From Parvibaculum lavamentivorans DS-1 (GTDB taxonomy: Bacteria; Pseudomonadota; Alphaproteobacteria; Parvibaculales; Parvibaculaceae), in the NCBI RefSeq assembly GCF_000017565.1, contig NC_009719.1, forward strand, positions 2,649,001 through 2,713,000: a stretch of DNA of 64,000 nucleotides. Reading direction: 5' to 3'. A model generated the notes under the pieces. The model made no database searches. It saw nothing but the letters and a program-made list of their open reading frames with translations, and was not told where the DNA came from. The position numbers and the translations under genes are program-made. Below, one piece after another: positions 1 through 64,000 of the stretch (position 1 is its first letter; every line of letters starts with the position of its first letter).

Positions 1-228
1 TACTGCTTCGCCGATTTTTGGATCGAGGCGGCCGAGCGCCATGTTCGCTTCCGCTGCGGCGCGCTTCACGATGCCGAGCGCGCGAACCACCGGAAGTGGC
101 TGCTTTTCCCAGCCGATCCTGAAATTGCCGAGGCTGCGTTCGGCCTGTGCGCCCCAGTATTTGTCGGCGGCGACTTCGATCGGGCCGAATGTGTCGGTTT
201 CGGTGCGGGTTTTGGGCGTATTGGCCAT
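1..228 (-). CDS. fumC: fumarate hydratase class II, N-terminal part (runs off left edge)
   Basis: This is the first 76 codons of a class II fumarase, the cofactor-free tetrameric TCA-cycle enzyme that interconverts fumarate and malate. The reading frame starts at the ATG at 228-226 and stays open to base 1. The N-terminus reads [20 protein letters not shown], then residues [14 protein letters not shown] and a later [12 protein letters not shown] stretch, which is the conserved FumC opening ([19 protein letters not shown] in the family). The gene is cut by the window edge, so the catalytic signature (GSSIMPGKVN-type) is not visible. It lies downstream of sspB on the same strand with about 130 bp between them. 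Identification is firm from the N-terminal motif alone. Confidence 0.93.
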
Positions 229-356
229 GAGGTCGCGCTCCAGCAGGCTGTCGCCGGCTGTCCGGCGGGAAAATCGGATGGGCGCCGGTTTAGCATGCGG
301 GGTGGCCGAACGCCAAGAAGGACGCGTTCGGCGATCGGCGGCAATAGCGGGATGGG

Positions 357-839
357 CTATTTCTTGCGGAAGGCGTCGAGGCTCACCACGTCGCCGGCCG
401 CGGGCGCCGGTTCTTCCGGCTTCGAGGCCTCGGTGACGCCGCCGGTTGCGTTGTCCTTTGCGACATTGGTGCCGGCGCTTACGCCTTGTACCTGGAACTG
501 CAGGCCGAACTGTACGCTCGGGTCGAAGAAGCCCTGAACGGCGGCGAAGGGCACCACGAGACGTTCGGGAATCTTGTTGAAGGTGAGGTCGACGGAGAAA
601 CGTTCCTCGTTCACTTCGAGATTCCAGAACTGGTGCTGGAGCACGATCGTGATTTCTTCGGGATATTGCTTGCGCAGCTTTTCCGAAACCTCGACGCCCG
701 GTGCGTCGGTGCGGAACGAGATGTAGAAATGATGTTCGCCCGGCAGCCCTTCGTCGCGTGCGATCTTGAGCGCGCGGCGCACCACGCCCCGGAGGGCGTC
801 CTGCGCCAGCATGTCGTATCGCATCTGGTCTTCAGCCAA
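357..839 (-). CDS. sspB: SspB family ClpXP adaptor (alphaproteobacterial type)
   Basis: A 160-residue protein of the SspB-alpha family, which tethers ssrA-tagged polypeptides to the ClpXP protease. It has the compact SspB fold (about residues 5-115: [14 protein letters not shown], then [14 protein letters not shown], then [14 protein letters not shown] and [18 protein letters not shown]). A flexible acidic/Pro-Ala linker follows, and the C-terminus [10 protein letters not shown] is the expected ClpX-binding tail (family consensus close to VVxLDxFRKK). The start is taken as TTG at 839, which has a GGAG seven bases upstream; an ATG five codons later is an alternative. The gene for the tag itself, ssrA, lies immediately upstream on the same strand, so adaptor and tag RNA are neighbours. 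Confidence 0.93.
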
Positions 840-984
840 GTCAGTGCTCCAAGCGTCGAGTCGTGAATGCCAATGCCGCGATTCAATCAGCGTTTAAGGT
901 TTAAATCCAGATGCAGCCGTCATGCGCAGCGATTTCGCGGGAGAGATTTCCCTTTTTGTGGCGCTGGCGACACCGGAATGCGGA

Positions 985-1020
985 CAAAAAAGTGGGGGCT
1001 TCTGTTGCCAGGTGCCCCCG
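985..1020 (-). terminator. rho-independent terminator of ssrA
   Basis: Read on the minus strand, CGGGGGC (1020-1014) pairs with GCCCCC (999-994) across a 14-base loop. The stem is followed by AC and a run of six T (991-986). It lies just after the tmRNA body and before sspB, and is the expected 3' end of the tmRNA precursor. Confidence 0.8.
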
Positions 1021-1312
1021 AACCCCGCCTTACCCGGCTAAAGGTAAGGACTTAAATCGAGGTTGTCGCACTGCATTAAGCAGCGAGACGCGCCTCAGCA
1101 TAGTTGTCGTTGGCAACTATAAAACGGCCCGATGACGGCGGAACCATGCCGGGCAAAAAGACTGTCTTTACACCCTCGTCGATCCTGGTTCGCCCCCAAG
1201 GTCCCTGCCGCGACAGGGAAAATTGGTGGAGGCGCCGGGTACTGCCCCCGGGTCCGAATGGTTTATTACACAATCCGTTTATCGCCATAGCCGGTCGGAA
1301 ATCCGTCCGGCA
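1021..1312 (-). ncRNA. ssrA: tmRNA, circularly permuted two-piece form
   Basis: On the minus strand the acceptor piece comes first. A T-arm stem CCGGG/CCCGG with loop GGCAGTA is followed by CGCCTCC and an encoded ACCA whose last base is 1224. After a 26-base intervening loop (1223-1198) the coding piece starts with GGGGGCG at 1197, which pairs with CGCCTCC to rebuild the acceptor stem. The mRNA-like part carries the resume codon GCC at 1114-1112 and encodes the tag ANDNYAEARLAA, ending in TAA at 1078-1076. A distal hairpin CCTTACC/GGTAAGG (1049-1028) and the terminator follow. This 3'-half-first order is the known alphaproteobacterial arrangement. The outer 5' end (about 1312) is an estimate from the putative -10 box. 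Confidence 0.95.
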
Positions 1313-1318
1313 CCCATC

Positions 1319-1324
1319 AATATA
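1319..1324 (-). promoter_or_regulatory. possible -10 box of ssrA promoter
   Basis: TATATT on the minus strand, placed 6-8 bases before the inferred 5' end of the tmRNA precursor. No good -35 match is seen at 17 bp; a CTTCAA is the only candidate. Weak, position-based call. Confidence 0.3.
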
Positions 1325-1348
1325 GGGGCAAAATTCCTTATTTGAAGT

Positions 1349-2515
1349 CTAATCGGCAGGAAGTTGCTCACGAAGGAAGCGAATGGCGTTGCCGCCCATG
1401 ATTTTGGCGATTTCCTCGTCCGTAAAACCGGCCTTCTGCATCTCATCGGTCAGGACGGCGAGTTGCGATGTGTCGAAGGCGACCGGTACCGCGCCGTCAT
1501 AATCGGAGCCGAGGGCGACATGATCGACGCCCAGAAAATCGATGGCATAGCGGATCGACTTCACCACCTCTGCGGGGGCGGGGTCGCAGATGGCGCCCGC
1601 CCAGTAGCCGATGCCGACCAAGCCGCCTGCACCCGCTATGCGCTTCATCAGCGCGTCGTCGAGATTGCGGGGGCTGTCGCAGGCCCCCTTGATGCCGGTA
1701 TGGGAGACGACGGTCGGTCTCGTTGCGATGTCGAGCGTGTCCGCCACGACGGCGGGCGAGGCATGGGCGAGGTCGACGATGATGTTGAGGCGTTCCATTT
1801 CGAGCACCGCCTCGCGGCCGAAATCGGTAAGGCCGCCGCCGGAAATCCCGTGCAGTGAGCCGCCGAGCTCATTGTCGAAAAAATGAGTGAGGCCCATCAT
1901 CCGGTAGCCGGCATCATAGAGGCGCTGGATGTTTTCAAGCTTGCCTTCGAGGGCATGCGAGCCTTCGGTCGCTAGGAGGCCGCCGACGGGGCGGCTACCG
2001 CCGCCGCGCGCGGCCAGGAGCGCGTCGATATCGGCCGCCGTTCGCACGATCCTCAGTTCACCGGGGGCGGCTTCTTCCGCGCGGTGCAGCTTTTCCGCCT
2101 GATAGAGCGCGCGTTCCAGCAGGCTGTCCCAGGTGCGCGCGGGCCAGCGCTGCACCATGGCGAGAAGGGTGATGATGTCACTGTCGCCACTGGTGCCGAC
2201 ATAGCGTTGATCGCGCGGCACCTTCGTCACGACGGAGAAAACCTGCAGGGCTACATTGCCGTCGACGAGGCGGGGAAGATCGACATGGCCGCGGCTGGCG
2301 CGGTCGAGGGGGTCGCGCGCCCAGAGTAGCGTATCGGCATGAAGATCGACGACGGCGAGCTGCCCATGGCGGGCTGCGGCATCGGGAGCGATCTCGTAGG
2401 GCTCGTGCTCGACGATCCGGTTGATCCGGTCCTCAAGAATGCCGGGCAGGAGCGCGAGGCCCGTCACCAGCAGTATGGCAATGACAAGCCCGAGACCGAT
2501 CAGAATGCGCTTCAT
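1349..2515 (-). CDS. membrane dipeptidase (peptidase family M19, renal dipeptidase-like)
   Basis: A 388-residue zinc peptidase of family M19, which hydrolyses dipeptides, typically with a C-terminal D-residue. The N-terminus MKRILIGLGLVIAILLVTGL is a hydrophobic anchor or uncleaved signal, so the enzyme likely faces the periplasm. The TIM-barrel amidohydrolase body shows VVDLHADTL (metal ligands H and D), TEGSHAL (bridging Glu), GLTHFFDN, DLAHAS and VVSHTG (later His ligands), and GSDYDGA near the end. The start is placed at the ATG at 2515, directly before the hydrophobic segment and behind GGGGACGAG. A longer reading from 2548 adds 12 residues that spoil the signal. The substrate is not predictable. 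Confidence 0.9.
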   Translation of the reverse strand: MKRILIGLGLVIAILLVTGLALLPGILEDRINRIVEHEPYEIAPDAAARHGQLAVVDLHADTLLWARDPLDRASRGHVDLPRLVDGNVALQVFSVVTKVPRDQRYVGTSGDSDIITLLAMVQRWPARTWDSLLERALYQAEKLHRAEEAAPGELRIVRTAADIDALLAARGGGSRPVGGLLATEGSHALEGKLENIQRLYDAGYRMMGLTHFFDNELGGSLHGISGGGLTDFGREAVLEMERLNIIVDLAHASPAVVADTLDIATRPTVVSHTGIKGACDSPRNLDDALMKRIAGAGGLVGIGYWAGAICDPAPAEVVKSIRYAIDFLGVDHVALGSDYDGAVPVAFDTSQLAVLTDEMQKAGFTDEEIAKIMGGNAIRFLREQLPAD

Positions 2516-2703
2516 GGAACTCGTCCCCCTGATGTTGTTGCCGGGCATTCTGGCCGGAGGGACGGCGCCGCACCAGATTTTCCAGCCATTCTCTGGATAT
2601 TGTCACTTCATATGTTGTGGATATCGCCCATGCCGGTCAGGCGGGCGGTGGCGGGGTGGGGCGGGGCGGGCTAGACTGGGAGGCCGAATCTCAGGATCAG
2701 CCG

Positions 2704-3498
2704 ATGCAGCAATATCTCGATCTCATGCGCCTCGCTCGCGACACGGGCGTAACCAAGACCGACCGCACGGGCACGGGCACGCGCAGCATATTCGGCCATC
2801 AGATGCGCTTCGATCTTTCGGAGGGCTTTCCCCTCGTCACGACGAAAAAGCTGCACCTGAAGTCGATCATCCATGAGCTGCTCTGGTTCATCGCGGGCGA
2901 CACGAACACCCGCTATCTGAAGGCGAACGGCGTCAGCATCTGGGACGACTGGGCGGATGAGAATGGCGAGCTCGGCCCCGTTTATGGTCATCAGTGGCGG
3001 TCATGGCCGACGCCGGACGGTGGCAAGATCGACCAGATCAGGAATCTCGTCGAGCAGATCAAGACAAATCCGGATTCGCGGCGGCTCATCGTCTCGGCAT
3101 GGAATGTCGCGGATGTGGACAGCATGGCGCTGCCGCCGTGCCACTGCCTGTTCCAGTTCTATGTGGCGGAGGGCAAGCTCTCCTGCCAGCTCTATCAGCG
3201 TTCGGCGGACATCTTCCTCGGCGTGCCGTTCAACATCGCGTCCTATGCGCTGCTCACCATGATGGTGGCGCAGGTGACGGGGCTGAAGCCGGGCGAATTC
3301 ATCCACACCTTCGGCGATGCTCATCTTTATCTCAATCATCTGGAGCAGGCGGACAAGCAGCTCGCGCGCGAGCCGAAAAAGCTGCCGGTCATGCATATCA
3401 ATCCGGACGTGAAGAGCCTCTTCGACTTCACCTATGACGACTTCACGCTCGAAGGCTACGAGGCGCATCCGCATATTTCCGCGCCCGTCGCCGTCTGA
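2704..3498 (+). CDS. thyA: thymidylate synthase
   Basis: A 264-residue ThyA, the same length as the E. coli enzyme. It methylates dUMP to dTMP with 5,10-methylene-tetrahydrofolate, producing dihydrofolate. The catalytic cysteine is C146 in [16 protein letters not shown] near residue 21, [17 protein letters not shown] and HTFGDAHLY are all intact. The in-frame ATG at 2704 is chosen over an upstream start at 2617 because it gives the family length and has AGGAT just upstream. It opens a tight thyA-small ORF-folA operon; its TGA overlaps the next ATG (ATGA-type junction at 3496-3500). Confidence 0.97.
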
Positions 3499-3662
3499 TG
3501 CGCACGCGGCAACGGATGCTGCTTTTCGCCCTGACGATCGCGGTGCTGTTCCTTGCTGCCTTCGCGATGTTCGCAATTCTTGTCAGCATTCGCCCGCTTG
3601 ATCCGGAAGCGATGCGCACACCGGGTTTCTCGTCCATGGACGGCATCGAGGTGGCGGCGTGA
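3498..3662 (+). CDS. 54-residue single-pass membrane protein between thyA and folA
   Basis: A short open frame that begins on the last base of the thyA stop (TGATG) and ends in a TGA overlapping the GTG start of folA, so it is coupled to both neighbours. The peptide begins [20 protein letters not shown], giving a basic N-terminus and one hydrophobic helix (about residues 7-30), followed by a short polar tail RPLDPEAMRTPG. No family is recognised. The stop/start overlaps on both sides and the membrane profile argue that it is translated; an alternative is that it is a spacer kept open by chance. It might tether or regulate, but nothing in the sequence shows a function. Confidence 0.6.
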   Translation: MRTRQRMLLFALTIAVLFLAAFAMFAILVSIRPLDPEAMRTPGFSSMDGIEVAA

Positions 3663-4174
3663 CCATGCATGTTTCCTATGTCGTCGCCATCGCGGATAAC
3701 GGCGTCATCGGCCGCGACAATTCACTGCCGTGGCGGCTGTCGGGCGACATGGCTTTCTTCAAGCGCATCACCATGGGCAAACCGGTCATCATGGGCCGCA
3801 AGACATGGGAATCGCTTCCGCGAAAGCCCTTGCCGGGCCGGCCCAACATCGTCGTCACGCGAGACGCGCAATACGAGGCGGAAGGCGCCGAAATCGCCGC
3901 CTCGGCGGTTGAGGCACTGAGGCGCGGCCGCGAACTCGCCTCGGCGAGCGGCGCGGACGAGGTCATGGTGATCGGTGGGGCGCAGCTTTACGCCGAAATG
4001 TTCGACGATGCGACGCGTCTCTATATCACGGAGGTCCACGCGGCCCCGGAAGGCGATGTCAGTTTCCCGGCCTTCGACGCGGCGCATTGGCGCGAAGTGT
4101 CGCGCGAGCGGCACAAGGCGGGCGAGAAGGACAGTGCGGATTATTCCTTCGTCGTTCTGGAACGGCACGGCTGA
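3659..4174 (+). CDS. folA: dihydrofolate reductase
   Basis: A 171-residue DHFR that reduces dihydrofolate (the by-product of ThyA) to tetrahydrofolate with NADPH. Visible motifs are VVAIADNGVIGRDNSLPWRL (the Met20-loop region), then the substrate-binding D-M-x-x-F (GDMAFFKRIT), GKPVIMGRKTWESLP, PGRPNIVVT and VIGGAQLYAE. The start is placed at GTG 3659, which overlaps the preceding stop and lies seven bases after a GAGG; an ATG two codons later (3665) is equally possible. It follows thyA, a common pairing that keeps the folate cycle balanced. Confidence 0.96.
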   Translation: MTMHVSYVVAIADNGVIGRDNSLPWRLSGDMAFFKRITMGKPVIMGRKTWESLPRKPLPGRPNIVVTRDAQYEAEGAEIAASAVEALRRGRELASASGADEVMVIGGAQLYAEMFDDATRLYITEVHAAPEGDVSFPAFDAAHWREVSRERHKAGEKDSADYSFVVLERHG

Positions 4175-4275
4175 TACCGCTCCTTTCTGACGATCAGTCA
4201 ATTGAGCGCCCGTCCGATTGAGTTGCTCCGTGCTGCATCCCATACTCCGTGGCTCATTCGCCGCGGGGCAGTTCC

Positions 4276-4944
4276 ATGAAAAAAATTTCAGTACTTCTCT
4301 TTTCGTTTCTGCTCGCCGGGTGTTGGGAAGGGAAAGCAGGGCAGGAAAGAACCGCCATGAGCGACGCCAGAACCGAAATCGCCGACCTCGTCAACAATTG
4401 GGCATTTTATCGCGACCAGGAAGCGTGGAGCAAACTCGGCGCAACTTTCCATGACGAGGGCACCATCTCTTTGAGCTGGTTCGATGGCCCACACAAGGGC
4501 TTCGTCGCGGCATCGCAAAACCTGGCGAAAAACAATCGCGCGCTGCTCAAGCATTATGTCGGCGTGCCGAGGATCAGGGTCGAGGGGGACCGGGCGTTGA
4601 GCGAAGTGAACGTGACCATCATGGTGCGCGTGAAGACACCTGCCGGCGAGATCGATACGACGTCCTATGCGCGTTTCATCGACCGTATCGAAAAGCGGGA
4701 CGGCAAGTGGAAACTTCTGAAGCGGACGGCCGTATATGAAAAGGATCGCGCCGACCCCGTGGATCGCCCCGCGCTGCCGGAGGCATTCTTCGAGGGGCTC
4801 GACCGTTATCCGGCGGAACTGAGGTTTCTTGCATCCAGTCTCGACAAGGGCGGCGTCGAGCTTTCGAAGGCAACCGTTCTCGACAAGGGCCCGGAACTCG
4901 CCGCGCTCCATCTCGAAGGGGAGGCGTGGCTCGCGAAGAAATGA
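4276..4944 (+). CDS. putative lipoprotein with NTF2/SnoaL-like fold
   Basis: A 222-residue protein with a clear lipoprotein signal: MKKISVLLFSFLLAGC, cleavage before the Cys of LLAGC. The mature part begins like a SnoaL/NTF2-like domain (about residues 30-150): EIADLVNNWAFYRDQEAWSKL, FHDEGTISLSWFDG, and later a strand pattern RALSEVNVTIMVRV. This fold is shared by enzymes such as ketosteroid isomerase and by many non-catalytic binding proteins. The C-terminal 70 residues have no recognised domain. The start is the ATG directly before the signal peptide. It is transcribed with folA and frmA on the same strand but separated by about 100 bp on each side. Function unknown. Confidence 0.75.
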   Translation: MKKISVLLFSFLLAGCWEGKAGQERTAMSDARTEIADLVNNWAFYRDQEAWSKLGATFHDEGTISLSWFDGPHKGFVAASQNLAKNNRALLKHYVGVPRIRVEGDRALSEVNVTIMVRVKTPAGEIDTTSYARFIDRIEKRDGKWKLLKRTAVYEKDRADPVDRPALPEAFFEGLDRYPAELRFLASSLDKGGVELSKATVLDKGPELAALHLEGEAWLAKK

Positions 4945-5045
4945 GGTTTCCGTCTTTTGAAAGCCGCTGCGATTGAGTTTCGCGCCCGGGCGTCCCACAA
5001 TGCGCGTCTCGGCATTTTTGCGGCTTTCCCAGACGGAGACGACAG

Positions 5046-6154
<1,109 letters not shown>

Positions 6155-6155
<1 letters not shown>

Positions 6156-6994
6156 TGACGGTTGAGACGCTTGAAAGTCATCGTTGCTTCGGCGGCACGG
6201 TGAGCATCTGCCGCCACCAGTCGGCGGCAACAGGCACGCCGATGCGGTTTTCCATTTTCGTACCGGAAGGGAAGGGACCTTTCCCCACCGTGACCTTTCT
6301 TGCCGGTCTCACCTGTACGGAAGAAAACTTCACGGTGAAGGCCGGCGCTTATGGCAAGGCGGCTGAGCTTGGCCTTGCCATCATTGCGCCGGATACAAGT
6401 CCGCGTGGAAGCGGCGTGGCGGACGATCCGGCCTATGATCTTGGGCAGGGCGCAGGTTTTTATATCGATGCGACGGAAAAGCCGTGGGCGCCGCATTTCG
6501 CCATGGAAAGCTATATCGCGCGCGATCTGCCGGCGGCGGTTCGGGATAATTTTCCCGTGGACGGGAAGCGCCAGAGCATTACCGGTCATTCGATGGGCGG
6601 GCATGGCGCGCTCACCCTCGCGCTCAAATATCCCGATCACTATCATTCCGTATCCGCTTTCGCGCCGATTGTTTCGCCCACCCGCTGTCCCTGGGGCGAG
6701 AAGGCATTCACCGCCTATCTCGGCGCGGACCGTTCCTCCTGGGCTGCGCATGATGCGTCGGCGTTGATGATGAGCGGCAGCGCCGTCGGGCATTTCGACG
6801 ATATTCTGATCGATCAGGGACTCGATGACAGTTTTCTGGAGAAGGAACTGAAACCTGAACTCTTCGAGGACGCCTGCGCGACGCACCGGCAGAAGCTCAC
6901 GCTTCGCCGCCATGCGGGCTACGATCATTCCTACTATTTCATTCAGTCCTTCATCGGCGAGCATCTGGAGTTTCACGCCCGGCATCTCGCATGA
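6155..6994 (+). CDS. fghA: S-formylglutathione hydrolase
   Basis: A 279-residue esterase-D family serine hydrolase that releases formate and glutathione from S-formylglutathione. The nucleophile elbow GHSMGGHGAL is intact, as are LAGLTCTEENF (oxyanion region) and the C-terminal GYDHSYYFI, which carries the catalytic His. The length is normal for the family. The start overlaps the frmA stop and its own end overlaps the next start (ATGA), so the three genes are probably one transcript. Confidence 0.95.
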
Positions 6995-8268
6995 GAACCG
7001 TGGATGTGGCGATTGTCGGCGCGGGTGCGGCGGGCCTCGCTGCTGCGCGGCGGGCCGATGAGCTCGGGCTTTCCGTTTTTGTGTTCGAAGCGAAGCCGCG
7101 CATAGGCGGCCGCGCCTTCACAGATACCGGTACATTCGGCATCCCATGGGATCGCGGTGCGCATTGGCTTCACTCGGCGGATGCCAATCCGCTGACGCGG
7201 ATTGCCGATGAGTTGGGACATCCCTATCTCGTGCGTCCTCGCCCGTTCGACGGCAGGTTTCATCTCGGCCAGGGCTGGGGCGGCAAGGAAGACTGGCGCG
7301 CCTATCGCGACGAATTCGAAAATGCGATGACGCGCGCCGTAGAGGCGGGTGAGGAGGGGAGGGACATCGTCGTTTCCGACCTGCTCGACAATGCTTCCCG
7401 CTGGCGGCGCATGGTGCATCACATCTTCACGGCGATTTCGGGTCAGCCGCCGAGCGACATCTCGACAGCCGACCTTGCCGCCTATCGCGATACGGAGGCG
7501 AACTGGCCGCTGGAGCGCGGCTACGGTGCACTTCTGGAAGCGCATTATGCGGGGCTTCCGGTGGAGCTCTCGACCCCTGTGACCGGGATCGACACCAGCG
7601 GCACTGACATCGTGCTCGATACGCCACGCGGGACGGCGCGCGCCCGCAGCCTCATCGTCACGGTTTCGACCAATGTGCTTGCTTCCGGCACGATCCGTTT
7701 CACCCCGGCCTTGCCCGTAGCGGTGCAAACGGCGCTTGCGGGCGTGCCCACCGGTAGCGCGAACAAGGTAGCGTTTCATTTCCGCGGCGATGTATTCGGT
7801 CTTCCCGATACCAGCTATGTGAATTTCATGGATGAGCGCGATGCAGCGCGCCCCGCCTGTTCGTTTCAGATCAGGCCCTTCGGGACGAACCTCGCCATCG
7901 CCTATCTCGGCGGCGATCTCGCGGACAATCTCGAGCGTGCCGGCGAAGCGGAGATGGTGGATTTCGCCCGTGCCGTTCTTGGCGACATGTTCGGCACCGG
8001 CATCTTCAAGGAGCTGGCCGGCGTTGCCGCGACTGCATGGACCACCGACCCGCACACGCGCGGCGCCTATTCATGCGCGCTGCCCGGTGAAGCCCGCCAG
8101 CGCGCGGTGCTCGCGGAGCCCGTGAGCGAGCGGTTCTTTCTCGCCGGAGAGGCGGTTTCTGCCGATTGGTTCTCCACCGTTCAGGGCGCGCATGTCACCG
8201 GCATCGAAGCGGCGGACAGGGCGGCCGCTTTTCTCGGCCGTGCCATTGCGGAGGCGCGCGGGCGTTGA
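6991..8268 (+). CDS. FAD-dependent amine oxidase family protein
   Basis: A 425-residue flavoprotein of the flavin amine oxidase family. The N-terminal FAD-binding motif is VDVAIVGAGAAGLAAARRA, with the ribose-binding Glu in VFVFEAKPRIGGRA. The C-terminal FAD-contacting motif is FFLAGEAVSADWFSTVQGAH. The middle part is the substrate domain. The start overlaps the fghA stop by four bases. An amine oxidase that releases aldehyde next to a formaldehyde-disposal pair suggests oxidation of a methylated amine or polyamine, but the substrate is an inference from context only. Other members act on polyamines, amino acids or carotenoid-like substrates. Confidence 0.82.
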   Translation: MRTVDVAIVGAGAAGLAAARRADELGLSVFVFEAKPRIGGRAFTDTGTFGIPWDRGAHWLHSADANPLTRIADELGHPYLVRPRPFDGRFHLGQGWGGKEDWRAYRDEFENAMTRAVEAGEEGRDIVVSDLLDNASRWRRMVHHIFTAISGQPPSDISTADLAAYRDTEANWPLERGYGALLEAHYAGLPVELSTPVTGIDTSGTDIVLDTPRGTARARSLIVTVSTNVLASGTIRFTPALPVAVQTALAGVPTGSANKVAFHFRGDVFGLPDTSYVNFMDERDAARPACSFQIRPFGTNLAIAYLGGDLADNLERAGEAEMVDFARAVLGDMFGTGIFKELAGVAATAWTTDPHTRGAYSCALPGEARQRAVLAEPVSERFFLAGEAVSADWFSTVQGAHVTGIEAADRAAAFLGRAIAEARGR

Positions 8269-8316
8269 CAGAATACGGGTCAACAAGAACTAGAGAACAA
8301 AAACAGGGAGGATAAA

Positions 8317-9234
8317 ATGGCGGAGATGAAACTCATTGCCGATGGCCTGAAGTTTCCGGAAGGCCCGATCGCAATGCCGGATGGAAGCGTCGTTCTCGTC
8401 GAGATCGCGCGCGGCACGCTGACGCGCGTCACGGCGGCGGGAAAAGTCGAAGTGATCGCGGAGCTTGGCGGCGGCCCGAACGGCGCGGCTATCGGGCCCG
8501 ACGGTGCCTGCTATGTCTGCAATGATGGCGGCTTCGAATTCCATGAGGTCAACGGCGCGCTTGTGCCGGGCGATGCTCCGGCGGATTATTCGGGCGGCCG
8601 CATCGAGCGTGTCGATCTCAAGACCGGCGAATTCAAGGTGCTCTACAAGGAGTGCAACGGCATTCCGCTGAACGGGCCGAACGACATCGTCTTCGACAAG
8701 TCGGGCGGCTTCTGGTTCACCGATCTTGGCAAGGGGCGCGGCCGCACGCAGGATCGTGGCGGGCTCTACTACGCAAAGATCGACGGCTCGTTCATCAAGG
8801 AAGTCGTGTTTCCCATCACCTCGCCGAACGGCGTCGGCCTCTCGCCCGACGAAAAGACGGTTTATGTCGCCGACACGATCCCCGGCCGTCTCTGGGCCTT
8901 CGACATTACGGCGCCGGGTGAAGTTGCGCCCAATCCCGGCCCGCTGCCCGGCCGCTTTGTCGGTTCCGGCCCGCAGCTCTGCTTCTTCGACAGCCTTGCA
9001 GTCGATGCGGAAGGCAATATCTGCGTCGCGACGATCTTCAACGCCGGCATCACGACCTTCTCACCTGACGGTTCGAAGATTACCCATACGCCGACGGATG
9101 ATTTCATCACCACAAATATCTGTTTCGGCGGCAAGGATCTGAAGACGGCCTATATCACGCTTTCTTCCAGCGGACGGCTTGTCTCCACGGACTGGCCGGT
9201 GGCGGGGTTGCCTCTCAACTTCCTCAACAAATGA
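8317..9234 (+). CDS. SMP-30/gluconolactonase/LRE family protein
   Basis: A 305-residue six-bladed beta-propeller of the SMP-30/gluconolactonase family, which hydrolyses lactones using one divalent metal. Probable metal ligands are E17 in LKFPEGP, the Asn in LNGPNDIVFD and the Asp in FFDSLAVDAEG; TSPNGVGLSPDEKTVY is the typical blade motif. A strong AGGGAGG ribosome site lies before the ATG at 8317. It has no signal peptide, so it should be cytoplasmic. It is 48 bp after the amine oxidase and may share its transcript. The exact lactone is not predictable. Confidence 0.85.
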   Translation: MAEMKLIADGLKFPEGPIAMPDGSVVLVEIARGTLTRVTAAGKVEVIAELGGGPNGAAIGPDGACYVCNDGGFEFHEVNGALVPGDAPADYSGGRIERVDLKTGEFKVLYKECNGIPLNGPNDIVFDKSGGFWFTDLGKGRGRTQDRGGLYYAKIDGSFIKEVVFPITSPNGVGLSPDEKTVYVADTIPGRLWAFDITAPGEVAPNPGPLPGRFVGSGPQLCFFDSLAVDAEGNICVATIFNAGITTFSPDGSKITHTPTDDFITTNICFGGKDLKTAYITLSSSGRLVSTDWPVAGLPLNFLNK

Positions 9235-9344
9235 CAGTTTCGATATGTTCCGGCAGCGGAACGTATCTTTAACCATCACAAGGGCCGTGCAACCATGCGC
9301 CGCCTTTGGGGTACACGGCGTTTATTTTTATCAGGGAGGATACA

Positions 9345-9680
9345 ATGCGCCTTTTGTTGAGTGTACTCGTTGCGTTGGTTGCGTTTTCCGGAGCGGCTCT
9401 CGCCGATCCATTTGCGAATTTCTATGGCAATACCGTGAAAGTGTCGGGTGCGGCCGGTGAACGCTCCGTGTTCATCGACGAGGGCGGCAGCTATTCGCAG
9501 AAGCTGCCGGATGGCAGCACGGCGGAAGGCAAATACACGGTCGAGGGCGATACCGCCTGTTTCCTCGGCGGCGAACAGCCTTATTGCGTTCCCGCTGAAG
9601 CCCGCAATGTGGGCGATACATGGGAGCTGAAGGCGCCGGACGGCTCGACGGAAACGGCGACGCTCGTCGCGGGCCGCTGA
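9345..9680 (+). CDS. small secreted protein, hypothetical
   Basis: A 111-residue exported protein. The signal peptide MRLLLSVLVALVAFSGAALA is followed by a likely signal peptidase I site (ALA-DP). The mature domain is a short beta-rich repeat: GNTVKVSGAAGERSVFIDEG, GSYSQKLPDGSTAEGKY, DTACFLGGEQPYCVPAE, and a second LKAPDGSTETATL that echoes LPDGSTAEGKYT. Two cysteines could form a disulfide. The start ATG at 9345 has AGGGAGGA upstream; an earlier TTG start would break the signal peptide. No function is recognised. A strong terminator follows. Confidence 0.72.
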   Translation: MRLLLSVLVALVAFSGAALADPFANFYGNTVKVSGAAGERSVFIDEGGSYSQKLPDGSTAEGKYTVEGDTACFLGGEQPYCVPAEARNVGDTWELKAPDGSTETATLVAGR

Positions 9681-9703
9681 GCCAGGTCATAGCGAAACGA
9701 ATT

Positions 9704-9736
9704 CGGCCGGTCTCCAGGGACCGGCCGTTTTCATTT
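9704..9736 (+). terminator. rho-independent terminator
   Basis: CGGCCGGTC (9704-9712) pairs perfectly with GACCGGCCG (9719-9727) over a six-base loop, followed by TTTTCATTT. It ends the plus-strand gene at 9680 and faces the convergent gene ending at 9751. Confidence 0.88.
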
Positions 9737-9750
9737 CAGCAGAAGAAGTG

Positions 9751-10497
9751 TCAGGCGGTCTTGCGCTTCTCGCCTTTCACCGTTTCATCGACGATCGGCG
9801 TGAAGGTGCCATAGATCATGCGCTGCCCGTCAAAGGGTGTGGATGCCGGATCGTATTTCATGCGCTCGTCTTCCATGAGTTTCGGCCAGCCCTTCTCGCG
9901 CGCTTCCTTCGAAGGCCATTCGACCCAGGAGAAGACGATTGCCTCGTCTTTCGTTGCTTTCACCGCGCGACGGAAATCGGTTACCTTGCCGTCCTTCACA
10001 TCGTCTTCCCAGCACTCGACAACGCGCGTTGCGCCGTGATCGAGGAAGACGGGCGCGGCTTTCGCCGCCATCTCCCGATAAGCTTCCTTGTTGGCTTTCG
10101 GCACAGCGAGAACATAACCGTCGATGTGTCCCATCTTGCCGCCCGGGCCTTCATCCACCATCACCGAAAAGCCGCCAAAGACCATGCGCATGCCATCGAA
10201 GGGCATCTGTCCCATTTGCTGCATGCGTGGATCGGTCATGAGCTTCTGGTTTGCTGCTTCGCGCACTTCCTTCGAAGGAAGTTCGAACCAGGAAAAAAGC
10301 GCCACTTCGTCCGGCTTCAATTCCACGGCACGCTTGAAGTCCGTTACCTTGCCGTCCGGCACGTCGTCGCCCCAGCCTTCGACCAGGCGGCTCATGCCGA
10401 ATTCGGCGAATATGGACCACGCCTCCTGCGCATGCTTGCGATAGAGCTCCTTGTTGGCGGCCGGCACGGCAACCAGAAATCCCTCGACATATGACAT
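9751..10497 (-). CDS. tandem DUF1428 protein (two ferredoxin-like domains)
   Basis: A 248-residue protein made of two copies of the DUF1428 domain, a dimeric alpha/beta-barrel-like small domain of unknown function (E. coli YbaA family). Copy one (residues 1-120) has VEGFLVAVPAANKELYRKHA, GWGDDVPDGKVTDFKRAVEL, FSWFELPSKEVREAANQKLM and PFDGMRMVFGGF. Copy two (about 125-240) repeats each block: IDGYVLAVPKANKEAYREMA, CWEDDVKDGKVTDFRRAVKA, FSWVEWPSKEAREKGW, PFDGQRMIYGTF. Family members are usually a single domain, so this is an internal duplication. The start ATG at 10497 lies at the domain edge; a 20-residue upstream extension is arginine-rich and unlikely. Confidence 0.85.
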   Translation of the reverse strand: MSYVEGFLVAVPAANKELYRKHAQEAWSIFAEFGMSRLVEGWGDDVPDGKVTDFKRAVELKPDEVALFSWFELPSKEVREAANQKLMTDPRMQQMGQMPFDGMRMVFGGFSVMVDEGPGGKMGHIDGYVLAVPKANKEAYREMAAKAAPVFLDHGATRVVECWEDDVKDGKVTDFRRAVKATKDEAIVFSWVEWPSKEAREKGWPKLMEDERMKYDPASTPFDGQRMIYGTFTPIVDETVKGEKRKTA

Positions 10498-10602
10498 TTG
10501 GCTTCTCCGTCGGTTTGCCCTTGAAGCGTTGATATCAAAGCAAATAGACTGAGTCAAAGACGCGAGGTGTTGCCGGCGCGAAATTTCATGGCGAAAGCAG
10601 GA

Positions 10603-11751
10603 TCAGTCTTCGATGGTAATGGAGGGCGCCTTGCGGGCGCTTGCGCCGAGCGCCATGTCGAGATGCATGGCGACGCGACGTGCAATTTCGATGAATGGCC
10701 GCGCTTCTTCGCTGTCGGGTGCGGTGGCGACGACAGGCTCGCCATTGTCCGACTTCTCGCGGATCGTCATGTGGAGAGGCACTTCGCCGAGGAAGTCGCA
10801 GCCGAGCGTCTCCGCCATGCGCCGCGCGCCGCCCTGGCCGAAGATGTAGGACTTCTCGCCCGAACCGGGGCTGATGAAATAGGCCATGTTCTCGACAATG
10901 CCGAAGACCGGCACATGCGTCTTCTCGAACATCGCATAGCCCTTGCGCGCGTCGATGAGGGCGATGTCCTGCGGCGTCGAGACGATGACGGCGCCGGCCA
11001 GCGGCACGCGCTGCGCCATGGTGAGCTGCGCATCGCCGGTGCCGGGCGGCATGTCGACGACAAGCACGTCGAGCTCGCTCCACTCGACATCCATCATCAT
11101 CTGCGTCAGCGCCGATTGCACCATCGGTCCCCGCCATATCGCGGGCGCGTCTTCCGCGACGAGATAGCCGATCGACATGGTCTCGATGCCGTAGTTCTTC
11201 ATCGGGATGAGTTTCTTGCCGTCGCGGCTTTCCGGCTTGCCCTTGATACCCATCATGCGGGGGATGGAGGGGCCGTAAATATCCGCGTCGAGCAGGCCGA
11301 CGCGGCGGCCGAGCTTCGAGAGGGCGAGGGCGAGATTGACTGCAACGGTCGATTTACCGACGCCACCCTTGCCGCTGGCCACGGCGATGATCGCCTTCAC
11401 GCCGGGAATGGAGATCGCGCCCTGCGGTGCGCGCTGCTGCCGTTCGCCGCCGTGTGAGTGCGGATGCGAATGTCCCTTCGTGGCGGCGGGCGAGGCGGTT
11501 CCGCGATGAGCGGTCAGCACCGCCGTCACGCTCAGCACACCGGGAAGCTGCTTCACCGCGTACTCGCAGGCCTTGCGCAGCGGCTCTTTCGCCGCGCCCT
11601 TGGCCGGATCGACCTCCAGCGAAAAGCCCACATGCCCCTCGCGGACCACAAGCCCCTGCACGATCCCGGCGCTCATCACGTCCTTGCCGCTCTCGTCGTC
11701 GGTTACGCCCGCGAGCGCGGCGGCAATATCGTCCCGGGTCACGCGGGTCAT
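10603..11751 (-). CDS. mrp: Mrp/NBP35-type P-loop ATPase, iron-sulfur carrier family, lacking the CxxC
   Basis: A 382-residue Mrp (ApbC) protein. Residues 1-80 are a MIP18/DUF59 domain, residues 90-112 a His-rich linker, and the rest a deviant Walker A ATPase (SGKGGVGKST at 126-135, DADIYGPSIPRM, DMPPGTGDAQL). The family carries and transfers 4Fe-4S clusters and is often called on for cluster assembly. The dimer-bridging cysteine pair, normally C-x-x-C after the NM(S/A)xF motif, reads S294-P-G-S297 here (NMAYFISPGSGEKS). The DNA was checked and both are serine codons. It is divergent from hflK, with 168 bp between them. Confidence 0.93.
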   Translation of the reverse strand: MTRVTRDDIAAALAGVTDDESGKDVMSAGIVQGLVVREGHVGFSLEVDPAKGAAKEPLRKACEYAVKQLPGVLSVTAVLTAHRGTASPAATKGHSHPHSHGGERQQRAPQGAISIPGVKAIIAVASGKGGVGKSTVAVNLALALSKLGRRVGLLDADIYGPSIPRMMGIKGKPESRDGKKLIPMKNYGIETMSIGYLVAEDAPAIWRGPMVQSALTQMMMDVEWSELDVLVVDMPPGTGDAQLTMAQRVPLAGAVIVSTPQDIALIDARKGYAMFEKTHVPVFGIVENMAYFISPGSGEKSYIFGQGGARRMAETLGCDFLGEVPLHMTIREKSDNGEPVVATAPDSEEARPFIEIARRVAMHLDMALGASARKAPSITIED

Positions 11752-11919
11752 GGCTGTAATTCTCTCGGATGCATCTCTGGAATTGTCACGAATGCGTGTA
11801 CCGGTGCGGTATGGGGCCCCGCCGGTCCGGTTCGCGTTGCGTGGGCTTGGTCTCTGTCATATAACCCCGGGTGTGTGGCTTTCCAACCGATCTATCACTT
11901 CCCAATCAAAGGATTTTTG

Positions 11920-13116
11920 ATGCCCTGGAGCAATAATAACGGCGGCGGCGGCTGGCAGGGTGGCGGAGGCGGCAATAATCGGGGTCCGTGGGGCCAGGGG
12001 CCATCGGGCGGCGGCAATCAGCCGCCGGATCTCGATGAGCTTATCCGCCGCGCGCAGGAAAAGATCCGGCAGATATTTCCGGGCGGCGGCGGTCCGGGGT
12101 CGGGCACGGGCGTTGGTGCGGGCGGCGGCAAGGGGCCCTATTTCCTCATCGCTTTCATCTTCCTCGGCCTTGTCGCCTATTCGTCGTTCTTCCGTGTCAA
12201 TACGAACCAGGAAGGCATCGTGCTGCGCTTCGGCGAACATGTTCGCACCGTCGCGCCTGGCCTTCATTTCAAGTTTCCCTATCCGATCGAAACAGTGCTG
12301 ACGCCGGCTGTCACAAACATCAGCAGCGTCGATATCGGCATGCGCCAGTCCGGCGGCACGCCCATCGCGGTGCCGGAGGAAAGCCTGATGCTGACGGGCG
12401 ATGAGAACATCGTCGATATCAGCTTCTCGGTGCAGTGGCGCATCAAGCCGGGCCATGCAGCCGATTTCCTCTTCAATGTCGAGAATACGGATCTCGCCAT
12501 CAAGGCGGTCGCCGAGAGCATGATGCGCGAGGCTGTCGGCCAGTCGAAGATCGAAGTGCTGCAGACCGTCGGACGTAACGAAGTGCAGAACCAGGTGCGC
12601 GAGGGCCTCCAGGCCACGCTCGACAGCTATGGCGCCGGCATCGAGATTACGGAAGTGAAGCTTCAGAAGGTCGATCCGCCGGCGCAGGTGCTCGATGCTT
12701 TCCGCGACGTGCAGGCCGCGCGCGCCGACCAGGAGCGTTTGCGCAACCAGGCGCAGACCTATGCGAACACGGTCATCCCGCGCGCCCGAGGCGATGCGGC
12801 GCAGATCACGCAGTCCGCCGAAGCCTATCGCGAGCAGATCGTGGCGGAAGCGGAAGGTAACGCGAAGCGCTTCACCTCGATCTACAATGAATACAAGAAG
12901 GCCGAGGCGGTAACGCGCAGGCGCATCTATCTCGAAACCATGCAGGACGTATTCGGCGGCATGAACAAGGTGCTGATGGATCAGTCCGGCGCGGGGGCGG
13001 GCGTGTTGCCCTATCTGCCGCTCAACGAGCTGAAGCCAGCGGGCCGCAAATCGTCGGCGCCCGCCGCTTCCTCCGCTCCTTCCAATGGTAACCAGACAAT
13101 GACGGGAGGCCGCTGA
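11920..13116 (+). CDS. hflK: FtsH protease modulator subunit HflK
   Basis: A 398-residue HflK, one of the two SPFH/band-7 proteins that form a membrane cage around the FtsH protease and modulate its access to membrane substrates. A Gly/Asn/Gln-rich cytoplasmic N-terminus (MPWSNNNGGGGWQGGGGG) is followed by one transmembrane helix (about 70-90, YFLIAFIFLGLVAYSSF). Next comes the periplasmic band-7 domain (VNTNQEGIVLRFG onward) and an Ala/Glu/Arg coiled coil (ARADQERLRNQAQTYA, SAEAYREQIVAEAEGNAKRF). The ATG at 11920 is used because the classic HflK N-terminus begins there. hflC starts at the last base of hflK's stop. Confidence 0.95.
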   Translation: MPWSNNNGGGGWQGGGGGNNRGPWGQGPSGGGNQPPDLDELIRRAQEKIRQIFPGGGGPGSGTGVGAGGGKGPYFLIAFIFLGLVAYSSFFRVNTNQEGIVLRFGEHVRTVAPGLHFKFPYPIETVLTPAVTNISSVDIGMRQSGGTPIAVPEESLMLTGDENIVDISFSVQWRIKPGHAADFLFNVENTDLAIKAVAESMMREAVGQSKIEVLQTVGRNEVQNQVREGLQATLDSYGAGIEITEVKLQKVDPPAQVLDAFRDVQAARADQERLRNQAQTYANTVIPRARGDAAQITQSAEAYREQIVAEAEGNAKRFTSIYNEYKKAEAVTRRRIYLETMQDVFGGMNKVLMDQSGAGAGVLPYLPLNELKPAGRKSSAPAASSAPSNGNQTMTGGR

Positions 13117-13988
13117 TGAACAGATCTGTCGCCATCGGCGCAGGCGTCGTCGCTCTTCTTGTGGCAATCGTCGCCTATCTTTCGGCCTTTACGGTCGGCA
13201 TGACGCAGCAGGCCATCGTGCTGCAGTTCGGCGATCCGCGCGCGGTCGTCACCGAGCCGGGCCTTCACTGGAAGCTGCCTATCGTCCAGAACGTCGTCTA
13301 TATCGACAAGCGGATCCTCAGCCTCAATGTGCCGCCCGAGGAAATCATCGCGAAGGACCGCAAGCGCCTCGTGGTCGATGCCTTTGCCCGCTACCGCATC
13401 GTCGACTCGCTGCGCTTCTATCAATCGGTCGGCGATCCGCGCAATTCGACCAACCGGTTGCAGCCGAACTTCGTGTCGTCGCTCCGCAACGTGCTCGGCG
13501 ATCATACGCTCGAGGAACTTGTCCGGGATAATCGCGCCGGCCTGATGAAACGTATTCAGACGGCGTTCAACGGCGCCGCCCAGCAGTTCGGCATCGAGGT
13601 GGTGGATGTCCGCATCCGCCGCGCCGACCTGCCGGAGCAGAACAGCCAGGCCATTTTCCAGCGGATGCAGACGGAGCGCGAACGCGAAGCCGCCGAAATC
13701 CGCGCGCAAGGTAATGAAGAAGGCCAGCGCATCCGCAGCCGCGCCGACCGCGAAGTCACTGTTATCGTCGCCGAGGCCGAGCGCGATGCGCAGATCGTCC
13801 GAGGCGAAGGCGATGCAACGCGCAACAGCATCTATGCCGAAGCCTATTCGGCGGACCCGGAGTTCTTCGCCTTCTACCGGTCGATGGAAGCCTATAGAGA
13901 GGGCCTCGCGGGCGACAACACGACGATGATCGTGACACCGGACAGCGAGTTCTTCCGCTATTTCGGTAATGAGAGCGGTCGTCGCTGA
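13116..13988 (+). CDS. hflC: FtsH protease modulator subunit HflC
   Basis: A 290-residue HflC, the partner of HflK. One N-terminal transmembrane segment (residues 5-25, AIGAGVVALLVAIVAYLSAF) precedes the band-7 domain: TVGMTQQAIVLQFGDPRAVV, EPGLHWKLPIVQNV, FARYRIVDSLRFYQSVGD. A charged coiled coil follows (MQTEREREAAEIRAQGNEEG), then the C-terminal SADPEFFAFYRSMEAYREGL block that is specific for HflC. The start overlaps the hflK stop (TGATG). Length and organisation are normal. Confidence 0.95.
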   Translation: MNRSVAIGAGVVALLVAIVAYLSAFTVGMTQQAIVLQFGDPRAVVTEPGLHWKLPIVQNVVYIDKRILSLNVPPEEIIAKDRKRLVVDAFARYRIVDSLRFYQSVGDPRNSTNRLQPNFVSSLRNVLGDHTLEELVRDNRAGLMKRIQTAFNGAAQQFGIEVVDVRIRRADLPEQNSQAIFQRMQTEREREAAEIRAQGNEEGQRIRSRADREVTVIVAEAERDAQIVRGEGDATRNSIYAEAYSADPEFFAFYRSMEAYREGLAGDNTTMIVTPDSEFFRYFGNESGRR

Positions 13989-14009
13989 CGTCTTTGAAGG
14001 GCAGCCGGA

Positions 14010-14195
14010 TTGATTGAGCTTCTTTCCGCGCTCGGCCTCGCCATTGCCCTGGAAGGCGCGCTTTATGCCGCTTTTCCGGGGGCAATGCGGCGGGCCCTCC
14101 TGTCGGTCTCGGTCCAGCCGGAACAGGCATTGCGGATCGGCGGCCTCATCGCGCTTGCGCTTGGTGTCGTCATCGTCTGGCTGGTGCGCGGTTAA
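14010..14195 (+). CDS. DUF2065 small membrane protein (YjeT family)
   Basis: A 61-residue protein with two hydrophobic helices (about 5-22 and 42-60) and the DUF2065 pattern LALEGALYAAFPGAMRRAL with a conserved Glu and Pro. The same family (yjeT) sits right after hflC in E. coli, so the synteny supports the call. The start is TTG at 14010, with AAGGG about nine bases upstream; no ATG is available in frame near the N-terminus. The role is unknown, but the conserved position suggests a link to the HflKC/FtsH complex. Confidence 0.82.
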   Translation: MIELLSALGLAIALEGALYAAFPGAMRRALLSVSVQPEQALRIGGLIALALGVVIVWLVRG

Positions 14196-14282
14196 TAACT
14201 GCGCCTCATTTCCCCCATAATCGGACGGACAATAGGTGTAAACCCCGCTGATCCGCGGGGAGGCGAGGGGAGAATTGGCAGA

Positions 14283-15746
14283 ATGACGCTTACGACCGGT
14301 GAGAGACTGACAAGGCGTTTCCTCTCGGGAATAGCCGGAGTGTTTCTCTCGGCCGTGCTCATTTCCCTGCCGCCGCTGCCGGCCTTCGCGCAGGGCGCGC
14401 CGAACAGTTTCGCCGATCTGGCGGAGCGCCTGTCGCCCGCCGTCGTCAATATCTCCACCTCTCAGGTCCTCTCTCCCGGCGACATGGCCATTCCGAGTAT
14501 TCCGCCGGAATCGCCGCTCAACGATTTTTTCGAGGAGTTTCTGGAACAGCAGGAAAGCATGCGTCCGCAGCGCGTCCAGTCGCTCGGCTCCGGCTTCGTC
14601 ATCGACCCGGACGGCATCGTCATTACGAATAATCATGTGATCGAAGGCGCCGACAGGATCGAAGTGACGTTCACGGACGGAACCACGCTGCCGGCGACCG
14701 TCGCCGGAACCGATCCGAAAACCGATATCGCGGTGTTACGGGTCGAAAGCAGCAAGAAGCTTCCCTTTGTCGAGCTTGGCGACAGCAACAAGGCGCGCGT
14801 CGGCGATTGGGTGATTGCGATCGGCAATCCCTTCGGTCTCGGCGGCTCGGTCACGGCGGGCATCGTCTCCGCATTGAACCGCGACATTCACGCCGGCAAT
14901 TACGATGATTTCATCCAGACGGACGCGGCCATCAATCGCGGTAATTCGGGCGGCCCGCTCTTCGACATGGAAGGCCGCGTGGTCGGTGTCAATTCGGCGA
15001 TCATTTCCCCTTCTGGTGCATCCGTCGGCATAGGTTTCGCGGTGCCGACAAGCACGGTGAAACCGGTCGTCGCGCAAATCCTGAAGTTCGGCGAAACGCG
15101 GCGCGGCTGGATCGGCGTGCGTATACAATCTGTCACGCCGGAAATTGCGGAAAGCCTCGGCCTTGGCCCTAGCCGCGGTGCGCTCATCGCGGGCGTGAGC
15201 CCCGGCGGCCCCGCGGAGGAAGCCGGTATCGAAACAGGAGACGTCGTCCTCGCCTTCGACGACAAGATCATAACCGCCATGCGGGATTTGCCGCGCGTGG
15301 TCGCCGAAGCCGAGATCGGCAGCACCGTGAATGTGCAGCTTTTTCGCGGCGGCGACACGCTGACACGGAAGATCGTGGTGGGGCGGCTTGAAGATGAGGA
15401 AGCACAACCTGTCGAAGTGCCGGGGGCGGCCGGGTCGACGCCCGACAAGACGGTTGTGCTCGGTCTTGTGCTCGGCGAATTGAACGATGACCTGCGCGAG
15501 CGTTTCGGCGTGCCCGAGGGCGTGCCGGGTGTCCTCATCACCGATGTCGATCCCTTGAGCGCGGCTGCGGAGAAGGGCATTCGTCCCGGCGAGGTCATCG
15601 TGGAGGTGGCGCAGCGGTCCGTCTCATCGCCGGCGGAAGTCGAGGAGATCGTATTGTCCGAAGAGAAGGCCGGGCGCAACACGGTGCTGTTGCGCCTTTC
15701 GCTCGGCGGCGAAATCCGTTTTGTCGCCTTGCGTCTCGGCTCCTAG
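14283..15746 (+). CDS. degP: Do/DegP-type periplasmic serine protease with two PDZ domains
   Basis: A 487-residue HtrA-family protease. A signal peptide (about residues 1-37, cleaved after AFA) sends it to the periplasm. The trypsin-like domain has the full triad H118 (NNHVIEG), D148 (KTDIAVL) and S222 (GNSGGPLF). Two PDZ domains follow at about 262-345 (GWIGVRIQSV onward) and 395-485 (LGLVLGELNDDLRERFGVPE onward). It degrades or refolds damaged envelope proteins. It follows hflKC and DUF2065, a membrane-quality-control neighbourhood common in this class. Its TAG stop overlaps the convergent serB stop through a shared CTAG (15743-15746). DegQ or MucD naming would be equally valid. Confidence 0.93.
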   Translation: MTLTTGERLTRRFLSGIAGVFLSAVLISLPPLPAFAQGAPNSFADLAERLSPAVVNISTSQVLSPGDMAIPSIPPESPLNDFFEEFLEQQESMRPQRVQSLGSGFVIDPDGIVITNNHVIEGADRIEVTFTDGTTLPATVAGTDPKTDIAVLRVESSKKLPFVELGDSNKARVGDWVIAIGNPFGLGGSVTAGIVSALNRDIHAGNYDDFIQTDAAINRGNSGGPLFDMEGRVVGVNSAIISPSGASVGIGFAVPTSTVKPVVAQILKFGETRRGWIGVRIQSVTPEIAESLGLGPSRGALIAGVSPGGPAEEAGIETGDVVLAFDDKIITAMRDLPRVVAEAEIGSTVNVQLFRGGDTLTRKIVVGRLEDEEAQPVEVPGAAGSTPDKTVVLGLVLGELNDDLRERFGVPEGVPGVLITDVDPLSAAAEKGIRPGEVIVEVAQRSVSSPAEVEEIVLSEEKAGRNTVLLRLSLGGEIRFVALRLGS

Positions 15747-16633
15747 GCGCGTCCCTCGGTAATCTCGCTTTCCCGGTAGCCTTGCAGATAGAGCAGCGCC
15801 GTCAGGTCGCCATGGTCGATGCGTGCATCTGCCGCTTCCGCAACGACCGGCTTTGCGTGGAAGGCGACGCCAAGTCCCGCTTCACCGATCATGCCGAGAT
15901 CGTTGGCGCCGTCGCCCACCGCCAGCGTTTCCTCATGGGCCAGCCCCAGCTCATCGCGCAGGCGAACCAGCGCCGCGATCTTCGCTTCACGGCCAAGTAT
16001 AGGCTCGGCGACGCCGCCGGTGAGTTTTCCGTCGACGAAGATGAGCCGGTTCGCCTGGTTCGTGTTGAAGCCGACAGCATGCGCCACGCGCTCGGTAAAA
16101 AAGGTGAAGCCGCCCGAGACGAGTGCGCAGGCGTGGCCATGGACGCGCATGGTTCCGGTCAGCGCGCGGGCGCCGGGCGTTTCGGTGATGCGGTCGCGAT
16201 AGACCTTTTCCAGCGCGTCGAGCGGTAATCCCTTCAGCAGGCCGACGCGCTCGCGAAGCGCCGGTTCGAATTCAATCTCGCCGCGCATGGCGCGTTCGGT
16301 GATTTCGGCAATCTGCGTTTTGATGCCGAGTTCGGCGGCCAATTCGTCGATGCATTCCTGCTGGATGATGGTCGAATCCATATCCGCGACGAGAAGCCTC
16401 TTCTTCCGCCCGTCCGCCGGCTGCGCCGACAGGTCGACTGCAATCCCCGCGAGGGCCGCGCGCACTTCCGCTTCCGCTTTTGCCGTGTCGCCCTCGAAGG
16501 GAATATCGCAGGCGCTATCGGGCGCCAGCCAGTCCGGTTTGCCGGGAGCGGGCAGGGCGGCGAGAGCCTTTTCGATATGGGCGCTTGCCAGCGGCGTTGC
16601 TTTGTTGCCTATCAGCGTCAGGACATGTTTCAT
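15743..16633 (-). CDS. serB: phosphoserine phosphatase
   Basis: A 296-residue HAD-superfamily SerB that makes L-serine from phosphoserine in the last step of the pathway. Motif I is LLVADMDSTIIQQECIDELA (nucleophile D84, acid D86), motif II ALVSGGFTFF, motif III a Lys in LGREAKIAAL, motif IV AVGDGANDLGMI. The N-terminal 75 residues are a regulatory-type domain, as in other long SerB proteins. The gene is convergent with the Deg protease (4-bp overlap) and only 26 bp from the divergent miaA start, so both promoters must overlap the opposite coding region. Confidence 0.95.
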   Translation of the reverse strand: MKHVLTLIGNKATPLASAHIEKALAALPAPGKPDWLAPDSACDIPFEGDTAKAEAEVRAALAGIAVDLSAQPADGRKKRLLVADMDSTIIQQECIDELAAELGIKTQIAEITERAMRGEIEFEPALRERVGLLKGLPLDALEKVYRDRITETPGARALTGTMRVHGHACALVSGGFTFFTERVAHAVGFNTNQANRLIFVDGKLTGGVAEPILGREAKIAALVRLRDELGLAHEETLAVGDGANDLGMIGEAGLGVAFHAKPVVAEAADARIDHGDLTALLYLQGYRESEITEGRA

Positions 16634-16659
16634 CGCGAAAACCGTATCGGAGCCATCAG

Positions 16660-17604
16660 TTGAGTGAGCCTGTCGGCAGAGCCGTCCTTATTGCAGGGCC
16701 AACCGCCAGCGGCAAGTCGGGGCTGGCGCTTGCGCTTGCCGAAAAGCTCGGCGGCGAGATCGTCAATGCCGATTCCATGCAGCTTTACCGCGAGATGCGG
16801 GTGCTCACCGCCCGCCCTTCGGAAGAGGAAGAGGCGCGGGTTCCCCATCATCTCTATGGCGTGACGGCGGCCTCGGCGCCGCTCTCGGCGGGGCGCTGGG
16901 CGGTTCTGGCGGCGGAGAAAATGCGCGAGATCGCGGCGCGCGGCCGGCTTCCGGTCGTGGTGGGCGGCACTGGTCTTTATTTTCGTGCGCTCATCGAAGG
17001 TCTCGCGCCCATTCCGGCCATCCCCGACGATGTTCGCGCCGCCGTGCGCGCCGAGGTGGGCGATGCCGGGCCTCATGCCCATGCGCTCCTTGCCGAGGCC
17101 GATCCGGCGCTGGCTGCCACAATCCGCCCTTCCGATCTTCAGCGCATCGCGCGGGGGATAGAGGTTGCCCGCGCGACCGGCCGTCCCTTGAGCGCCTGGC
17201 AGCAGATACCGCCGGAGCCGTTGGTGAGCGGGACGTTCGCGAAAATCATGCTGATGCCGGACCGTGCCTGGCTGCAGGCCCGGTGCGATCGGCGCTTCGA
17301 TCTCATGCTTGAGGAGGGGGCGCTGGAGGAGGCGGCGGCGATGACCGCCCTAGGGCTCGATCCGGCGCTCCCCGCCGCCAAGGCCCTTGGCCTGCGGCCC
17401 CTGATGCGGCATCTCGCCGGGGAGATCACGCTGGAAGAGGCGGCTGCGGCCGGAAAAGCCGAAACGCGGGCCTATGCGAAGCGGCAGGAAACCTGGCTTC
17501 GTACGCAAATGATTGCGTGGAAAGGCTTCTCCACGCAACATTCGGAAAGCCTTAATGCTGAAATCTTGTCATTTATTGACGATTTAGGGTTGACCCGGTC
17601 CTGA
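16660..17604 (+). CDS. miaA: tRNA dimethylallyltransferase
   Basis: A 314-residue MiaA, which adds a dimethylallyl group to A37 of tRNAs reading UNN codons. The P-loop is at residues 13-20 (AGPTASGKSG), then NADSMQLYREM, HLYGV, VVVGGTGLYFRALIEGLA, the LQRIARGIEV helix and the C-terminal ETRAYAKRQETWLRT RNA-binding segment. No ATG fits. TTG 16660 is the only start that leaves a complete P-loop and family length; the longer frame upstream is antisense to serB. It is divergent from serB with 26 bp between starts. Confidence 0.93.
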   Translation: MSEPVGRAVLIAGPTASGKSGLALALAEKLGGEIVNADSMQLYREMRVLTARPSEEEEARVPHHLYGVTAASAPLSAGRWAVLAAEKMREIAARGRLPVVVGGTGLYFRALIEGLAPIPAIPDDVRAAVRAEVGDAGPHAHALLAEADPALAATIRPSDLQRIARGIEVARATGRPLSAWQQIPPEPLVSGTFAKIMLMPDRAWLQARCDRRFDLMLEEGALEEAAAMTALGLDPALPAAKALGLRPLMRHLAGEITLEEAAAAGKAETRAYAKRQETWLRTQMIAWKGFSTQHSESLNAEILSFIDDLGLTRS

Positions 17605-17650
17605 GGCGCGGCTAGGTTGCCCGCGCTTTCGGCGGCTATGCGTTCGAAAA

Positions 17651-17667
17651 AGCCCGGATTCCGGGCT
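17651..17667 (+). other. hairpin between miaA and ilvB
   Basis: AGCCCGG and CCGGGCT form a perfect 7-bp stem over a 3-base loop, 47 bp after miaA. A T-rich stretch (TTGTTGTTTTT) follows about 13 bases later, so it could be a weak terminator of miaA or part of a leader that attenuates ilvB. No branched-chain-rich leader peptide is visible. Confidence 0.35.
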
Positions 17668-17728
17668 CGCGCGTGCCGCCTTGTTGTTTTTGCCGGCCCC
17701 TCGGGGGCGGCGCAGAAGGACCGGAACA

Positions 17729-19486
17729 ATGGCGGCTCAGGAACTGACAGGCGCGGAAATCGTCATCAAGGCGCTGGTCGATCAGGGCGTGGACACGATT
17801 TTCGGCTATCCCGGCGGTGCCGTGCTGCCGATTTATGACGCGCTGTTCCAGCAGAACAAGATCCGCCACATCCTCGTCCGCCACGAGCAAGGCGCGGTTC
17901 ATGCCGCCGAGGGCTATGCGCGGTCGACCGGCAAGCCCGGCGTCGTCCTCGTCACCTCCGGCCCCGGCGCCACCAATGCCGTCACCGGCCTCACCGACGC
18001 CCTGATGGATTCGATCCCGCTCGTCTGCCTGACGGGGCAGGTCGCGACGCATCTGATCGGCTCGGACGCCTTCCAGGAATGCGACACGGTCGGCATCACG
18101 CGCCACTGCACCAAGCATAACTGGCTGGTGAAGTCCGCGCCGGAGCTGTCGCGCGTCATGCATGAGGCCTTCTATGTCGCGACCAATGGCCGTCCGGGTC
18201 CGGTCGTCATCGATATTCCGAAGGACGTCCAGTTCCAGCGTGCCGAATATGCCGGCCCGCAAAACGTCGTTCACCGCACCTATCGTCCAAAGGTCAAGGG
18301 CGACATCGACAAGATCAAGGAAGCGGTCGATCTCATCGCCAATGCGAAGAAGCCCGTCTTCTATACCGGCGGCGGCATCATCAATTCCGGTAATCTGGCG
18401 AGCCAGTTGCTGCGCGAGTTCGTGCGCCTCACCGGTTATCCGATCACCTCAACGCTGATGGGGCTCGGCGCTTATCCCGCGTCCGACAAGCAGTGGCTCG
18501 GGATGCTCGGTATGCACGGCACCTTCGAGGCCAACAACGCCATGCATGATTGCGACGTGCTGATCAATATCGGCGCGCGCTTCGACGATCGCGTGACGGG
18601 GCGTCTCGATGCCTTCTCGCCGAACTCGAAGAAGATTCATGTCGATATCGACGCCTCGTCGCTCAACAAGAATGTCCGCATCGATGTCGGCATCATCGGC
18701 GATTGCGCCCATGTGCTCGAAGACATGCTGCGCATCTGGAAGTCGAAGGCGCGCCGTCCCGACAAGGATGCGCTGGCGGACTGGTGGAAGCAGATCGAGA
18801 CGTGGCGCGGCCGCAAGTCGCTCTCCTTCAAGACCAATGACGATGTCATCAAGCCGCAGCAGGCGATCCAACGGCTTTATGAACTGTCGAAGCACCGCGA
18901 TACCTACATCACGACGGAAGTCGGCCAGCATCAGATGTGGGCCGCGCAGCACTTTCCCTTCGAGGAGCCGAAGCACTGGATGACATCCGGCGGTCTCGGC
19001 ACGATGGGTTACGGTCTGCCCGCCGCCGTCGGCGTCCAGATCGCGCATCCCGATGCCCTCGTCATCGACATCGCGGGCGAGGCATCGGTCCAGATGTGCA
19101 TGCAGGAAATCTCGACCGCCGTTCAGTTCATGCTGCCGGTCAAGATCTTCATCCTGAACAATGAATATATGGGCATGGTCCGCCAGTGGCAGGAACTGCT
19201 CCATGAGGGCCGCTATTCGCATTCCTATTCGGATTCGCTGCCCGATTTCGTGAAGCTTGCCGAAGCCTATGGCGCGACAGGCATCAGGGCCGAAAAGCCG
19301 TCCGAACTCGACGCGGCGATCAAGAAGATGATCGAAACGCCCGGTCCGGTCATTTTTGACTGCCTGGTCGACAAGTTCGAGAACTGCTACCCGATGATCC
19401 CGTCGGGCGCCGCCCATAACGAGATGATCCTGGGCGACGATGCGGACGGGGCAACCGTCTCGGAAGAAGGCAAAATGCTGGTCTGA
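17729..19486 (+). CDS. ilvB: acetolactate synthase large (catalytic) subunit
   Basis: A 585-residue ThDP-dependent acetohydroxyacid synthase, the first common enzyme of valine, leucine and isoleucine synthesis. The N-terminal pyrimidine-binding domain has FGYPGGAVLPIYDAL and the catalytic Glu E53 (VRHEQGAVHAAEGYAR). The central domain carries GTFEANNAMHDCDVLINIGARFDDRVTG. The C-terminal domain has TSGGLGTMGYGLPAAVG and the ThDP/Mg motif. That motif reads IAGEASVQMCM: residue 451 is Glu where the family GD(G/A) motif has Asp, with the later FILNNEYMGMVRQWQ intact. The start is ATG 17729, at the usual N-terminus. It opens the ilvBNC operon. Confidence 0.96.
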   Translation: MAAQELTGAEIVIKALVDQGVDTIFGYPGGAVLPIYDALFQQNKIRHILVRHEQGAVHAAEGYARSTGKPGVVLVTSGPGATNAVTGLTDALMDSIPLVCLTGQVATHLIGSDAFQECDTVGITRHCTKHNWLVKSAPELSRVMHEAFYVATNGRPGPVVIDIPKDVQFQRAEYAGPQNVVHRTYRPKVKGDIDKIKEAVDLIANAKKPVFYTGGGIINSGNLASQLLREFVRLTGYPITSTLMGLGAYPASDKQWLGMLGMHGTFEANNAMHDCDVLINIGARFDDRVTGRLDAFSPNSKKIHVDIDASSLNKNVRIDVGIIGDCAHVLEDMLRIWKSKARRPDKDALADWWKQIETWRGRKSLSFKTNDDVIKPQQAIQRLYELSKHRDTYITTEVGQHQMWAAQHFPFEEPKHWMTSGGLGTMGYGLPAAVGVQIAHPDALVIDIAGEASVQMCMQEISTAVQFMLPVKIFILNNEYMGMVRQWQELLHEGRYSHSYSDSLPDFVKLAEAYGATGIRAEKPSELDAAIKKMIETPGPVIFDCLVDKFENCYPMIPSGAAHNEMILGDDADGATVSEEGKMLV

Positions 19487-19544
19487 CGGGGAAAATACCA
19501 GAATAAGCTTCCCCAAAAGGCCCTTTCACAATACAGAGACGCGC

Positions 19545-20057
19545 ATGAGCATTGAGGAAAAAGTCGAGCGGCACACCATCGCCGTCCTCGTGGACAACGA
19601 GGCGGGCGTGCTCGCGCGCGTCGTCGGCCTGTTTTCCGGCCGCGGCTACAATATCGAGAGCCTGACGGTGGGCGAGGTCGACCAGGCCGAGCACACGTCC
19701 CGCATCACCGTCGTCACCGCTGGCACGCCGATGGTGATCGAGCAGATCAAGGCGCAGCTCGACCGTCTCGTGCCCGTGCACCGGGTCATGGACCTGACGG
19801 TGGAAACGAATTCGGTGGAGCGCGAAATGGCGCTCATCAAGGTGGCGGGAACCGGCGAGCGCCGCGTCGAGGCGCTCCGGCTCGCGGATGCCTTCCGCGC
19901 CCGCGTCATCGATACGACGCATACGTCGTTTGTGTTCGAAGTGACGGGTACGCCGTCGAAGATCGACGCCTTTATCGGGCTGATGCGCCCCTTGGGGCTG
20001 GTGGATGTGTCGCGGACAGGCGTGGTGGCAATCGCCCGCGGTCCGGAAGCGATGTGA
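19545..20057 (+). CDS. ilvN: acetolactate synthase small (regulatory) subunit
   Basis: A 170-residue regulatory subunit that binds the feedback inhibitor (valine) and boosts IlvB activity. The N-terminal ACT domain reads HTIAVLVDNEAGVLARVVGL, FSGRGYNIESLTVGEVDQ and ITVVTAGT; the C-terminal domain has REMALIKV and EVTGTPSKIDAFIGLMRP. The length is normal for the long form (IlvH-like). ATG 19545 starts the ACT domain directly; an in-frame extension upstream overlaps ilvB and lacks family similarity. It is 58 bp after ilvB and 29 bp before ilvC. Confidence 0.96.
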   Translation: MSIEEKVERHTIAVLVDNEAGVLARVVGLFSGRGYNIESLTVGEVDQAEHTSRITVVTAGTPMVIEQIKAQLDRLVPVHRVMDLTVETNSVEREMALIKVAGTGERRVEALRLADAFRARVIDTTHTSFVFEVTGTPSKIDAFIGLMRPLGLVDVSRTGVVAIARGPEAM

Positions 20058-20062
20058 TTTAG

Positions 20063-21106
<1,044 letters not shown>

Positions 21107-21134
21107 CGCGATCTCGCATCAGCCCGACTTACAT

Positions 21135-21173
21135 GGGGCCCTCCGCGAAGATCGCGGGGGGCCTTTTTCTTTG
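21135..21173 (+). terminator. rho-independent terminator of ilvBNC
   Basis: GGCCCTCCGCG and CGCGGGGGGCC form an 11-bp stem (one G-T pair) with a 5-base loop, followed by TTTTTCTTT. It lies 30 bp after ilvC. Confidence 0.92.
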
Positions 21174-21184
21174 AGGAGAGGGCC

Positions 21185-21868
21185 ATGCCTCCATCATTAA
21201 GGCATCACGGCGCGGCGATTGCCTTTCTGCACACCGCCGCGATCCATATCGAAACCTTCAATGCGCTGCGCGACGAACTTGCGCCGGGCCTCGCGCTCAC
21301 CCATGCGGTGCGCGAAGACCTGTTGATCGCGGCGGAGAAAGCGGGCGGCCTCACACCGGCGATTTCGCTGAAGACGCAGGAGGCCTTGCTCGCGCTGGCG
21401 CAGGGCGGCGCCCGCGTCGTCGTCTGCACCTGTTCGACGCTCGGCGAAGCGGCGGAAGAAGCCGCTCGCGAGGCGGATGTGCCGGTGATGCGGATCGACC
21501 GGCCGATGGCGGATCGCGCGGTGCGCGCCGCCGCGCGTATCGGCATCTGCGCCGCACTCTCGCCCACGCTCGCGCCGACGCGCGAACTCATTGCCAGTTC
21601 CGCCGCGCGGGCAGGGCGCGATTGCGAGATACGGGAGTTCCTGTTCGACGATGTCTGGCCAGCCTTCCGCGAAGGCCGCCTCGACGATTACTACGAAGGG
21701 ATCGCCGCGCGCCTGTCGGACGCATCGAAAGAGGTCGACCTTCTCGTCCTCGCGCAAGCCTCGATGGCCCCCGCCGCCGCGCTCGCCGGCGCCCTGCGCG
21801 CGCCGCTCCTTTCGAGCCCGCGTATCGGTTTTGAAGCGGCGGCGAAGATTGCGGGCGTTCGGATGTGA
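21185..21868 (+). CDS. Asp/Glu racemase superfamily protein, one catalytic Cys only
   Basis: A 227-residue protein resembling the aspartate/glutamate/hydantoin racemase superfamily. It has the N-terminal IAFLHTAAIHIETFNALRDE, a first cysteine motif VVVCTCSTLGEAAEEA, and VMRIDRPMADRAVRAAARIG. The expected second cysteine motif (GCT-type near the C-terminus) reads LVLAQASMAPAAAL, so the usual two-Cys acid-base pair is incomplete. It may be a decarboxylase-like or isomerase-like member, or inactive. It follows the ilvC terminator and stands alone before two palindromic repeats. Confidence 0.6.
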   Translation: MPPSLRHHGAAIAFLHTAAIHIETFNALRDELAPGLALTHAVREDLLIAAEKAGGLTPAISLKTQEALLALAQGGARVVVCTCSTLGEAAEEAAREADVPVMRIDRPMADRAVRAAARIGICAALSPTLAPTRELIASSAARAGRDCEIREFLFDDVWPAFREGRLDDYYEGIAARLSDASKEVDLLVLAQASMAPAAALAGALRAPLLSSPRIGFEAAAKIAGVRM

Positions 21869-21902
21869 GGGGGGAAGAATGAGAAAGAGAATAAAAAAGA
21901 AA

Positions 21903-22045
21903 TGTCATCCCGGCGAAAGCCGGGACCCATTGGTTCCCTCAGCAGAGGTTGGTGAAAGCCGATCAGTTGCGGTAACAACCGCAAGACAAACAAATGTTGC
22001 GGCAAGTTGATTGGCGAGTGGGTCCCGGCTTTCGCCGGGATGACA
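21903..22045 (+). repeat. 143-bp palindromic repeat element with perfect 27-bp inverted ends
   Basis: The ends 21903-21929 and 22019-22045 are exact reverse complements over 27 bases. Each end is itself a hairpin, CCCGGC-GAAA-GCCGGG, with a GAAA tetraloop. The 89-bp middle contains another hairpin, TTGCGGT-AACA-ACCGCAA (21967-21984). No ORF of note lies inside. This GTCATCCCGGCGAAAGCCGG end resembles a REP/MITE-like palindrome that I recall being dispersed in alphaproteobacterial genomes; no transposase is nearby. Confidence 0.85.
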
Positions 22046-22080
22046 GCTTTATATTTGGTGGACGAGAAGCATCTCCCCTC

Positions 22081-22518
22081 TCACACCAACGCAAGCCCGC
22101 TCCTCTCCGCATGCTCGGCAATCGTCGTGTCGAACTCGCCGAGAAGTTTCGCCCATGCCGCGTCCGTCTCCGCCGTCCACTCGGCGCCCAGCAGCTCGCG
22201 AAACGTCTCCATCACCACGCGAAAGAATGTCGCGAAGACGGCGGGCGGCACGCCGAGATTGCTGTGATTGGTCAGCTCGCTCTGGATCAGCACCGGCGCA
22301 TAGGCGCGGGGCCCCAGAAAATCGAACACGCAGTCCAGCGCCTCCGACAGCATATGCCCGCGCACATTCCCGTCCGTATCGAGAACGAACATCGCCTCCA
22401 TCTCCGGCTGCTGCGCAAAGAGCCGCGCATAGACATGCGAAGCCGGATCGCCCGCGACATCCGCCACACGCTCGATGGATTTTTCGATGAGCTGTTTTTC
22501 TTGTTCTGTCAGGCTCAT
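22081..22518 (-). CDS. single-domain globin-like hemoprotein
   Basis: A 145-residue all-helical protein with the bacterial globin layout. MSLTEQEKQLIEKSIERVAD is the A helix, and YARLFAQQPEMEAMFVLD matches the B-C-E region with its Phe. H55 sits near the E7 position, and H85 in ELTNHSNLGVPPAVF lies at the proximal F8 position, followed by ATFFRVVMETFRELLG and a final helix. It lacks the reductase domain of flavohemoglobins. Likely roles of such globins are O2 or NO binding. The start ATG 22518 is used because a 10-residue upstream extension is not globin-like. It stands alone between two repeat elements. Confidence 0.75.
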   Translation of the reverse strand: MSLTEQEKQLIEKSIERVADVAGDPASHVYARLFAQQPEMEAMFVLDTDGNVRGHMLSEALDCVFDFLGPRAYAPVLIQSELTNHSNLGVPPAVFATFFRVVMETFRELLGAEWTAETDAAWAKLLGEFDTTIAEHAERSGLALV

Positions 22519-22561
22519 GAGTGCCTCCCTTGGCCTTTTGCTCGCCAAGACTAACTCACTT

Positions 22562-22652
22562 CGTCATTGCGAGCGAAGCGAAGCAATCCAGGGCGTCGAT
22601 CTCCGAGCCTGCCGCTCTGGATTGCTTCGTCGCTGCGCTCCTCGCAATGACG
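22562..22652 (+). repeat. 91-bp palindromic repeat element (CGTCATTGCGAG type)
   Basis: The left arm CGTCATTGCGAG...CGAAGCAATCCA (22562-22590) is mirrored by TGGATTGCTTCG...CTCGCAATGACG (22618-22652); the right arm has a short extra insert. The motif CGTCATTGCGAGCGAAGCGA is a familiar dispersed palindrome in proteobacterial genomes. It lies between the globin gene and an alpha/beta hydrolase gene that read the same way. Confidence 0.85.
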
Positions 22653-22693
22653 GCGGCAGGAGAGATGGCGGCGGCCTTTCGGCTGAGGCCGAA

Positions 22694-23440
22694 CTACCCG
22701 TAAAAAACGCTGTGAAATCCCGTCCGGTCGAAGGGCGACCATTCGCCTTCGGGCTGTGCCAGCCGGTCGGCGATGGCCCAGAGAACCAGCGGGTTGAAGC
22801 CCATGCCGATATGGGTGGCCGAGACTTCTATATTCTCCGTCTCCGGAGCATCCATTTCGCGGCAGGCTTCCCATGAGACGATGCCGTCGCTCCGCGAATA
22901 GATCGAGGTGCAGGGCACGGGCGGGGGAATGCGGCGGCGCGCGGCGGCGTCGGGCCTGCGGTTGCCGTCGATGCTGTAGTCCGAGCCGAAGGGGCTGCCA
23001 AGCGTCACCACCTGGCGCACAAGCGCGGGAAATTCCCGCGCCAGTTCGCGCGCGAAAATGCCGCCAAGGCTCCAGCCGACAATGCTGATGCGCCGTTCGT
23101 AGCGCGCGGCCAGTTCCTGCAGCCGGGCCCGCAGCCGCTCATGCAGCTCCCGGCTCGGCCCCCAATTGTGGCCCTGCTTCCAGGGATGCGTCACATAGCC
23201 GAGTTCGTCGAGATAGCGGCGGATGATGAAGGTGCTCTCGTCGCCGGTCAGCACGCCGGGCAGCACGAGCACGGCGTGCCCGTCGCCGCGCGGCGCCGCC
23301 AGCAGCGCCGGAAGGGCCGGCACCAGCGTTCCGAGTTCCGCGAAGATGCGCAGTTCGCCGAGGCGCGACAGCCAGCCTGGTTCGGTCATTTCGTCGTCAT
23401 CGTTTCGATAGTCGCCCCAGTGATCGATGGAATAAGTCAT
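22694..23440 (-). CDS. alpha/beta hydrolase, lipase-like
   Basis: A 248-residue serine hydrolase. HAVLVLPGVLTGDESTFIIR gives the oxyanion-hole region, the nucleophile elbow is ISIVGWSLGGIFARELA, and VTLGSPFGSD follows as in PGAP1/lipase-like proteins. The acid is probably the Asp in SIYSRSDGIVSWEA and the His in VSATHIGMGFNPLVLW. No signal peptide is present. Substrate unknown; the closest familiar group is bacterial esterase/lipase proteins with GWSLGG. It is not in an obvious operon. Confidence 0.8.
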   Translation of the reverse strand: MTYSIDHWGDYRNDDDEMTEPGWLSRLGELRIFAELGTLVPALPALLAAPRGDGHAVLVLPGVLTGDESTFIIRRYLDELGYVTHPWKQGHNWGPSRELHERLRARLQELAARYERRISIVGWSLGGIFARELAREFPALVRQVVTLGSPFGSDYSIDGNRRPDAAARRRIPPPVPCTSIYSRSDGIVSWEACREMDAPETENIEVSATHIGMGFNPLVLWAIADRLAQPEGEWSPFDRTGFHSVFYG

Positions 23441-23539
23441 CGCGGCCCCTCTGCGAACAGGGGCCGAGCATACCGCATTGCAGCATCGAAGGCGCGGGAT
23501 ATTTATCCGGTTTCATGACGGTTCATGACATCGCGGATT

Positions 23540-24472
23540 TCAATGCTTGTGAGGCGCGTCCTTGTGGTCCGGGCACTCCTCCGGCTCGATCTGCACTGTC
23601 GCATGGCCGATGCCGAACTTGCCCGCGAGCCGCGCCTTGATGGCGTCGAGCGCCGTTCCCGCGTTCGTTTCCGGCTTCAACTGCGCGTGCAGCGTCGCCA
23701 CCGCGCGGTTGGAGCCGAGCGACCAGGCATGGACATGGTGCACATCCGCGAGGCCCTCGACATTTTCCATCAGGTCGTCGGCGATCTTCTTCCCGTCGGT
23801 GCCCGCGGGCGTTCCTTCCATCAGGATATGTGCGCTCTCCTTCGTGATGGCGATGGCGCTGCGGAGAATGAGCAGCGCCACAAGTACGGAGAGGATCGGA
23901 TCGGCAATCGTGTAGCCGGTGAAAAGGATCACGATGGCAGCAACAATGGCAGCGACGGAGCCGAGCATGTCGCCGACGACATGCAGCGCCGCGCCCCGCA
24001 TGTTGAGATTGCTCTCGCCGCCATGCAGCAGCTTGAAGGCGACGATGTTGACGGCAAGTCCCGCCGCCGCGATGGCGAGCATCGGTCCGCCGAGAATGGG
24101 GGCGGGCGTCATGATGCGGCCCACCGCCTCGAAGCAGATCCAGAGAACGACGCCGATCATCACGATGCCGTTTGCAAAGGCCGCGAGAATTTCCGCGCGG
24201 GCATAGCCATAGGAGCGGGCGACATCCGCCGGCCGCCGGGCAAAGCGTGTCGCCATCCAGGCCAGCATCAGTGCGCCCGTGTCGGTCAGCATATGGCCCG
24301 CATCGGCGATCAGCGCCAGCGAGCCGGAAATGACCCCGCCCACCGCCTCGACGATCATGAAGCCGCCGGTCAGCCACATGGCCAGCATCACCCGCCGCTC
24401 ATTGCCCATGCCGTGCGCGTGTCCGTGATGCGAATGGTCGTGATGATCGTGGCTATGCTGATGCGCGCTCAT
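23540..24472 (-). CDS. cation diffusion facilitator transporter (Zn/Cd/Co efflux)
   Basis: A 310-residue CDF antiporter (CzcD/ZitB type) that exports divalent metals in exchange for protons. The N-terminus is a His-rich metal-binding tail (HQHSHDHHDHSHHGHAHG). Six transmembrane helices follow, with the metal-site motifs H-x3-D in TM2 (ADAGHMLTDTGAL) and TM5 (LHVVGDMLGSVAA). The cytoplasmic C-terminal domain has ADVHHVHAWSLG. Its start overlaps the stop of the upstream ArsR gene by four bases, so the two are co-transcribed and the regulator very likely controls this pump. Confidence 0.93.
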   Translation of the reverse strand: MSAHQHSHDHHDHSHHGHAHGMGNERRVMLAMWLTGGFMIVEAVGGVISGSLALIADAGHMLTDTGALMLAWMATRFARRPADVARSYGYARAEILAAFANGIVMIGVVLWICFEAVGRIMTPAPILGGPMLAIAAAGLAVNIVAFKLLHGGESNLNMRGAALHVVGDMLGSVAAIVAAIVILFTGYTIADPILSVLVALLILRSAIAITKESAHILMEGTPAGTDGKKIADDLMENVEGLADVHHVHAWSLGSNRAVATLHAQLKPETNAGTALDAIKARLAGKFGIGHATVQIEPEECPDHKDAPHKH

Positions 24473-24810
24473 TCCGCGTCCTCATTCACATGCGCGATCA
24501 TGTCGGCGATGACATGCGCCACATGTTGATCGTGGATCATGTAGAAAATCTGCTTGCCGCGCCGGTCCGCCGTCACCAGCCGCGCCGCGCGCAGCAGCCG
24601 CAGATGGTGGCTCACCAGCGACAGCGACAGGCCAAGCGCCTCCGCGATCTCGCCCACCGAGCGCGGCCCCTCCAGCGTCGCGATCACGATGCGCAGCCGG
24701 CTCGGGTCGCCCAGCATCTTGAACATGTCGGCCAGCTCGATCGTCTTGTCATCGCGCAGCGACGGGACGGGGAAGGGGGCATGTTTTTTCAGACCGGCGG
24801 TGGAAGCCAT
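24469..24810 (-). CDS. ArsR/SmtB family metal-sensing repressor
   Basis: A 113-residue winged-helix repressor. The DNA-recognition helix is EIAEALGLSLSLVSHHLRLL. The C-terminal helix contains D-x-H-x10-H-x2-E (DQHVAHVIADMIAHVNE), which is exactly the alpha-5 zinc-sensing site of SmtB/CzrA-type sensors, so Zn(II) or Co(II) is the probable signal. ATG 24810 is chosen over a start five codons earlier. The coupled downstream CDF pump is the obvious target, and a perfect palindrome lies 16 bp upstream of the start. Confidence 0.93.
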   Translation of the reverse strand: MASTAGLKKHAPFPVPSLRDDKTIELADMFKMLGDPSRLRIVIATLEGPRSVGEIAEALGLSLSLVSHHLRLLRAARLVTADRRGKQIFYMIHDQHVAHVIADMIAHVNEDAE

Positions 24811-24825
24811 GCGGTAAGCTTTCAA

Positions 24826-24841
24826 TTGAACAACTGTTCAA
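24826..24841. promoter_or_regulatory. palindromic operator for the ArsR/SmtB repressor
   Basis: TTGAACA-AC-TGTTCAA is a perfect 7-2-7 inverted repeat just upstream of the repressor start. TGAACA-type half sites are typical of SmtB/CzrA boxes, so autoregulation of the repressor-CDF operon is expected. Confidence 0.8.
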
Positions 24842-24896
24842 CTGTTATCAGAGGGAGAGGCGGGTGGCAAGCCCGCCGTCACAGAGCCGCCGCGCC

Positions 24897-25340
24897 TCAG
24901 TCCTCGTCCGACCGGCCGATGCCGTTCAACACGTCGCGCAGCTCATCGGCCCTGTCGTCGGGGATCTGGCAGGCGGTCTTGATCCGGTCCGGCACCACCC
25001 GGATTCGCTCGCGCATGGCTTCGCCCGAAGCTGTGAGGTCGACGAGTACCCGCCGTTCGTCCTTGGCGTCGCGGCGGCGGGAAACGAAGCCACCCTGTTC
25101 CAGACGCTTCACCAGCGGCGTGATCGTCCCTGTATCCATGCCAAGTTTCGTTCCCAACTCGCCGACAGAGCGTGGGCCGGAACCGAGAAGCTCAAGCATC
25201 ACGAGGTATTGGGGGAAGGTCAGTCCCAACGGGTCGAGAAACGGCTTGTGCATCCGGACAAGGCGATTGGCGGCGCCGTAAAGAGCGAAGGAAAGCTGCT
25301 TGCCCACATCGGGAAGCGTTCGGCCGGCGGATTTGGGCAT
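24897..25340 (-). CDS. MarR family regulator, OhrR-like but without the sensing Cys
   Basis: A 147-residue winged-helix protein close to OhrR: FALYGAANRLVRMHKPFLDP, GLTFPQYLVMLELL, LGTKLGMDTGTITPLVKRLE (recognition helix), RRRDAKDERRV (wing). OhrR proteins sense organic hydroperoxides by a Cys in the N-terminal LCFALY motif; here the motif is LSFALY with S17, so peroxide sensing by that route is not possible. It faces a nitroreductase gene across a palindromic operator and probably represses it. The effector may be a small aromatic or other ligand. Confidence 0.88.
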   Translation of the reverse strand: MPKSAGRTLPDVGKQLSFALYGAANRLVRMHKPFLDPLGLTFPQYLVMLELLGSGPRSVGELGTKLGMDTGTITPLVKRLEQGGFVSRRRDAKDERRVLVDLTASGEAMRERIRVVPDRIKTACQIPDDRADELRDVLNGIGRSDED

Positions 25341-25361
25341 CGGTTATTCTCTTGCACGCTT

Positions 25362-25381
25362 ATATCTAGTGCGCTAGATAT
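25362..25381. promoter_or_regulatory. palindromic operator between MarR and nitroreductase genes
   Basis: ATATCTAG-TGCG-CTAGATAT, a perfect 8-4-8 inverted repeat in an AT-rich stretch 22 bp before the MarR start. It is well placed to repress both divergent genes. Confidence 0.8.
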
Positions 25382-25445
25382 ATTTTCGAGCCATCGGAGG
25401 GTGGCGTTGTTCTCGATGATGAAGCTGAAAGGGGAGGCGGGCAAG

Positions 25446-26123
25446 ATGCAGGAAGCGATGCCGTTTCATGATGTGGTTCGCGTCCGCAAATCGGCGCGCA
25501 GTTTCCTTGCCGATCCCGTGCCCGAAGCCTTGCTCCAGTCCGTGGCCGAGGATGCCCGCCACGCGCCGTCGAATTCCAACGTGCAGCCCTGGGTCGTTCA
25601 CATCGCGTCCGGCGCGGCGCGGGACAGGCTCAGCAAGGCGCTGCTCGAAGCGGCGGCAGAAGAGCGGATGACCCCCGACTTTCCGTTCAGCTACGACGAT
25701 CTTTACGGCGTCTACAGGGAGCGCCAGCAGGCGCAGGGGGCCGCTTATTTTGAGGCGGCCGGCATCTCGCGCGATGCAGCCGAACAACGCCGCTTCGCCA
25801 TCCTGCGCAACCTGGAGTTCTTCGGTGCGCCGCATGTCTGCCTGCTTTTCATGGCGCCGGTCTACGAGCCGGTGCGTGTGGCGGGAGATGTCGGCATGTA
25901 TGGCCAGACCTTCCTGCTTTCGCTGGCGGCGCATGGGCTCGCCGGGGTGCCGCAGACGCTGCTCAGCCTCTTTGCCGGTACCGTGCGCGACGTTCTCGGT
26001 ATCGATCCTTCGCTCAGGATGCTGTTCGGCATCTCGTTCGGCTATCCCGAACCGGACAATCCGGTGAACATTTTTCCGCTTGGCAAGGCGCCGGTTGCCG
26101 AAACCGTGACTTTTCATCGCTGA
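25446..26123 (+). CDS. nitroreductase family FMN oxidoreductase
   Basis: A 225-residue nitroreductase-fold protein. It opens with FHDVVRVRKSARSFLADPVP, the family FMN-contact motif (R-x-S/T-R-x-F), then DARHAPSNSNVQPWVVHI (FMN-binding S-x-x-N-x-Q-P-W), GDVGMYGQTFLLSLAAHGLA and the C-terminal LFGISFGYPEPDNPVN. Such enzymes reduce nitroaromatics, quinones or enones with NAD(P)H. Of three in-frame ATGs, 25446 is preferred because GGGGAGG lies at the right spacing; 25416 is possible. It is divergent from the OhrR-like MarR gene, which likely controls it. Confidence 0.88.
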   Translation: MQEAMPFHDVVRVRKSARSFLADPVPEALLQSVAEDARHAPSNSNVQPWVVHIASGAARDRLSKALLEAAAEERMTPDFPFSYDDLYGVYRERQQAQGAAYFEAAGISRDAAEQRRFAILRNLEFFGAPHVCLLFMAPVYEPVRVAGDVGMYGQTFLLSLAAHGLAGVPQTLLSLFAGTVRDVLGIDPSLRMLFGISFGYPEPDNPVNIFPLGKAPVAETVTFHR

Positions 26124-26195
26124 GGCCGTTCCGGCTTCCGTTCCGGCATGCCACCCGATGTGCTAAACCCCCTCCGTCCAACCTCCGGAGGCTCC

Positions 26196-27401
26196 ATGCG
26201 CATCGGCACACCGCTTTCTCCTTCCGCGTTCCGCGTCATGCTTCTCGGCTCGGGCGAGCTCGGCAAGGAAGTCGCGATCGAGCTTCAGCGGCTCGGCGCC
26301 GAGGTGATCGCCGTCGATCGCTACGAGAACGCGCCCGCGCAGCAGGTCGCGCATCGCAGCCATGTCATCGCCATGACGGATGCCGGGGCGCTTCGCGCGC
26401 TTGTCGAAAAGGAGCGTCCGCATCTCATCGTGCCGGAAATCGAGGCAATAGCGACGGATGAACTGGCGCGCATCGAAGCGGACGGTCTCGCCGAAGTGAT
26501 TCCGACCGCGCGCGCCGCCCAGCTCACCATGAACCGCGAGGGCATTCGCCGTCTCGCGGCGGAGGAACTCGGGCTTCCCGTCTCGCCCTATGCCTTCGCC
26601 TCCACCGCGCAGGAGCTGAAGGATGCAATAGCGGCGGGTATCGGATTTCCCTGCTTCGTCAAGCCGGTGATGTCGTCTTCCGGCAAGGGGCAGAGCCTGC
26701 TTCGCGGGCCGGACGATGTTCAGCCCGCCTGGGATTATGCGATGGCAGGCGGCCGCGTCGAGAGCCCGCGCGTCATCGTCGAGGGGCTGATCGACTTCGA
26801 TTACGAGATCACGCAGCTCACGGTTCGTGCGCGCGGGCAGGGCGGCGAGATCGAAACGCAGTTCTGCGCCCCGGTCGGCCATCGTCAGGTCAAGGGCGAT
26901 TATGTCGAAAGCTGGCAGCCGCAGAAAATGAGCGACAAGGCGCTCGCCGCCTCGCGCGACATCGCGGCGAAGGTTACGGCGGCGCTGGGCGGACGCGGGA
27001 TTTTCGGCGTCGAGCTTTTCGTGAAGGGCGACATGGTCTGGTTTTCCGAAGTGAGCCCGCGTCCGCACGACACCGGCCTCGTCACGCTTATCACGCAATA
27101 TCAGAGCGAGTTCGCGCTTCATGCGCGCGCCATTCTCGGCCTTCCCGTCACCGTGGACATGATTTCGCCCGGTGCCAGCGCCGTCATTTATGGCGGGCTC
27201 GAAGAAAAGGGCATCGCCTTCGAGGGCGTCGAGGCGGCGCTCGCGCTGCCCGGCACCGACATCCGGCTTTTCGGCAAGCCGGAATCCTTCGAGCGCCGCC
27301 GCATGGGCGTCGCGCTTGCCCGCGCCGGAGATACCGACGAGGCACGCAAGGTCGCGAAGCAGGCGGCGGATGCCGTCCGACCCGTCTCCGGGACAAAATA
27401 A
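26196..27401 (+). CDS. purT: formate-dependent phosphoribosylglycinamide formyltransferase
   Basis: A 401-residue PurT, an ATP-grasp enzyme that formylates GAR in purine synthesis using formate and ATP instead of formyl-folate. Motifs: [67 protein letters not shown] (ATP-binding Lys/Ser loop), [26 protein letters not shown]. The length is standard. ATG 26196 has CGGAGG just upstream. The last codons (residues VRPVSGTK) are repeated as DNA about 1.3 kb downstream (28642-28672), after an inserted two-gene cassette. Confidence 0.96.
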
Positions 27402-27403
27402 AT
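27373..27403 (+). repeat. direct repeat A, copy 1 (3' end of purT)
   Basis: These 31 bases cover the last nine codons and stop of purT. They match 28642-28672 with one mismatch (C at 27378, A at 28647). The mismatch turns CGA into AGA, both Arg in the purT frame. The two copies bracket the WYL/DUF1330 cassette. Confidence 0.92.
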
Positions 27404-27507
27404 CTCGTTCGACTGAAGTATGGCATGCTCGCAAAAGCGGACATTCGCTCATGTCCGATGCGATCCCGGTTGCCTGACCCAAAGCATTTGTCGAGGAGGT
27501 TCCGTAC

Positions 27508-28266
27508 ATGTCGAGAACAAGTCGGCTATTCGAGCTGCTCGGCGTGTTACGCGCACGCAGGATGCCTGTTACAGCCCCCGATCTCGCGCGCGAACTTGGT
27601 GTCTCGCCGCGGAGTATATACCGCGACATCGACACATTGCGTTCGCTAGGGGCGCCTATCGAAGGCCAGGCGGGTGTCGGCTATTCTTTGAAAGAAGGCT
27701 TTTTTCTTCCGGATCTCGCATTTTCGCCCGATGAACTCGACGCGTTGACTCTCGGTCTGGGCTGGGTGCGGCAGCGAGCCGATCCTGCTCTGGCACGATG
27801 CAGCGAAAGCGCCCTGGCAAAAATATTTTCCGCGAAAAATAACGGCTCAATGAGCGCCCAATTACCTGCTGTCGTAACGGCGGCCTCGACGTCTGAGCCT
27901 GCGGTCCCTCCGCAGGCCGCATTGTTGCGGGATGCGATCCGCCGGCAACGGAAAGTTGCGATCAGCTATGAAGACGCGCAAGGCTCGTTGTCGGATCGTG
28001 TCATCTGGCCGATCACCATCGTCTATTTCGACGATGTCCGTGTGCTGGCGGCCTGGTGCGAACGCAGACATGCCTTCCGTCATTTCCGCATCGATCGTTT
28101 GCGTGTGAAAACGATTTTGGAGGAACGCTACCCCGGGAGACGTCAATCGATCGTGACGCAGTGGCGGCAGCAGGATCGCGACTGGCGTTCCATGCTGACA
28201 ATTTCTGACACGCCGAAACGCTACCAATCGGCGGGTGCCCTTACCGGTGCCATGTCAAAGGAATGA
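27508..28266 (+). CDS. WYL-domain transcriptional regulator (YafY-like)
   Basis: A 252-residue regulator. The N-terminal HTH is MSRTSRLFELLGVLRARRMP, APDLARELGVSPRSIYRDID, followed by APIEGQAGVGYSLKEGFFLP, the classic HTH_11-WYL linker. The WYL part (about 125-225) has LRDAIRRQRKVAISYEDAQG, VIWPITIVYFDDVRVLAAWC and FRHFRIDRL. WYL domains bind nucleic acid or small ligands and occur in many stress and defence regulators. It is three bases before the next gene and is likely co-transcribed with it. Both genes lie within a repeat-flanked insert downstream of purT. Confidence 0.9.
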   Translation: MSRTSRLFELLGVLRARRMPVTAPDLARELGVSPRSIYRDIDTLRSLGAPIEGQAGVGYSLKEGFFLPDLAFSPDELDALTLGLGWVRQRADPALARCSESALAKIFSAKNNGSMSAQLPAVVTAASTSEPAVPPQAALLRDAIRRQRKVAISYEDAQGSLSDRVIWPITIVYFDDVRVLAAWCERRHAFRHFRIDRLRVKTILEERYPGRRQSIVTQWRQQDRDWRSMLTISDTPKRYQSAGALTGAMSKE

Positions 28267-28269
28267 CCA

Positions 28270-28641
28270 ATGGTTTCGTTTTCACCTGCCGCCTTCGAGG
28301 CCTTTCTGGCCGAAGACGATGATTCAGCCGTCGTCATGTTGAACCTCCTGCGGTTCGCGCCGGATGGCGGGCGGGAGAGATATTTGGAATACCTGCAAAT
28401 GGCCAAGCCGATTCTCGCTCGATTTGGTGCGAAAATCCTGTTCGGCGGCGATGGCCTGCCGGTGCTCACGACGGGGCAGGCGCAGGGTTGGGATGCCGCC
28501 GTGCTGGTTCAATATCCGCGTCGAGCCGCGTTCAAGAGCATGGTCGACGATCCGGAATACCAGATTGCGTTCAAGGTCGGAGAAGCAGCAATTGCCGATA
28601 TCGTGCTTCAGCCTTTGAGGCATATCGAGGGTGGGGTGTAA
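28270..28641 (+). CDS. DUF1330-like small alpha/beta protein
   Basis: A 123-residue protein resembling the DUF1330 (dimeric ferredoxin-like) group: SAVVMLNLLRFAPDGGRERY, then LEYLQMAKPILARFGAKILF and LVQYPRRAAFKSMVDDPEYQ. It is preceded by the WYL regulator with three bases between, so the regulator probably controls it or acts with it. The family has no settled activity. It ends exactly where the second copy of the purT 3'-end repeat begins (stop at 28639-28641, repeat from 28642). Confidence 0.78.
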   Translation: MVSFSPAAFEAFLAEDDDSAVVMLNLLRFAPDGGRERYLEYLQMAKPILARFGAKILFGGDGLPVLTTGQAQGWDAAVLVQYPRRAAFKSMVDDPEYQIAFKVGEAAIADIVLQPLRHIEGGV

Positions 28642-28672
28642 CCGTCAGACCCGTCTCCGGGACAAAATAAAT
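28642..28672 (+). repeat. direct repeat A, copy 2 (duplicate of purT 3' end)
   Basis: The distal copy of the 31-bp purT 3' end, starting one base after the DUF1330-like stop codon. It keeps the purT stop codon and the TAAAT that follows it, but here it is non-coding. Confidence 0.92.
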
Positions 28673-28775
28673 TTCCCTTTCCGGCTTCCAGCCTCTCGCA
28701 GTCCCGTTGCGCGGGGGCTATCTCTTGCGCCATGTTGGCTTGCCCGTGTCGGGGCGCCGGTTCAGGGAGCAAGAA

Positions 28776-29729
28776 TTGACCTATCTCTTTCTCGTCGTCG
28801 GCCTTGTGCTGCTTCTCGGTGGGGCGGAGTTTCTGGTCAAGGGCGCAGCGTCGCTCGCGACCCGGCTCGGGGTTTCGCCTTTTCTCATCGGGCTCACGCT
28901 TGTCGGCTTCGGCACGTCCGCGCCGGAGCTTGTCGCCAGCCTTGAAGGCGCCTTTCAGGGCTATCCGGGCATCGCGGTCGGCAATGTCGTCGGCTCCAAC
29001 ATTGCCAACATCCTCCTCATTCTCGGCATTGCCGGTCTCATCTTTCCGATGACGGTGGATCGCGGTGCGTTGAAGCGGGATGGCAGCATGATGCTCGGGG
29101 CTGCCGCCATCATGATGGGCGCCTGCCTTTATGGCGTGCTGTCGCGCGAAGTCGGATTGGGCTTCCTCGCGCTTCTCTCTGTCTATCTCATCTATACCTA
29201 CCGCGCCGACCGCAGGCTCCAGGATGGCACCGCGAAGCTTCATGCCGGCGAGGCGGAGTTCCTGACCTCGACGGGACCCAAAACCTCTCTGCTCGTTGAG
29301 ATCGTCATGGCGCTGGGCGGGCTCGTCGCGCTTGTCACCGGCGCCTCGCTGCTCGTGGATGCGGCCGTCGAGATCGCGACCAGGCACGGCGTCTCCGATT
29401 CGGTCATCGGCCTCACCCTCGTTGCCGTCGGCACCTCCTTGCCGGAGGTGGCGACCTCGGTGCTCGCCGCCTTCCGCCGTCAGTCGGACATCGCCATCGG
29501 CAATGTCGTCGGCTCCAACATCTTCAACGTGCTCGGTATCGCCGGCATGGTCGCCGTGGTGAAGCCGGTTCCGGTGCCGGCCGACATCGCCGGCTTCGAC
29601 ATCTGGGTCATGGGTGCCGCGTCGCTCCTGTTTCTGGTTTTCGCCTGGACCGGGTCGCGGATCGGGCGGGTGGAGGCGCTTTTGCTGCTGGGCGGCTACG
29701 GGGCTTATGTGACGGTTTTATTGCAGTAA
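28776..29729 (+). CDS. calcium/sodium antiporter family protein (CaCA, YrbG-like)
   Basis: A 317-residue cation exchanger with about ten transmembrane helices built as two inverted repeats. The alpha-1 motif is GFGTSAPELVASLEGAFQG with GNVVGSNIANILLILG; the alpha-2 motif is AVGTSLPEVATSVLAAF with GNVVGSNIFNVLGIAG. The duplicated Glu residues (APE, LPE) form the ion site. It exchanges Ca for Na or H at the inner membrane. The start is TTG 28776 behind AGGGAG; an upstream in-frame start would add a soluble extension across the repeat region. Confidence 0.92.
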   Translation: MTYLFLVVGLVLLLGGAEFLVKGAASLATRLGVSPFLIGLTLVGFGTSAPELVASLEGAFQGYPGIAVGNVVGSNIANILLILGIAGLIFPMTVDRGALKRDGSMMLGAAAIMMGACLYGVLSREVGLGFLALLSVYLIYTYRADRRLQDGTAKLHAGEAEFLTSTGPKTSLLVEIVMALGGLVALVTGASLLVDAAVEIATRHGVSDSVIGLTLVAVGTSLPEVATSVLAAFRRQSDIAIGNVVGSNIFNVLGIAGMVAVVKPVPVPADIAGFDIWVMGAASLLFLVFAWTGSRIGRVEALLLLGGYGAYVTVLLQ

Positions 29730-29813
29730 CGTGACAGTCGCCTCGCGTTTTCGCAAAGTGACTTTTGCTTTTCCGCATTCCAATCCGTCCGGAGAGCCGC
29801 TAGCCTCGCTTTC

Positions 29814-30773
29814 ATGAACTGGAATGACCTGAGATTCTTCCTTGCCGTAGCGGCAGCGGGCAGTCTTTCCGGCGCCGGGCAACAGCTTGGCGTCAACACG
29901 ACCACCGTCTTGCGTCGCGTGGCCTCCCTTGAGGACGATCTGGGTGCCCGCCTCTTCGAACGCGAGCGCACCGGCTACCGTTTGACCGCTGCCGGAGAGA
30001 AGCTGGTCGAGGCTCTGGAGCCCGTAGATCGGCGGCTTTCTGCGCTTCCGCGCGATTTTGCGGCCGCCGGGGAGGGGGCCGAGGGCACCGTGCGGCTGGC
30101 GGCGGGGGAGGTTGTTGCCTCTTCCCTTCTCGCCCCCGAACTCGCCGCTTTCCGTCGCGATCATCCAGGCCTCGAGCTCGAAATACTCACCGATCCGCGC
30201 CTCGCCTCCGTCGGCCCGGCGCCGAGAATCGGCAATCCTCTCAAGGATGTAGACGTCGCTCTCCGTCTCGCGCGCCCGACCCAGGGCGACATGCTGATGC
30301 GCAAGGTCGGCGACATGGCCTACGGTCTCTACGCGACTCCCACCTATCTCGACAAACACGGCCGTCCATCCGGCATGGCAGCTATCGCAGGCCACGACCT
30401 GATCGGCTTTCCGAAATCGGAAACACCTCTTGGTCCTGTCTGGTGGTTTTCGCGTGCGGAGAAATCGGCGAGGGTGGCGCTTCGTTCGTCGAGTGTCCTG
30501 GCGCGGGCGGAAGCGGCACGTCAGGGGCTCGGTCTTGCGGCGCTGCCCTGCATTCTCGGCGATGCGGATGCTGATCTCGAACGGGTGTTCGGCCCGGACG
30601 ATATCGGTTCGCTGGAAATGTGGCTGATGGCGCGCAACGATCTCGCGCAGCTTGCCCATGTCCGCGCCGTTATGGAGTTCGTGGTGGATGCAGTTAAACG
30701 TCACCGGGCGCGGCTTGAGGGACGCGACCACGAGGTCAGGGAGCTTCCACCCCGCATTCGCTCAAACCATTGA
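29814..30773 (+). CDS. LysR family transcriptional regulator
   Basis: A 319-residue LTTR. The N-terminal winged helix reads MNWNDLRFFLAVAAAGSLSG, AGQQLGVNTTTVLRRVASLE, DDLGARLFERERTGYRLTAA. The effector domain starts near residue 90 (GTVRLAAGEVVASSLLAPEL). The form resembles the LTTR group with a short linker that controls single-component metabolic genes. No divergent partner gene exists; it lies 84 bp after the exchanger and 535 bp before mreB, so the target is not evident. Confidence 0.9.
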   Translation: MNWNDLRFFLAVAAAGSLSGAGQQLGVNTTTVLRRVASLEDDLGARLFERERTGYRLTAAGEKLVEALEPVDRRLSALPRDFAAAGEGAEGTVRLAAGEVVASSLLAPELAAFRRDHPGLELEILTDPRLASVGPAPRIGNPLKDVDVALRLARPTQGDMLMRKVGDMAYGLYATPTYLDKHGRPSGMAAIAGHDLIGFPKSETPLGPVWWFSRAEKSARVALRSSSVLARAEAARQGLGLAALPCILGDADADLERVFGPDDIGSLEMWLMARNDLAQLAHVRAVMEFVVDAVKRHRARLEGRDHEVRELPPRIRSNH

Positions 30774-32349
<1,576 letters not shown>

Positions 32350-32422
32350 AATACCGGGCTTCCGGAAGGGAGCGTCTGACAGGAGCGGGCGTCCGACCGT
32401 GACGAGAGAACAGTAAGTCGTA

Positions 32423-33376
32423 ATGGACTCGAACCGCACAGCGCTGCCATTTCGTGAGTTCTCGCACAGGATATCGCTTGTCTTCATGCTGACGCTGGCG
32501 GCGGCTTTGCTGCTGCTCGGCCGCGCGGAAACCTATGTGTTTGACAGGGCGCGACAGGTGGTGACCGACCTTGCGGCGCCGCTTCTGGAGGTTGCTTCGC
32601 GACCCGTTGCGGCAACGCGCCGTATCATCGAGCGGACAGACGAGTATGCCTATGTCTTCGATGAGAACGAGCGGTTGCGGGCCGAGAACGCCCGCCTTCT
32701 CGCCTGGAAGGAAGAGGCGCTGAAGCTGCAATCCAAGGTCGCGCGCTACGAGGCACTGCTCAACGTGCAGGTGGATCCTTCGATCAATTACATCAGCGGA
32801 CGCGTCGTCAGCGATTCCGGTGGCCCCTTTGTCGATACGGTGCTGGTAAATGTCGGCGCGGACAAAGGCGCGGAAAGCGGCCAGGCCGTTATCGACACGG
32901 ACGGTCTTGTCGGGCGAATTGTCTCGACGGGCCCGCGTGCCAGCCGTGTTCTCCTCCTCACGGACCTCAACAGCCGCGTGCCGGTGGTCATTGAGCCGGC
33001 GCATTACAATGCGGTTCTCTCCGGCGACAACACCGCTTGGCCGCGACTTGAGTATCTTGCCGCGCAGAGCGCGGTGTCGCCGGGCGATCGTGTCGTCACT
33101 TCGGGCGATGGCGGCCTCATTCCGGCTGGCCTGCCGGTCGGTCTCGTGATCCAGACGAGCGACGGTAGTTTGCGTGTCCAGACTTTCAGCGATCGCGGGC
33201 GGCTCGATTTCGTCCGTGTGCTGCAATATGAATTCCCCGCCCAAGTAAAGCGGCAGGATCCGCCGGAAGTCCTCAAAGGACCGCCGGTGACGTCTGCTCC
33301 GCCGCCGGAGCCGGTGACTTTGCCGGGTCCCGGCGCGGCAGGAACAGCGCCATCGCCGCAAGCGGGAGCACAGTAA
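32423..33376 (+). CDS. mreC: rod shape-determining protein MreC
   Basis: A 317-residue bitopic protein: a short cytoplasmic N-terminus, one transmembrane helix (about 16-36, ISLVFMLTLAAALLLLGR), a periplasmic coiled coil (about 70-110, NERLRAENARLLAWKEEALK) and a paired beta-barrel domain (YISGRVVSDSGGPFVDTVLV, GLVGRIVSTGPRASRVLLLT, GDRVVTSGDGGLIPAGLPVG). It scaffolds PBP2 and RodA. The C-terminal 45 residues are Pro-rich. It sits 73 bp after mreB and 4 bp before mreD. Confidence 0.94.
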   Translation: MDSNRTALPFREFSHRISLVFMLTLAAALLLLGRAETYVFDRARQVVTDLAAPLLEVASRPVAATRRIIERTDEYAYVFDENERLRAENARLLAWKEEALKLQSKVARYEALLNVQVDPSINYISGRVVSDSGGPFVDTVLVNVGADKGAESGQAVIDTDGLVGRIVSTGPRASRVLLLTDLNSRVPVVIEPAHYNAVLSGDNTAWPRLEYLAAQSAVSPGDRVVTSGDGGLIPAGLPVGLVIQTSDGSLRVQTFSDRGRLDFVRVLQYEFPAQVKRQDPPEVLKGPPVTSAPPPEPVTLPGPGAAGTAPSPQAGAQ

Positions 33377-33380
33377 ACGC

Positions 33381-33914
33381 ATGCCCCGCCTCGAACCTTA
33401 TTCACCCACGCCAGCGGCGCGCGCCGGGCGCATCGTCATGACGGTGATGCCGTTCGCGATGGGATTGGCTTGCGTGCTTCTGTCCTTCGTTCCGTTGGGC
33501 CGCATCGTCGGTTCACCGCTTACGCCCGCGTTCCCGTTAATGGCGATCTACTACTGGGCCATCGTACGGCCGGAAATGTTTCCGCCGCTCGCAGTGTTCA
33601 CCGTGGGACTCATCTTCGACCTGCTGTCGGGCGGGGCGATCGGCTTATGGGCTTTCGTCTATGTCGTCACCTATGCCGTCGTCATCTCTCAGCGCATGCT
33701 GGTCATGAATGCGCCGTTCTCGGTTTTCTGGATCGGTTTTCTTGTCGCCGCCGCCTTCGCGGGGGCGCTGGCCTGGGGCGTGGTTTCCATTTCCCATGGC
33801 ATGTTTGTTCCACTTGGCCCAGTCAGCCGGCACATGGCGGTTACAGTGGCAGTATTTCCGATCTTTGCTATGCTTTTTGGGCGCATTCAGGCGCGCGTCT
33901 TGCTGGGTAACTGA
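33381..33914 (+). CDS. mreD: rod shape-determining protein MreD
   Basis: A 177-residue integral membrane protein with about five hydrophobic helices and few distinctive motifs. PLFAVFTVGLIFDLLSG-type residues are present (PLAVFTVGLIFDLLSGGAIG), the family signature with a conserved Asp. Position between mreC and the PBP2 gene makes the identity secure. It is part of the elongasome, and its precise role is not known. Confidence 0.9.
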   Translation: MPRLEPYSPTPAARAGRIVMTVMPFAMGLACVLLSFVPLGRIVGSPLTPAFPLMAIYYWAIVRPEMFPPLAVFTVGLIFDLLSGGAIGLWAFVYVVTYAVVISQRMLVMNAPFSVFWIGFLVAAAFAGALAWGVVSISHGMFVPLGPVSRHMAVTVAVFPIFAMLFGRIQARVLLGN

Positions 33915-33938
33915 GGGCAGGACGATGGGAAGCGCGAC

Positions 33939-35825
33939 ATGCAGATAAGTGGACGGGACAGCAGCCGCTATCAGACGTTCACCCGGCGGGCGGCGCTTCT
34001 TGCCGCTGCGCAGGGCGCGGCCTTTGTCGCGCTGGCCGGCCGTATGTATTATCTGCAAGTGCTGAAGACCGATCAGTACAGAATGCTGGCGGAAGAAAAT
34101 CGTGTGGCGATGCGGCTTCTTGCTCCGCTCCGCGGCAATGTCGTTGACCGTTTCGGCCGTATCCTTGCGTCGAACCGGCAAAACTACCGCGCGATGCTGA
34201 TTTCGGAGCAGACGCCGGATGTTGAGGCAACGCTCGACCGCCTGTCTCGCATTATCGAAATCAATGAATTCACACGGAAGCGTATTCTGCGCGACATTCA
34301 GCGCTCGCCGCGTTTCATGCCGGTGACGGTTGCCGAGGGCCTGACCTGGCGCGAATTTGCGCAAGTGAATATCAACGAGCCTGATCTGGCCGGTATTCAG
34401 CCGGATGTGGGTGAGACGAGAGATTACCCTTATGGAGAGGAGCTTGCGCATATCCTCGGCTATGTCGCTGCCGTTTCCGAAAAAGATCTTCAGCAAGCGC
34501 AGGGCGACCAGCCGCTCCTGAAGTTGCCGGGCTTTCGTATCGGCAAGGAAGGCATCGAAAAGACATATGACAAGGAGTTGCGTGGCGTCGCGGGGTCGAG
34601 CCATGTTGAGGTCAATGCTTATGGCCGCGTCATCCGCGAACTCTCCAAGGATCCGGGGAAACCGGGTGGCGAGGTTGTGCTTACGCTCGACATGGACGTA
34701 CAGAAATTCGCCTGGAACCGCCTGAAAGGCGAATCCGCGAGTTCCGTTGTGCTCGATATTCACACCGGCGACGTTATCTCGTTCGTGTCGGCGCCCGCGT
34801 ACGATCCAAACCAGTTCAACATGGGCCTCAGCACCCAGCAATGGGCCTCGCTGGTCGAGAATCCTTATAAACCACTGATCAACAAGGCACTGGCCGGGAT
34901 GTATCCGCCAGGTTCCACTTTCAAAATGGTCGTCGCCATGGCGGCGGTGGAAGCCGGTATCGATCCCAATCATCGCATTGTCTGCCCCGGTCATTATTCG
35001 CTGGGGAGCCACGACTTCCATTGCTGGAAGAAGGGCGGGCATGGCGCCATGAACATGCACGATGCAATCAAGCATTCCTGCGACGTCTATTTCTACGACA
35101 CGGCAAAGCGCATTGGCATCGAAGCGATTGCGGATATGTCCCGGCGTTTCGGCCTTGGATCGGTCTACGATTTCGAGGTGCCGGGCGAGAAGCCGGGACT
35201 GGTGCCGACACCGCAATGGAAGCGCGCTGCGAGAGGCGAACCCTGGCATCCGGGTGAGACCGTTATCGCGGGCATTGGCCAGGGGTACTTGCTCGCGACC
35301 CCGCTGCAGTTGGCCGTGATGACGGCCCGCATCGCCAATGGCGGCTTTGCGGTGACGCCCCGCTTGACGCGCGCCATTGGCGGCGAATTGCTGCCGATAC
35401 CGCAGCCGGAACGTATTGGCGTAAGCGAGCGGGCAATTGAGGTCGCTCAGGGCGGGATGAACGCCGTTTCAAACGAAATCGGCGGGACGGCCTATCGTTC
35501 GCGTATTTCCGATCCCGGGATGGAGCTTGCCGGCAAGACGGGCACCGCGCAGGTGAGACGCATCAGTCGTGCCGAGCGCCTGAGTGGCGTTCTGAAAAAT
35601 GAAGACATAGAGTGGCGCCAGCGCGACCATGCGCTCTTCGTCTGCTTCGCTCCGGTTCATGCACCGCGATATGCAATGTCGGTCGTAATCGAGCATGGCG
35701 GATCCGGCTCGGGCGCCGCGGCGCCGGTGGCGCGCGATATCATGCACGAGGTTTTGATCCGCAATCCGGTGCGTCCGCAAGCGACGGTCCCGCCGACGGG
35801 CGCCAAGACGGCGAGGGCAGGCTGA
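33939..35825 (+). CDS. mrdA: penicillin-binding protein 2 (peptidoglycan transpeptidase)
   Basis: A 628-residue class B PBP that cross-links peptidoglycan during elongation. One transmembrane helix (about 18-40) leads to the dimerisation domain (VVDRFGRILASNRQNYRAML). The transpeptidase domain has SxxK at S326-K329 (PPGSTFKMV), the second motif SCD (IKHSCDVYFYD, as in PBP2 rather than SxN) and KTG at 533-535 (AGKTGTAQV). Length and order match MrdA. RodA starts on its stop codon (TGATG), so the synthase pair is translationally coupled. Confidence 0.96.
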   Translation: MQISGRDSSRYQTFTRRAALLAAAQGAAFVALAGRMYYLQVLKTDQYRMLAEENRVAMRLLAPLRGNVVDRFGRILASNRQNYRAMLISEQTPDVEATLDRLSRIIEINEFTRKRILRDIQRSPRFMPVTVAEGLTWREFAQVNINEPDLAGIQPDVGETRDYPYGEELAHILGYVAAVSEKDLQQAQGDQPLLKLPGFRIGKEGIEKTYDKELRGVAGSSHVEVNAYGRVIRELSKDPGKPGGEVVLTLDMDVQKFAWNRLKGESASSVVLDIHTGDVISFVSAPAYDPNQFNMGLSTQQWASLVENPYKPLINKALAGMYPPGSTFKMVVAMAAVEAGIDPNHRIVCPGHYSLGSHDFHCWKKGGHGAMNMHDAIKHSCDVYFYDTAKRIGIEAIADMSRRFGLGSVYDFEVPGEKPGLVPTPQWKRAARGEPWHPGETVIAGIGQGYLLATPLQLAVMTARIANGGFAVTPRLTRAIGGELLPIPQPERIGVSERAIEVAQGGMNAVSNEIGGTAYRSRISDPGMELAGKTGTAQVRRISRAERLSGVLKNEDIEWRQRDHALFVCFAPVHAPRYAMSVVIEHGGSGSGAAAPVARDIMHEVLIRNPVRPQATVPPTGAKTARAG

Positions 35826-36973
35826 TGCTGGATTTGCGCCGCCTGACAGGGCAAGAGTTGCGGCTCAGCGAAAAGCTGGTCGAATTCAACTGGGGCTTCC
35901 TGCTTCTTCTCGCGCTGATCGCGTCGATCGGCTTTGCGATGCTTTATTCGGTGGCCGATGGCAGCTTCACGCCCTGGGCCTTGCGTCAGGCGGCGCGTTT
36001 CGCCGCGGGCGCCTGCATCATGATCGTCGTCGCAATGATCGATTTGCGGCTTTGGATGAGGCTGGCCTATCCGCTTTACGGAATGTCGCTGGCTCTGCTG
36101 ATCGCGGTTGAAATCATGGGCTTTACGGGCATGGGCGCGCAGCGCTGGCTCGATCTCGGCATCATTCAGCTGCAGCCTTCGGAGATCATGAAGGTGACGC
36201 TGGTGCTGGTGCTGGCGCGTTATTTTCACGGGCTGACGCTAGATGAGGTTTCGCGTATCAGAAATCTCTTGATCCCGCTGGCTCTGGTCGGAGCTCCCGT
36301 TGCGCTTGTCGTTCTGCAGCCCGACCTGGGAACAGCTATCCTTTTGGTCGCCGCCGGAGCCATTATCTTCTTCTCTGCGGGGCTGCGCTGGCGGTATTTC
36401 ATTTTTGCCGGCGCGGGTGTCCTGGCAGCGATCCCCGTCATCTGGAGCCGGCTGCACGACTATCAGCGCAATCGCGTCTTCACGTTTCTCGACCCCGAAA
36501 GCGATCCGCTCGGCACCGGCTACCACATCCTGCAATCGAAGATCGCTCTCGGCTCGGGCGGCATTTTCGGCAAGGGATTTATGGAAGGCACGCAGAGCCA
36601 GCTGAATTTCCTGCCGGAAAAGCATACCGACTTCATTTTCACGATGCTGGGCGAGGAGCTCGGCCTGGTGGGCGGGCTGGCGCTCCTCACTCTTTATTTC
36701 ATCGTGCTGATGTTCTCCTTCAATGTCGCGCTCCAGTGCCGCAACCAGTTCGGCCGCCTTCTCGCGATCGGCATTTCGATGATGTTTTTCTTCTATGTTT
36801 TCATCAATACGGCGATGGTGATGGGGCTTCTGCCGGTTGTGGGCGTGCCGCTCCCGCTCGTCTCTTATGGCGGCACGTCGATGCTGTCGCTGATGTTCGC
36901 CTTCGGGCTTTTGATGAGCGTCTATATCCACAGGAATCTGGAAATTTCCAGGGGCCCCAGCGCCTTCTGGTGA
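35825..36973 (+). CDS. rodA: peptidoglycan polymerase RodA (SEDS family)
   Basis: A 382-residue SEDS glycosyltransferase with about ten transmembrane helices that polymerises lipid II and works with PBP2. Motifs: GMGAQRWLDLGIIQLQPSEIMKVT is present in shorter blocks (GAQRWLDLG, QPSEIMKV), QPDLGTAILL, the catalytic-loop region NRVFTFLDPESDPLGTGYHI, KGFMEGTQSQLNFLPEKHTD with the conserved Asp, and GVPLPLVSYGGTSMLSLM. ATG 35825 overlaps the mrdA stop; the longer frame is a shadow of mrdA. Last gene of the elongasome operon. Confidence 0.96.
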   Translation: MLDLRRLTGQELRLSEKLVEFNWGFLLLLALIASIGFAMLYSVADGSFTPWALRQAARFAAGACIMIVVAMIDLRLWMRLAYPLYGMSLALLIAVEIMGFTGMGAQRWLDLGIIQLQPSEIMKVTLVLVLARYFHGLTLDEVSRIRNLLIPLALVGAPVALVVLQPDLGTAILLVAAGAIIFFSAGLRWRYFIFAGAGVLAAIPVIWSRLHDYQRNRVFTFLDPESDPLGTGYHILQSKIALGSGGIFGKGFMEGTQSQLNFLPEKHTDFIFTMLGEELGLVGGLALLTLYFIVLMFSFNVALQCRNQFGRLLAIGISMMFFFYVFINTAMVMGLLPVVGVPLPLVSYGGTSMLSLMFAFGLLMSVYIHRNLEISRGPSAFW

Positions 36974-37128
36974 GGCTCTCCGAGCATCAGAAACGCGCTT
37001 TTGCAGGTGTTTTTTGCCTCGAGCGCGTGTCGCTGGACAGGCCACCGTTCCTTTGCTATTAGCACCGCTCCCCCACATATTCGGTGGCCGGGATGGTGGC
37101 CTCCCACCAGCCGCTCAGGCGGCTCGGC

Positions 37129-37204
<76 letters not shown>

Positions 37205-37226
37205 AATTTCCCCCGGGGATCAGTGT

Positions 37227-38075
37227 CTATTTTCGGCAAGCGGGACGCGTGGAGTGGACCCCCTGCCACGCCTCGTCCCAGCCATCGCGATGGCCGAGGC
37301 CCGGCATGACATGCAGCGTTGCGCAGCGCCGGTCGGCCAGACGGGCCATGAAGGCACGATTGATCGCTTCGGGAACGATGTCATCCTCTTCGCCCACATA
37401 GTGTATTTGCGGGATGGCCGCGAGGCGGATGGCGTCATCCGCCGGATTGAGCGAGCCGCTCAGCCCGCTGACCTGGTGATGTCTGGTGAATGCTGCCGTG
37501 TCGAGAGGCGAGGCGACGGTCTTGAGCCACGCCACGTCATGGCGTCGTGCTGCCAATAGTGCCGCGACAGTGCCGCCGCCGGAGTAGCCGACAAGACCGA
37601 GCTGTGCGGCGCCTGTTCGCTCCTTCAGCTTGTCCAGAGCCGCGTCGACGGACTGCACCACCGCTTCGCTGTAGCGAGCGTTGGTCCAGGTCTCATTGCC
37701 GCAATTTCGCCGTGCCTGGCCTTGTGTGTATTGGCACGGCCGGGCGAGGTAGGCGACGGCTGGTCCATTGTCTTTTACGGCTAGCTGCAGCGCGACGGGT
37801 GAGACAGGGGTCGGGTCCGGCGAAGGCTCGTTCCGCCTCGTCCATGCGAGGCCGTCTCCTTCCAGATAGACGATGAGCAGGCCGGAAGGCCGGTCGGCGC
37901 GGATAAGGCTGTAGAGGTCGAAATCACCGGCGGGGATCGTTGACGGCTCCATGCCTTGTGCCGCCGCCAACTTGTCCGCGCGGGCCTTGCGCTCGCCCGG
38001 GTCGGGCAGCGTGGTACAGGCCGTCGCGGTCAGGCCAGCCAGAAACAGAAGAAGTAGAAGAGGGCGGAGTGTCAT
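37227..38075 (-). CDS. putative lipoprotein alpha/beta hydrolase
   Basis: A 282-residue exported serine hydrolase. MTLRPLLLLLFLAGLTATAC is a signal peptide ending in a probable, slightly non-canonical lipobox (ATAC). The hydrolase core has LLIVYLEGDGLAWTRRN, the nucleophile elbow GLVGYSGGGTVAALLA, the acid in VGEEDDIVPEAI and the His in MPGLGHRDGWDEAW. The four cysteines in ARPCQYTQGQARRNC and nearby suggest periplasmic disulfides. Start at ATG 38075; an 11-residue upstream extension would spoil the signal. Similar lipoproteins are annotated only as alpha/beta hydrolases. Confidence 0.8.
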   Translation of the reverse strand: MTLRPLLLLLFLAGLTATACTTLPDPGERKARADKLAAAQGMEPSTIPAGDFDLYSLIRADRPSGLLIVYLEGDGLAWTRRNEPSPDPTPVSPVALQLAVKDNGPAVAYLARPCQYTQGQARRNCGNETWTNARYSEAVVQSVDAALDKLKERTGAAQLGLVGYSGGGTVAALLAARRHDVAWLKTVASPLDTAAFTRHHQVSGLSGSLNPADDAIRLAAIPQIHYVGEEDDIVPEAINRAFMARLADRRCATLHVMPGLGHRDGWDEAWQGVHSTRPACRK

Positions 38076-38087
38076 GGGCGCTCGGCA

Positions 38088-38119
38088 CGAAAAACGGCTC
38101 TGGAGCAAACCAGAGCCGT
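38088..38119 (-). terminator. rho-independent terminator of the DEAD-box helicase gene
   Basis: On the minus strand ACGGCTCTGG (38119-38110) pairs perfectly with CCAGAGCCGT (38103-38094) over a 6-base loop, followed by TTTTCG. An outer GGCACGAA/TTCGTGCC (ends at 38083 and 38130) extends the structure. It separates the helicase from the downstream hydrolase gene. Confidence 0.9.
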
Positions 38120-38159
38120 GTCTTCGTGCCTAGCGGAGATTGCCCGCGATCGGACAGAA

Positions 38160-39506
38160 TCAGGAAGCGGTCGACTGACGCCGACTCTGCTGACCACCCT
38201 TTTGACCGGGCTTCTGGCCGCGATTGCCGGCGCCACCACCGGGCTTGCCGCCAAACCGGCGCGGTTTGCCCGGCTGGCGATTGCTGTTGCCGTTGCGGGG
38301 GCCGCCGCCATTGCGATTGCCTGCACGTTTGGCCATGGGTTCACCGGCGGGAACGGCTACCTGCTCGCCGAGCCATTCCGTGGTGTCCATAACCGTCAAC
38401 GGGCGTTTCGTCAGCTTCTCGATGCTGCGAAGGTGCGAACGTTCGGAAGCATCGCAAAAGGAGAGGGCAATGCCGCTCTTGCCCGCGCGGGCCGTACGGC
38501 CGATGCGGTGAACATAGCTTTCCGGCTCGTTCGGCAGCTCGTAATTGATGACATGCGTGATGTCCGAGACGTCGATGCCGCGCGCGGCGATGTCTGTCGC
38601 GACAAGGACGCGTGCCTTGCCGTTGCGGAACATGTCGAGCGCGCGCTGGCGTGCGCCCTGCGACTTGTTGCCGTGAATGGCTTCCGAGAGCACGCCAGAC
38701 TTGTCCAGCTGTTCGCTCACGCGGTTGGCGCAATGTTTGGTGCGCGTGAAGACGATGACGCGCGAAAGCTCCGAATTGTCGAGCAGCTTCGCCAGAAGCT
38801 CGCGCTTGCGCTTGCCGTCCACATGGAGAACCCGCTGGTCGATCTTGTCGACCGTCACGACTTCCGGCGTCACTTCGACACGTACGGGCTCGCGAAGGAT
38901 CTCGTCCGCAAGATGCTGGATGCTGGAAGGCATCGTCGCCGAGAAGAGCAGCGACTGGCGCTGACGCGGCATCGCGGCAATGATCTTCCGCACGTCGCGG
39001 ATGAAGCCCATGTCCAGCATGCGGTCAGCTTCGTCGAGCACGAGAAGGGACGTGCGGCTCAGATTGACGTGCTTCTGGTTCATGAGGTCGAGCAGGCGGC
39101 CCGGTGTCGCCACCACAATGTCTACGCCGGCCGTCATCGCCTTTACCTGGCGAAACTGGTTCACGCCGCCGAAGATGACCGTGTGGCGCAGCTTGAAATT
39201 CTTGCCATAGCTTTCAATGCTCTGGCTGATCTGAACCGCGAGTTCGCGCGTCGGCGCGAGAATGAGCGCGCGGGCTTCCTTGGGTTGGCGCTTCTCGTTG
39301 GCGGCGGCAAGTATCTGGAGTATTGGCAGCGCGAAAGCGGCGGTCTTGCCTGTGCCGGTCTGGGCGAGGCCCAGCAGGTCGCGGCCTTCCAGCAGGGCGG
39401 GAATGGCTTGCGCCTGAATCGGCGTCGGGTTGGTGTAGTTGTTGGCAGCAAGGGCGCGGCACAGCGGCTCGGCAACGCCAAGATCCGCAAAAGTTACAGT
39501 CGTCAT
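38160..39506 (-). CDS. rhlE: DEAD-box ATP-dependent RNA helicase (RhlE-like)
   Basis: A 448-residue DEAD-box helicase. Q motif and flanks: [33 protein letters not shown]. Motif [12 protein letters not shown], Ia PTRELAVQI, Ib [59 protein letters not shown]. The C-terminal 60 residues are basic and rich in Gly, Asn, Gln and Arg ([20 protein letters not shown]), a typical RNA-binding tail of RhlE proteins. Such helicases remodel ribosome precursors and mRNA at low temperature. A 349-bp leader region precedes it, as often seen for cold-induced helicase genes. Confidence 0.92.
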
Positions 39507-39855
39507 ATTAATCAGGTTCTTTCAAGTCAAACGTCGTGCGCCCGGCCACCATGGCCGGCGCTTAACGCGGGTTCTTGCCGCGTTCCAACGCGCTTGGAAT
39601 CGGGAAGGGGTCGAATTGTTTCGGGATCAGGCGGTGCCGATAGGCAGCGCAAAGGCGCGCACACGAAAACAATTAGCCGTGACATGAGCCTTTCCGGCCG
39701 GAATGTCAAGCAAAGCGTCGGTTAATAGCCGAGTTTCAGGCGGGAACGCGCGGTAAATCGCGCCGGTAGAGGACCTGACGCCCCCGCAACAGATTGTCGC
39801 GGGGGCCTCAAGTGGGCATCATCGCGCCACCTGAAGCTGAAAGCAGCAGATTCGA
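39507..39855. other. divergent intergenic region (rhlE / corA)
   Basis: 349 bp without a gene. It contains a perfect 8-bp stem GCCCCCGC/GCGGGGGC (39780-39787, 39799-39806) and should hold the promoters and leaders of the divergent helicase and corA genes. The hairpin lacks a T-run on either strand. Confidence 0.5.
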
Positions 39856-40821
39856 ATGATTACCGCCTACGTCCCTGCCGATAATTCCCTCAAGCCCGTC
39901 ACCCTTGCAGCCGGCGAGCCAATTCCCGATGCCGCGGTCTGGATCGACCTGCTTCATCCGAGCGACGAGGAACTGGTCTTTGTGGACCGGGCCCTGAACC
40001 TCGACGTACCCACAGAAGAGGACATGCGGGAGATCGAAATATCGAGCCGCCTCTATCAGGAGGAGGACGCGTTTTACATGACCGCGACGATGATTACGCA
40101 ATCGGACATGCCGCAACCTCTCAGCGTTCCTGTTTCCTTCGTCCTGGCGCATCATCGCCTGTTGACGCTGCGCTATGCCGAGCCGCTGCCGTTTCGTGTC
40201 TACGCGGCGCAAGCGTCCAGGCACAACATGCCTTGCGCGACGGGAGAGGACGTACTGGCAGGTTTGCTTGATGCCATTACCGACCGCATCGCAGATATTC
40301 TGGAGCGCGTGCAGGTGGATATCGAAACGCTCTCGCGCGAAATTTTCACCAGAGAGCACAGAGGCAAGAAGGATTACAACGCCATTCTCGCGCGTATCGG
40401 CCGTAACCATGCGCTGACGTCGCAGGCGCGTGAAAGCCTTGTCAGTTTCGGACGGCTTGTCGGTTTTGTAGCAAGGCCAAGCGAAGCAAAACTGACAAAG
40501 TCGGCGGAACGAGGGTTCAAAACAATCTCGCGCGATGTCACGGCGCTCAGCGATCATGCGAGTTTTCTCGCCAATAATATCGGCTTCGTGCTCGACGCGA
40601 CGCTCGGGCTCATCAACAACGAGCAAAGCAGCACCATCAAGATTTTCTCGGTTGCCGCGGTTGTCTTCCTTCCGCCGACATTGATCGCAAGTATTTACGG
40701 CATGAACTTCGAATTCATGCCGGAGCTTGCCTGGAGCTACGGATATCCCATGGCGCTTGGATTGATGGTCCTGTTCGCCGTGCTGCCTTATCTTTTCTTC
40801 AAGTATCGCGGTTGGCTATGA
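39856..40821 (+). CDS. corA: CorA-type magnesium/divalent cation channel
   Basis: A 321-residue CorA-family channel. A soluble N-terminal alpha/beta funnel domain (about 1-230) leads into a long helix and two C-terminal transmembrane helices (about 263-285 and 296-317) with the signature YGMNFEFMPE in the loop between them. It imports Mg(II) (or Co/Ni) down the membrane potential. It begins a run of three overlapping genes: its stop overlaps the ATG of the next gene (ATGA). Confidence 0.94.
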   Translation: MITAYVPADNSLKPVTLAAGEPIPDAAVWIDLLHPSDEELVFVDRALNLDVPTEEDMREIEISSRLYQEEDAFYMTATMITQSDMPQPLSVPVSFVLAHHRLLTLRYAEPLPFRVYAAQASRHNMPCATGEDVLAGLLDAITDRIADILERVQVDIETLSREIFTREHRGKKDYNAILARIGRNHALTSQARESLVSFGRLVGFVARPSEAKLTKSAERGFKTISRDVTALSDHASFLANNIGFVLDATLGLINNEQSSTIKIFSVAAVVFLPPTLIASIYGMNFEFMPELAWSYGYPMALGLMVLFAVLPYLFFKYRGWL

Positions 40822-41429
40822 ACAGCAGTTCTCCCGCGCGCACCGAATGGATATGGATCCGCCATGCCGCGGTTCAGGGGCAGGAAAGCCGCTATTACGG
40901 CCGTCTCGATGTGGCGCCCGAGCCGGTAGACCCTGCACTTGCGGCGGCCATCGCGCGCCGCCTTCCCGCCGTCGCGGTCTGGCTTTCTTCTCCCCTTACG
41001 CGCACGCGGGTAACGGCGCTTGCCTTCAAGGCCGATGCCGATCCAATCCCGGTAGGCGATTTCAACGACCAGAATTACGGTTTGTGGCAAGGCCGCAGCT
41101 TCAATGACGTGTTCGCCGCAAACAGAACGCTCGACTGGGCAAAGCCCGCCGAAATTCTGCCCCCCGAAGGTGAAAGCTTTGTCGATGTCGCGACGCGCGT
41201 GTTTGACGGCATTGAGCGGCTGACCGCGCATTATGCCGGCCACACCATTGTTTCGGTCGCCCATGCCAATGTCGTGCGCGCGGCAATCGCCCATGCCCTC
41301 GGGATAGATCTTGCGACGGCGCTACGTATCGAAATCGCGCCGCTATCGATCACGCGGCTTGGATGCCGCGTCGTGAATGGCGCAGCGCAATGGAGCGTTG
41401 GCTGCATCAATCTGGAGCTGGCGGGATGA
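40818..41429 (+). CDS. histidine phosphatase (phosphoglycerate mutase-like) family protein
   Basis: A 203-residue member of the histidine phosphatase superfamily. The phosphoacceptor motif RHG reads IRHAAVQ (RHA), keeping the catalytic His and Arg; the second Arg is in LSSPLTRTRVTA, the acid in PPEGESFVDV, and the second His in VSVAHANVVRAAIAHALG where HGG is usual. Overall layout resembles CobC/GpmB-type phosphatases. ATG 40818 overlaps the corA stop and its own TGA overlaps the next ATG. The substrate is unknown; the coupling with corA and a dehydratase gives no clear clue. Confidence 0.82.
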   Translation: MNSSSPARTEWIWIRHAAVQGQESRYYGRLDVAPEPVDPALAAAIARRLPAVAVWLSSPLTRTRVTALAFKADADPIPVGDFNDQNYGLWQGRSFNDVFAANRTLDWAKPAEILPPEGESFVDVATRVFDGIERLTAHYAGHTIVSVAHANVVRAAIAHALGIDLATALRIEIAPLSITRLGCRVVNGAAQWSVGCINLELAG

Positions 41430-42409
41430 AGACGGACCTGCCGGATGCGGCGGATGTTCGCGCTGCGGCGGCGCGGATCGCCGGCGTGGCGGTCAGAACG
41501 CCGCTTCTCGAGTTTCCGGCGCTGAACGCGCGGACTGGCGGCCGCGTTTTCGTAAAGCCGGAGGTGCTGCAGCGGACCGGCTCTTTCAAATTCCGCGGCG
41601 CGTGCAACCGCTTGTCTCAGCTCTCGTCGGCTGAAGCGCCAGGCGGCATTGTCGCATGGTCGTCCGGCAATCATGCGCAGGGCGTTGCCGCTGCCGCCGC
41701 ATTGCGCGGGCTCGCCGCCTGTATCGTCATGCCGTCCGATGCGCCGCAGCTCAAGGTCGCGCGGACGCGTGGTTTCGGCGCGGAAATCGTTTTTTATGAT
41801 CGCCTGAAAGAGAACCGCGAGGAGATAGGCCGGGGTCTGGCGGCGGCGCGCGGCGCCATCATCGTGCCGCCTTATGACGACCCGGATATTATCGCAGGGC
41901 AGGGGACTGCGGCTCTTGAGATCGCGGAAGATGCATCGCGGCTGGGCGTCGGGCTCGACGCTGTGCTGGTGCCGGCTGGCGGCGGCGGTCTTGCGGCGGG
42001 CACCGCTCTTGCCATCGGCGCGCTGCTGCCGGATGCGAAAGTGTATTGCGTCGAGCCGGCTCAATTCGACGATCACGCGCAATCGCTGGCGAGCGGCGCA
42101 CGGATTGAAAATCCTTCGGGGGGCCATTCCATTTGCGACGCATTGATGGCGCCGTTGCCGGGCGAAGTTACCTTCGCGATCAATGGCCCGCGCCTCGCGG
42201 GCGGCCTCTCCGTCACAGATGGCGAAGTCGAGGCGGCCATGCGTTTTGCATTTGAAGAAATGAAGCTTGTCGTGGAGCCGGGTGGTGCTGTCGCGCTTGC
42301 CGCGCTGCTGTCCGGTAAACACGATGCGAGAGGTGCCGCTGTCGCGATTATCCTGAGTGGAGGCAATGTGGATGCGGCGCTCTTCAGCCGTGTTCTCTCG
42401 GCTGGCTAG
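41426..42409 (+). CDS. threonine/serine dehydratase (PLP-dependent)
   Basis: A 327-residue fold-type II PLP enzyme that deaminates threonine or serine to the 2-oxoacid. The PLP lysine is in RTGSFKFRGACNRL, the Asn-binding loop is SSGNHAQGVAAAA, the phosphate-binding Gly loop is VPAGGGGLAAG, and the pyridine-N Ser sits in AIILSGGNVDA. It lacks the C-terminal ACT-like regulatory domain of IlvA, so it is the short catabolic form, or possibly a serine racemase or hydroxyaspartate dehydratase. It starts on the phosphatase stop. Its TAG shares CTAG with the convergent CheZ-like gene. Confidence 0.9.
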   Translation: MKTDLPDAADVRAAAARIAGVAVRTPLLEFPALNARTGGRVFVKPEVLQRTGSFKFRGACNRLSQLSSAEAPGGIVAWSSGNHAQGVAAAAALRGLAACIVMPSDAPQLKVARTRGFGAEIVFYDRLKENREEIGRGLAAARGAIIVPPYDDPDIIAGQGTAALEIAEDASRLGVGLDAVLVPAGGGGLAAGTALAIGALLPDAKVYCVEPAQFDDHAQSLASGARIENPSGGHSICDALMAPLPGEVTFAINGPRLAGGLSVTDGEVEAAMRFAFEEMKLVVEPGGAVALAALLSGKHDARGAAVAIILSGGNVDAALFSRVLSAG

Positions 42410-42996
42410 CTCCGTCCCGCTTCCTCTTCCCATAGGGCGATGCTGCGCGTGATATGCGCTTCCATTTGTCCAAGGGCATCGATGATCGCGCCGATCCGCT
42501 TGCCGGTCATCTCCTGGTAGGCGGACGCCATGAAGATGCCGCTGGCGTGCATTTCGATTTCGTCGCAGAGATCGGTGTCGGCGCCGCTGCCGCGCAGCGC
42601 CTCGCTGATTTCCTGGAGCCGACCGGCCGCATGTGCGATGTCGCCCGCCGCGCGGTTGGCCGCTTCGGCGATGGCCGCGAGTTCTTCCGTGCCGGTATCA
42701 TGGTCGTTGCGCCGGCTGCCCGGCTTTATGGCTGCCATGGTCTCGCAGGCGGCCCCCAGAGCGCGGCGCATCTCCTGCATCTCGTGGTAGAGGAACCCGA
42801 AGCGCGCATCCGCCCGCGTCTCCCGCGCAAGATCGTAGAGCCGCTCTATGGCTCCAATGACTTCGCCGGTATCGGCGGCCCGGTTGCGCTGTCCGAATTC
42901 CTGGAGGAACCAGCGGCCGCGCGGCGTCTCAAGCACGGCCCGCTCGATGGCCGTATATTCATCCTCGGTCTCGATGACCGGCGCTGCGTGGCTCAT
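42406..42996 (-). CDS. CheZ-like protein phosphatase family protein
   Basis: A 196-residue, highly helical protein. It has long amphipathic helices (IERLYDLARETRADARFGFL and a central EELAAIAEAANRAAGDIAHA) and the CheZ-type active-site helix SAYQEMTGKRIGAIID, where the Gln corresponds to the catalytic Gln of CheZ (family: DFQDLTGQ). CheZ dephosphorylates CheY-P. The N-terminal motif RGRWFLQEFGQRNRAADT is one I associate with alphaproteobacterial CheZ-like proteins. No che or flagellar gene is nearby, so the partner response regulator is unknown. The start ATG 42996 has a GGAG; a GTG seven codons earlier is possible. Confidence 0.65.
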   Translation of the reverse strand: MSHAAPVIETEDEYTAIERAVLETPRGRWFLQEFGQRNRAADTGEVIGAIERLYDLARETRADARFGFLYHEMQEMRRALGAACETMAAIKPGSRRNDHDTGTEELAAIAEAANRAAGDIAHAAGRLQEISEALRGSGADTDLCDEIEMHASGIFMASAYQEMTGKRIGAIIDALGQMEAHITRSIALWEEEAGRS

Positions 42997-43144
42997 TTCG
43001 GGCTCCGTGCCGGGCACCCGGCGGCTGGAAAGCCGCTATTATCGGGATGATTGGTTTCGCATTTGTTGATTTGGCCGGTGGCTGCTTGCCGTTCCGGGCC
43101 GGACATGCGAGGGAAACGGCTGCAAGGCAGCACGGGGCTTCGGA

Positions 43145-43759
43145 ATGCAACTTCCCATCGATATCGAGACGGTCAAGGGCTTCATGGATGCGGCGGAGGG
43201 TAGGGCGCTCCACGAGGCGGCGCTGGATGCGTCCCGCCATGGCCCGGTGCTGGAAATCGGCTCCTATTGCGGCAAGTCCACCGTCTATATAGGCACCGCC
43301 TGCCAGCTTAATGGCGCGGTGCTCTACGCGCTCGACCATCATTACGGGTCCGAGGAAAACCAGAAGGGCTGGGAGCATCACGACGAAGCCCTCTACGACG
43401 CCGAGACGGACCGCCTCAACACCTTCCCGCTCTTCCGCCGGACCATGCGCATGGCGAAGCTCGAAGACACGGTAGTGCCGCTCGTTGCGCCGTCGGAAGT
43501 CGTCTCGAAGGGCTGGGCGACGCCGCTGGCGATGGTCTTCATCGATGGTGGCCACGGCATGGAACCCGCGCTCACCGACTACCGCCACTGGGCGCCGCGC
43601 GTCATGCCGGGCGGCATCCTCGCGATTCACGACGTCTTTCCCGACCCGAAGGACGGCGGCCGCCCGCCATACGAGATCTACAAGATGGCGCTGGCGTCTC
43701 AGCTTTTCGCGGAGGAGAAGGCCGTGAAGAGCCTGAGGCTACTCCGCCGCCTCGGCTAG
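43145..43759 (+). CDS. class I SAM-dependent methyltransferase (Methyltransf_24 type)
   Basis: A 204-residue protein. Motif I GPVLEIGSYCGKSTVYIGTA is the SAM-binding loop, and MVFIDGGHGMEPALTDYRHWAPRVMPGGILAIHDVF gives motif IV and the following helix in shorter blocks (FIDGGHG, GGILAIHD). This group contains class I methyltransferases that act on sugars or small metabolites. Its last seven codons plus stop (LLRRLG) are part of direct repeat B, and the original convergent neighbour now lies 1.27 kb away. It is divergent from the CheZ-like gene. Confidence 0.82.
   Translation: MQLPIDIETVKGFMDAAEGRALHEAALDASRHGPVLEIGSYCGKSTVYIGTACQLNGAVLYALDHHYGSEENQKGWEHHDEALYDAETDRLNTFPLFRRTMRMAKLEDTVVPLVAPSEVVSKGWATPLAMVFIDGGHGMEPALTDYRHWAPRVMPGGILAIHDVFPDPKDGGRPPYEIYKMALASQLFAEEKAVKSLRLLRRLG
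43738..43759 (+). repeat. direct repeat B, copy 1 (3' end of methyltransferase)
   Basis: 22 bases that recur at 45025-45046 with one mismatch (C at 43745, A at 45032). On the plus strand the copy ends the methyltransferase (LLRRLG stop). On the minus strand it spells the last codons of the gene at 45026 (EAAE stop), where the mismatch is synonymous (GCG/GCT, Ala). Confidence 0.9.
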
Positions 43760-43855
43760 GCCAGAAGAGCTCAGTCGCCGCCCTGATTTTTCCTCAAGGT
43801 TTCCGGAGCAACTTCTGCTAAGTAATCGAGATAGGCTTGCTTTGTTGGGGGGACG

Positions 43856-45046
43856 ATGGAGCACCGCAGGGATCTGGATGGCGTGCGGGGGGTCGCATGC
43901 CTGTCGGTAATTTTGTTGCATACGGTTGTTGGTGCGATACAGGCGGAGGCCGGGTCTTCCTACGATCAGTTTCGCATCGCTATCCAGCCGTTCTTGATCG
44001 GCGGCGTGGATTTATTTTTTGTCCTGTCGGGTTTTCTGATCGGCGGAATCCTTCTCGATAACAAGGAGTCCACGAACTATTTTCGTACATTCTGGCGACG
44101 GAGAATCGGACGGATATTTCCTGTCTACTACGTGATGATTCTGGTTCTGATTGCGCTCTATGCTGTGGACTGGTTCTACAAAACGCCGCTCATCTCCGGT
44201 CTTCTCTACAACCAGTTGCCTGTGTGGGCCTACGCCACGTTCATCCAGAATTTTTACATGGTGTCCGAAGGCGTTTTTGGGAATTTCCTCGGGGTGACTT
44301 GGTCGCTTGCCGTGGAGGAGCAATTTTATCTCATCCTGCCACCGTTGGTATTCCTCCTTTCAAGAGGGAAAATTGTTGTCATCGCAGTACTGGCAATATT
44401 TGCTGCGCCTTTCGTCAGGACGATCCTCTGGCAGAATATCGATTGGCAGGCGAGCTATCTTCTCTCACCCGCGCGCATGGATACGGTGATGTGGGGTGTG
44501 CTTATTGCGTGTGCGGTGCGCAATGAGCATGTGATCTCTGTGCTCTCTCGCTTACGAATGGCGATTGGCATCATCATCGTTTTTCTCGCGGCTTTAGTTG
44601 CGGCGGATATGTTCAATTATGCCTCTGCGCCTTTGCTCGCAACCACGACCTATCATACGCATGGTTTGTTTGTGAGTACGCTCCGGTATTCGGCTTTGGC
44701 GATGATGTACGCCTTGATTATCCTGAGGCTGTATCTTCCGGGCGCTGGCGCTCTGAGATCTTTTTTGTCCAACCCAATTCTGGTCCGGGTAGGCCTGGTT
44801 TCCTATGCAGCATACATGTACCACCAGCTCATAAACTTCACGATCCACAGAGCTGTGCACGGTGGAAATCCACTCATCGCCGAGTGGCGAGATGCATACC
44901 TGCCGATTATTGTCCTCAGCCTGACGTTTCTTGCGGCTGCCGTTTCGTACTGCTATCTCGAGAAGCCGATCCTCGATCGGGCGAGACGCCAGAAATATAC
45001 GTTTGAGGAGCCCCAGCCTCAGGCGCTACTCAGCCGCCTCGGCTAG
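43856..45046 (+). CDS. acyltransferase 3 family membrane protein (OafA/YrhL type), low GC
   Basis: A 396-residue polytopic membrane acyltransferase with about ten helices. It opens MEHRRDLDGVRGVACLSVIL followed by LHTVVG, where Arg and His of the R-x10-H-type motif are the catalytic residues. FFVLSGFLIGGILLDN, FWRRRIGRIFPVYYVMILV and TWSLAVEEQFYLILP are the standard blocks. These enzymes O-acetylate glycans or lipids. Sampled 60-base lines count 48-52 percent GC against about 63 percent in neighbours, so it looks acquired. Its last codons (LLSRLG stop) lie within direct repeat B copy 2, meaning its 3' end is borrowed from the repeated target sequence. Confidence 0.93.
   Translation: MEHRRDLDGVRGVACLSVILLHTVVGAIQAEAGSSYDQFRIAIQPFLIGGVDLFFVLSGFLIGGILLDNKESTNYFRTFWRRRIGRIFPVYYVMILVLIALYAVDWFYKTPLISGLLYNQLPVWAYATFIQNFYMVSEGVFGNFLGVTWSLAVEEQFYLILPPLVFLLSRGKIVVIAVLAIFAAPFVRTILWQNIDWQASYLLSPARMDTVMWGVLIACAVRNEHVISVLSRLRMAIGIIIVFLAALVAADMFNYASAPLLATTTYHTHGLFVSTLRYSALAMMYALIILRLYLPGAGALRSFLSNPILVRVGLVSYAAYMYHQLINFTIHRAVHGGNPLIAEWRDAYLPIIVLSLTFLAAAVSYCYLEKPILDRARRQKYTFEEPQPQALLSRLG
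45025..45046 (+). repeat. direct repeat B, copy 2 (3' ends of acyltransferase and toroid gene)
   Basis: The second copy of the 22-bp repeat. It encodes the end of the acyltransferase on the plus strand and the end of the six-hairpin gene (LAEAAE stop) on the minus strand, so the convergent genes overlap by 21 bp. Confidence 0.9.
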
Positions 45047-46111
45047 CGTGCGCTCGGCGAAGAGATGAGCGGCGGGGGTCATGCCGGCGATGGCGTCGGT
45101 GGCGAGAATGACGGCCGCTGCCGTCCAGGCCGGTTTCTCGGCGGGCCATGCCACTTCATCGGCGAACTGATAGCCCATCCAGTAGGCGCCGCAATCGGCT
45201 TTCCACTGATGCTGCCATGAGAGCATCGCTTCGGCCTTGGCGCGCTGTCCGGAAACGAGGAGCGCCATGGTGAGTTCCGCGCTCTCGGCTACCGTCACCC
45301 AGGGCTGATCCATCACGCAGCGGCAACCCTTGCCCTCGGCAACGAAAATATCCCACTTGGCGGCGAGCCGTTTTCTCGCCGCCTCTCCGGTCACGACGCC
45401 CGCGAGGACCGGGTAATACCAGTCCATCGAGTATCGGTCTTTCGGTTCCCATGTGCGGTCGAAGCGGTGCGGCTTGTCGCGCAAGGCTTCGCCGAGCTTT
45501 GCGCGGGCTTCCATCCAGTCGCGCGAGGGATGTCCGAGTTCGCGGGCGATCTGCGCCGCGCATTCGAGGCTCTTGTAGATCGAGGACGAGCCGGTGATGA
45601 GCGCGTCGTCTTCCGGCGTATGCGGATCGTCGGCCGCCCAGCGGATTTCGCCATGCTCGCTCTGGTAGGAGAGGACGAAGCGGATGGCTGCCTCGACATG
45701 CGGCCAGATGCCGGCAAGCCATTTCCGGTCGCGCGTGACGAGATAATGGTGCCACGCGCCGGTGGCGATATAGGCGGCGAAATTCGTATCTCGGATGTGG
45801 TGGCCCGCGTCCTTTTCCTCGCCTGTAAAGCGTTGCTCCGTTTCGTCGAAGGGCACGGCGGCGCCGAGCTGGCCCCACCAGGAGCCGTCCTTCAACTGCG
45901 TCTCCGCGAGATAATTGAAGGCGCGGCGCGCATGTTCGATCTCGCCGAGCACCGTCAGCCCCATCGCCGCTTCCGTATGGTTCCACGGATCGATCACGCC
46001 GCCGTCATACCAGGGGATCGCGCCATTATCGCGCTGCAGTTCGAGAATGCGCGCACGCGAGCCGTCGAAGAAATCATCGGGAACGCGGTCGCCCCAGGTG
46101 AGATGCGTCAT
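45026..46111 (-). CDS. (alpha/alpha) toroid protein, six-hairpin glycosidase/prenyltransferase-like
   Basis: A 361-residue cytoplasmic protein with repeated helical hairpins rich in Trp and aromatic acids: AIPWYDGGVIDPWNHTEAAM, FNYLAETQLKDGSWWGQLGA, DTNFAAYIATGAWHHYLVTR, FVLSYQSEHGEIRWAADDP, DWYYPVLAGVVTGEAA. This is the alpha/alpha-barrel pattern shared by six-hairpin glycosidases and terpene-cyclase-like proteins (the QLKDGSWW motif is QW-like). It sits five bases after a methyltransferase and a glycosyltransferase on the same strand, so a sugar or glycolipid substrate is likely. No catalytic residues can be assigned. Confidence 0.7.
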   Translation of the reverse strand: MTHLTWGDRVPDDFFDGSRARILELQRDNGAIPWYDGGVIDPWNHTEAAMGLTVLGEIEHARRAFNYLAETQLKDGSWWGQLGAAVPFDETEQRFTGEEKDAGHHIRDTNFAAYIATGAWHHYLVTRDRKWLAGIWPHVEAAIRFVLSYQSEHGEIRWAADDPHTPEDDALITGSSSIYKSLECAAQIARELGHPSRDWMEARAKLGEALRDKPHRFDRTWEPKDRYSMDWYYPVLAGVVTGEAARKRLAAKWDIFVAEGKGCRCVMDQPWVTVAESAELTMALLVSGQRAKAEAMLSWQHQWKADCGAYWMGYQFADEVAWPAEKPAWTAAAVILATDAIAGMTPAAHLFAERTLAEAAE

Positions 46112-46115
46112 CTGC

Positions 46116-46832
46116 CTACGCCGCTCCCTTGGTGAAATAGAGGACGACGCTCTTGCCCATCAGCGGGCCGGCGATCTTCTCCAGCGCGCGGGTCAGCCAC
46201 GGGCCTTGCAGGATGTCCCATTCAAGAAAGCGTTTGTAGAGATTGACGATCTTAACGTCCTCGCGCTTCACGCCCACGGCGCATTTCAGCCACCAGTATG
46301 GCGAATGAAGCCCATGCGCGAAATGGCGATGGAAGAAGGAAAGGCCGCGCGCCTCGACAGAGCCCTTGAGCTGGCTTTCGCGGAAAATGCGGACATGGCC
46401 GCCGGGTTCGTTGTGATAGTCGTCCGACAGCGTCCAGCAGACCCGCTCGGGCCAGTAGCGCGGCACGCTGACGGCAAGGGTTCCGCCCGGCTTCAGGATG
46501 CGATCGATCTCCGCCACGGCCTGTTCGTAGTCGGGGATATGCTCCAGCACTTCCGAACACAGGATCTTGTCGAAGCTCGCATCGGGGAAGGGCAGGGACA
46601 GCGCGTTGCCCACCGTCAGCGAGAACGAGCGTTTTGTGTCCGGGTCCATGTCGGGGCAGGTGCCGAAGCCGTCGCGTGTGCGGCGCACGTCCTCGAAGCC
46701 GAGGTCGAGCCCGACCACATGGCACTTCGAGTGGTAATACATGGCATGGACATGCCGGCCGGCGCCGCAACCGAGGTCGAGCGCGCGCTGGCCGTCCCTA
46801 AGCCCGAGCACGTTCAAGTCGATTGTCTGCAT
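46116..46832 (-). CDS. class I SAM-dependent methyltransferase (Methyltransf_11 type)
   Basis: A 238-residue methyltransferase. QRALDLGCGAGRHVHAMYYH is motif I, CHVVGLDLG the acidic end of strand two, and FDKILCSEVLEHIPDYEQAV with LKPGGTLAVSVPRYWPERVC are motifs II and III. It resembles small-molecule or glycan methyltransferases related to UbiE/BioC. Start at ATG 46832, giving a 35-bp overlap with the upstream glycosyltransferase; the longer frame is a shadow of that gene. It forms a compact operon with the glycosyltransferase and the toroid protein. Confidence 0.88.
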   Translation of the reverse strand: MQTIDLNVLGLRDGQRALDLGCGAGRHVHAMYYHSKCHVVGLDLGFEDVRRTRDGFGTCPDMDPDTKRSFSLTVGNALSLPFPDASFDKILCSEVLEHIPDYEQAVAEIDRILKPGGTLAVSVPRYWPERVCWTLSDDYHNEPGGHVRIFRESQLKGSVEARGLSFFHRHFAHGLHSPYWWLKCAVGVKREDVKIVNLYKRFLEWDILQGPWLTRALEKIAGPLMGKSVVLYFTKGAA

Positions 46833-48156
46833 CTCTGATTGTCTGCCTGTAAATGTCGGCGCATTCGCGCGCGGCACGTTCCCATTTGAACTTGGCGAGG
46901 ATGCGCTCGCGTCCGGCGCGGCCGTAAGCCTCGCGCATCTCCGGGTTGTCGAGCATCGAAGCGATGGCGGCGGCAAGCGCCGGCGGATTGGAATGCTGCA
47001 CGACGATGCCTGCATCGCCGACGACTTCCGGCAGCGAACCGCCATTGGTCGCAATCACCGGCGTGCCGCAGGACATTGCCTCGCCGCAGGGAAAGCCGAA
47101 GCCTTCATAGACCGATGGCGAAACGGCGATGGTCGCTTCGTTGTAGATTTCGGTGATGTCTTCGTCGGTCACGCCGCTCACGAACTCCACCTTGTCCATG
47201 ATGCCATAGGCGCGCAGCTCGTCGGTGGTGTTGCCTTCGCGCAGACGGCCGATCACTTTCAGCTTGAGGTTCGGCCGCGTCTTCAGCAATTCCGCATAGG
47301 CGCGGATGAGGTAGATCAGGCCCTTCAAGGGCACGTCGGCGCTGGCGCAGGCGACGATGAGGTCGTCGCGCCGCTTTACATGCGGCATCGGGCGGAATTG
47401 CAGGTGGTCGATGCCGTGCAGCACAAGGCGCGTCTTCGATGGATCGACGCCGAATTCCCGCACAACATCGCGGCGCGTGCTTTCGGAGACGACGATCAGC
47501 GGGTCGAGCTGGCGCGCCACCTTGATCTGCATATTGAGGAACGAGTACCAGCGCCTTTTCAGCAGCTTCAGCGACAGTGTCTTCGCATGCGCGATGTCGA
47601 TGCGCCGGTCCATCGTGATGGGGTGGTGGATGGTGCCGACGATCGGCAGGCCCATGTCGCGCAGCTTCAGCAGGCCCCAGCCGAGCGTCTGGTTGTCGTG
47701 GCAGACGTCGTATTCGTCCACCGTGCCGCGGACATAGCGCGCCATGCGCTCGCAGAAGGTGTAGGGCTCGGAGAAGCCGCCCGTCGCATGGCTGAACCAT
47801 TCGAACAGGTCGATCGGGTAGGCGAACATCCAGGGCCTGAGCGAGCGGATCGGATGCGGGTTCGCATAAAGGTCGAGCGAGGGCAGCTTGATGAGCTTCA
47901 CGCGCGGGTCGAGTTCGGGATAGGGCGGGCCGGAAATCACATCCACCTGATGGCCGAGCTCGACCAGCGCCTTGGCGATATGGCGCATGTAAACGCCCTG
48001 GCCGCCCGTCGTCGGATTGGAGCGGTAGCTCGGCAGCAGGATGCGCAGCGGCTTGTCGCCGGCGCCCGCGGCGAGGCGCGGGCTTTCCGGGAGGGTTTTG
48101 ACGGCAGGCGCTGCCAGCGCGGCGTCTTCGGTGTCGCGCTCAAGCGCCTGCGACAT
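46798..48156 (-). CDS. glycosyltransferase family 4 (GT-B fold)
   Basis: A 452-residue GT-B glycosyltransferase. The N-terminal domain has ILLPSYRSNPTTGGQGVYMR (acceptor loop, GGQG) and DVISGPPYPELDPRVKLIKL. The C-terminal nucleotide-sugar domain has VSESTRRDVVREFGVDPSKT, VIGRLREG, ISPSVYEGFGFPCGEAMSCG is seen as SVYEGFGFPCGEAM (the E-x7-E motif), and GTPVIATNGGSLPEVVGDAG. It transfers a sugar from a nucleotide donor to a lipid or glycan. It is the first gene of the three-gene minus-strand set ending at 45026. Its first 35 residues are a low-complexity extension. Confidence 0.92.
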   Translation of the reverse strand: MSQALERDTEDAALAAPAVKTLPESPRLAAGAGDKPLRILLPSYRSNPTTGGQGVYMRHIAKALVELGHQVDVISGPPYPELDPRVKLIKLPSLDLYANPHPIRSLRPWMFAYPIDLFEWFSHATGGFSEPYTFCERMARYVRGTVDEYDVCHDNQTLGWGLLKLRDMGLPIVGTIHHPITMDRRIDIAHAKTLSLKLLKRRWYSFLNMQIKVARQLDPLIVVSESTRRDVVREFGVDPSKTRLVLHGIDHLQFRPMPHVKRRDDLIVACASADVPLKGLIYLIRAYAELLKTRPNLKLKVIGRLREGNTTDELRAYGIMDKVEFVSGVTDEDITEIYNEATIAVSPSVYEGFGFPCGEAMSCGTPVIATNGGSLPEVVGDAGIVVQHSNPPALAAAIASMLDNPEMREAYGRAGRERILAKFKWERAARECADIYRQTIRDADNRLERARA

Positions 48157-48314
48157 ACATCTGTCCCTTGTCTTTTACTGGTAGCTCGCGGCGCGGAAGC
48201 GCGCGCGATCCGTCGTACATGTAAGCCCATGCTGCGACGCATTCAAATCGCGGCGGATCATAACGGGTTCGCTACAGGGCAACAACCCGCTAACAAGAAT
48301 GTCAGCGAGCCCTC

Positions 48315-48737
48315 TCAGTTGATGCTCCGTCGCGGCGGCGGCGGGCCGTCGCCGGGCTCGGGGGCCGGCCCGGACTGGTGATGAACCAGTACCCAGCCCT
48401 CTCCGTTCCGTATGAAGATATTGGTGGCAAGCAGGAAATCCTGCGCAATCCGCTCATAACAGATGACGATCCCTGCGTCCCCGTGGATGCCCACCCGCGC
48501 ATGGAGGCACTCGATGTCGGGGCTTGCGGGCCCGGTCAGGATTGCATGCCAGCTTTGTATCACCGCGTCGCGGCCTTCCACCGGCGGCCAGCCGGGATGG
48601 AGGCAGGTCACCGGCTCGCGCTCGGACCAGAGCGCATTCATCAGTGGCACGTCCCTGTCCGCGAAGGCGCGATAGAAAGTCTCGTTGGCAAAGAGCAACG
48701 AGGCGCGGTCTCGGTCGAGTGAGCGGTCCTTGGCCAT
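48315..48737 (-). CDS. NTF2/SnoaL-like domain protein
   Basis: A 140-residue single-domain NTF2-like protein: RASLLFANETFYRAFADRDV, LMNALWSEREPVTCLHPGWP, VEGRDAVIQSWHAIL, DAGIVICYERIAQD and NIFIRNGEGWVLVHHQSGPA. This DUF4440/SnoaL_3-type pattern (WxxxxPVxCxHPGW, HHQSGP) is common in small cytoplasmic proteins of unknown role. The last 20 residues are Pro-rich. It is a stand-alone gene, separated from its neighbours by 66 and 158 bp. Confidence 0.8.
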   Translation of the reverse strand: MAKDRSLDRDRASLLFANETFYRAFADRDVPLMNALWSEREPVTCLHPGWPPVEGRDAVIQSWHAILTGPASPDIECLHARVGIHGDAGIVICYERIAQDFLLATNIFIRNGEGWVLVHHQSGPAPEPGDGPPPPRRSIN

Positions 48738-48803
48738 GGGAAGACCATGCGTGGGTTGCGTGACTGAGCTTAACAGCGGCGGAAGGCATTTGCATGTCTC
48801 CCC

Positions 48804-49199
48804 TCAGGCGGGCAGCCGGTCCGCCTCCGTCCAATGATAGAGGCCCGCCACATCGAAGCCGAGGGCGACGAGGTTCGAGGTGAACATCAGCACCATATAA
48901 AAGCTCCAGGCCTCGCGCACCCCGTCCACGGGGTTCCGCCAGACGAGCCAGATGAGAAGAGGCGCCCATACCGAAAAGTGAACCGCCGCCAAAAGCGCGG
49001 TGAAGCCGGAGAAATCGAAGGCGAGGCCGAACAACGCAATGCTGCAGAGCGATGCCGCGAATATCCAGCGCGCTTCCATCATCCGGGTGAAGACGAAGAG
49101 GAGAGAGGCGGAATTGATGAAGACGAGCCAGTAAATGCCGCCACGCAGCGCATACGGCGCCTGCGATATCTGTCCGATGAGAGCCGCGACGGTATCCAT
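48804..49199 (-). CDS. four-helix integral membrane protein, hypothetical
   Basis: A 131-residue protein with four predicted membrane helices (about 18-38, 44-62, 66-84, 96-116): YWLVFINSASLLFVFTRMM, WIFAASLCSIALFGLAFDFS, LLAAVHFSVWAPLLIWLVW, FYMVLMFTSNLVALGFDVAG. No known family motif is recognised. ATG 49199 follows a strong GGGGAGGGG. It lies upstream of nothing obvious on the same strand. A 7-bp inverted repeat (ACTGACC/GGTCAGT) sits 15 bp upstream and may be an operator. Confidence 0.7.
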   Translation of the reverse strand: MDTVAALIGQISQAPYALRGGIYWLVFINSASLLFVFTRMMEARWIFAASLCSIALFGLAFDFSGFTALLAAVHFSVWAPLLIWLVWRNPVDGVREAWSFYMVLMFTSNLVALGFDVAGLYHWTEADRLPA

Positions 49200-49282
49200 A
49201 TCCCCTCCCCGGACTGACCCATTTATCAATTTCGGTCAGTTTGCCGGGCAGGGGTATGGAGGCGCAAGTCACATTATGGAGA

Positions 49283-50254
49283 TCAGCCGAAGCGGCGCTT
49301 CAGCCAGTCGATCATCAGCCGGTTCAGCTCTTCCGGCTTCTCGGCCTGCGTCCAGTGTCCGCAATCCGCGATGATGTGCTTTTCAAGGTCGGGCACATAT
49401 TGCTCCATGCCCTCGGTCATGGCCGGCGACAGCACCACGTCGTCCGCCGCCGAGATCATCAGGGCAGGGGCCGTTACCTTCTGTACGAGGCCGGCGCTGC
49501 GCTCCCAATTGCGCGTGAAGTTGCGGTACCAGTTGATGCCGCCTTCCCAACCGCTCTTTTCGAAAGCCGCCGTGTAGTAGGCGAGCTCTTCCTCGTTGAG
49601 CAGCGGTTTGCCGCGCCATTCCGACTCCGGCGTGTCGAGCGCCTTGATGAAGGCGAGGTTCTTGTCGGAGGAGGGCAGCTTTTCCCATTCCTGCATCGTG
49701 ATGCCGGAGCGGCGATAGAGAAAATTCAGCGTGCGCTTCGTATCGGCGCCGACCTTCTGTTCCGCCACGCCGAATTTCTGGAAATAGACGATGTACATGT
49801 CCTCGCCGAACATCATCCGCATCGCCATGATCGGATCGACAGGGCTGCGCGGCAGGAAGGGCGTGTTGACGCCGATCACGCCGGCAACGCGGTCCGGATG
49901 CATCAGCGCCGATTGCCACACCACCATGCCGCCCCAGTCGTGGCCGCAATAAACCGCCTTGTCGATCTCCAGTGCGTCGAGCAGCCCGGTGAGGTCGCCC
50001 GTCAGGTGCTCTATGTCGTAGAGGGGCACGTTTTCCTCGCCCTTCGGTCCGCCGGTATTGCCATAGCCGCGCTGGTCCGGCGCGATGACGCGGAAACCGG
50101 CCTTCGCAAGTGCCGGTATCTGGTGGCGCCATGAATAGGCGAGTTCGGGCCAGCCATGCGAAAGCAGTACGGGCACGCCGTCTTTCGGTCCGTCTTCGTA
50201 GACGGCCATCTTGATGCCGTTCGTGTCGATATAGCGCGGCTCAGGAAATTTCAT
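49283..50254 (-). CDS. epoxide hydrolase-like alpha/beta hydrolase
   Basis: A 323-residue alpha/beta hydrolase with the epoxide hydrolase/haloalkane dehalogenase pattern. LLSHGWPELAYSWRHQIPAL carries the HGxP oxyanion motif, and VIAPDQRGYGNTG follows. D106 in YCGHDWGGMVVWQ is the nucleophilic Asp (Asp rather than Ser sets it apart from esterases). A lid domain occupies about 150-230, and the catalytic His is in IADCGHWTQAEKPEEL. It hydrolyses an epoxide through an ester intermediate. It follows the FAD oxidoreductase on the same strand with 48 bp between, so the pair could form and open an epoxide. Confidence 0.9.
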   Translation of the reverse strand: MKFPEPRYIDTNGIKMAVYEDGPKDGVPVLLSHGWPELAYSWRHQIPALAKAGFRVIAPDQRGYGNTGGPKGEENVPLYDIEHLTGDLTGLLDALEIDKAVYCGHDWGGMVVWQSALMHPDRVAGVIGVNTPFLPRSPVDPIMAMRMMFGEDMYIVYFQKFGVAEQKVGADTKRTLNFLYRRSGITMQEWEKLPSSDKNLAFIKALDTPESEWRGKPLLNEEELAYYTAAFEKSGWEGGINWYRNFTRNWERSAGLVQKVTAPALMISAADDVVLSPAMTEGMEQYVPDLEKHIIADCGHWTQAEKPEELNRLMIDWLKRRFG

Positions 50255-50302
50255 GGCCGTCCCCCCTTTTGTTTTGTTCTTCGGATTTGCTTTCTGAAAT
50301 TC

Positions 50303-51805
50303 CTATGCCGATTTCAGCCGTTCGGAATCCGCGGTTGGCGAGAGGCCGAGCGATGTCAGCATCTCCTTGCGCCCCGGGCCAAGTTTCGGCGGATAGAGAT
50401 CGGCGTTGCGCTTCTTGCCGCGCGCCCAGGTGACCAGCACCTTCGAGACATTGCGCGGGTCGCGCAGCCACACATTCGGCCGGTCGACCATGTGGAACGA
50501 GCGCATGAAACCGCGCAGCAGGTCCACGTCGCCGCGCATGGCGGGCATGATGGCATCTTCGGCGAAGCTCTTGACGAGACGGGCCTTGAGGCCCGGCTTG
50601 TAATCGGGGTCGAGCGCGTTTCGCGCCCGCTTCGTCGCCGCGAGATCCTGCTTCACCATGTCGTCGTAGTGCTGGCGCAACTCCGTCGCCAGTCTTGCAT
50701 GATAGACCCTGGCGCGTTCGCGCGGATCGTCGGTCTTGTCCAGCGTTTCGCGCAGGGCTTCCGCCGCGATGGCTGCGAAGGAGCAGCCGCGTCCGTAAAG
50801 CGGATTTGTGCGGATCACGCTGTCGCCGATCGGAAAGAAGTTGAGCACGCGCGGCTCGCCGTCATTCGTCATGTGGCGCCAGCGGCTGATGAGTTCACCC
50901 ATGCCGAAAACGCGGCTCACGGCGTCGGAGGTTTCGGGCGACGTCCATGACGCGATGCCCGGCAGTTGCGCGCAAACGGCGTCGAAGTTTTCCGGGCGCA
51001 CGATGGCGCGGCGCATTTCCATCTCGATTTCCGGCACCGCCAGCGTGATCGAGAAGCAGCCATTATCGGCCGGGAAGAGGCCATATTTGATGAAGCCCAG
51101 ATCGCCCGCACCGGGAACTTTCGTGCGTGCCGGTTCGGCCACGCCGTCCCGCAGGCGGTAGTGCCGCGTGAAATAGAGAATGCCGGCGCGCTCGTTCTCT
51201 TCCGTGATGCCGGCGCCTTTGGCGTTCAGCCATTCGATCGCCTGGCTGTTCTTGCCTGCGGCATCGATGAGGATGTCGGCGGGCCATTCCTTCGTCTCGC
51301 CATCCTGATCCACAAGCACGCCGGTCGTGCGCAGGTTGCCGGCTTCGTCCTTCTCCGTCAGCACGTCGCGCACCAGCGCGCCCGTGACAAAGCGGATGTT
51401 TTGCTGGCGGGCGGCATAGCGGCGCATGATGAGTTCAAGCGTCGTGCGGCGGCTCGTCAGGATCGTCATGTCTTCATCGCCCGGGACCGGAGAATATTTC
51501 TCGCGCAGCGCCATAGGCAGGTTGTCGGCAAAAACGATCTCGCGGCAGCCGGCGGCCAGGAGGTCGGCCATAAGGTCCGGATAGTGGTCGCGGATCAGGA
51601 TATGGAGCCGGGCGAGGAAGGCGTGGCTGTGGCGGAGATGGCCCACGCCCTTGCGCTCCCAGGCGTCGAAAGCCTCGTCGGCGGAGGTCTCGGGCGGGGG
51701 CGGGTCGCGCTCCAGCACAGTCAGTTCGCGGCCGCTGCGCGCAAGCGCCAGCGCCGTCCACAAACCGGCGATACCGCCGCCCACCATCACGATCCGTTCG
51801 CCCAT
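50303..51805 (-). CDS. FAD-dependent oxidoreductase (halogenase/geranylgeranyl-reductase-like)
   Basis: A 500-residue flavoprotein of the glutathione-reductase-2 class. The FAD motif is IVMVGGGIAGLWTALALARS, then LTVLERDPPPPE, RTTLELIMRRYAA, DILIDAAGKNSQAIEWL and the second FAD motif FFPIGDSVIRTNPLYGRGCS. Its layout resembles tryptophan-halogenase-like and geranylgeranyl-reductase-like proteins rather than simple hydroxylases; no halogenase Lys motif (K in KxxxG) is evident, so the chemistry is open. A perfect TAGACC-AC-GGTCTA palindrome 46 bp upstream suggests control by a TetR-type repressor encoded elsewhere. Confidence 0.8.
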   Translation of the reverse strand: MGERIVMVGGGIAGLWTALALARSGRELTVLERDPPPPETSADEAFDAWERKGVGHLRHSHAFLARLHILIRDHYPDLMADLLAAGCREIVFADNLPMALREKYSPVPGDEDMTILTSRRTTLELIMRRYAARQQNIRFVTGALVRDVLTEKDEAGNLRTTGVLVDQDGETKEWPADILIDAAGKNSQAIEWLNAKGAGITEENERAGILYFTRHYRLRDGVAEPARTKVPGAGDLGFIKYGLFPADNGCFSITLAVPEIEMEMRRAIVRPENFDAVCAQLPGIASWTSPETSDAVSRVFGMGELISRWRHMTNDGEPRVLNFFPIGDSVIRTNPLYGRGCSFAAIAAEALRETLDKTDDPRERARVYHARLATELRQHYDDMVKQDLAATKRARNALDPDYKPGLKARLVKSFAEDAIMPAMRGDVDLLRGFMRSFHMVDRPNVWLRDPRNVSKVLVTWARGKKRNADLYPPKLGPGRKEMLTSLGLSPTADSERLKSA

Positions 51806-51851
51806 AGTTCAAAGCCTCCTCGAGTGTCCGCCGCCGCGGATACCCTAAAAA

Positions 51852-51865
51852 TAGACCACGGTCTA
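51852..51865. promoter_or_regulatory. TetR-like palindromic operator upstream of the FAD oxidoreductase
   Basis: TAGACC-AC-GGTCTA, a perfect 6-2-6 inverted repeat in an AT-rich stretch just before the start at 51805. The sequence is like operators of TetR-family repressors of lipid or hydrocarbon genes; no such repressor is in the window. Confidence 0.6.
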
Positions 51866-51926
51866 GTTAAAATAGGAAGCCTTTTCGAGCCTGTCCAGAG
51901 GCCAAACGTCGTTCTTTGTCGGCGGA

Positions 51927-52313
51927 TCAGGGGGCTTTCATTGCCCAGCCGGCCAGCGCCAGCGCCACCCAGCCGGCAAGGAAGGCGACCCCGCCCACAG
52001 GTGTCACCAGCACCAGCGAGCGGCTGCCGGTGATGCCGAGATAGTAGAGCGAGCCGGAAAAAAGCACCGAGCCGATAAGGAACGCCCAGCCGGCAATCGA
52101 AACTGAGAGCGATGAGAAGCCGCCGCCTGCCTGCGTCGATGCCCAGGCAACGGCGATGAGTGCCAGCGCGTGATACATCTGGTAGCGCGCGCCTGTTTCA
52201 AAGGCGGCAAGCTCTGTCGGCCCGACGCGGTTCTGCAATCCATGCGCGGCGAAAGCGCCGAGTGCGACCGAGATGAGCCCGCTCAGCGCACCGATAGTAA
52301 GCCACATCCGCAT
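51927..52313 (-). CDS. DUF423 membrane protein (YgdD family)
   Basis: A 128-residue protein with four membrane helices. MRMWLTIGALSGLISVALGA and FAAHGLQNRVGPTELAAFET are the DUF423 signature (GAFGAHGL), followed by RYQMYHALALIAVAW and a terminal LVTPVGGVAFLAGWVALALA. The family is widespread and of unknown function. ATG 52313 has a GGAGGA at good spacing; a 67-residue upstream extension is a shadow of the divergent region. Confidence 0.9.
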   Translation of the reverse strand: MRMWLTIGALSGLISVALGAFAAHGLQNRVGPTELAAFETGARYQMYHALALIAVAWASTQAGGGFSSLSVSIAGWAFLIGSVLFSGSLYYLGITGSRSLVLVTPVGGVAFLAGWVALALAGWAMKAP

Positions 52314-52503
52314 GTCATTTCCTCCTGCCAGGGTGCCGGAAGCATCGGTCAAAGACGCTTTGAGCGCAATGCGCAAGGCTGGCGGCGCTGCCGCTACGTC
52401 AGCTTGTGTGGCGTTGACCGCGTGCTGGCGCACGGCCATTGTGGCGTCAATCAGGAACACGCGCAGCACCCGGCGGCAACAAGCCGGGGCAGGGAGGGAC
52501 GAC

Positions 52504-53613
52504 ATGCTCACCAAGGCAGACGATTTTCCGATTCACCAGACGCCGGAGCCGATCGCTTTCGCGGGCACCGACCGTAATTTCTACGACCGCTTCTTTTTCA
52601 ACGGTTATACGCGCGGTGGCGATGTCTTCTTCGCTGCGGCGCTCGGCGTCTATCCGCATCTCAACATCATGGATGGTGCCTTCAGCGTCATCGTCGATGG
52701 TGTGCAGCACAATCTTCATGTCTCGCGCTTCCTCAACATGGAACGCATGGATACGCGCGTCGGGCCGCTCTCGGTCGATATCGTGGAGCCGCTTCAGGTG
52801 CTGCGTGTGCGCGTCGCCGATAACGAGCATGGCATCAAGGCGGATGTAACTTTTCGTGGCCGTGCGCCCGCATTGAAGGAGCCGCGTTTCACGCGCCGCA
52901 ACGGTCCGCGCACGCTGATGGACCTCACCCGCATGACGCAGAACGGCACCTGGGAAGGCTGGATCGAGGTCAAGGGCAAGCGCATCGAGATCAAGCCGCA
53001 GGATTATGTCGGCACGCGCGACCGCTCCTGGGGCGTGCGCACCATCGGTGCGCCCGATCCGCAGCCGCTGGTGCCGCCCATGCCGTTCCAGTTCTTCTGG
53101 ATGTGGGCGCCGCTCAATTTCGACGATCGCATCACGCTCTTCCATGTGAATGACGACGAACATGGCGAGCCCTGGAATCTCTCCGGCGTCATGTGTCCGC
53201 TCGGCGCGGATGCCGTGTCGCAGGAGATGGACCGCGTCAGCTACGAAGTCGCTTACAAGTCGGGCTCGCGCCACGCGAAGTCCTTCTCGATCTTCTTCGA
53301 GACGCGCAAGGGCGAGAAGACGCGCATCGACCTCACGCCGAAATTCCATTTCTACATGCAGGGCATCGGCTACGGGCATCCCGAGTGGAGTCACGGCGCG
53401 CACAAGGGCGACAATGCGATGGGCTATGACGAATACAAGCTCTCGGAAGTGACGAGCTTTGCGCCGCCGAACCTGCATATTCAGGCTTTCTCGGACGCGG
53501 TGATGACGCTGCCGGACGGGTCGACGCGAAAGGGTTGCGGCATTCTCGAGCAGCTCGTGATCGGGCCGCACGCGCCGTCGGGTTTCAAGGATGTTCTCGA
53601 TCCGGCGAAGTAG
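52504..53613 (+). CDS. hypothetical protein, lipocalin/AttH-like beta fold
   Basis: A 369-residue cytoplasmic protein rich in beta strands and aromatic residues: TDRNFYDRFFFNGYTRGGDV, FFAAALGVYPHLNIMDGAFS, RNGPRTLMDLTRMTQNGTWE, DYVGTRDRSWGVRTIGAPDP, MPFQFFWMWAPLNFDDRITL. The R-D-R-S-W-G-V-R block is typical of AttH/CrtC-like (DUF7064/7065) proteins that bind or modify lipophilic molecules. It begins a set of three same-strand genes with a phosphotransferase and a small protein, a layout I associate with hydrophobic-substrate pathways. Start ATG 52504 follows GGGAGGG. No catalytic site can be named. Confidence 0.6.
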   Translation: MLTKADDFPIHQTPEPIAFAGTDRNFYDRFFFNGYTRGGDVFFAAALGVYPHLNIMDGAFSVIVDGVQHNLHVSRFLNMERMDTRVGPLSVDIVEPLQVLRVRVADNEHGIKADVTFRGRAPALKEPRFTRRNGPRTLMDLTRMTQNGTWEGWIEVKGKRIEIKPQDYVGTRDRSWGVRTIGAPDPQPLVPPMPFQFFWMWAPLNFDDRITLFHVNDDEHGEPWNLSGVMCPLGADAVSQEMDRVSYEVAYKSGSRHAKSFSIFFETRKGEKTRIDLTPKFHFYMQGIGYGHPEWSHGAHKGDNAMGYDEYKLSEVTSFAPPNLHIQAFSDAVMTLPDGSTRKGCGILEQLVIGPHAPSGFKDVLDPAK

Positions 53614-53622
53614 GCGTTGATC

Positions 53623-54663
53623 ATGGAAGATATCGCTCCCCGCATCGCCGCCTATCTCGAGCACAGGATGCCCGCCGCCTCGAATGTCGAGGTGAGCGGC
53701 GTCTCGCGCATTCCGGGCGGCGCCAGCCGCGAAACCTATCGCTTCGTTGCGACATGGGAAGAAGGCGGCAAGCAGATGCGCCGTCCGCTCATCCTGCGCC
53801 GGGACCCGGTGGCGAGCCTCATCGAGACGGAGCGCGACGTCGAGTTCAACGCCTATCGCGCCTTCCATCCGACGGGTCTCCCCGTGCCGGAACCGCTCTT
53901 CCTCGAAACCGATCTCAAATGGCTCGACCGGCCCTTCTTCGTGATGGAGCAGATCGAGAATTGCCAGGCGGGCTCGCCCTTCAATGCCACGCCTTACGGC
54001 CCGCTCGGAGACAAGATCGGCGCGCAGTTCTGGACGCATCTCGGCCGCATCGCCGCCGCCGATCCGGCAAAGACCGGATTTTCGGTGAACATGGAAGCGG
54101 TCGCGCCTGAAGCCTGCTGGAAGATTGAACTCGACAAATGGGAAAAGGTGATCGACGAGGACGAGCTTGTGCCGCAGCCCGTTGCGCGTGCGGCCATCCG
54201 CTGGCTCCGGCGCAATCCGCCGCCGCCGCCGCCGCGCGTCACCGCCGTTCACGGCGATTACCGCACCGGCAATTTCCTTTTCGACGGTGAGGGCGAGATC
54301 CGCGCCATTCTCGACTGGGAAATGTGCCATCTCGGCGATCCGCTGGAAGATGTCGCCTGGGCGGCCGATCCGCTCTGGGCCTTCCAGCAGACGGAGCGGC
54401 CGGGCGGCATGATCGCGCGGGCGGATGCCTTCCGTCTCTGGGAAGAGGCGAGCGGCATGAAGATCGATCCCGTAAGGCTGCGCTGGTGGGAGGTCTTCAA
54501 TTCGCTGAAAGGCCTCGCAATCTGGATTTCGTCGGGCAAGGAATATCAGTCGGGCGCGAGCAGCGATCCGATCCTCGCTTTTCCGAGCTGGTACTGCACC
54601 GATGTTCACAACCGCGTGCTGGCACATCGTCTGGCCGCGCTGTCGAAGGAAGCCCGCTCATGA
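53623..54663 (+). CDS. phosphotransferase family protein (APH/ACAD10-like kinase fold)
   Basis: A 346-residue small-molecule kinase of the aminoglycoside-phosphotransferase fold. SRIPGGASRETYRFVATWEE (nucleotide loop), RPLILRRDPVASL, the catalytic loop TAVHGDYRTGNFLFDGEGEI (HGDxxxxN) and ILDWEMCHLGDPLEDVAWAA (D-W-E metal motif) are intact. This subgroup often accompanies acyl-CoA dehydrogenases and is thought to phosphorylate hydroxyacyl or alcohol substrates; here it follows a lipocalin-like gene and precedes a small protein by stop/start overlap. ATG 53623 is chosen; TTG 53617 is possible. Confidence 0.88.
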   Translation: MEDIAPRIAAYLEHRMPAASNVEVSGVSRIPGGASRETYRFVATWEEGGKQMRRPLILRRDPVASLIETERDVEFNAYRAFHPTGLPVPEPLFLETDLKWLDRPFFVMEQIENCQAGSPFNATPYGPLGDKIGAQFWTHLGRIAAADPAKTGFSVNMEAVAPEACWKIELDKWEKVIDEDELVPQPVARAAIRWLRRNPPPPPPRVTAVHGDYRTGNFLFDGEGEIRAILDWEMCHLGDPLEDVAWAADPLWAFQQTERPGGMIARADAFRLWEEASGMKIDPVRLRWWEVFNSLKGLAIWISSGKEYQSGASSDPILAFPSWYCTDVHNRVLAHRLAALSKEARS

Positions 54664-55109
54664 AACCCGATGTGCCTGTCGTCATGCGCGGTCTCTTCGG
54701 CACCATGCTGACGGAGATCGCGCCGAACCTCACCGCCGAGTATTCCGCCGGCAGTATCGGCATCATGAGCATGATGATCTTCATGACCGCCGAGGAATAT
54801 GACCGCGCGGCGGATATCCGTGCCGCCGAGAATGCCGAAATGCGGGCGCTCTTCGCCGAGGCTGCGGGCCTCGTCGATGATGCCGGGCTCAAGGCGAAAC
54901 TTGCGGAAGCCGCGAAGGGCAGGGACGGCTCTCTCCGGGTCAGCGCGCTCGACAAGGAAAATTCGGCACTTGCCGCACTGCTGATCGAGCTTCATGTCCA
55001 TGCGGAGGAAAGCACGGCGCCTCACGCCGCCGGTCTCGAAGCCCGCATATGGGACTATCTCCTGGCCTCGGTCGAGCGAAGAAAGCTGCCTTTTCCGGCG
55101 CTTGGCTAG
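54660..55109 (+). CDS. hypothetical 149-residue helical protein
   Basis: Starts on the stop of the phosphotransferase gene (ATGA), so it is translationally coupled to it. The sequence is predicted helical: LFGTMLTEIAPNLTAEYSAG, TAEEYDRAADIRAAENAEMR, ALFAEAAGLVDDAGLKAKLA, ALIELHVHAEESTAPHAAG. No motif is recognised. The coupling to the kinase-like protein suggests a joint role, perhaps as a subunit or a chaperone-like partner, but this is inference from order only. Confidence 0.75.
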   Translation: MKPDVPVVMRGLFGTMLTEIAPNLTAEYSAGSIGIMSMMIFMTAEEYDRAADIRAAENAEMRALFAEAAGLVDDAGLKAKLAEAAKGRDGSLRVSALDKENSALAALLIELHVHAEESTAPHAAGLEARIWDYLLASVERRKLPFPALG

Positions 55110-55169
55110 GGGCTTCCCAGCGCCTCGCCGCCGCGCTATCAGTGAGCACCGCCCGGGGCTCACCAATCC

Positions 55170-56363
55170 ATGTCTCTCGCCATCCGCCTTGCGACCGTCT
55201 ACGGCACGATGTTCCTGTTCACGGGCGTCTATCTGCCGTTCTTTCCGGTATGGCTGAAGTCCGAGGGCCTCGCACCGACCGAGATTTCGCTGGTCGTCGC
55301 GCTGTCCCTGTTCCTGCGCATCGTCGTCAGTCCCTTCTTCGCCGCCGTCGCGGACAGGCTGGGCGACCGCCGCCGCGTCATTCTGTGGCTCGCATGGGTG
55401 TCGCTCGCCGTCGGCGCGCTCTTTCTGCTGGTGGAGGGCTTCGGGCCCATCCTTCTCGTCTCGCTGGTGCTGAACGCGGTCTTTCCGTCCATCGGCCCCC
55501 TGGTCGAAACGATCTCCATGCGCGCCCGTATCGATCACGGCATGAACTACGGCCGCGTCCGTCTATGGGGCTCCATCACCTTCGTGGGCGCGAGCGTTGG
55601 CGCGGGCTGGCTTCTCGAATGGAACCCGCCTTCCATCATCGCCGTCTGCCTCGTCGCGGCGCTTGCCTTCAACATTGCCGGTCTCTGGCTCCTGCCGCGC
55701 GAGGTCGGGCGTCTGCGCAAGCCCGTGCCGAGCGGCCGCCAGTTCGCGGATGTGCTGCAGATCGGCCGCCACCCGGTCTTCATCCTGTTCGTGCTGACGG
55801 CGAGCCTCACCCAGGCGACCCATGCCGTCTATTACGCCTTCGGCTCGCTCGCCTGGCAGCTTCAGGGTTATTCGGACAGCGTGATCGGCCTTCTTTGGGC
55901 GACGGGCGTTCTCGCCGAGATCGTCCTTTTCTACATTTCCGGGCCGTTGATGGCGCGTTTCGGGGCGGTCCGCCTGCTCATGCTGGCCGCCGCCGCCGCC
56001 ATTCTCCGCTGGACCGTCACGGCCTTGAGCCCGCCTCTCGCCCTGCTTTTCGTCATGCAGGCGCTGCATGGCCTCACCTTCGGCGCGGCACATCTCGGCG
56101 CGGTGCAGTTCGTCGCGCAGGCGGCGCCGCCAAGGCTTGCGGCCACGGCCCAGAGCCTATACGCAGCCATGGCGTCCGGCGTTATGATGGGCCTTGTGAC
56201 CATCGGCATGGGGCCCATCTATGAAAGGCTTGGGCCTTATGCCTATTTCGTGATGGCGGGCGCGGGGGCGGTGGCCCTCGCCGGTGCCGTTCTTGTCGCG
56301 ATGTGCTGGAACGGCGACGTGCTCGTGCCGGAAGAAGAACAGGAAGAAGAAAATGGCAATTGA
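55170..56363 (+). CDS. MFS transporter (phenylpropionate-permease/PucC-like)
   Basis: A 397-residue twelve-helix major facilitator. It opens LATVYGTMFLFTGVYLPFFP with VWLKSEGLAPTEISLVVALS, and the A-like motif is FFAAVADRLGDRRRVILWL. The pattern follows the MFS_1_like group that includes HcaT (3-phenylpropionate permease). The repeated half starts near residue 210. The last 10 residues are a Glu-rich tail (PEEEQEEENGN) that overlaps the start of the next gene by 11 bases. Its place beside a TauD-type oxygenase suggests uptake of an aromatic or sulfonated compound. Confidence 0.88.
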   Translation: MSLAIRLATVYGTMFLFTGVYLPFFPVWLKSEGLAPTEISLVVALSLFLRIVVSPFFAAVADRLGDRRRVILWLAWVSLAVGALFLLVEGFGPILLVSLVLNAVFPSIGPLVETISMRARIDHGMNYGRVRLWGSITFVGASVGAGWLLEWNPPSIIAVCLVAALAFNIAGLWLLPREVGRLRKPVPSGRQFADVLQIGRHPVFILFVLTASLTQATHAVYYAFGSLAWQLQGYSDSVIGLLWATGVLAEIVLFYISGPLMARFGAVRLLMLAAAAAILRWTVTALSPPLALLFVMQALHGLTFGAAHLGAVQFVAQAAPPRLAATAQSLYAAMASGVMMGLVTIGMGPIYERLGPYAYFVMAGAGAVALAGAVLVAMCWNGDVLVPEEEQEEENGN

Positions 56364-57210
56364 AGTCATTCCCACAGGTGCGGCGCTCGGCGCGGAGGTG
56401 CGCGGTCTCGATCTCTCGAAGCCCTTGAGCGCGGACGATTTCGAAGCCGTGCAGCAGGCCTGGTACGATCACATCGTGCTCCTCTTCCGCGGCCAGAAAA
56501 TTTCCGACGACGATCTCATCCGCTTCTCGCAGCATTTCGGCGAACTCGACATCGCGCCTGCCAGCGCCACCGACATGGCGGGCGGCCAGGAAAAGTCGCG
56601 GCCGGAAATCTGGATCATCTCCAACGTGATCGAGAACGGAAAGCCGATCGGCGCGCTCGGCGACAAGGAAGCCGAGTGGCATACCGATATGTCCTATGTC
56701 GCGCAGCCGCCCATGGCGAGCGTCCTCTATTCGCTCGAAATTCCGAGCGCGGGCGGCGATACGAGCTTTGCCAATATGTACAAGGCGCTTGAAGAACTGC
56801 CGGCGGATCTGCGCGCCGCCATCGAAACCCGCATGGTCAATCACGATGCGAGCACGACGAGTGTCGGCGAGCTGCGCGCAGGCGCCGATGCCGTTCTCGA
56901 TGTGCGTACCGCGCCTGGCGCCAAGCACCCAGCCATCCGCACGCATCCGGCGACAGGCGGCAAGGCGCTTTATCTCGGCCGCCGCCTCAATGGATATATC
57001 GAAGGCTGTTCCGTCGAGGAGAGCGAGAAGCTTCTCGACCGGCTCTGGGCGCATTGCGCGAAGCCTGAATTTTCGTGGACGCATAAATGGGCGGTCGGCG
57101 ATCTTCTCGTCTGGGACAATCGTTCGGCGATTCACCGCCGCGCCAGTTTCGACGGGCGCGAGCGGCGTGTCATGCACCGCACCCAGATCAAGGGCGACCG
57201 GCCGCGCTGA
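56353..57210 (+). CDS. TauD/TfdA family Fe(II)/2-oxoglutarate dioxygenase
   Basis: A 285-residue alpha-ketoglutarate-dependent dioxygenase. The iron triad H-x-D...H is H110 and D112 (EAEWHTDMSYVAQPP) with the distal His in NRSAIHRRASF near residue 260; the 2-oxoglutarate-binding Arg is in the same C-terminal block (RERRVMHRTQIKG). N-terminal LGAEVRGLDLSKPLSADDFE is the family opening. TauD releases sulfite from taurine and TfdA cleaves 2,4-D; the true substrate here is not set. ATG 56353 overlaps the MFS stop, so carrier and oxygenase are co-translated. Confidence 0.93.
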   Translation: MAIEVIPTGAALGAEVRGLDLSKPLSADDFEAVQQAWYDHIVLLFRGQKISDDDLIRFSQHFGELDIAPASATDMAGGQEKSRPEIWIISNVIENGKPIGALGDKEAEWHTDMSYVAQPPMASVLYSLEIPSAGGDTSFANMYKALEELPADLRAAIETRMVNHDASTTSVGELRAGADAVLDVRTAPGAKHPAIRTHPATGGKALYLGRRLNGYIEGCSVEESEKLLDRLWAHCAKPEFSWTHKWAVGDLLVWDNRSAIHRRASFDGRERRVMHRTQIKGDRPR

Positions 57211-57308
57211 CCTCCCGCCTACGTTGCGTCAATTTTCCCGCGTTTGACATCTCCCGTGGATGCGCCAGTTATTGCATCAACAGCATTCAATAAACGGGAG
57301 AACGCACC

Positions 57309-58322
57309 ATGCTCGCAATGGCCATTCAGGGCGAATTCGGCATCGACAATCTGAAGCCGCTTGAGCGGCCCGTGCCCAAGGCCGGGCCGGGGCAGGTGGT
57401 CGTGAAGATGAAGGCCGCCTCGCTCAACTACCGCGATCTCGCGACCGTGGTCGGCATGGGCGGTAATCCGAAACTTCTCCCCCTCGTGCCGCTGTCGGAT
57501 GGCTGCGGTGAAATCGTCGAGGCGGGCGAGGGCGTCACGCGGCTGAAAGTCGGCGACCGGGTCGCGCCGAGTTTCTTTCAGGGCTGGTTTGCCGGCGGGC
57601 CGCGCGCGGAAGTGCTCGGCGCCACCGCGCTTGGCGGGCCGATCGACGGCTGCGCGCAGGAATATATGTGCCTCTCCGCCGAAGGCATGTCGAAGGCCCC
57701 GGCCAATCTCTCCGATGCGGAAGTCGCCTGTCTTCCCTGCGCCGGGCTCACCGCATGGCGCGCGCTCGTCGTCGAAGGAAACATCAAGGCCGGCGACACG
57801 GTGCTGGTGCAGGGCACGGGCGGCGTCTCGATCTTCGCCCTGCAATTCGCCAAGGTGATGGGCGCGCGCGTCATCGTCACTTCGTCTTCGGATGAAAAAC
57901 TTGAACGCGCCAAAAAGCTCGGCGCGGACGATTTCATCAACTACAAGGCCACGCCGAACTGGGCGGGCGAGGCGCGCAAGCTCACCGGCGGGCGCGGCGT
58001 CGATCATGTGGTCGAGGTCGGCGGCGCGGACACGTTCCCGCAATCCATCATGGCGTCGCGCGTCGGCGGTCATGTCGCCGTCATCGGCCTTCTGTCGGGC
58101 ATGACGAAGGATGTGAACGTCGCGGCGATCTTCTCGCAGAACCTCAAGATCAGCGGCATCACCGTCGGCAGCCGGACGCATTTCGAGGAAATGTCCCGTG
58201 CCATCGAGCAGAACGATATTCACCCCGTCATCGACGAGCGTTTCCCGCTCGCCGATGCGCAGTCCGCCTTCCGGCTCATGCAGGGGGCGTCGCATCTCGG
58301 CAAGATCGTGCTAGATATATAA
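57309..58322 (+). CDS. zinc-independent medium-chain dehydrogenase/reductase (quinone oxidoreductase-like)
   Basis: A 337-residue MDR protein. N-terminal KMKAASLNYRDLATVVGMGG and PLVPLSDGCGEIVEAGEGVT, then AGLTAWRALVVEGNIKAGDT and VLVQGTGGVSIFALQFAKVM give the fold and NADPH Rossmann motif (GTGGVS). The zinc-ligand Cys of alcohol dehydrogenases is absent and no structural Cys cluster is present, so it is a quinone-reductase or enoyl-reductase type. It is separated from the dioxygenase by 98 bp; it may handle the oxidised product. Confidence 0.9.
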   Translation: MLAMAIQGEFGIDNLKPLERPVPKAGPGQVVVKMKAASLNYRDLATVVGMGGNPKLLPLVPLSDGCGEIVEAGEGVTRLKVGDRVAPSFFQGWFAGGPRAEVLGATALGGPIDGCAQEYMCLSAEGMSKAPANLSDAEVACLPCAGLTAWRALVVEGNIKAGDTVLVQGTGGVSIFALQFAKVMGARVIVTSSSDEKLERAKKLGADDFINYKATPNWAGEARKLTGGRGVDHVVEVGGADTFPQSIMASRVGGHVAVIGLLSGMTKDVNVAAIFSQNLKISGITVGSRTHFEEMSRAIEQNDIHPVIDERFPLADAQSAFRLMQGASHLGKIVLDI

Positions 58323-58389
58323 CGTCTTGATTAAATATTAGCTTTGGTGTTAAATATCTTCCTGTGACCAGACAGGGAGGATAAACAGC

Positions 58390-58857
58390 ATGGCCGGGAA
58401 GACAGAAAGCGGGGCGCCGCACATCGTGCCCGCACTTTTCTACAAGGATCCGAACGCCGCTCTCGACTGGCTCGAAAAGGCGTTCGGATTTGAGATCGCG
58501 CTCCGCATCACGGATGATGACGGCGTCATCCAGCATGCGGAAATGGAATATGGCAATGGCCGCGTCATGATTGGCGGCGTCGACTGGGCCGAATGGCCGG
58601 CAAGCCCGAAGGCCATAGGCGGCAAGAACACCCAGTGCATTCATGTGCAGGTGAAGGACGTCATGGCGCATTTCAAGCGCGCGAAGGATGCGGGCGCGAA
58701 TATTGCTGCCGAACCGCAAGACCAGTTCTATGGCGACAAGGTCTACCGCGTCTTCGATCCCGAAGGCCATTTCTGGACCTTCGGACAGTCGATGCGCGTC
58801 CTCTCCAACGAGGAGATGGAAAAAGCGTCCGGCCTTAAGGTCGAAGGCAAGGGATGA
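58390..58857 (+). CDS. VOC superfamily (glyoxalase/PhnB-like) protein
   Basis: A 155-residue vicinal-oxygen-chelate protein with two beta-alpha-beta-beta-beta modules: PHIVPALFYKDPNAALDWLE, KAFGFEIALRITDDDGVIQH, AEMEYGNGRVMIGG and the second half CIHVQVKDVMAHFKRAKDAG, VYRVFDPEGHFWTFGQSM. The metal-ligand Glu/His set is partly seen (AEMEYG, DPEGHFW). This YybH/PhnB-like group often travels with an ArsR regulator and an SRPBCC protein, as here. AGGGAGG precedes the start. Function unknown. Confidence 0.9.
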   Translation: MAGKTESGAPHIVPALFYKDPNAALDWLEKAFGFEIALRITDDDGVIQHAEMEYGNGRVMIGGVDWAEWPASPKAIGGKNTQCIHVQVKDVMAHFKRAKDAGANIAAEPQDQFYGDKVYRVFDPEGHFWTFGQSMRVLSNEEMEKASGLKVEGKG

Positions 58858-59216
58858 GCGCCGCGCCCGCTGAGCCGGAGGAGATCGACCGCATCCTCGC
58901 CGCGCTCGCCGATCCCACGCGCCGCCGCATGGTGGATCTTCTGCGCGACGGCCCGATGCGCGCGGGCGAGCTTGCCGCCGCCTTCGACATCAGCGGCCCT
59001 GCTGTCAGCCGCCATCTGCGCGTGCTGCGCGAAAACGATCTGATAGAGGAGGAGGCGGCGGGCGACGACCGCCGTCTCCGCGTCTATCGGCTCCGCGCCG
59101 CGCCTTTCGCCGATCTGCAATCATGGCTCGAGGAAGTGGCGGCCTTCTGGACCGTGCAGCTTTCCGCCTTCAAGAAACACGCGGAAGGCAAGTCCCGCAA
59201 AGGCAGGAAGAAGTGA
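58854..59216 (+). CDS. ArsR family transcriptional regulator
   Basis: A 120-residue winged-helix regulator: IDRILAALADPTRRRMVDLL, RDGPMRAGELAAAFDISGPA, VSRHLRVLRENDLIEEEAAG, DDRRLRVYRLRAAPFADLQS. No cysteine or His metal site is present, so it is the non-metal ArsR type that usually controls an adjacent SRPBCC gene. It overlaps the VOC stop by four bases and is followed by the SRPBCC gene at GTGA overlap, giving a compact three-gene operon. Confidence 0.92.
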   Translation: MSAAPAEPEEIDRILAALADPTRRRMVDLLRDGPMRAGELAAAFDISGPAVSRHLRVLRENDLIEEEAAGDDRRLRVYRLRAAPFADLQSWLEEVAAFWTVQLSAFKKHAEGKSRKGRKK

Positions 59217-59698
59217 GCGCCGCCGTCATGGTCGGCATCACGCTCGATGTCGAGCCGGAAGAGGCTTTCCGTCTGTTCACGGAGGAAGTGGATGTCTGGT
59301 GGCAGCGCGGGCCCAAGTTCCGCTTCCGCCCGCGCGCCCATGGCACCATGAAGTTCGAGCCGGGGGAGGGCGGCCGTCTGGTCGAAATCTATGATGAGGC
59401 GAAGGGCGATCTCTATGAGGTCGGCCGTATTCTCGTCTGGGAGCCGGGCCATCGCCTCGTCTTCGAGTGGCGTGGGCCCAATTTCCGCGAGGGGCAGGTG
59501 ACGGAAGTCGAACTCAAGTTCAAGGCGGTCGATGCCGGAACGCGCATCACGCTCGAACATCGCGGCTGGGAAACCCTGCCGCAAGATCATCCCGCCCGCC
59601 ACGGCCTCAGCGACCGCGCCTTCCTCACCATGCAGGGCGGCTGGTGGGAAGAGCAATTGGTGGCGATGAGGGGGAAGGTGGGACGAGAGGGCCGTTGA
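59213..59698 (+). CDS. SRPBCC/AHSA1 domain protein
   Basis: A 161-residue START-like (helix-grip) protein of the activator-of-Hsp90 (AHSA1) family: VGITLDVEPEEAFRLFTEEV, DVWWQRGPKFRFRPRAHGTM, RLVEIYDEAKGDLYEVGRIL, HRLVFEWRGPNFREGQVTEV, GTRITLEHRGWETLPQDHPA. It binds a hydrophobic ligand in the cavity. The start at GTG 59213 overlaps the ArsR stop; ATG 59228 is possible. Such SRPBCC genes are the usual partners of this ArsR type. Confidence 0.9.
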   Translation: MSAAVMVGITLDVEPEEAFRLFTEEVDVWWQRGPKFRFRPRAHGTMKFEPGEGGRLVEIYDEAKGDLYEVGRILVWEPGHRLVFEWRGPNFREGQVTEVELKFKAVDAGTRITLEHRGWETLPQDHPARHGLSDRAFLTMQGGWWEEQLVAMRGKVGREGR

Positions 59699-59704
59699 GA
59701 CGGC

Positions 59705-60694
59705 CTACCCCCAGAGTGCCCGCTCCGGCGGATAGACGAGGCTGCTCTCATAGCGCAGCGCGTGTTCGCGGTCCTTTGCCAGAAGCAGCGGCCCGTCGAG
59801 GTCCACATAATCCGCCTGTTGCGCGATCAGCATGGCAGGCGCCATGGCGAGAGAGGTCGCCACCATGCAGCCGACCATAACGCGCAGGTTCCGCTTCTTC
59901 GCGCAGCGCATCACCGAAAGCGCCTCGGTCAGCCCGCCGGTCTTGTCGAGCTTCACATTGATGAAATCATAGAGCCCGACAAGACGCTTCATGCCTTCCA
60001 GCCCATGCGCGCTTTCATCCGCGCAGAGCGGCACGGGGCTGTCGATGCCGCGCAGCACCTCGTCTTCCGCCGCCGGCACCGGCTGCTCGATCAGCGAAAC
60101 GCCGAGCCGCGCCAGTTCATGCGCCATCGGCAGAACCTGTTCGGGCTTCCAGCCCTCATTGGCATCGACGATCAGCGCCGCGTTGGGCGCGCCCGCCCGC
60201 ACCGCTTCCACGCGCGCAATGTCCTCGTCGCCGCCTTCGCCGAGCTTGAGTTTCAGGAGAGGCCGGTGCGATGCGCGCTTTGCCGCTTCCTGCATTTCGG
60301 CAGCCGTGCCGAGGCTCAGCGTATAGGCCGTGGTGAGGGCCCGGGGGGCGGCGCCAAGCTGCGCCATTTCCCAAACCTCCTTGCCGGCGAGCTTCGCCTC
60401 GAGGTCCCACAGCGCGCAGTCGAGGGCGTTGCGTGCCGCGCCGCGCGGCATGGCGCGTTGCAGGTCTTCGCGGCTCATGCCTTCGCCGATTGCCTGGACC
60501 TGCGCCTTGATGGCGGCGATCACGTCCTTTTCGTTTTCATTGTAGCGGGCATAGGGCACGCATTCGCCGCGTCCCGTCAGGCCCATTTCCGTCACCGTGA
60601 CCACGACCACCCGCGCCTCGGTCTTCGAGCCGCGAGAGATTGTGAACGCCCCGGCGATGGGCCATGACTCTGCTTCGACGGTGATTTCGCGCAT
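59705..60694 (-). CDS. dipeptide epimerase (L-Ala-D/L-Glu epimerase, enolase superfamily)
   Basis: A 329-residue enolase-superfamily enzyme. The N-terminal capping domain begins REITVEAESWPIAGAFTISR. The barrel has the catalytic K-x-K in LLKLKLGEGGDEDI, metal ligands D in LIVDANEGW, E in SLIEQPVPAAE and D/E in PLCADESAHG, and the second Lys in FINVKLDKTGGLTEA. This set is that of L-Ala-D/L-Glu and related dipeptide epimerases, which recycle murein peptides. ATG 60694 is used (an extra 12 residues upstream is possible). It ends six bases from the convergent SRPBCC gene. Confidence 0.92.
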   Translation of the reverse strand: MREITVEAESWPIAGAFTISRGSKTEARVVVVTVTEMGLTGRGECVPYARYNENEKDVIAAIKAQVQAIGEGMSREDLQRAMPRGAARNALDCALWDLEAKLAGKEVWEMAQLGAAPRALTTAYTLSLGTAAEMQEAAKRASHRPLLKLKLGEGGDEDIARVEAVRAGAPNAALIVDANEGWKPEQVLPMAHELARLGVSLIEQPVPAAEDEVLRGIDSPVPLCADESAHGLEGMKRLVGLYDFINVKLDKTGGLTEALSVMRCAKKRNLRVMVGCMVATSLAMAPAMLIAQQADYVDLDGPLLLAKDREHALRYESSLVYPPERALWG

Positions 60695-60798
60695 CTGGGA
60701 ACTCGGGGCAAGGAGGCGGGGGCGGAACATTGCGCCGAATGATGGCCTTTGTGTGCGCTACCTCCAAGCCCTGAAATTTTTTCCCGATCCGATACGGT

Positions 60799-63060
60799 CT
60801 AGATGCGGCCGGCGAAGAAGGCCCCGTTCCAGTGGTCGCCGGGCGGATTCGCCTCGTATTGCGCGATCCTCGTCTCGTAGAAGTCGTAGAGCGTCGGAAT
60901 GGCGCCGTTGAGCTTGCGGCATTCGGCGATGGCCGCCCGTGCTTCCGCCCAGCGTTGGCTGCGATAGGCCGAGAAGATCAGGGCATGGGCTTCCTGAAGC
61001 GCGCGGAACTTCGGGTTGGCCCGCATGATCGGGTCGCCAAGCAGGGCGAAGATGCGGCGGCCTTCCGGGTGGCGCGAGGTCGATACGAGGTCAATTTCGA
61101 GCAGCGCATAGCGGCCGCCCACGGCGCGCTGCGTGCCTTCGCCGACGATGATGGCGGGGCCGTAGTGCCGGGCGTTCTTCTGCAGATAGGCCGCAAAGCT
61201 CACCGGCTCGCCCAGCACGCCATAGTCGAAGCGTTGCACGGCGCCCATGTTGCCGGTGATCGCGGTCCCTGTGTCGATGCCGACGGAGAGGCTCAGCGGC
61301 ACATGGCTCAGGTGCTGGCGGCGCGCGTCCTCTTCAAGGAACTCGTTGAGAGCTTCCAGGTTTTCGACCATCCGGAGCGCCGCATCGCAGCCTTTCGAGG
61401 CATGATCGGCCACATCCAGCGGGGCGTTCCACACGGCATAAAGTGTGTCGCCCACGGCGCGGTCCACCATGCCGTTCCGGTCCTGCACGATCTTGGTCAT
61501 CGGCGAGAAGAAGCGGTTCAGGATGTCGGCATAGGCGGTCGGGTCTTCCAGGTAGCGGTCGGCGATGATGTTGAAGCCGCGCAGGCCGACGACGACGGAG
61601 GTCACGTCGCGCAGCGCGCCCTCGGCGCGGATCATGTGCGGGTTCGCCTTCACGCGCGCAAGGCCGGAGGAGGAGAGGCGGCGGCCGAACTGCGTTTCGA
61701 CAAAGCGGATTTCGTCCTCGGTGTGGAGCCGTGTCATCAGGGCGCAGGTCAGCGCCGCCAGCACGAGCGTCACGCCGCCCAGCGTCGGGTCGATCAGCCA
61801 GCGATGCGTCTCGAATGCCCACCAGGAGCCATAGGCCGCGCCGCCGATCAGCAGCAGCGTCAGCGCAAAGCCCCAGCGGAAGCGGAAGCGCCGCACCACC
61901 AGAATGACGATCAGCCCGCCCAGCAGCACGAACACCTGTTCCGCCACGCCGGCCCAGCCCGGTCTTACGAGAAAGGCGCCATCGGCAATCTGGTCGATGG
62001 CATTGGCGGCAATGGCGCCGGAGGCAAGCGGAATGCCGAGCGGCGTGTCGTGCAATTGCAGGCTGCCATTGGCCGAGACGCCGATGATGGCGATGCGGCC
62101 CGCCAGCGCGCCGAGATTGGCGCCGCCGGACAGGATGCTGCCGGCCGGGATCGAGCGGCGCGTCGCTTCGCCGCCGAAATAGAGCCGCAGCTCGCCATTT
62201 TTCTGTGTAAGCGCATGGAGCCCCGTGCCCGTGATTTCCACGCGCTCCAGGCCCGGTTCGATTTCAAAGGAAAAGCCGCTCTCCGGTGCGCGCACGACCG
62301 CGCGATAGCCGGCGCCGCCTCTGGCGACGCGTAAGGCTTCGAGCACGTTCGATGGATAGAGCGTGCCGTCGAGCGCGGTCAGCATCGGCAGTCCGCGTAT
62401 CGTCTCGCCATGATCCCGCTCGGGCAGGCTCGCGCCATTGCCGGTCGCCGCCGCCTCGAAGAGCGGCAGGCTCGGTCGCCAGGTCTCGTAGTCCCGCATG
62501 TAATGGCGCGGGTCGCCGCCGCTGGGCGTAATGCTGGCGGGGCGGGCAGGCGTGTGCTGGCCGTCGAAGGATGTCTTGCCCGGAACGAAGGAAACGACCG
62601 ATTTCGACGAGGAAAGGAGCGCCGCCAGTTCGCGTTCGTGGTTCGGCAGGCCGCTCAGCGTGCGGCTGAAGCCGTTGAACTTCTCTCCGGCGGGGAAAGG
62701 AGACCAGAGCCGCAGCAATTCGCTCGTCGCGGTCGGGTCGGCGTCCGCCAGTGTCATGTCGATCACGATGGCGCTCGCGCCCGCGTCGCGCACTTTTTCG
62801 ACCAGCATGTCGAGGCGCTTGCGCGGCCAGGGCCAGGCGCCGAAGCGTTTCGCGGTCTCGGTGTCGATATCGACATAAACGGCGTGAGGTCCGCCCGCGC
62901 CCGCTTCGCGCGGCAGGATGCGCTGATAGAGGTCGAAGGCCCGGTTCTGCAGGAATGTGCCCGCACCGTGCGGATCGTTGATCGCCACGAATACGCTCAG
63001 CACCAGCACAAGGCCGGGCAGGATGGCGGAAAGTCTGCGGAACGCCGGTGTAGGATTCAT
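60799..63060 (-). CDS. CHASE2-domain membrane protein with degenerate class III cyclase domain
   Basis: A 753-residue sensor. An N-terminal membrane segment (about 10-30) precedes an extracytoplasmic CHASE2 domain (about 35-350, with NRAFDLYQRILPREAG and YVDIDTETAKRFGAWPWPRK). Three more membrane helices lie near 365-430. The cyclase domain is at about 485-680. Key class III residues are lost: the first metal Asp (family DxRGF) is G492 (VVVGLRGFN), the Asn of the VNLAxRL motif is S621 and the transition-state Arg is Y625 (GEPVSFAAYLQ); D538 (VGDTLYAVW) is kept. The DNA at these codons was checked. It is therefore probably not an active adenylate cyclase but may act as a sensor or in a heterodimer. 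Confidence 0.9.
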   Translation of the reverse strand: MNPTPAFRRLSAILPGLVLVLSVFVAINDPHGAGTFLQNRAFDLYQRILPREAGAGGPHAVYVDIDTETAKRFGAWPWPRKRLDMLVEKVRDAGASAIVIDMTLADADPTATSELLRLWSPFPAGEKFNGFSRTLSGLPNHERELAALLSSSKSVVSFVPGKTSFDGQHTPARPASITPSGGDPRHYMRDYETWRPSLPLFEAAATGNGASLPERDHGETIRGLPMLTALDGTLYPSNVLEALRVARGGAGYRAVVRAPESGFSFEIEPGLERVEITGTGLHALTQKNGELRLYFGGEATRRSIPAGSILSGGANLGALAGRIAIIGVSANGSLQLHDTPLGIPLASGAIAANAIDQIADGAFLVRPGWAGVAEQVFVLLGGLIVILVVRRFRFRWGFALTLLLIGGAAYGSWWAFETHRWLIDPTLGGVTLVLAALTCALMTRLHTEDEIRFVETQFGRRLSSSGLARVKANPHMIRAEGALRDVTSVVVGLRGFNIIADRYLEDPTAYADILNRFFSPMTKIVQDRNGMVDRAVGDTLYAVWNAPLDVADHASKGCDAALRMVENLEALNEFLEEDARRQHLSHVPLSLSVGIDTGTAITGNMGAVQRFDYGVLGEPVSFAAYLQKNARHYGPAIIVGEGTQRAVGGRYALLEIDLVSTSRHPEGRRIFALLGDPIMRANPKFRALQEAHALIFSAYRSQRWAEARAAIAECRKLNGAIPTLYDFYETRIAQYEANPPGDHWNGAFFAGRI

Positions 63061-63225
63061 GTCTCTACTTGCCCCGACACCCGGACGCAGGTGCAGGGAT
63101 TGCCCCAAATTGAACCTTCCGGCTCCACCGCGTCCCGTTATGGAACGTGGAAAGGAGCCGTCAGTTCCACCGTTGCAGCTTTCGTTCCAGAGTTCCGGGC
63201 CGCAAGGGGGCAGTCGAGAGCGGGC

Positions 63226-63624
63226 TTATTCCGCGCCGGTTTCGGATTTGAGATAGGCGATCAGGCTGGCGCGGTCCTCTTCCTTCTTGAGGCCCGGGAA
63301 AGCCATGTTCGTGCCGGGAACCATGGCAGCCGGCTTTTCGAGATAGACCGACAGGGTCTCTTCCGACCAGACCAGGCCCTCGGCGCCTTTTGCCGTCATC
63401 GCCTTGGAGAATTTCACGCCTTCCTTGGTGCCGGCGGTGCGGCCGAATACGCCGTGAAGGTTCGGGCCGATGCCGTCCTTGCCGCCTTCCTCGAGGGTAT
63501 GGCAAGCCTTGCAGCGGGCGAAGATCTTCTTGCCGTCCGCGAGGTCCGGCCCTTCGGCCAGCGCGGCGCCCGAAATGGTCATGGCAAGGGAAATCGCTGC
63601 AAATCCGTGGAACAGGTCGCGCAT
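63226..63624 (-). CDS. class I cytochrome c (c2/c550-like)
   Basis: A 132-residue periplasmic heme protein. MRDLFHGFAAISLAMTISGA is followed by a cleavage site after ALA; heme attachment is CKACH (KIFARCKACHTLEEGG), and the axial Met is in PGTNMAFPGLKKEEDRASLI. IGPNLHGVFGR is the class I signature. It is an electron carrier, probably to a terminal oxidase or an oxidoreductase. ATG 63624 follows GGAG; seven residues upstream are not signal-like. It is divergent from the gene at the right edge. Confidence 0.94.
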   Translation of the reverse strand: MRDLFHGFAAISLAMTISGAALAEGPDLADGKKIFARCKACHTLEEGGKDGIGPNLHGVFGRTAGTKEGVKFSKAMTAKGAEGLVWSEETLSVYLEKPAAMVPGTNMAFPGLKKEEDRASLIAYLKSETGAE

Positions 63625-63775
63625 GGTAACTCCTTCAATCAACACCGTTTCCGCCGAAAAAACCGCCGGCGCGGAACGGAACTTACCCTATTTCGCTGTA
63701 ATGGGAACGCCATGTGACAAGCTGGCGCGGCAAAGGCATATTTAAGGGGAGAGCGGACGCTGGATTGGGGGAAGA

Positions 63776-64000
63776 TTGGCCGAGGCGAATAATCCGAGGG
63801 AGATGGCGGGCGCGCCTGCTTCCTGTCATATCGAGGCCGACGGCAATGTCCTTCGCATCGAGGCGGCGGGGGACTGGTCTATCGTCCATCTCGATCCCGT
63901 GGATCGCCAGCTCCGTGCCATCGGTGCCCGGCCCGGCACGGGCCGCGCGATTATCGGCTTCAAGGACATCACCCGCTTCGACACCGCCGCCGCCGCCATT
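63776..64000 (+). CDS. MlaE-type ABC transporter permease, N-terminal STAS-like part (runs off right edge)
   Basis: An open frame from TTG 63776 to the window end (75 codons). It reads LAEANNPREMAGAPASCHIE, then ADGNVLRIEAAGDWSIVHLD and RAIIGFKDITRFDTAAAAI. The G-D-W-x-(3)-H/L-D and FD-T-A-A pattern is the STAS-like domain that precedes the permease in many alphaproteobacterial MlaE (phospholipid transport) proteins. The start is supported by a GGGGGA just upstream; an ATG nine codons later (63803) has the SD-like run too close. The permease part lies beyond the window, so the name is provisional. Confidence 0.65.
   Translation, partial: MAEANNPREMAGAPASCHIEADGNVLRIEAAGDWSIVHLDPVDRQLRAIGARPGTGRAIIGFKDITRFDTAAAAI

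Follow-up and report, generated by a model that had tools for sequence, protein, structure and literature searches.

The 3' end of purT in Parvibaculum lavamentivorans DS-1 carries inserted DNA with two genes, a WYL regulator and a DUF1330 protein, and the purT end is present a second time behind them. The site lies in a stretch of 64,000 nucleotides (the window, to whose first base coordinates refer unless stated otherwise) of a genome consisting of a single contig of 3,914,745 bases. The insertion is real, as are the duplicated gene end and the foreign genes, and the case is ordinary in kind. The reading favoured here, with a probability a little below one half, is a one-off capture of a foreign fragment that used no dedicated machinery and duplicated the purT end.

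The purT gene, encoding formate-dependent GAR transformylase, occupies positions 26148..27401 on the forward strand, with a start that may be 26196, and is intact and full length (TIGR01142, 584.5 bits; cut-off 502.15). The insert opens with a leader, the spacer 5' of the WYL gene (27407..27507, +). An HTH_11-WYL (YafY-type) transcriptional regulator of 252 aa follows at 27508..28266 (+), identified by Pfam (HTH_11, 59.1 bits, cut-off 25; WYL PF13280, 51.3 bits, cut-off 21.8), by its relatives and by its place in a tree. Three bases separate it from the gene of a 123-aa DUF1330 protein (28270..28641, +; PF07045, 31.0 bits, cut-off 23). Next comes a Na/Ca exchanger family gene (28776..29729, +; PF01699, 216.8 bits). 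The earlier note had described only a WYL and a DUF1330-like gene inside, three bases apart, with neither integrase nor transposase. This description stands, as HTH/WYL and DUF1330 are the only Pfam matches between the repeats and none of the six further ORFs of at least 80 aa that overlap the insert matched Pfam at E up to 0.01.

The proximal copy of the repeat lies at 27373..27406 (+) and the distal copy at 28642..28675 (+). Compared directly in the DS-1 window, they share 32 of 34 bases over this length and 30 of 31 in the core (27373-27403 and 28642-28672). Because the purT stop is at 27401, the core consists of the last 29 nucleotides of purT followed by AT, and the full proximal copy of those 29 nucleotides and five more. 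The sole core mismatch, at 27378, is CGA/AGA, which encodes Arg both ways and is synonymous. The distal copy abuts the DUF1330 stop with no gap (28641/28642), and it continues into the native purT-exchanger spacer while the proximal copy continues into insert DNA. The recurrence of 31 bases at 28642 with one synonymous mismatch, right after the DUF1330-like stop, is thus as first noticed. A DDE transposon or insertion sequence was rejected, as no inverted pair links the insert ends and the duplication is at least 31 nucleotides long.

No third site in the 3.91 Mb genome matches a 25-base core of the repeat with up to three mismatches, and the reversed control gave 0 matches. In 1.2 Mb of the genome, 52 direct-repeat pairs lying 300-8000 bases apart reached the score threshold. 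Read by eye, most of these are dispersed repeats or long stretches of paralogous or tandem genes, and one further short pair (28 nt) resembles two terminator-like stem-loops. A second duplicated gene end flanking an insert was not seen by eye among the 52 pairs, gene context being checked for part of them.

Among 61 genomes searched, 35 possess purT. One of these, G053, belongs to another family and was left out, so that 34 family loci were examined downstream, with at least 2.0 kb of DNA after purT in 33 of them (2,016 bases in G015, 2,787 in G005) and 522 bases in G008. The purT genes of the other family loci are 73-96% identical to that of DS-1. The WYL-DUF1330 pair follows purT in two of the 34 loci, DS-1 (G000) and its sister G011, and both have two copies of the repeat, with one difference over 31 nt in DS-1 and two in G011, where the repeat reaches 37 nt with three differences. 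In the remaining 32 loci, the insert and a second repeat copy are absent from the downstream DNA examined. When the purT end was compared with up to 5 kb of downstream DNA, the best score was at most 13 in these 32 loci and 28 in both occupied ones. In 14 empty loci the exchanger is the first shared gene after purT, at a distance of 63-178 bases (the G008 contig ends inside it). In the other 18 it is a LysR regulator, at 112-1001 bases, and one of these loci, G025, keeps a short exchanger remnant. The WYL-DUF1330 DNA at purT is an insertion. The comparison that the earlier note had proposed thus came out as it predicted, with two copies at occupied sites and no second copy at empty ones, 14 of which run into the exchanger; the opposite case, the two genes at purT with no repeat, was not encountered.

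A relaxed pattern of the site, run over 40 family genomes, matched twice in DS-1, twice in G011 and once each in G009 and G016, in every case at purT. Together with the comparison of empty and occupied sites, this identifies the repeat as a second copy of the purT end that goes with this insert. A common dispersed sequence unrelated to purT, the other outcome that would have spoken against the first reading, is rejected, since the genome holds two matches and the family matches lie at purT ends only.

The region after purT is variable in general. The exchanger is present in 16 of the 34 loci, DS-1 and G011 included, is reduced to a remnant in G025, and was not seen in 17. Between purT and LysR, 0.6-1.0 kb of other DNA is found in G029, G033, G030 and G036. 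G011 has a leuA-like gene (HMGL-like and LeuA_dimer; L032:6714-8423) between LysR and mreB, where several other loci have a similar gap of 2 kb and DS-1 has none (window between 30773 and 31312).

A scan of the genome collection turned up relatives of the WYL gene at 25 loci, that of G011 among them, in Bradyrhizobium, Afipia, Neorhizobium, Rhizobium, Sphingomonas, Xanthomonas and others. Most are 63-81% identical to it, and two fragments are 56 and 68% identical. In 20 of the 25, counting G011, there is a DUF1330 relative a short way downstream, two of the 20 being partial. The WYL gene is also found away from purT in two further Parvibaculum genomes, accompanied by DUF1330 in G015 but not in G004. 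A class-level DUF1330 search (385 searched, E 1e-30) returned DS-1 and G011 only, the G015 copy evidently being outside the sample. By eye, likeness to the other copies ends at the DUF1330 stop codon, and about 25-30 nt before the WYL start look like the leaders of some of them. In L110 a SnoaL-like gene (L110:5769-6284) replaces DUF1330 after the WYL gene, and in L108 one (L108:5863-6363) follows a partial DUF1330 match, which suggests partner exchange. No paper covering DUF1330 together with WYL was found in the literature searched.

The WYL proteins of DS-1 and G011 group with Xanthomonas in the tree (support 100/98), far from six family WYL paralogues, across a branch that is long and at which long branches meet; seven rows were left out as duplicates (L066-L068) or as broken or partial (L126, L128-L130). 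A copy of a resident paralogue was rejected as the source, the genome's other WYL protein, at genome position 118,896, being 38% identical and on a separate branch. The GC content is 0.579 in the insert and 0.626 in the window, and GC3 is 0.617 and 0.661 in the two genes and 0.791 in purT. Judged from sequence relationships and composition, the pair looks foreign in affinity and horizontally acquired. The pair could in principle have been ancestral at purT and lost elsewhere through recombination between the repeats, after which a single copy would remain; this is very improbable, as it demands loss in nearly all other lineages and runs against both the tree, where WYL joins Xanthomonas and distant groups apart from the family paralogues, and the differing GC.

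Flanking repeats were sought at 28 WYL loci, of which 24 are distinct once both views of G011 are dropped and G015 and G004 are each taken a single time. None of these 24 other loci has a flanking direct repeat longer than 12 nt within 900 bases on each side, so the repeat is a feature of this event rather than of the cassette. The search for other WYL/DUF1330 pairs with like ends, which the earlier note had suggested, therefore found none. Among the matches of 20 ORFs within about 3.5 kb of six other WYL loci (L112 left out), there is no transposase or integrase family; several of these ORFs have no match. Relatives exist on plasmids, the best being 73% identical, in Neorhizobium galegae, and a limited search found no plasmid record with 80% of the insert. 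No DUF1330 relative was found in phage records at E 1e-3, nor in IMG/VR contigs by the patterns used in a limited search.

Between DS-1 and G011, the pair has dS values of 0.122 and 0.154, against a median of 0.473 for 37 ORF pairs in the syntenic stretch. Three ORF pairs with dN/dS of at least 0.78 (10567, 15782 and 19646) were set aside as probably out of frame; at 19646 the real gene was confirmed to be ilvC on the other strand. Among the remaining 34, WYL has the lowest dS and DUF1330 the third lowest; if all 37 are counted, two of the set-aside pairs fall below both. At fourfold sites the difference is weak against purT (22/194 vs 46/245, p 0.034) and strong between insert and exchanger (p 9e-6). 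In the leader, 97 of 100 aligned bases agree (97%), whereas the native spacer that follows the distal copy is 78% identical; the repeat copies, 31/34 each, diverge like purT (91.7%) and unlike the leader. In 1235-base windows, the nucleotide identity of the insert region is below that of the ilvC region, which is top; ilvC (20087-21106) is the most conserved 1.2-kb stretch between the two genomes (96.7%) in the syntenic part compared. Within the insert, differences number 18 in the 166 bases of 28476-28641 and 51 in the approximately 1,070 bases of 27407-28475, a split predicted neither by a clean young unit nor by simple descent. The low dS of the pair and the leader identity suggest that the insert is younger than the split of the two genomes or was swapped between lineages. 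Against this, selection would also yield the leader identity, purT's own fourfold difference is close, and the last 166 bases of DUF1330 are more diverged than the rest of the insert.

The low dS of the pair, the leader at 97% against the spacer at 78% and the repeats diverging like purT are hints of a mobile islet. The 1,269-bp unit of the pair and one repeat, itself lacking an integrase, would then have entered DS-1 and G011 separately, at the same purT base and after their divergence, carried there by an enzyme acting in trans or by homologous recombination for which the 31-37 nt repeat alone sufficed. For the repeat copies of the two occupied genomes, parsimony requires 6 steps for one ancestral insertion and 5 for separate copies over 31 bases, and 7 steps for each over 34 bases. 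Separate entry of such an islet is considered improbable.

The favoured one-off capture could have followed either of two routes. A break at the purT end would be repaired with capture of a foreign fragment, the staggered ends being filled in, or homology at one end would guide an illegitimate join at the other (homology-facilitated illegitimate recombination). Both processes can duplicate recipient sequence, and neither needs an integrase. In favour of capture, both occupied genomes have a Ku gene for end joining. The DS-1 genome also contains nine tyrosine-recombinase matches elsewhere, so that enzymes for either capture or integrase-driven insertion are present; an enzyme may thus have acted in trans, which counts against capture. 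Two of the nine (G000:C1:1303498-1304019 and 3813549-3814070) have the same scores and ORF lengths and are possibly copies of one mobile element. Homology-facilitated illegitimate recombination has been proposed, in PMC5361080, for gene modules beside retained older genes, and the same paper describes it as quite rare in experiments, a further point against capture. The low dS of the pair, as a hint that the unit moved more than once, weighs in the same direction.

According to PMC5704250, tyrosine integrases recombine at repeats of 8-60 bp, at the 3' ends of housekeeping genes and leaving the gene unbroken. A 31-nt repeat that spares the 3' end of a housekeeping gene bears this signature, which counts against one-off capture and fits another origin of the ends. 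An integrative element or a prophage that encoded a tyrosine integrase would have inserted here, with attL at 27373 and attR at 28642, and all but two cargo genes would later have been deleted, leaving a CIME-like relic; the intact purT fits this equally, as does the presence of both copies in both occupied genomes. Precedent for such remains is given in PMC3146451, in which 15 ssrA islands of Dehalococcoides lack integration modules between their repeats. No integrase family match lies between the repeats, however, and the cassette is flush with the DUF1330 stop. The repeated purT tail is variable within the genus, its relaxed pattern occurring in 4 of the 40 family genomes, which makes a dedicated attachment site unlikely. 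The other 32 loci have no second purT end downstream, and in none of them does the next shared gene lie more than about 1.0 kb past purT, leaving little space for an element. A limited IMG/VR search gave no exact match to the site, phage records have no DUF1330 relative, and no complete related element with the same site was found at the 32 other loci or in IMG/VR. Use of the purT end as an attachment site in the manner of a tRNA gene, proposed in the earlier note, is thus not borne out by the variable tail, the short gaps, relatives without such ends and the IMG/VR result, although it is possible. A relic of this kind is a tentative second reading, and one-off capture is rated a little above it.

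The earlier idea of a homologous purT end from a related lineage is close to a Campbell-type single crossover, by which a circle bearing the pair and the purT end of a related Parvibaculum would have integrated. Such a crossover would leave the shared segment as a direct repeat, as is observed, and by eye the bases that immediately follow the purT stop in the proximal copy agree with G016 at 9 of 10 positions. The copies nevertheless sort uncleanly by origin, at the step counts given above, and limited searches found neither 80% of the insert in plasmid records nor the site or a DUF1330 relative in IMG/VR. This origin is judged unlikely.

As regards known classes of element, the insert lacks the integrase of its own that defines an IME, ICE or prophage, the Pfam matches between the repeats being HTH/WYL and DUF1330. 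It shares with CIMEs (cis-mobilizable remnants of decayed ICEs or IMEs between attL and attR) candidate att-like direct repeats at a gene 3' end, an intact target gene and cargo free of integrase. It differs from them in that no related complete element was found at the other 32 loci or in IMG/VR, and in having just two genes and a variable target. The term CIME is applied to decayed integrase-made insertions in PMC5704250. IMEs at the 3' ends of the housekeeping genes guaA, trmE and rplL, from the same source, likewise duplicate and preserve the gene end but encode integrases, and purT does not appear in the available portion of their table. The effector-immunity modules of V. cholerae, from PMC5361080, resemble the DS-1 case as foreign modules beside retained native sequence; their proposed anchor is a conserved upstream region, whereas DS-1 and G011 show just a 31-37 nt repeat. 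The pair also resembles YafY-type WYL regulators with adjoining small proteins, in which HTH_11 and WYL domains are combined and the next gene lies a few bases downstream. The partner varies by host, being DUF1330 in DS-1 and SnoaL-like in L108 and L110.

The order of a regulator and then a small protein, with a three-base gap, suggests a single transcript. No sigma-70-like promoter was found for the pair. The WYL protein, whose nearest solved structure is PafC (E 3.4e-11), is probably a ligand-sensing regulator of the pair. The DUF1330 protein, related in sequence to the solved RPA0582 (3dca, E 1.3e-12, and 3hhl), would be a small enzyme or ligand-binding protein co-transcribed with the WYL gene; the fold of the family is presumably a ferredoxin-like barrel. 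An inverted repeat, CGGACAT-N6-ATGTCCG (27438..27457, +), is found 51-70 bases ahead of the WYL start. G011 has it too, and the DS-1 genome contains no second occurrence at up to three mismatches. It may be an operator for the WYL protein; inspection by eye did not reveal it in the leaders that precede other copies. Rfam gave no structured RNA at E up to 0.1, and a stable leader structure was rejected (z -0.29). Elsewhere in the window, ARAGORN reports a tmRNA at 985-1319 (-) with the tag ANDNYAEARLAA, starred, which we take to mark the permuted type.

The locus is a single case that leaves the general view unchanged, mostly one of ordinary gene capture. It is a clean one, in which empty and occupied sites show a tiny foreign operon at the end of a housekeeping gene, with that end duplicated and without a recombinase in between. 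Scars of this type could reveal how pairs of a regulator and an enzyme spread outside recognised mobile elements.
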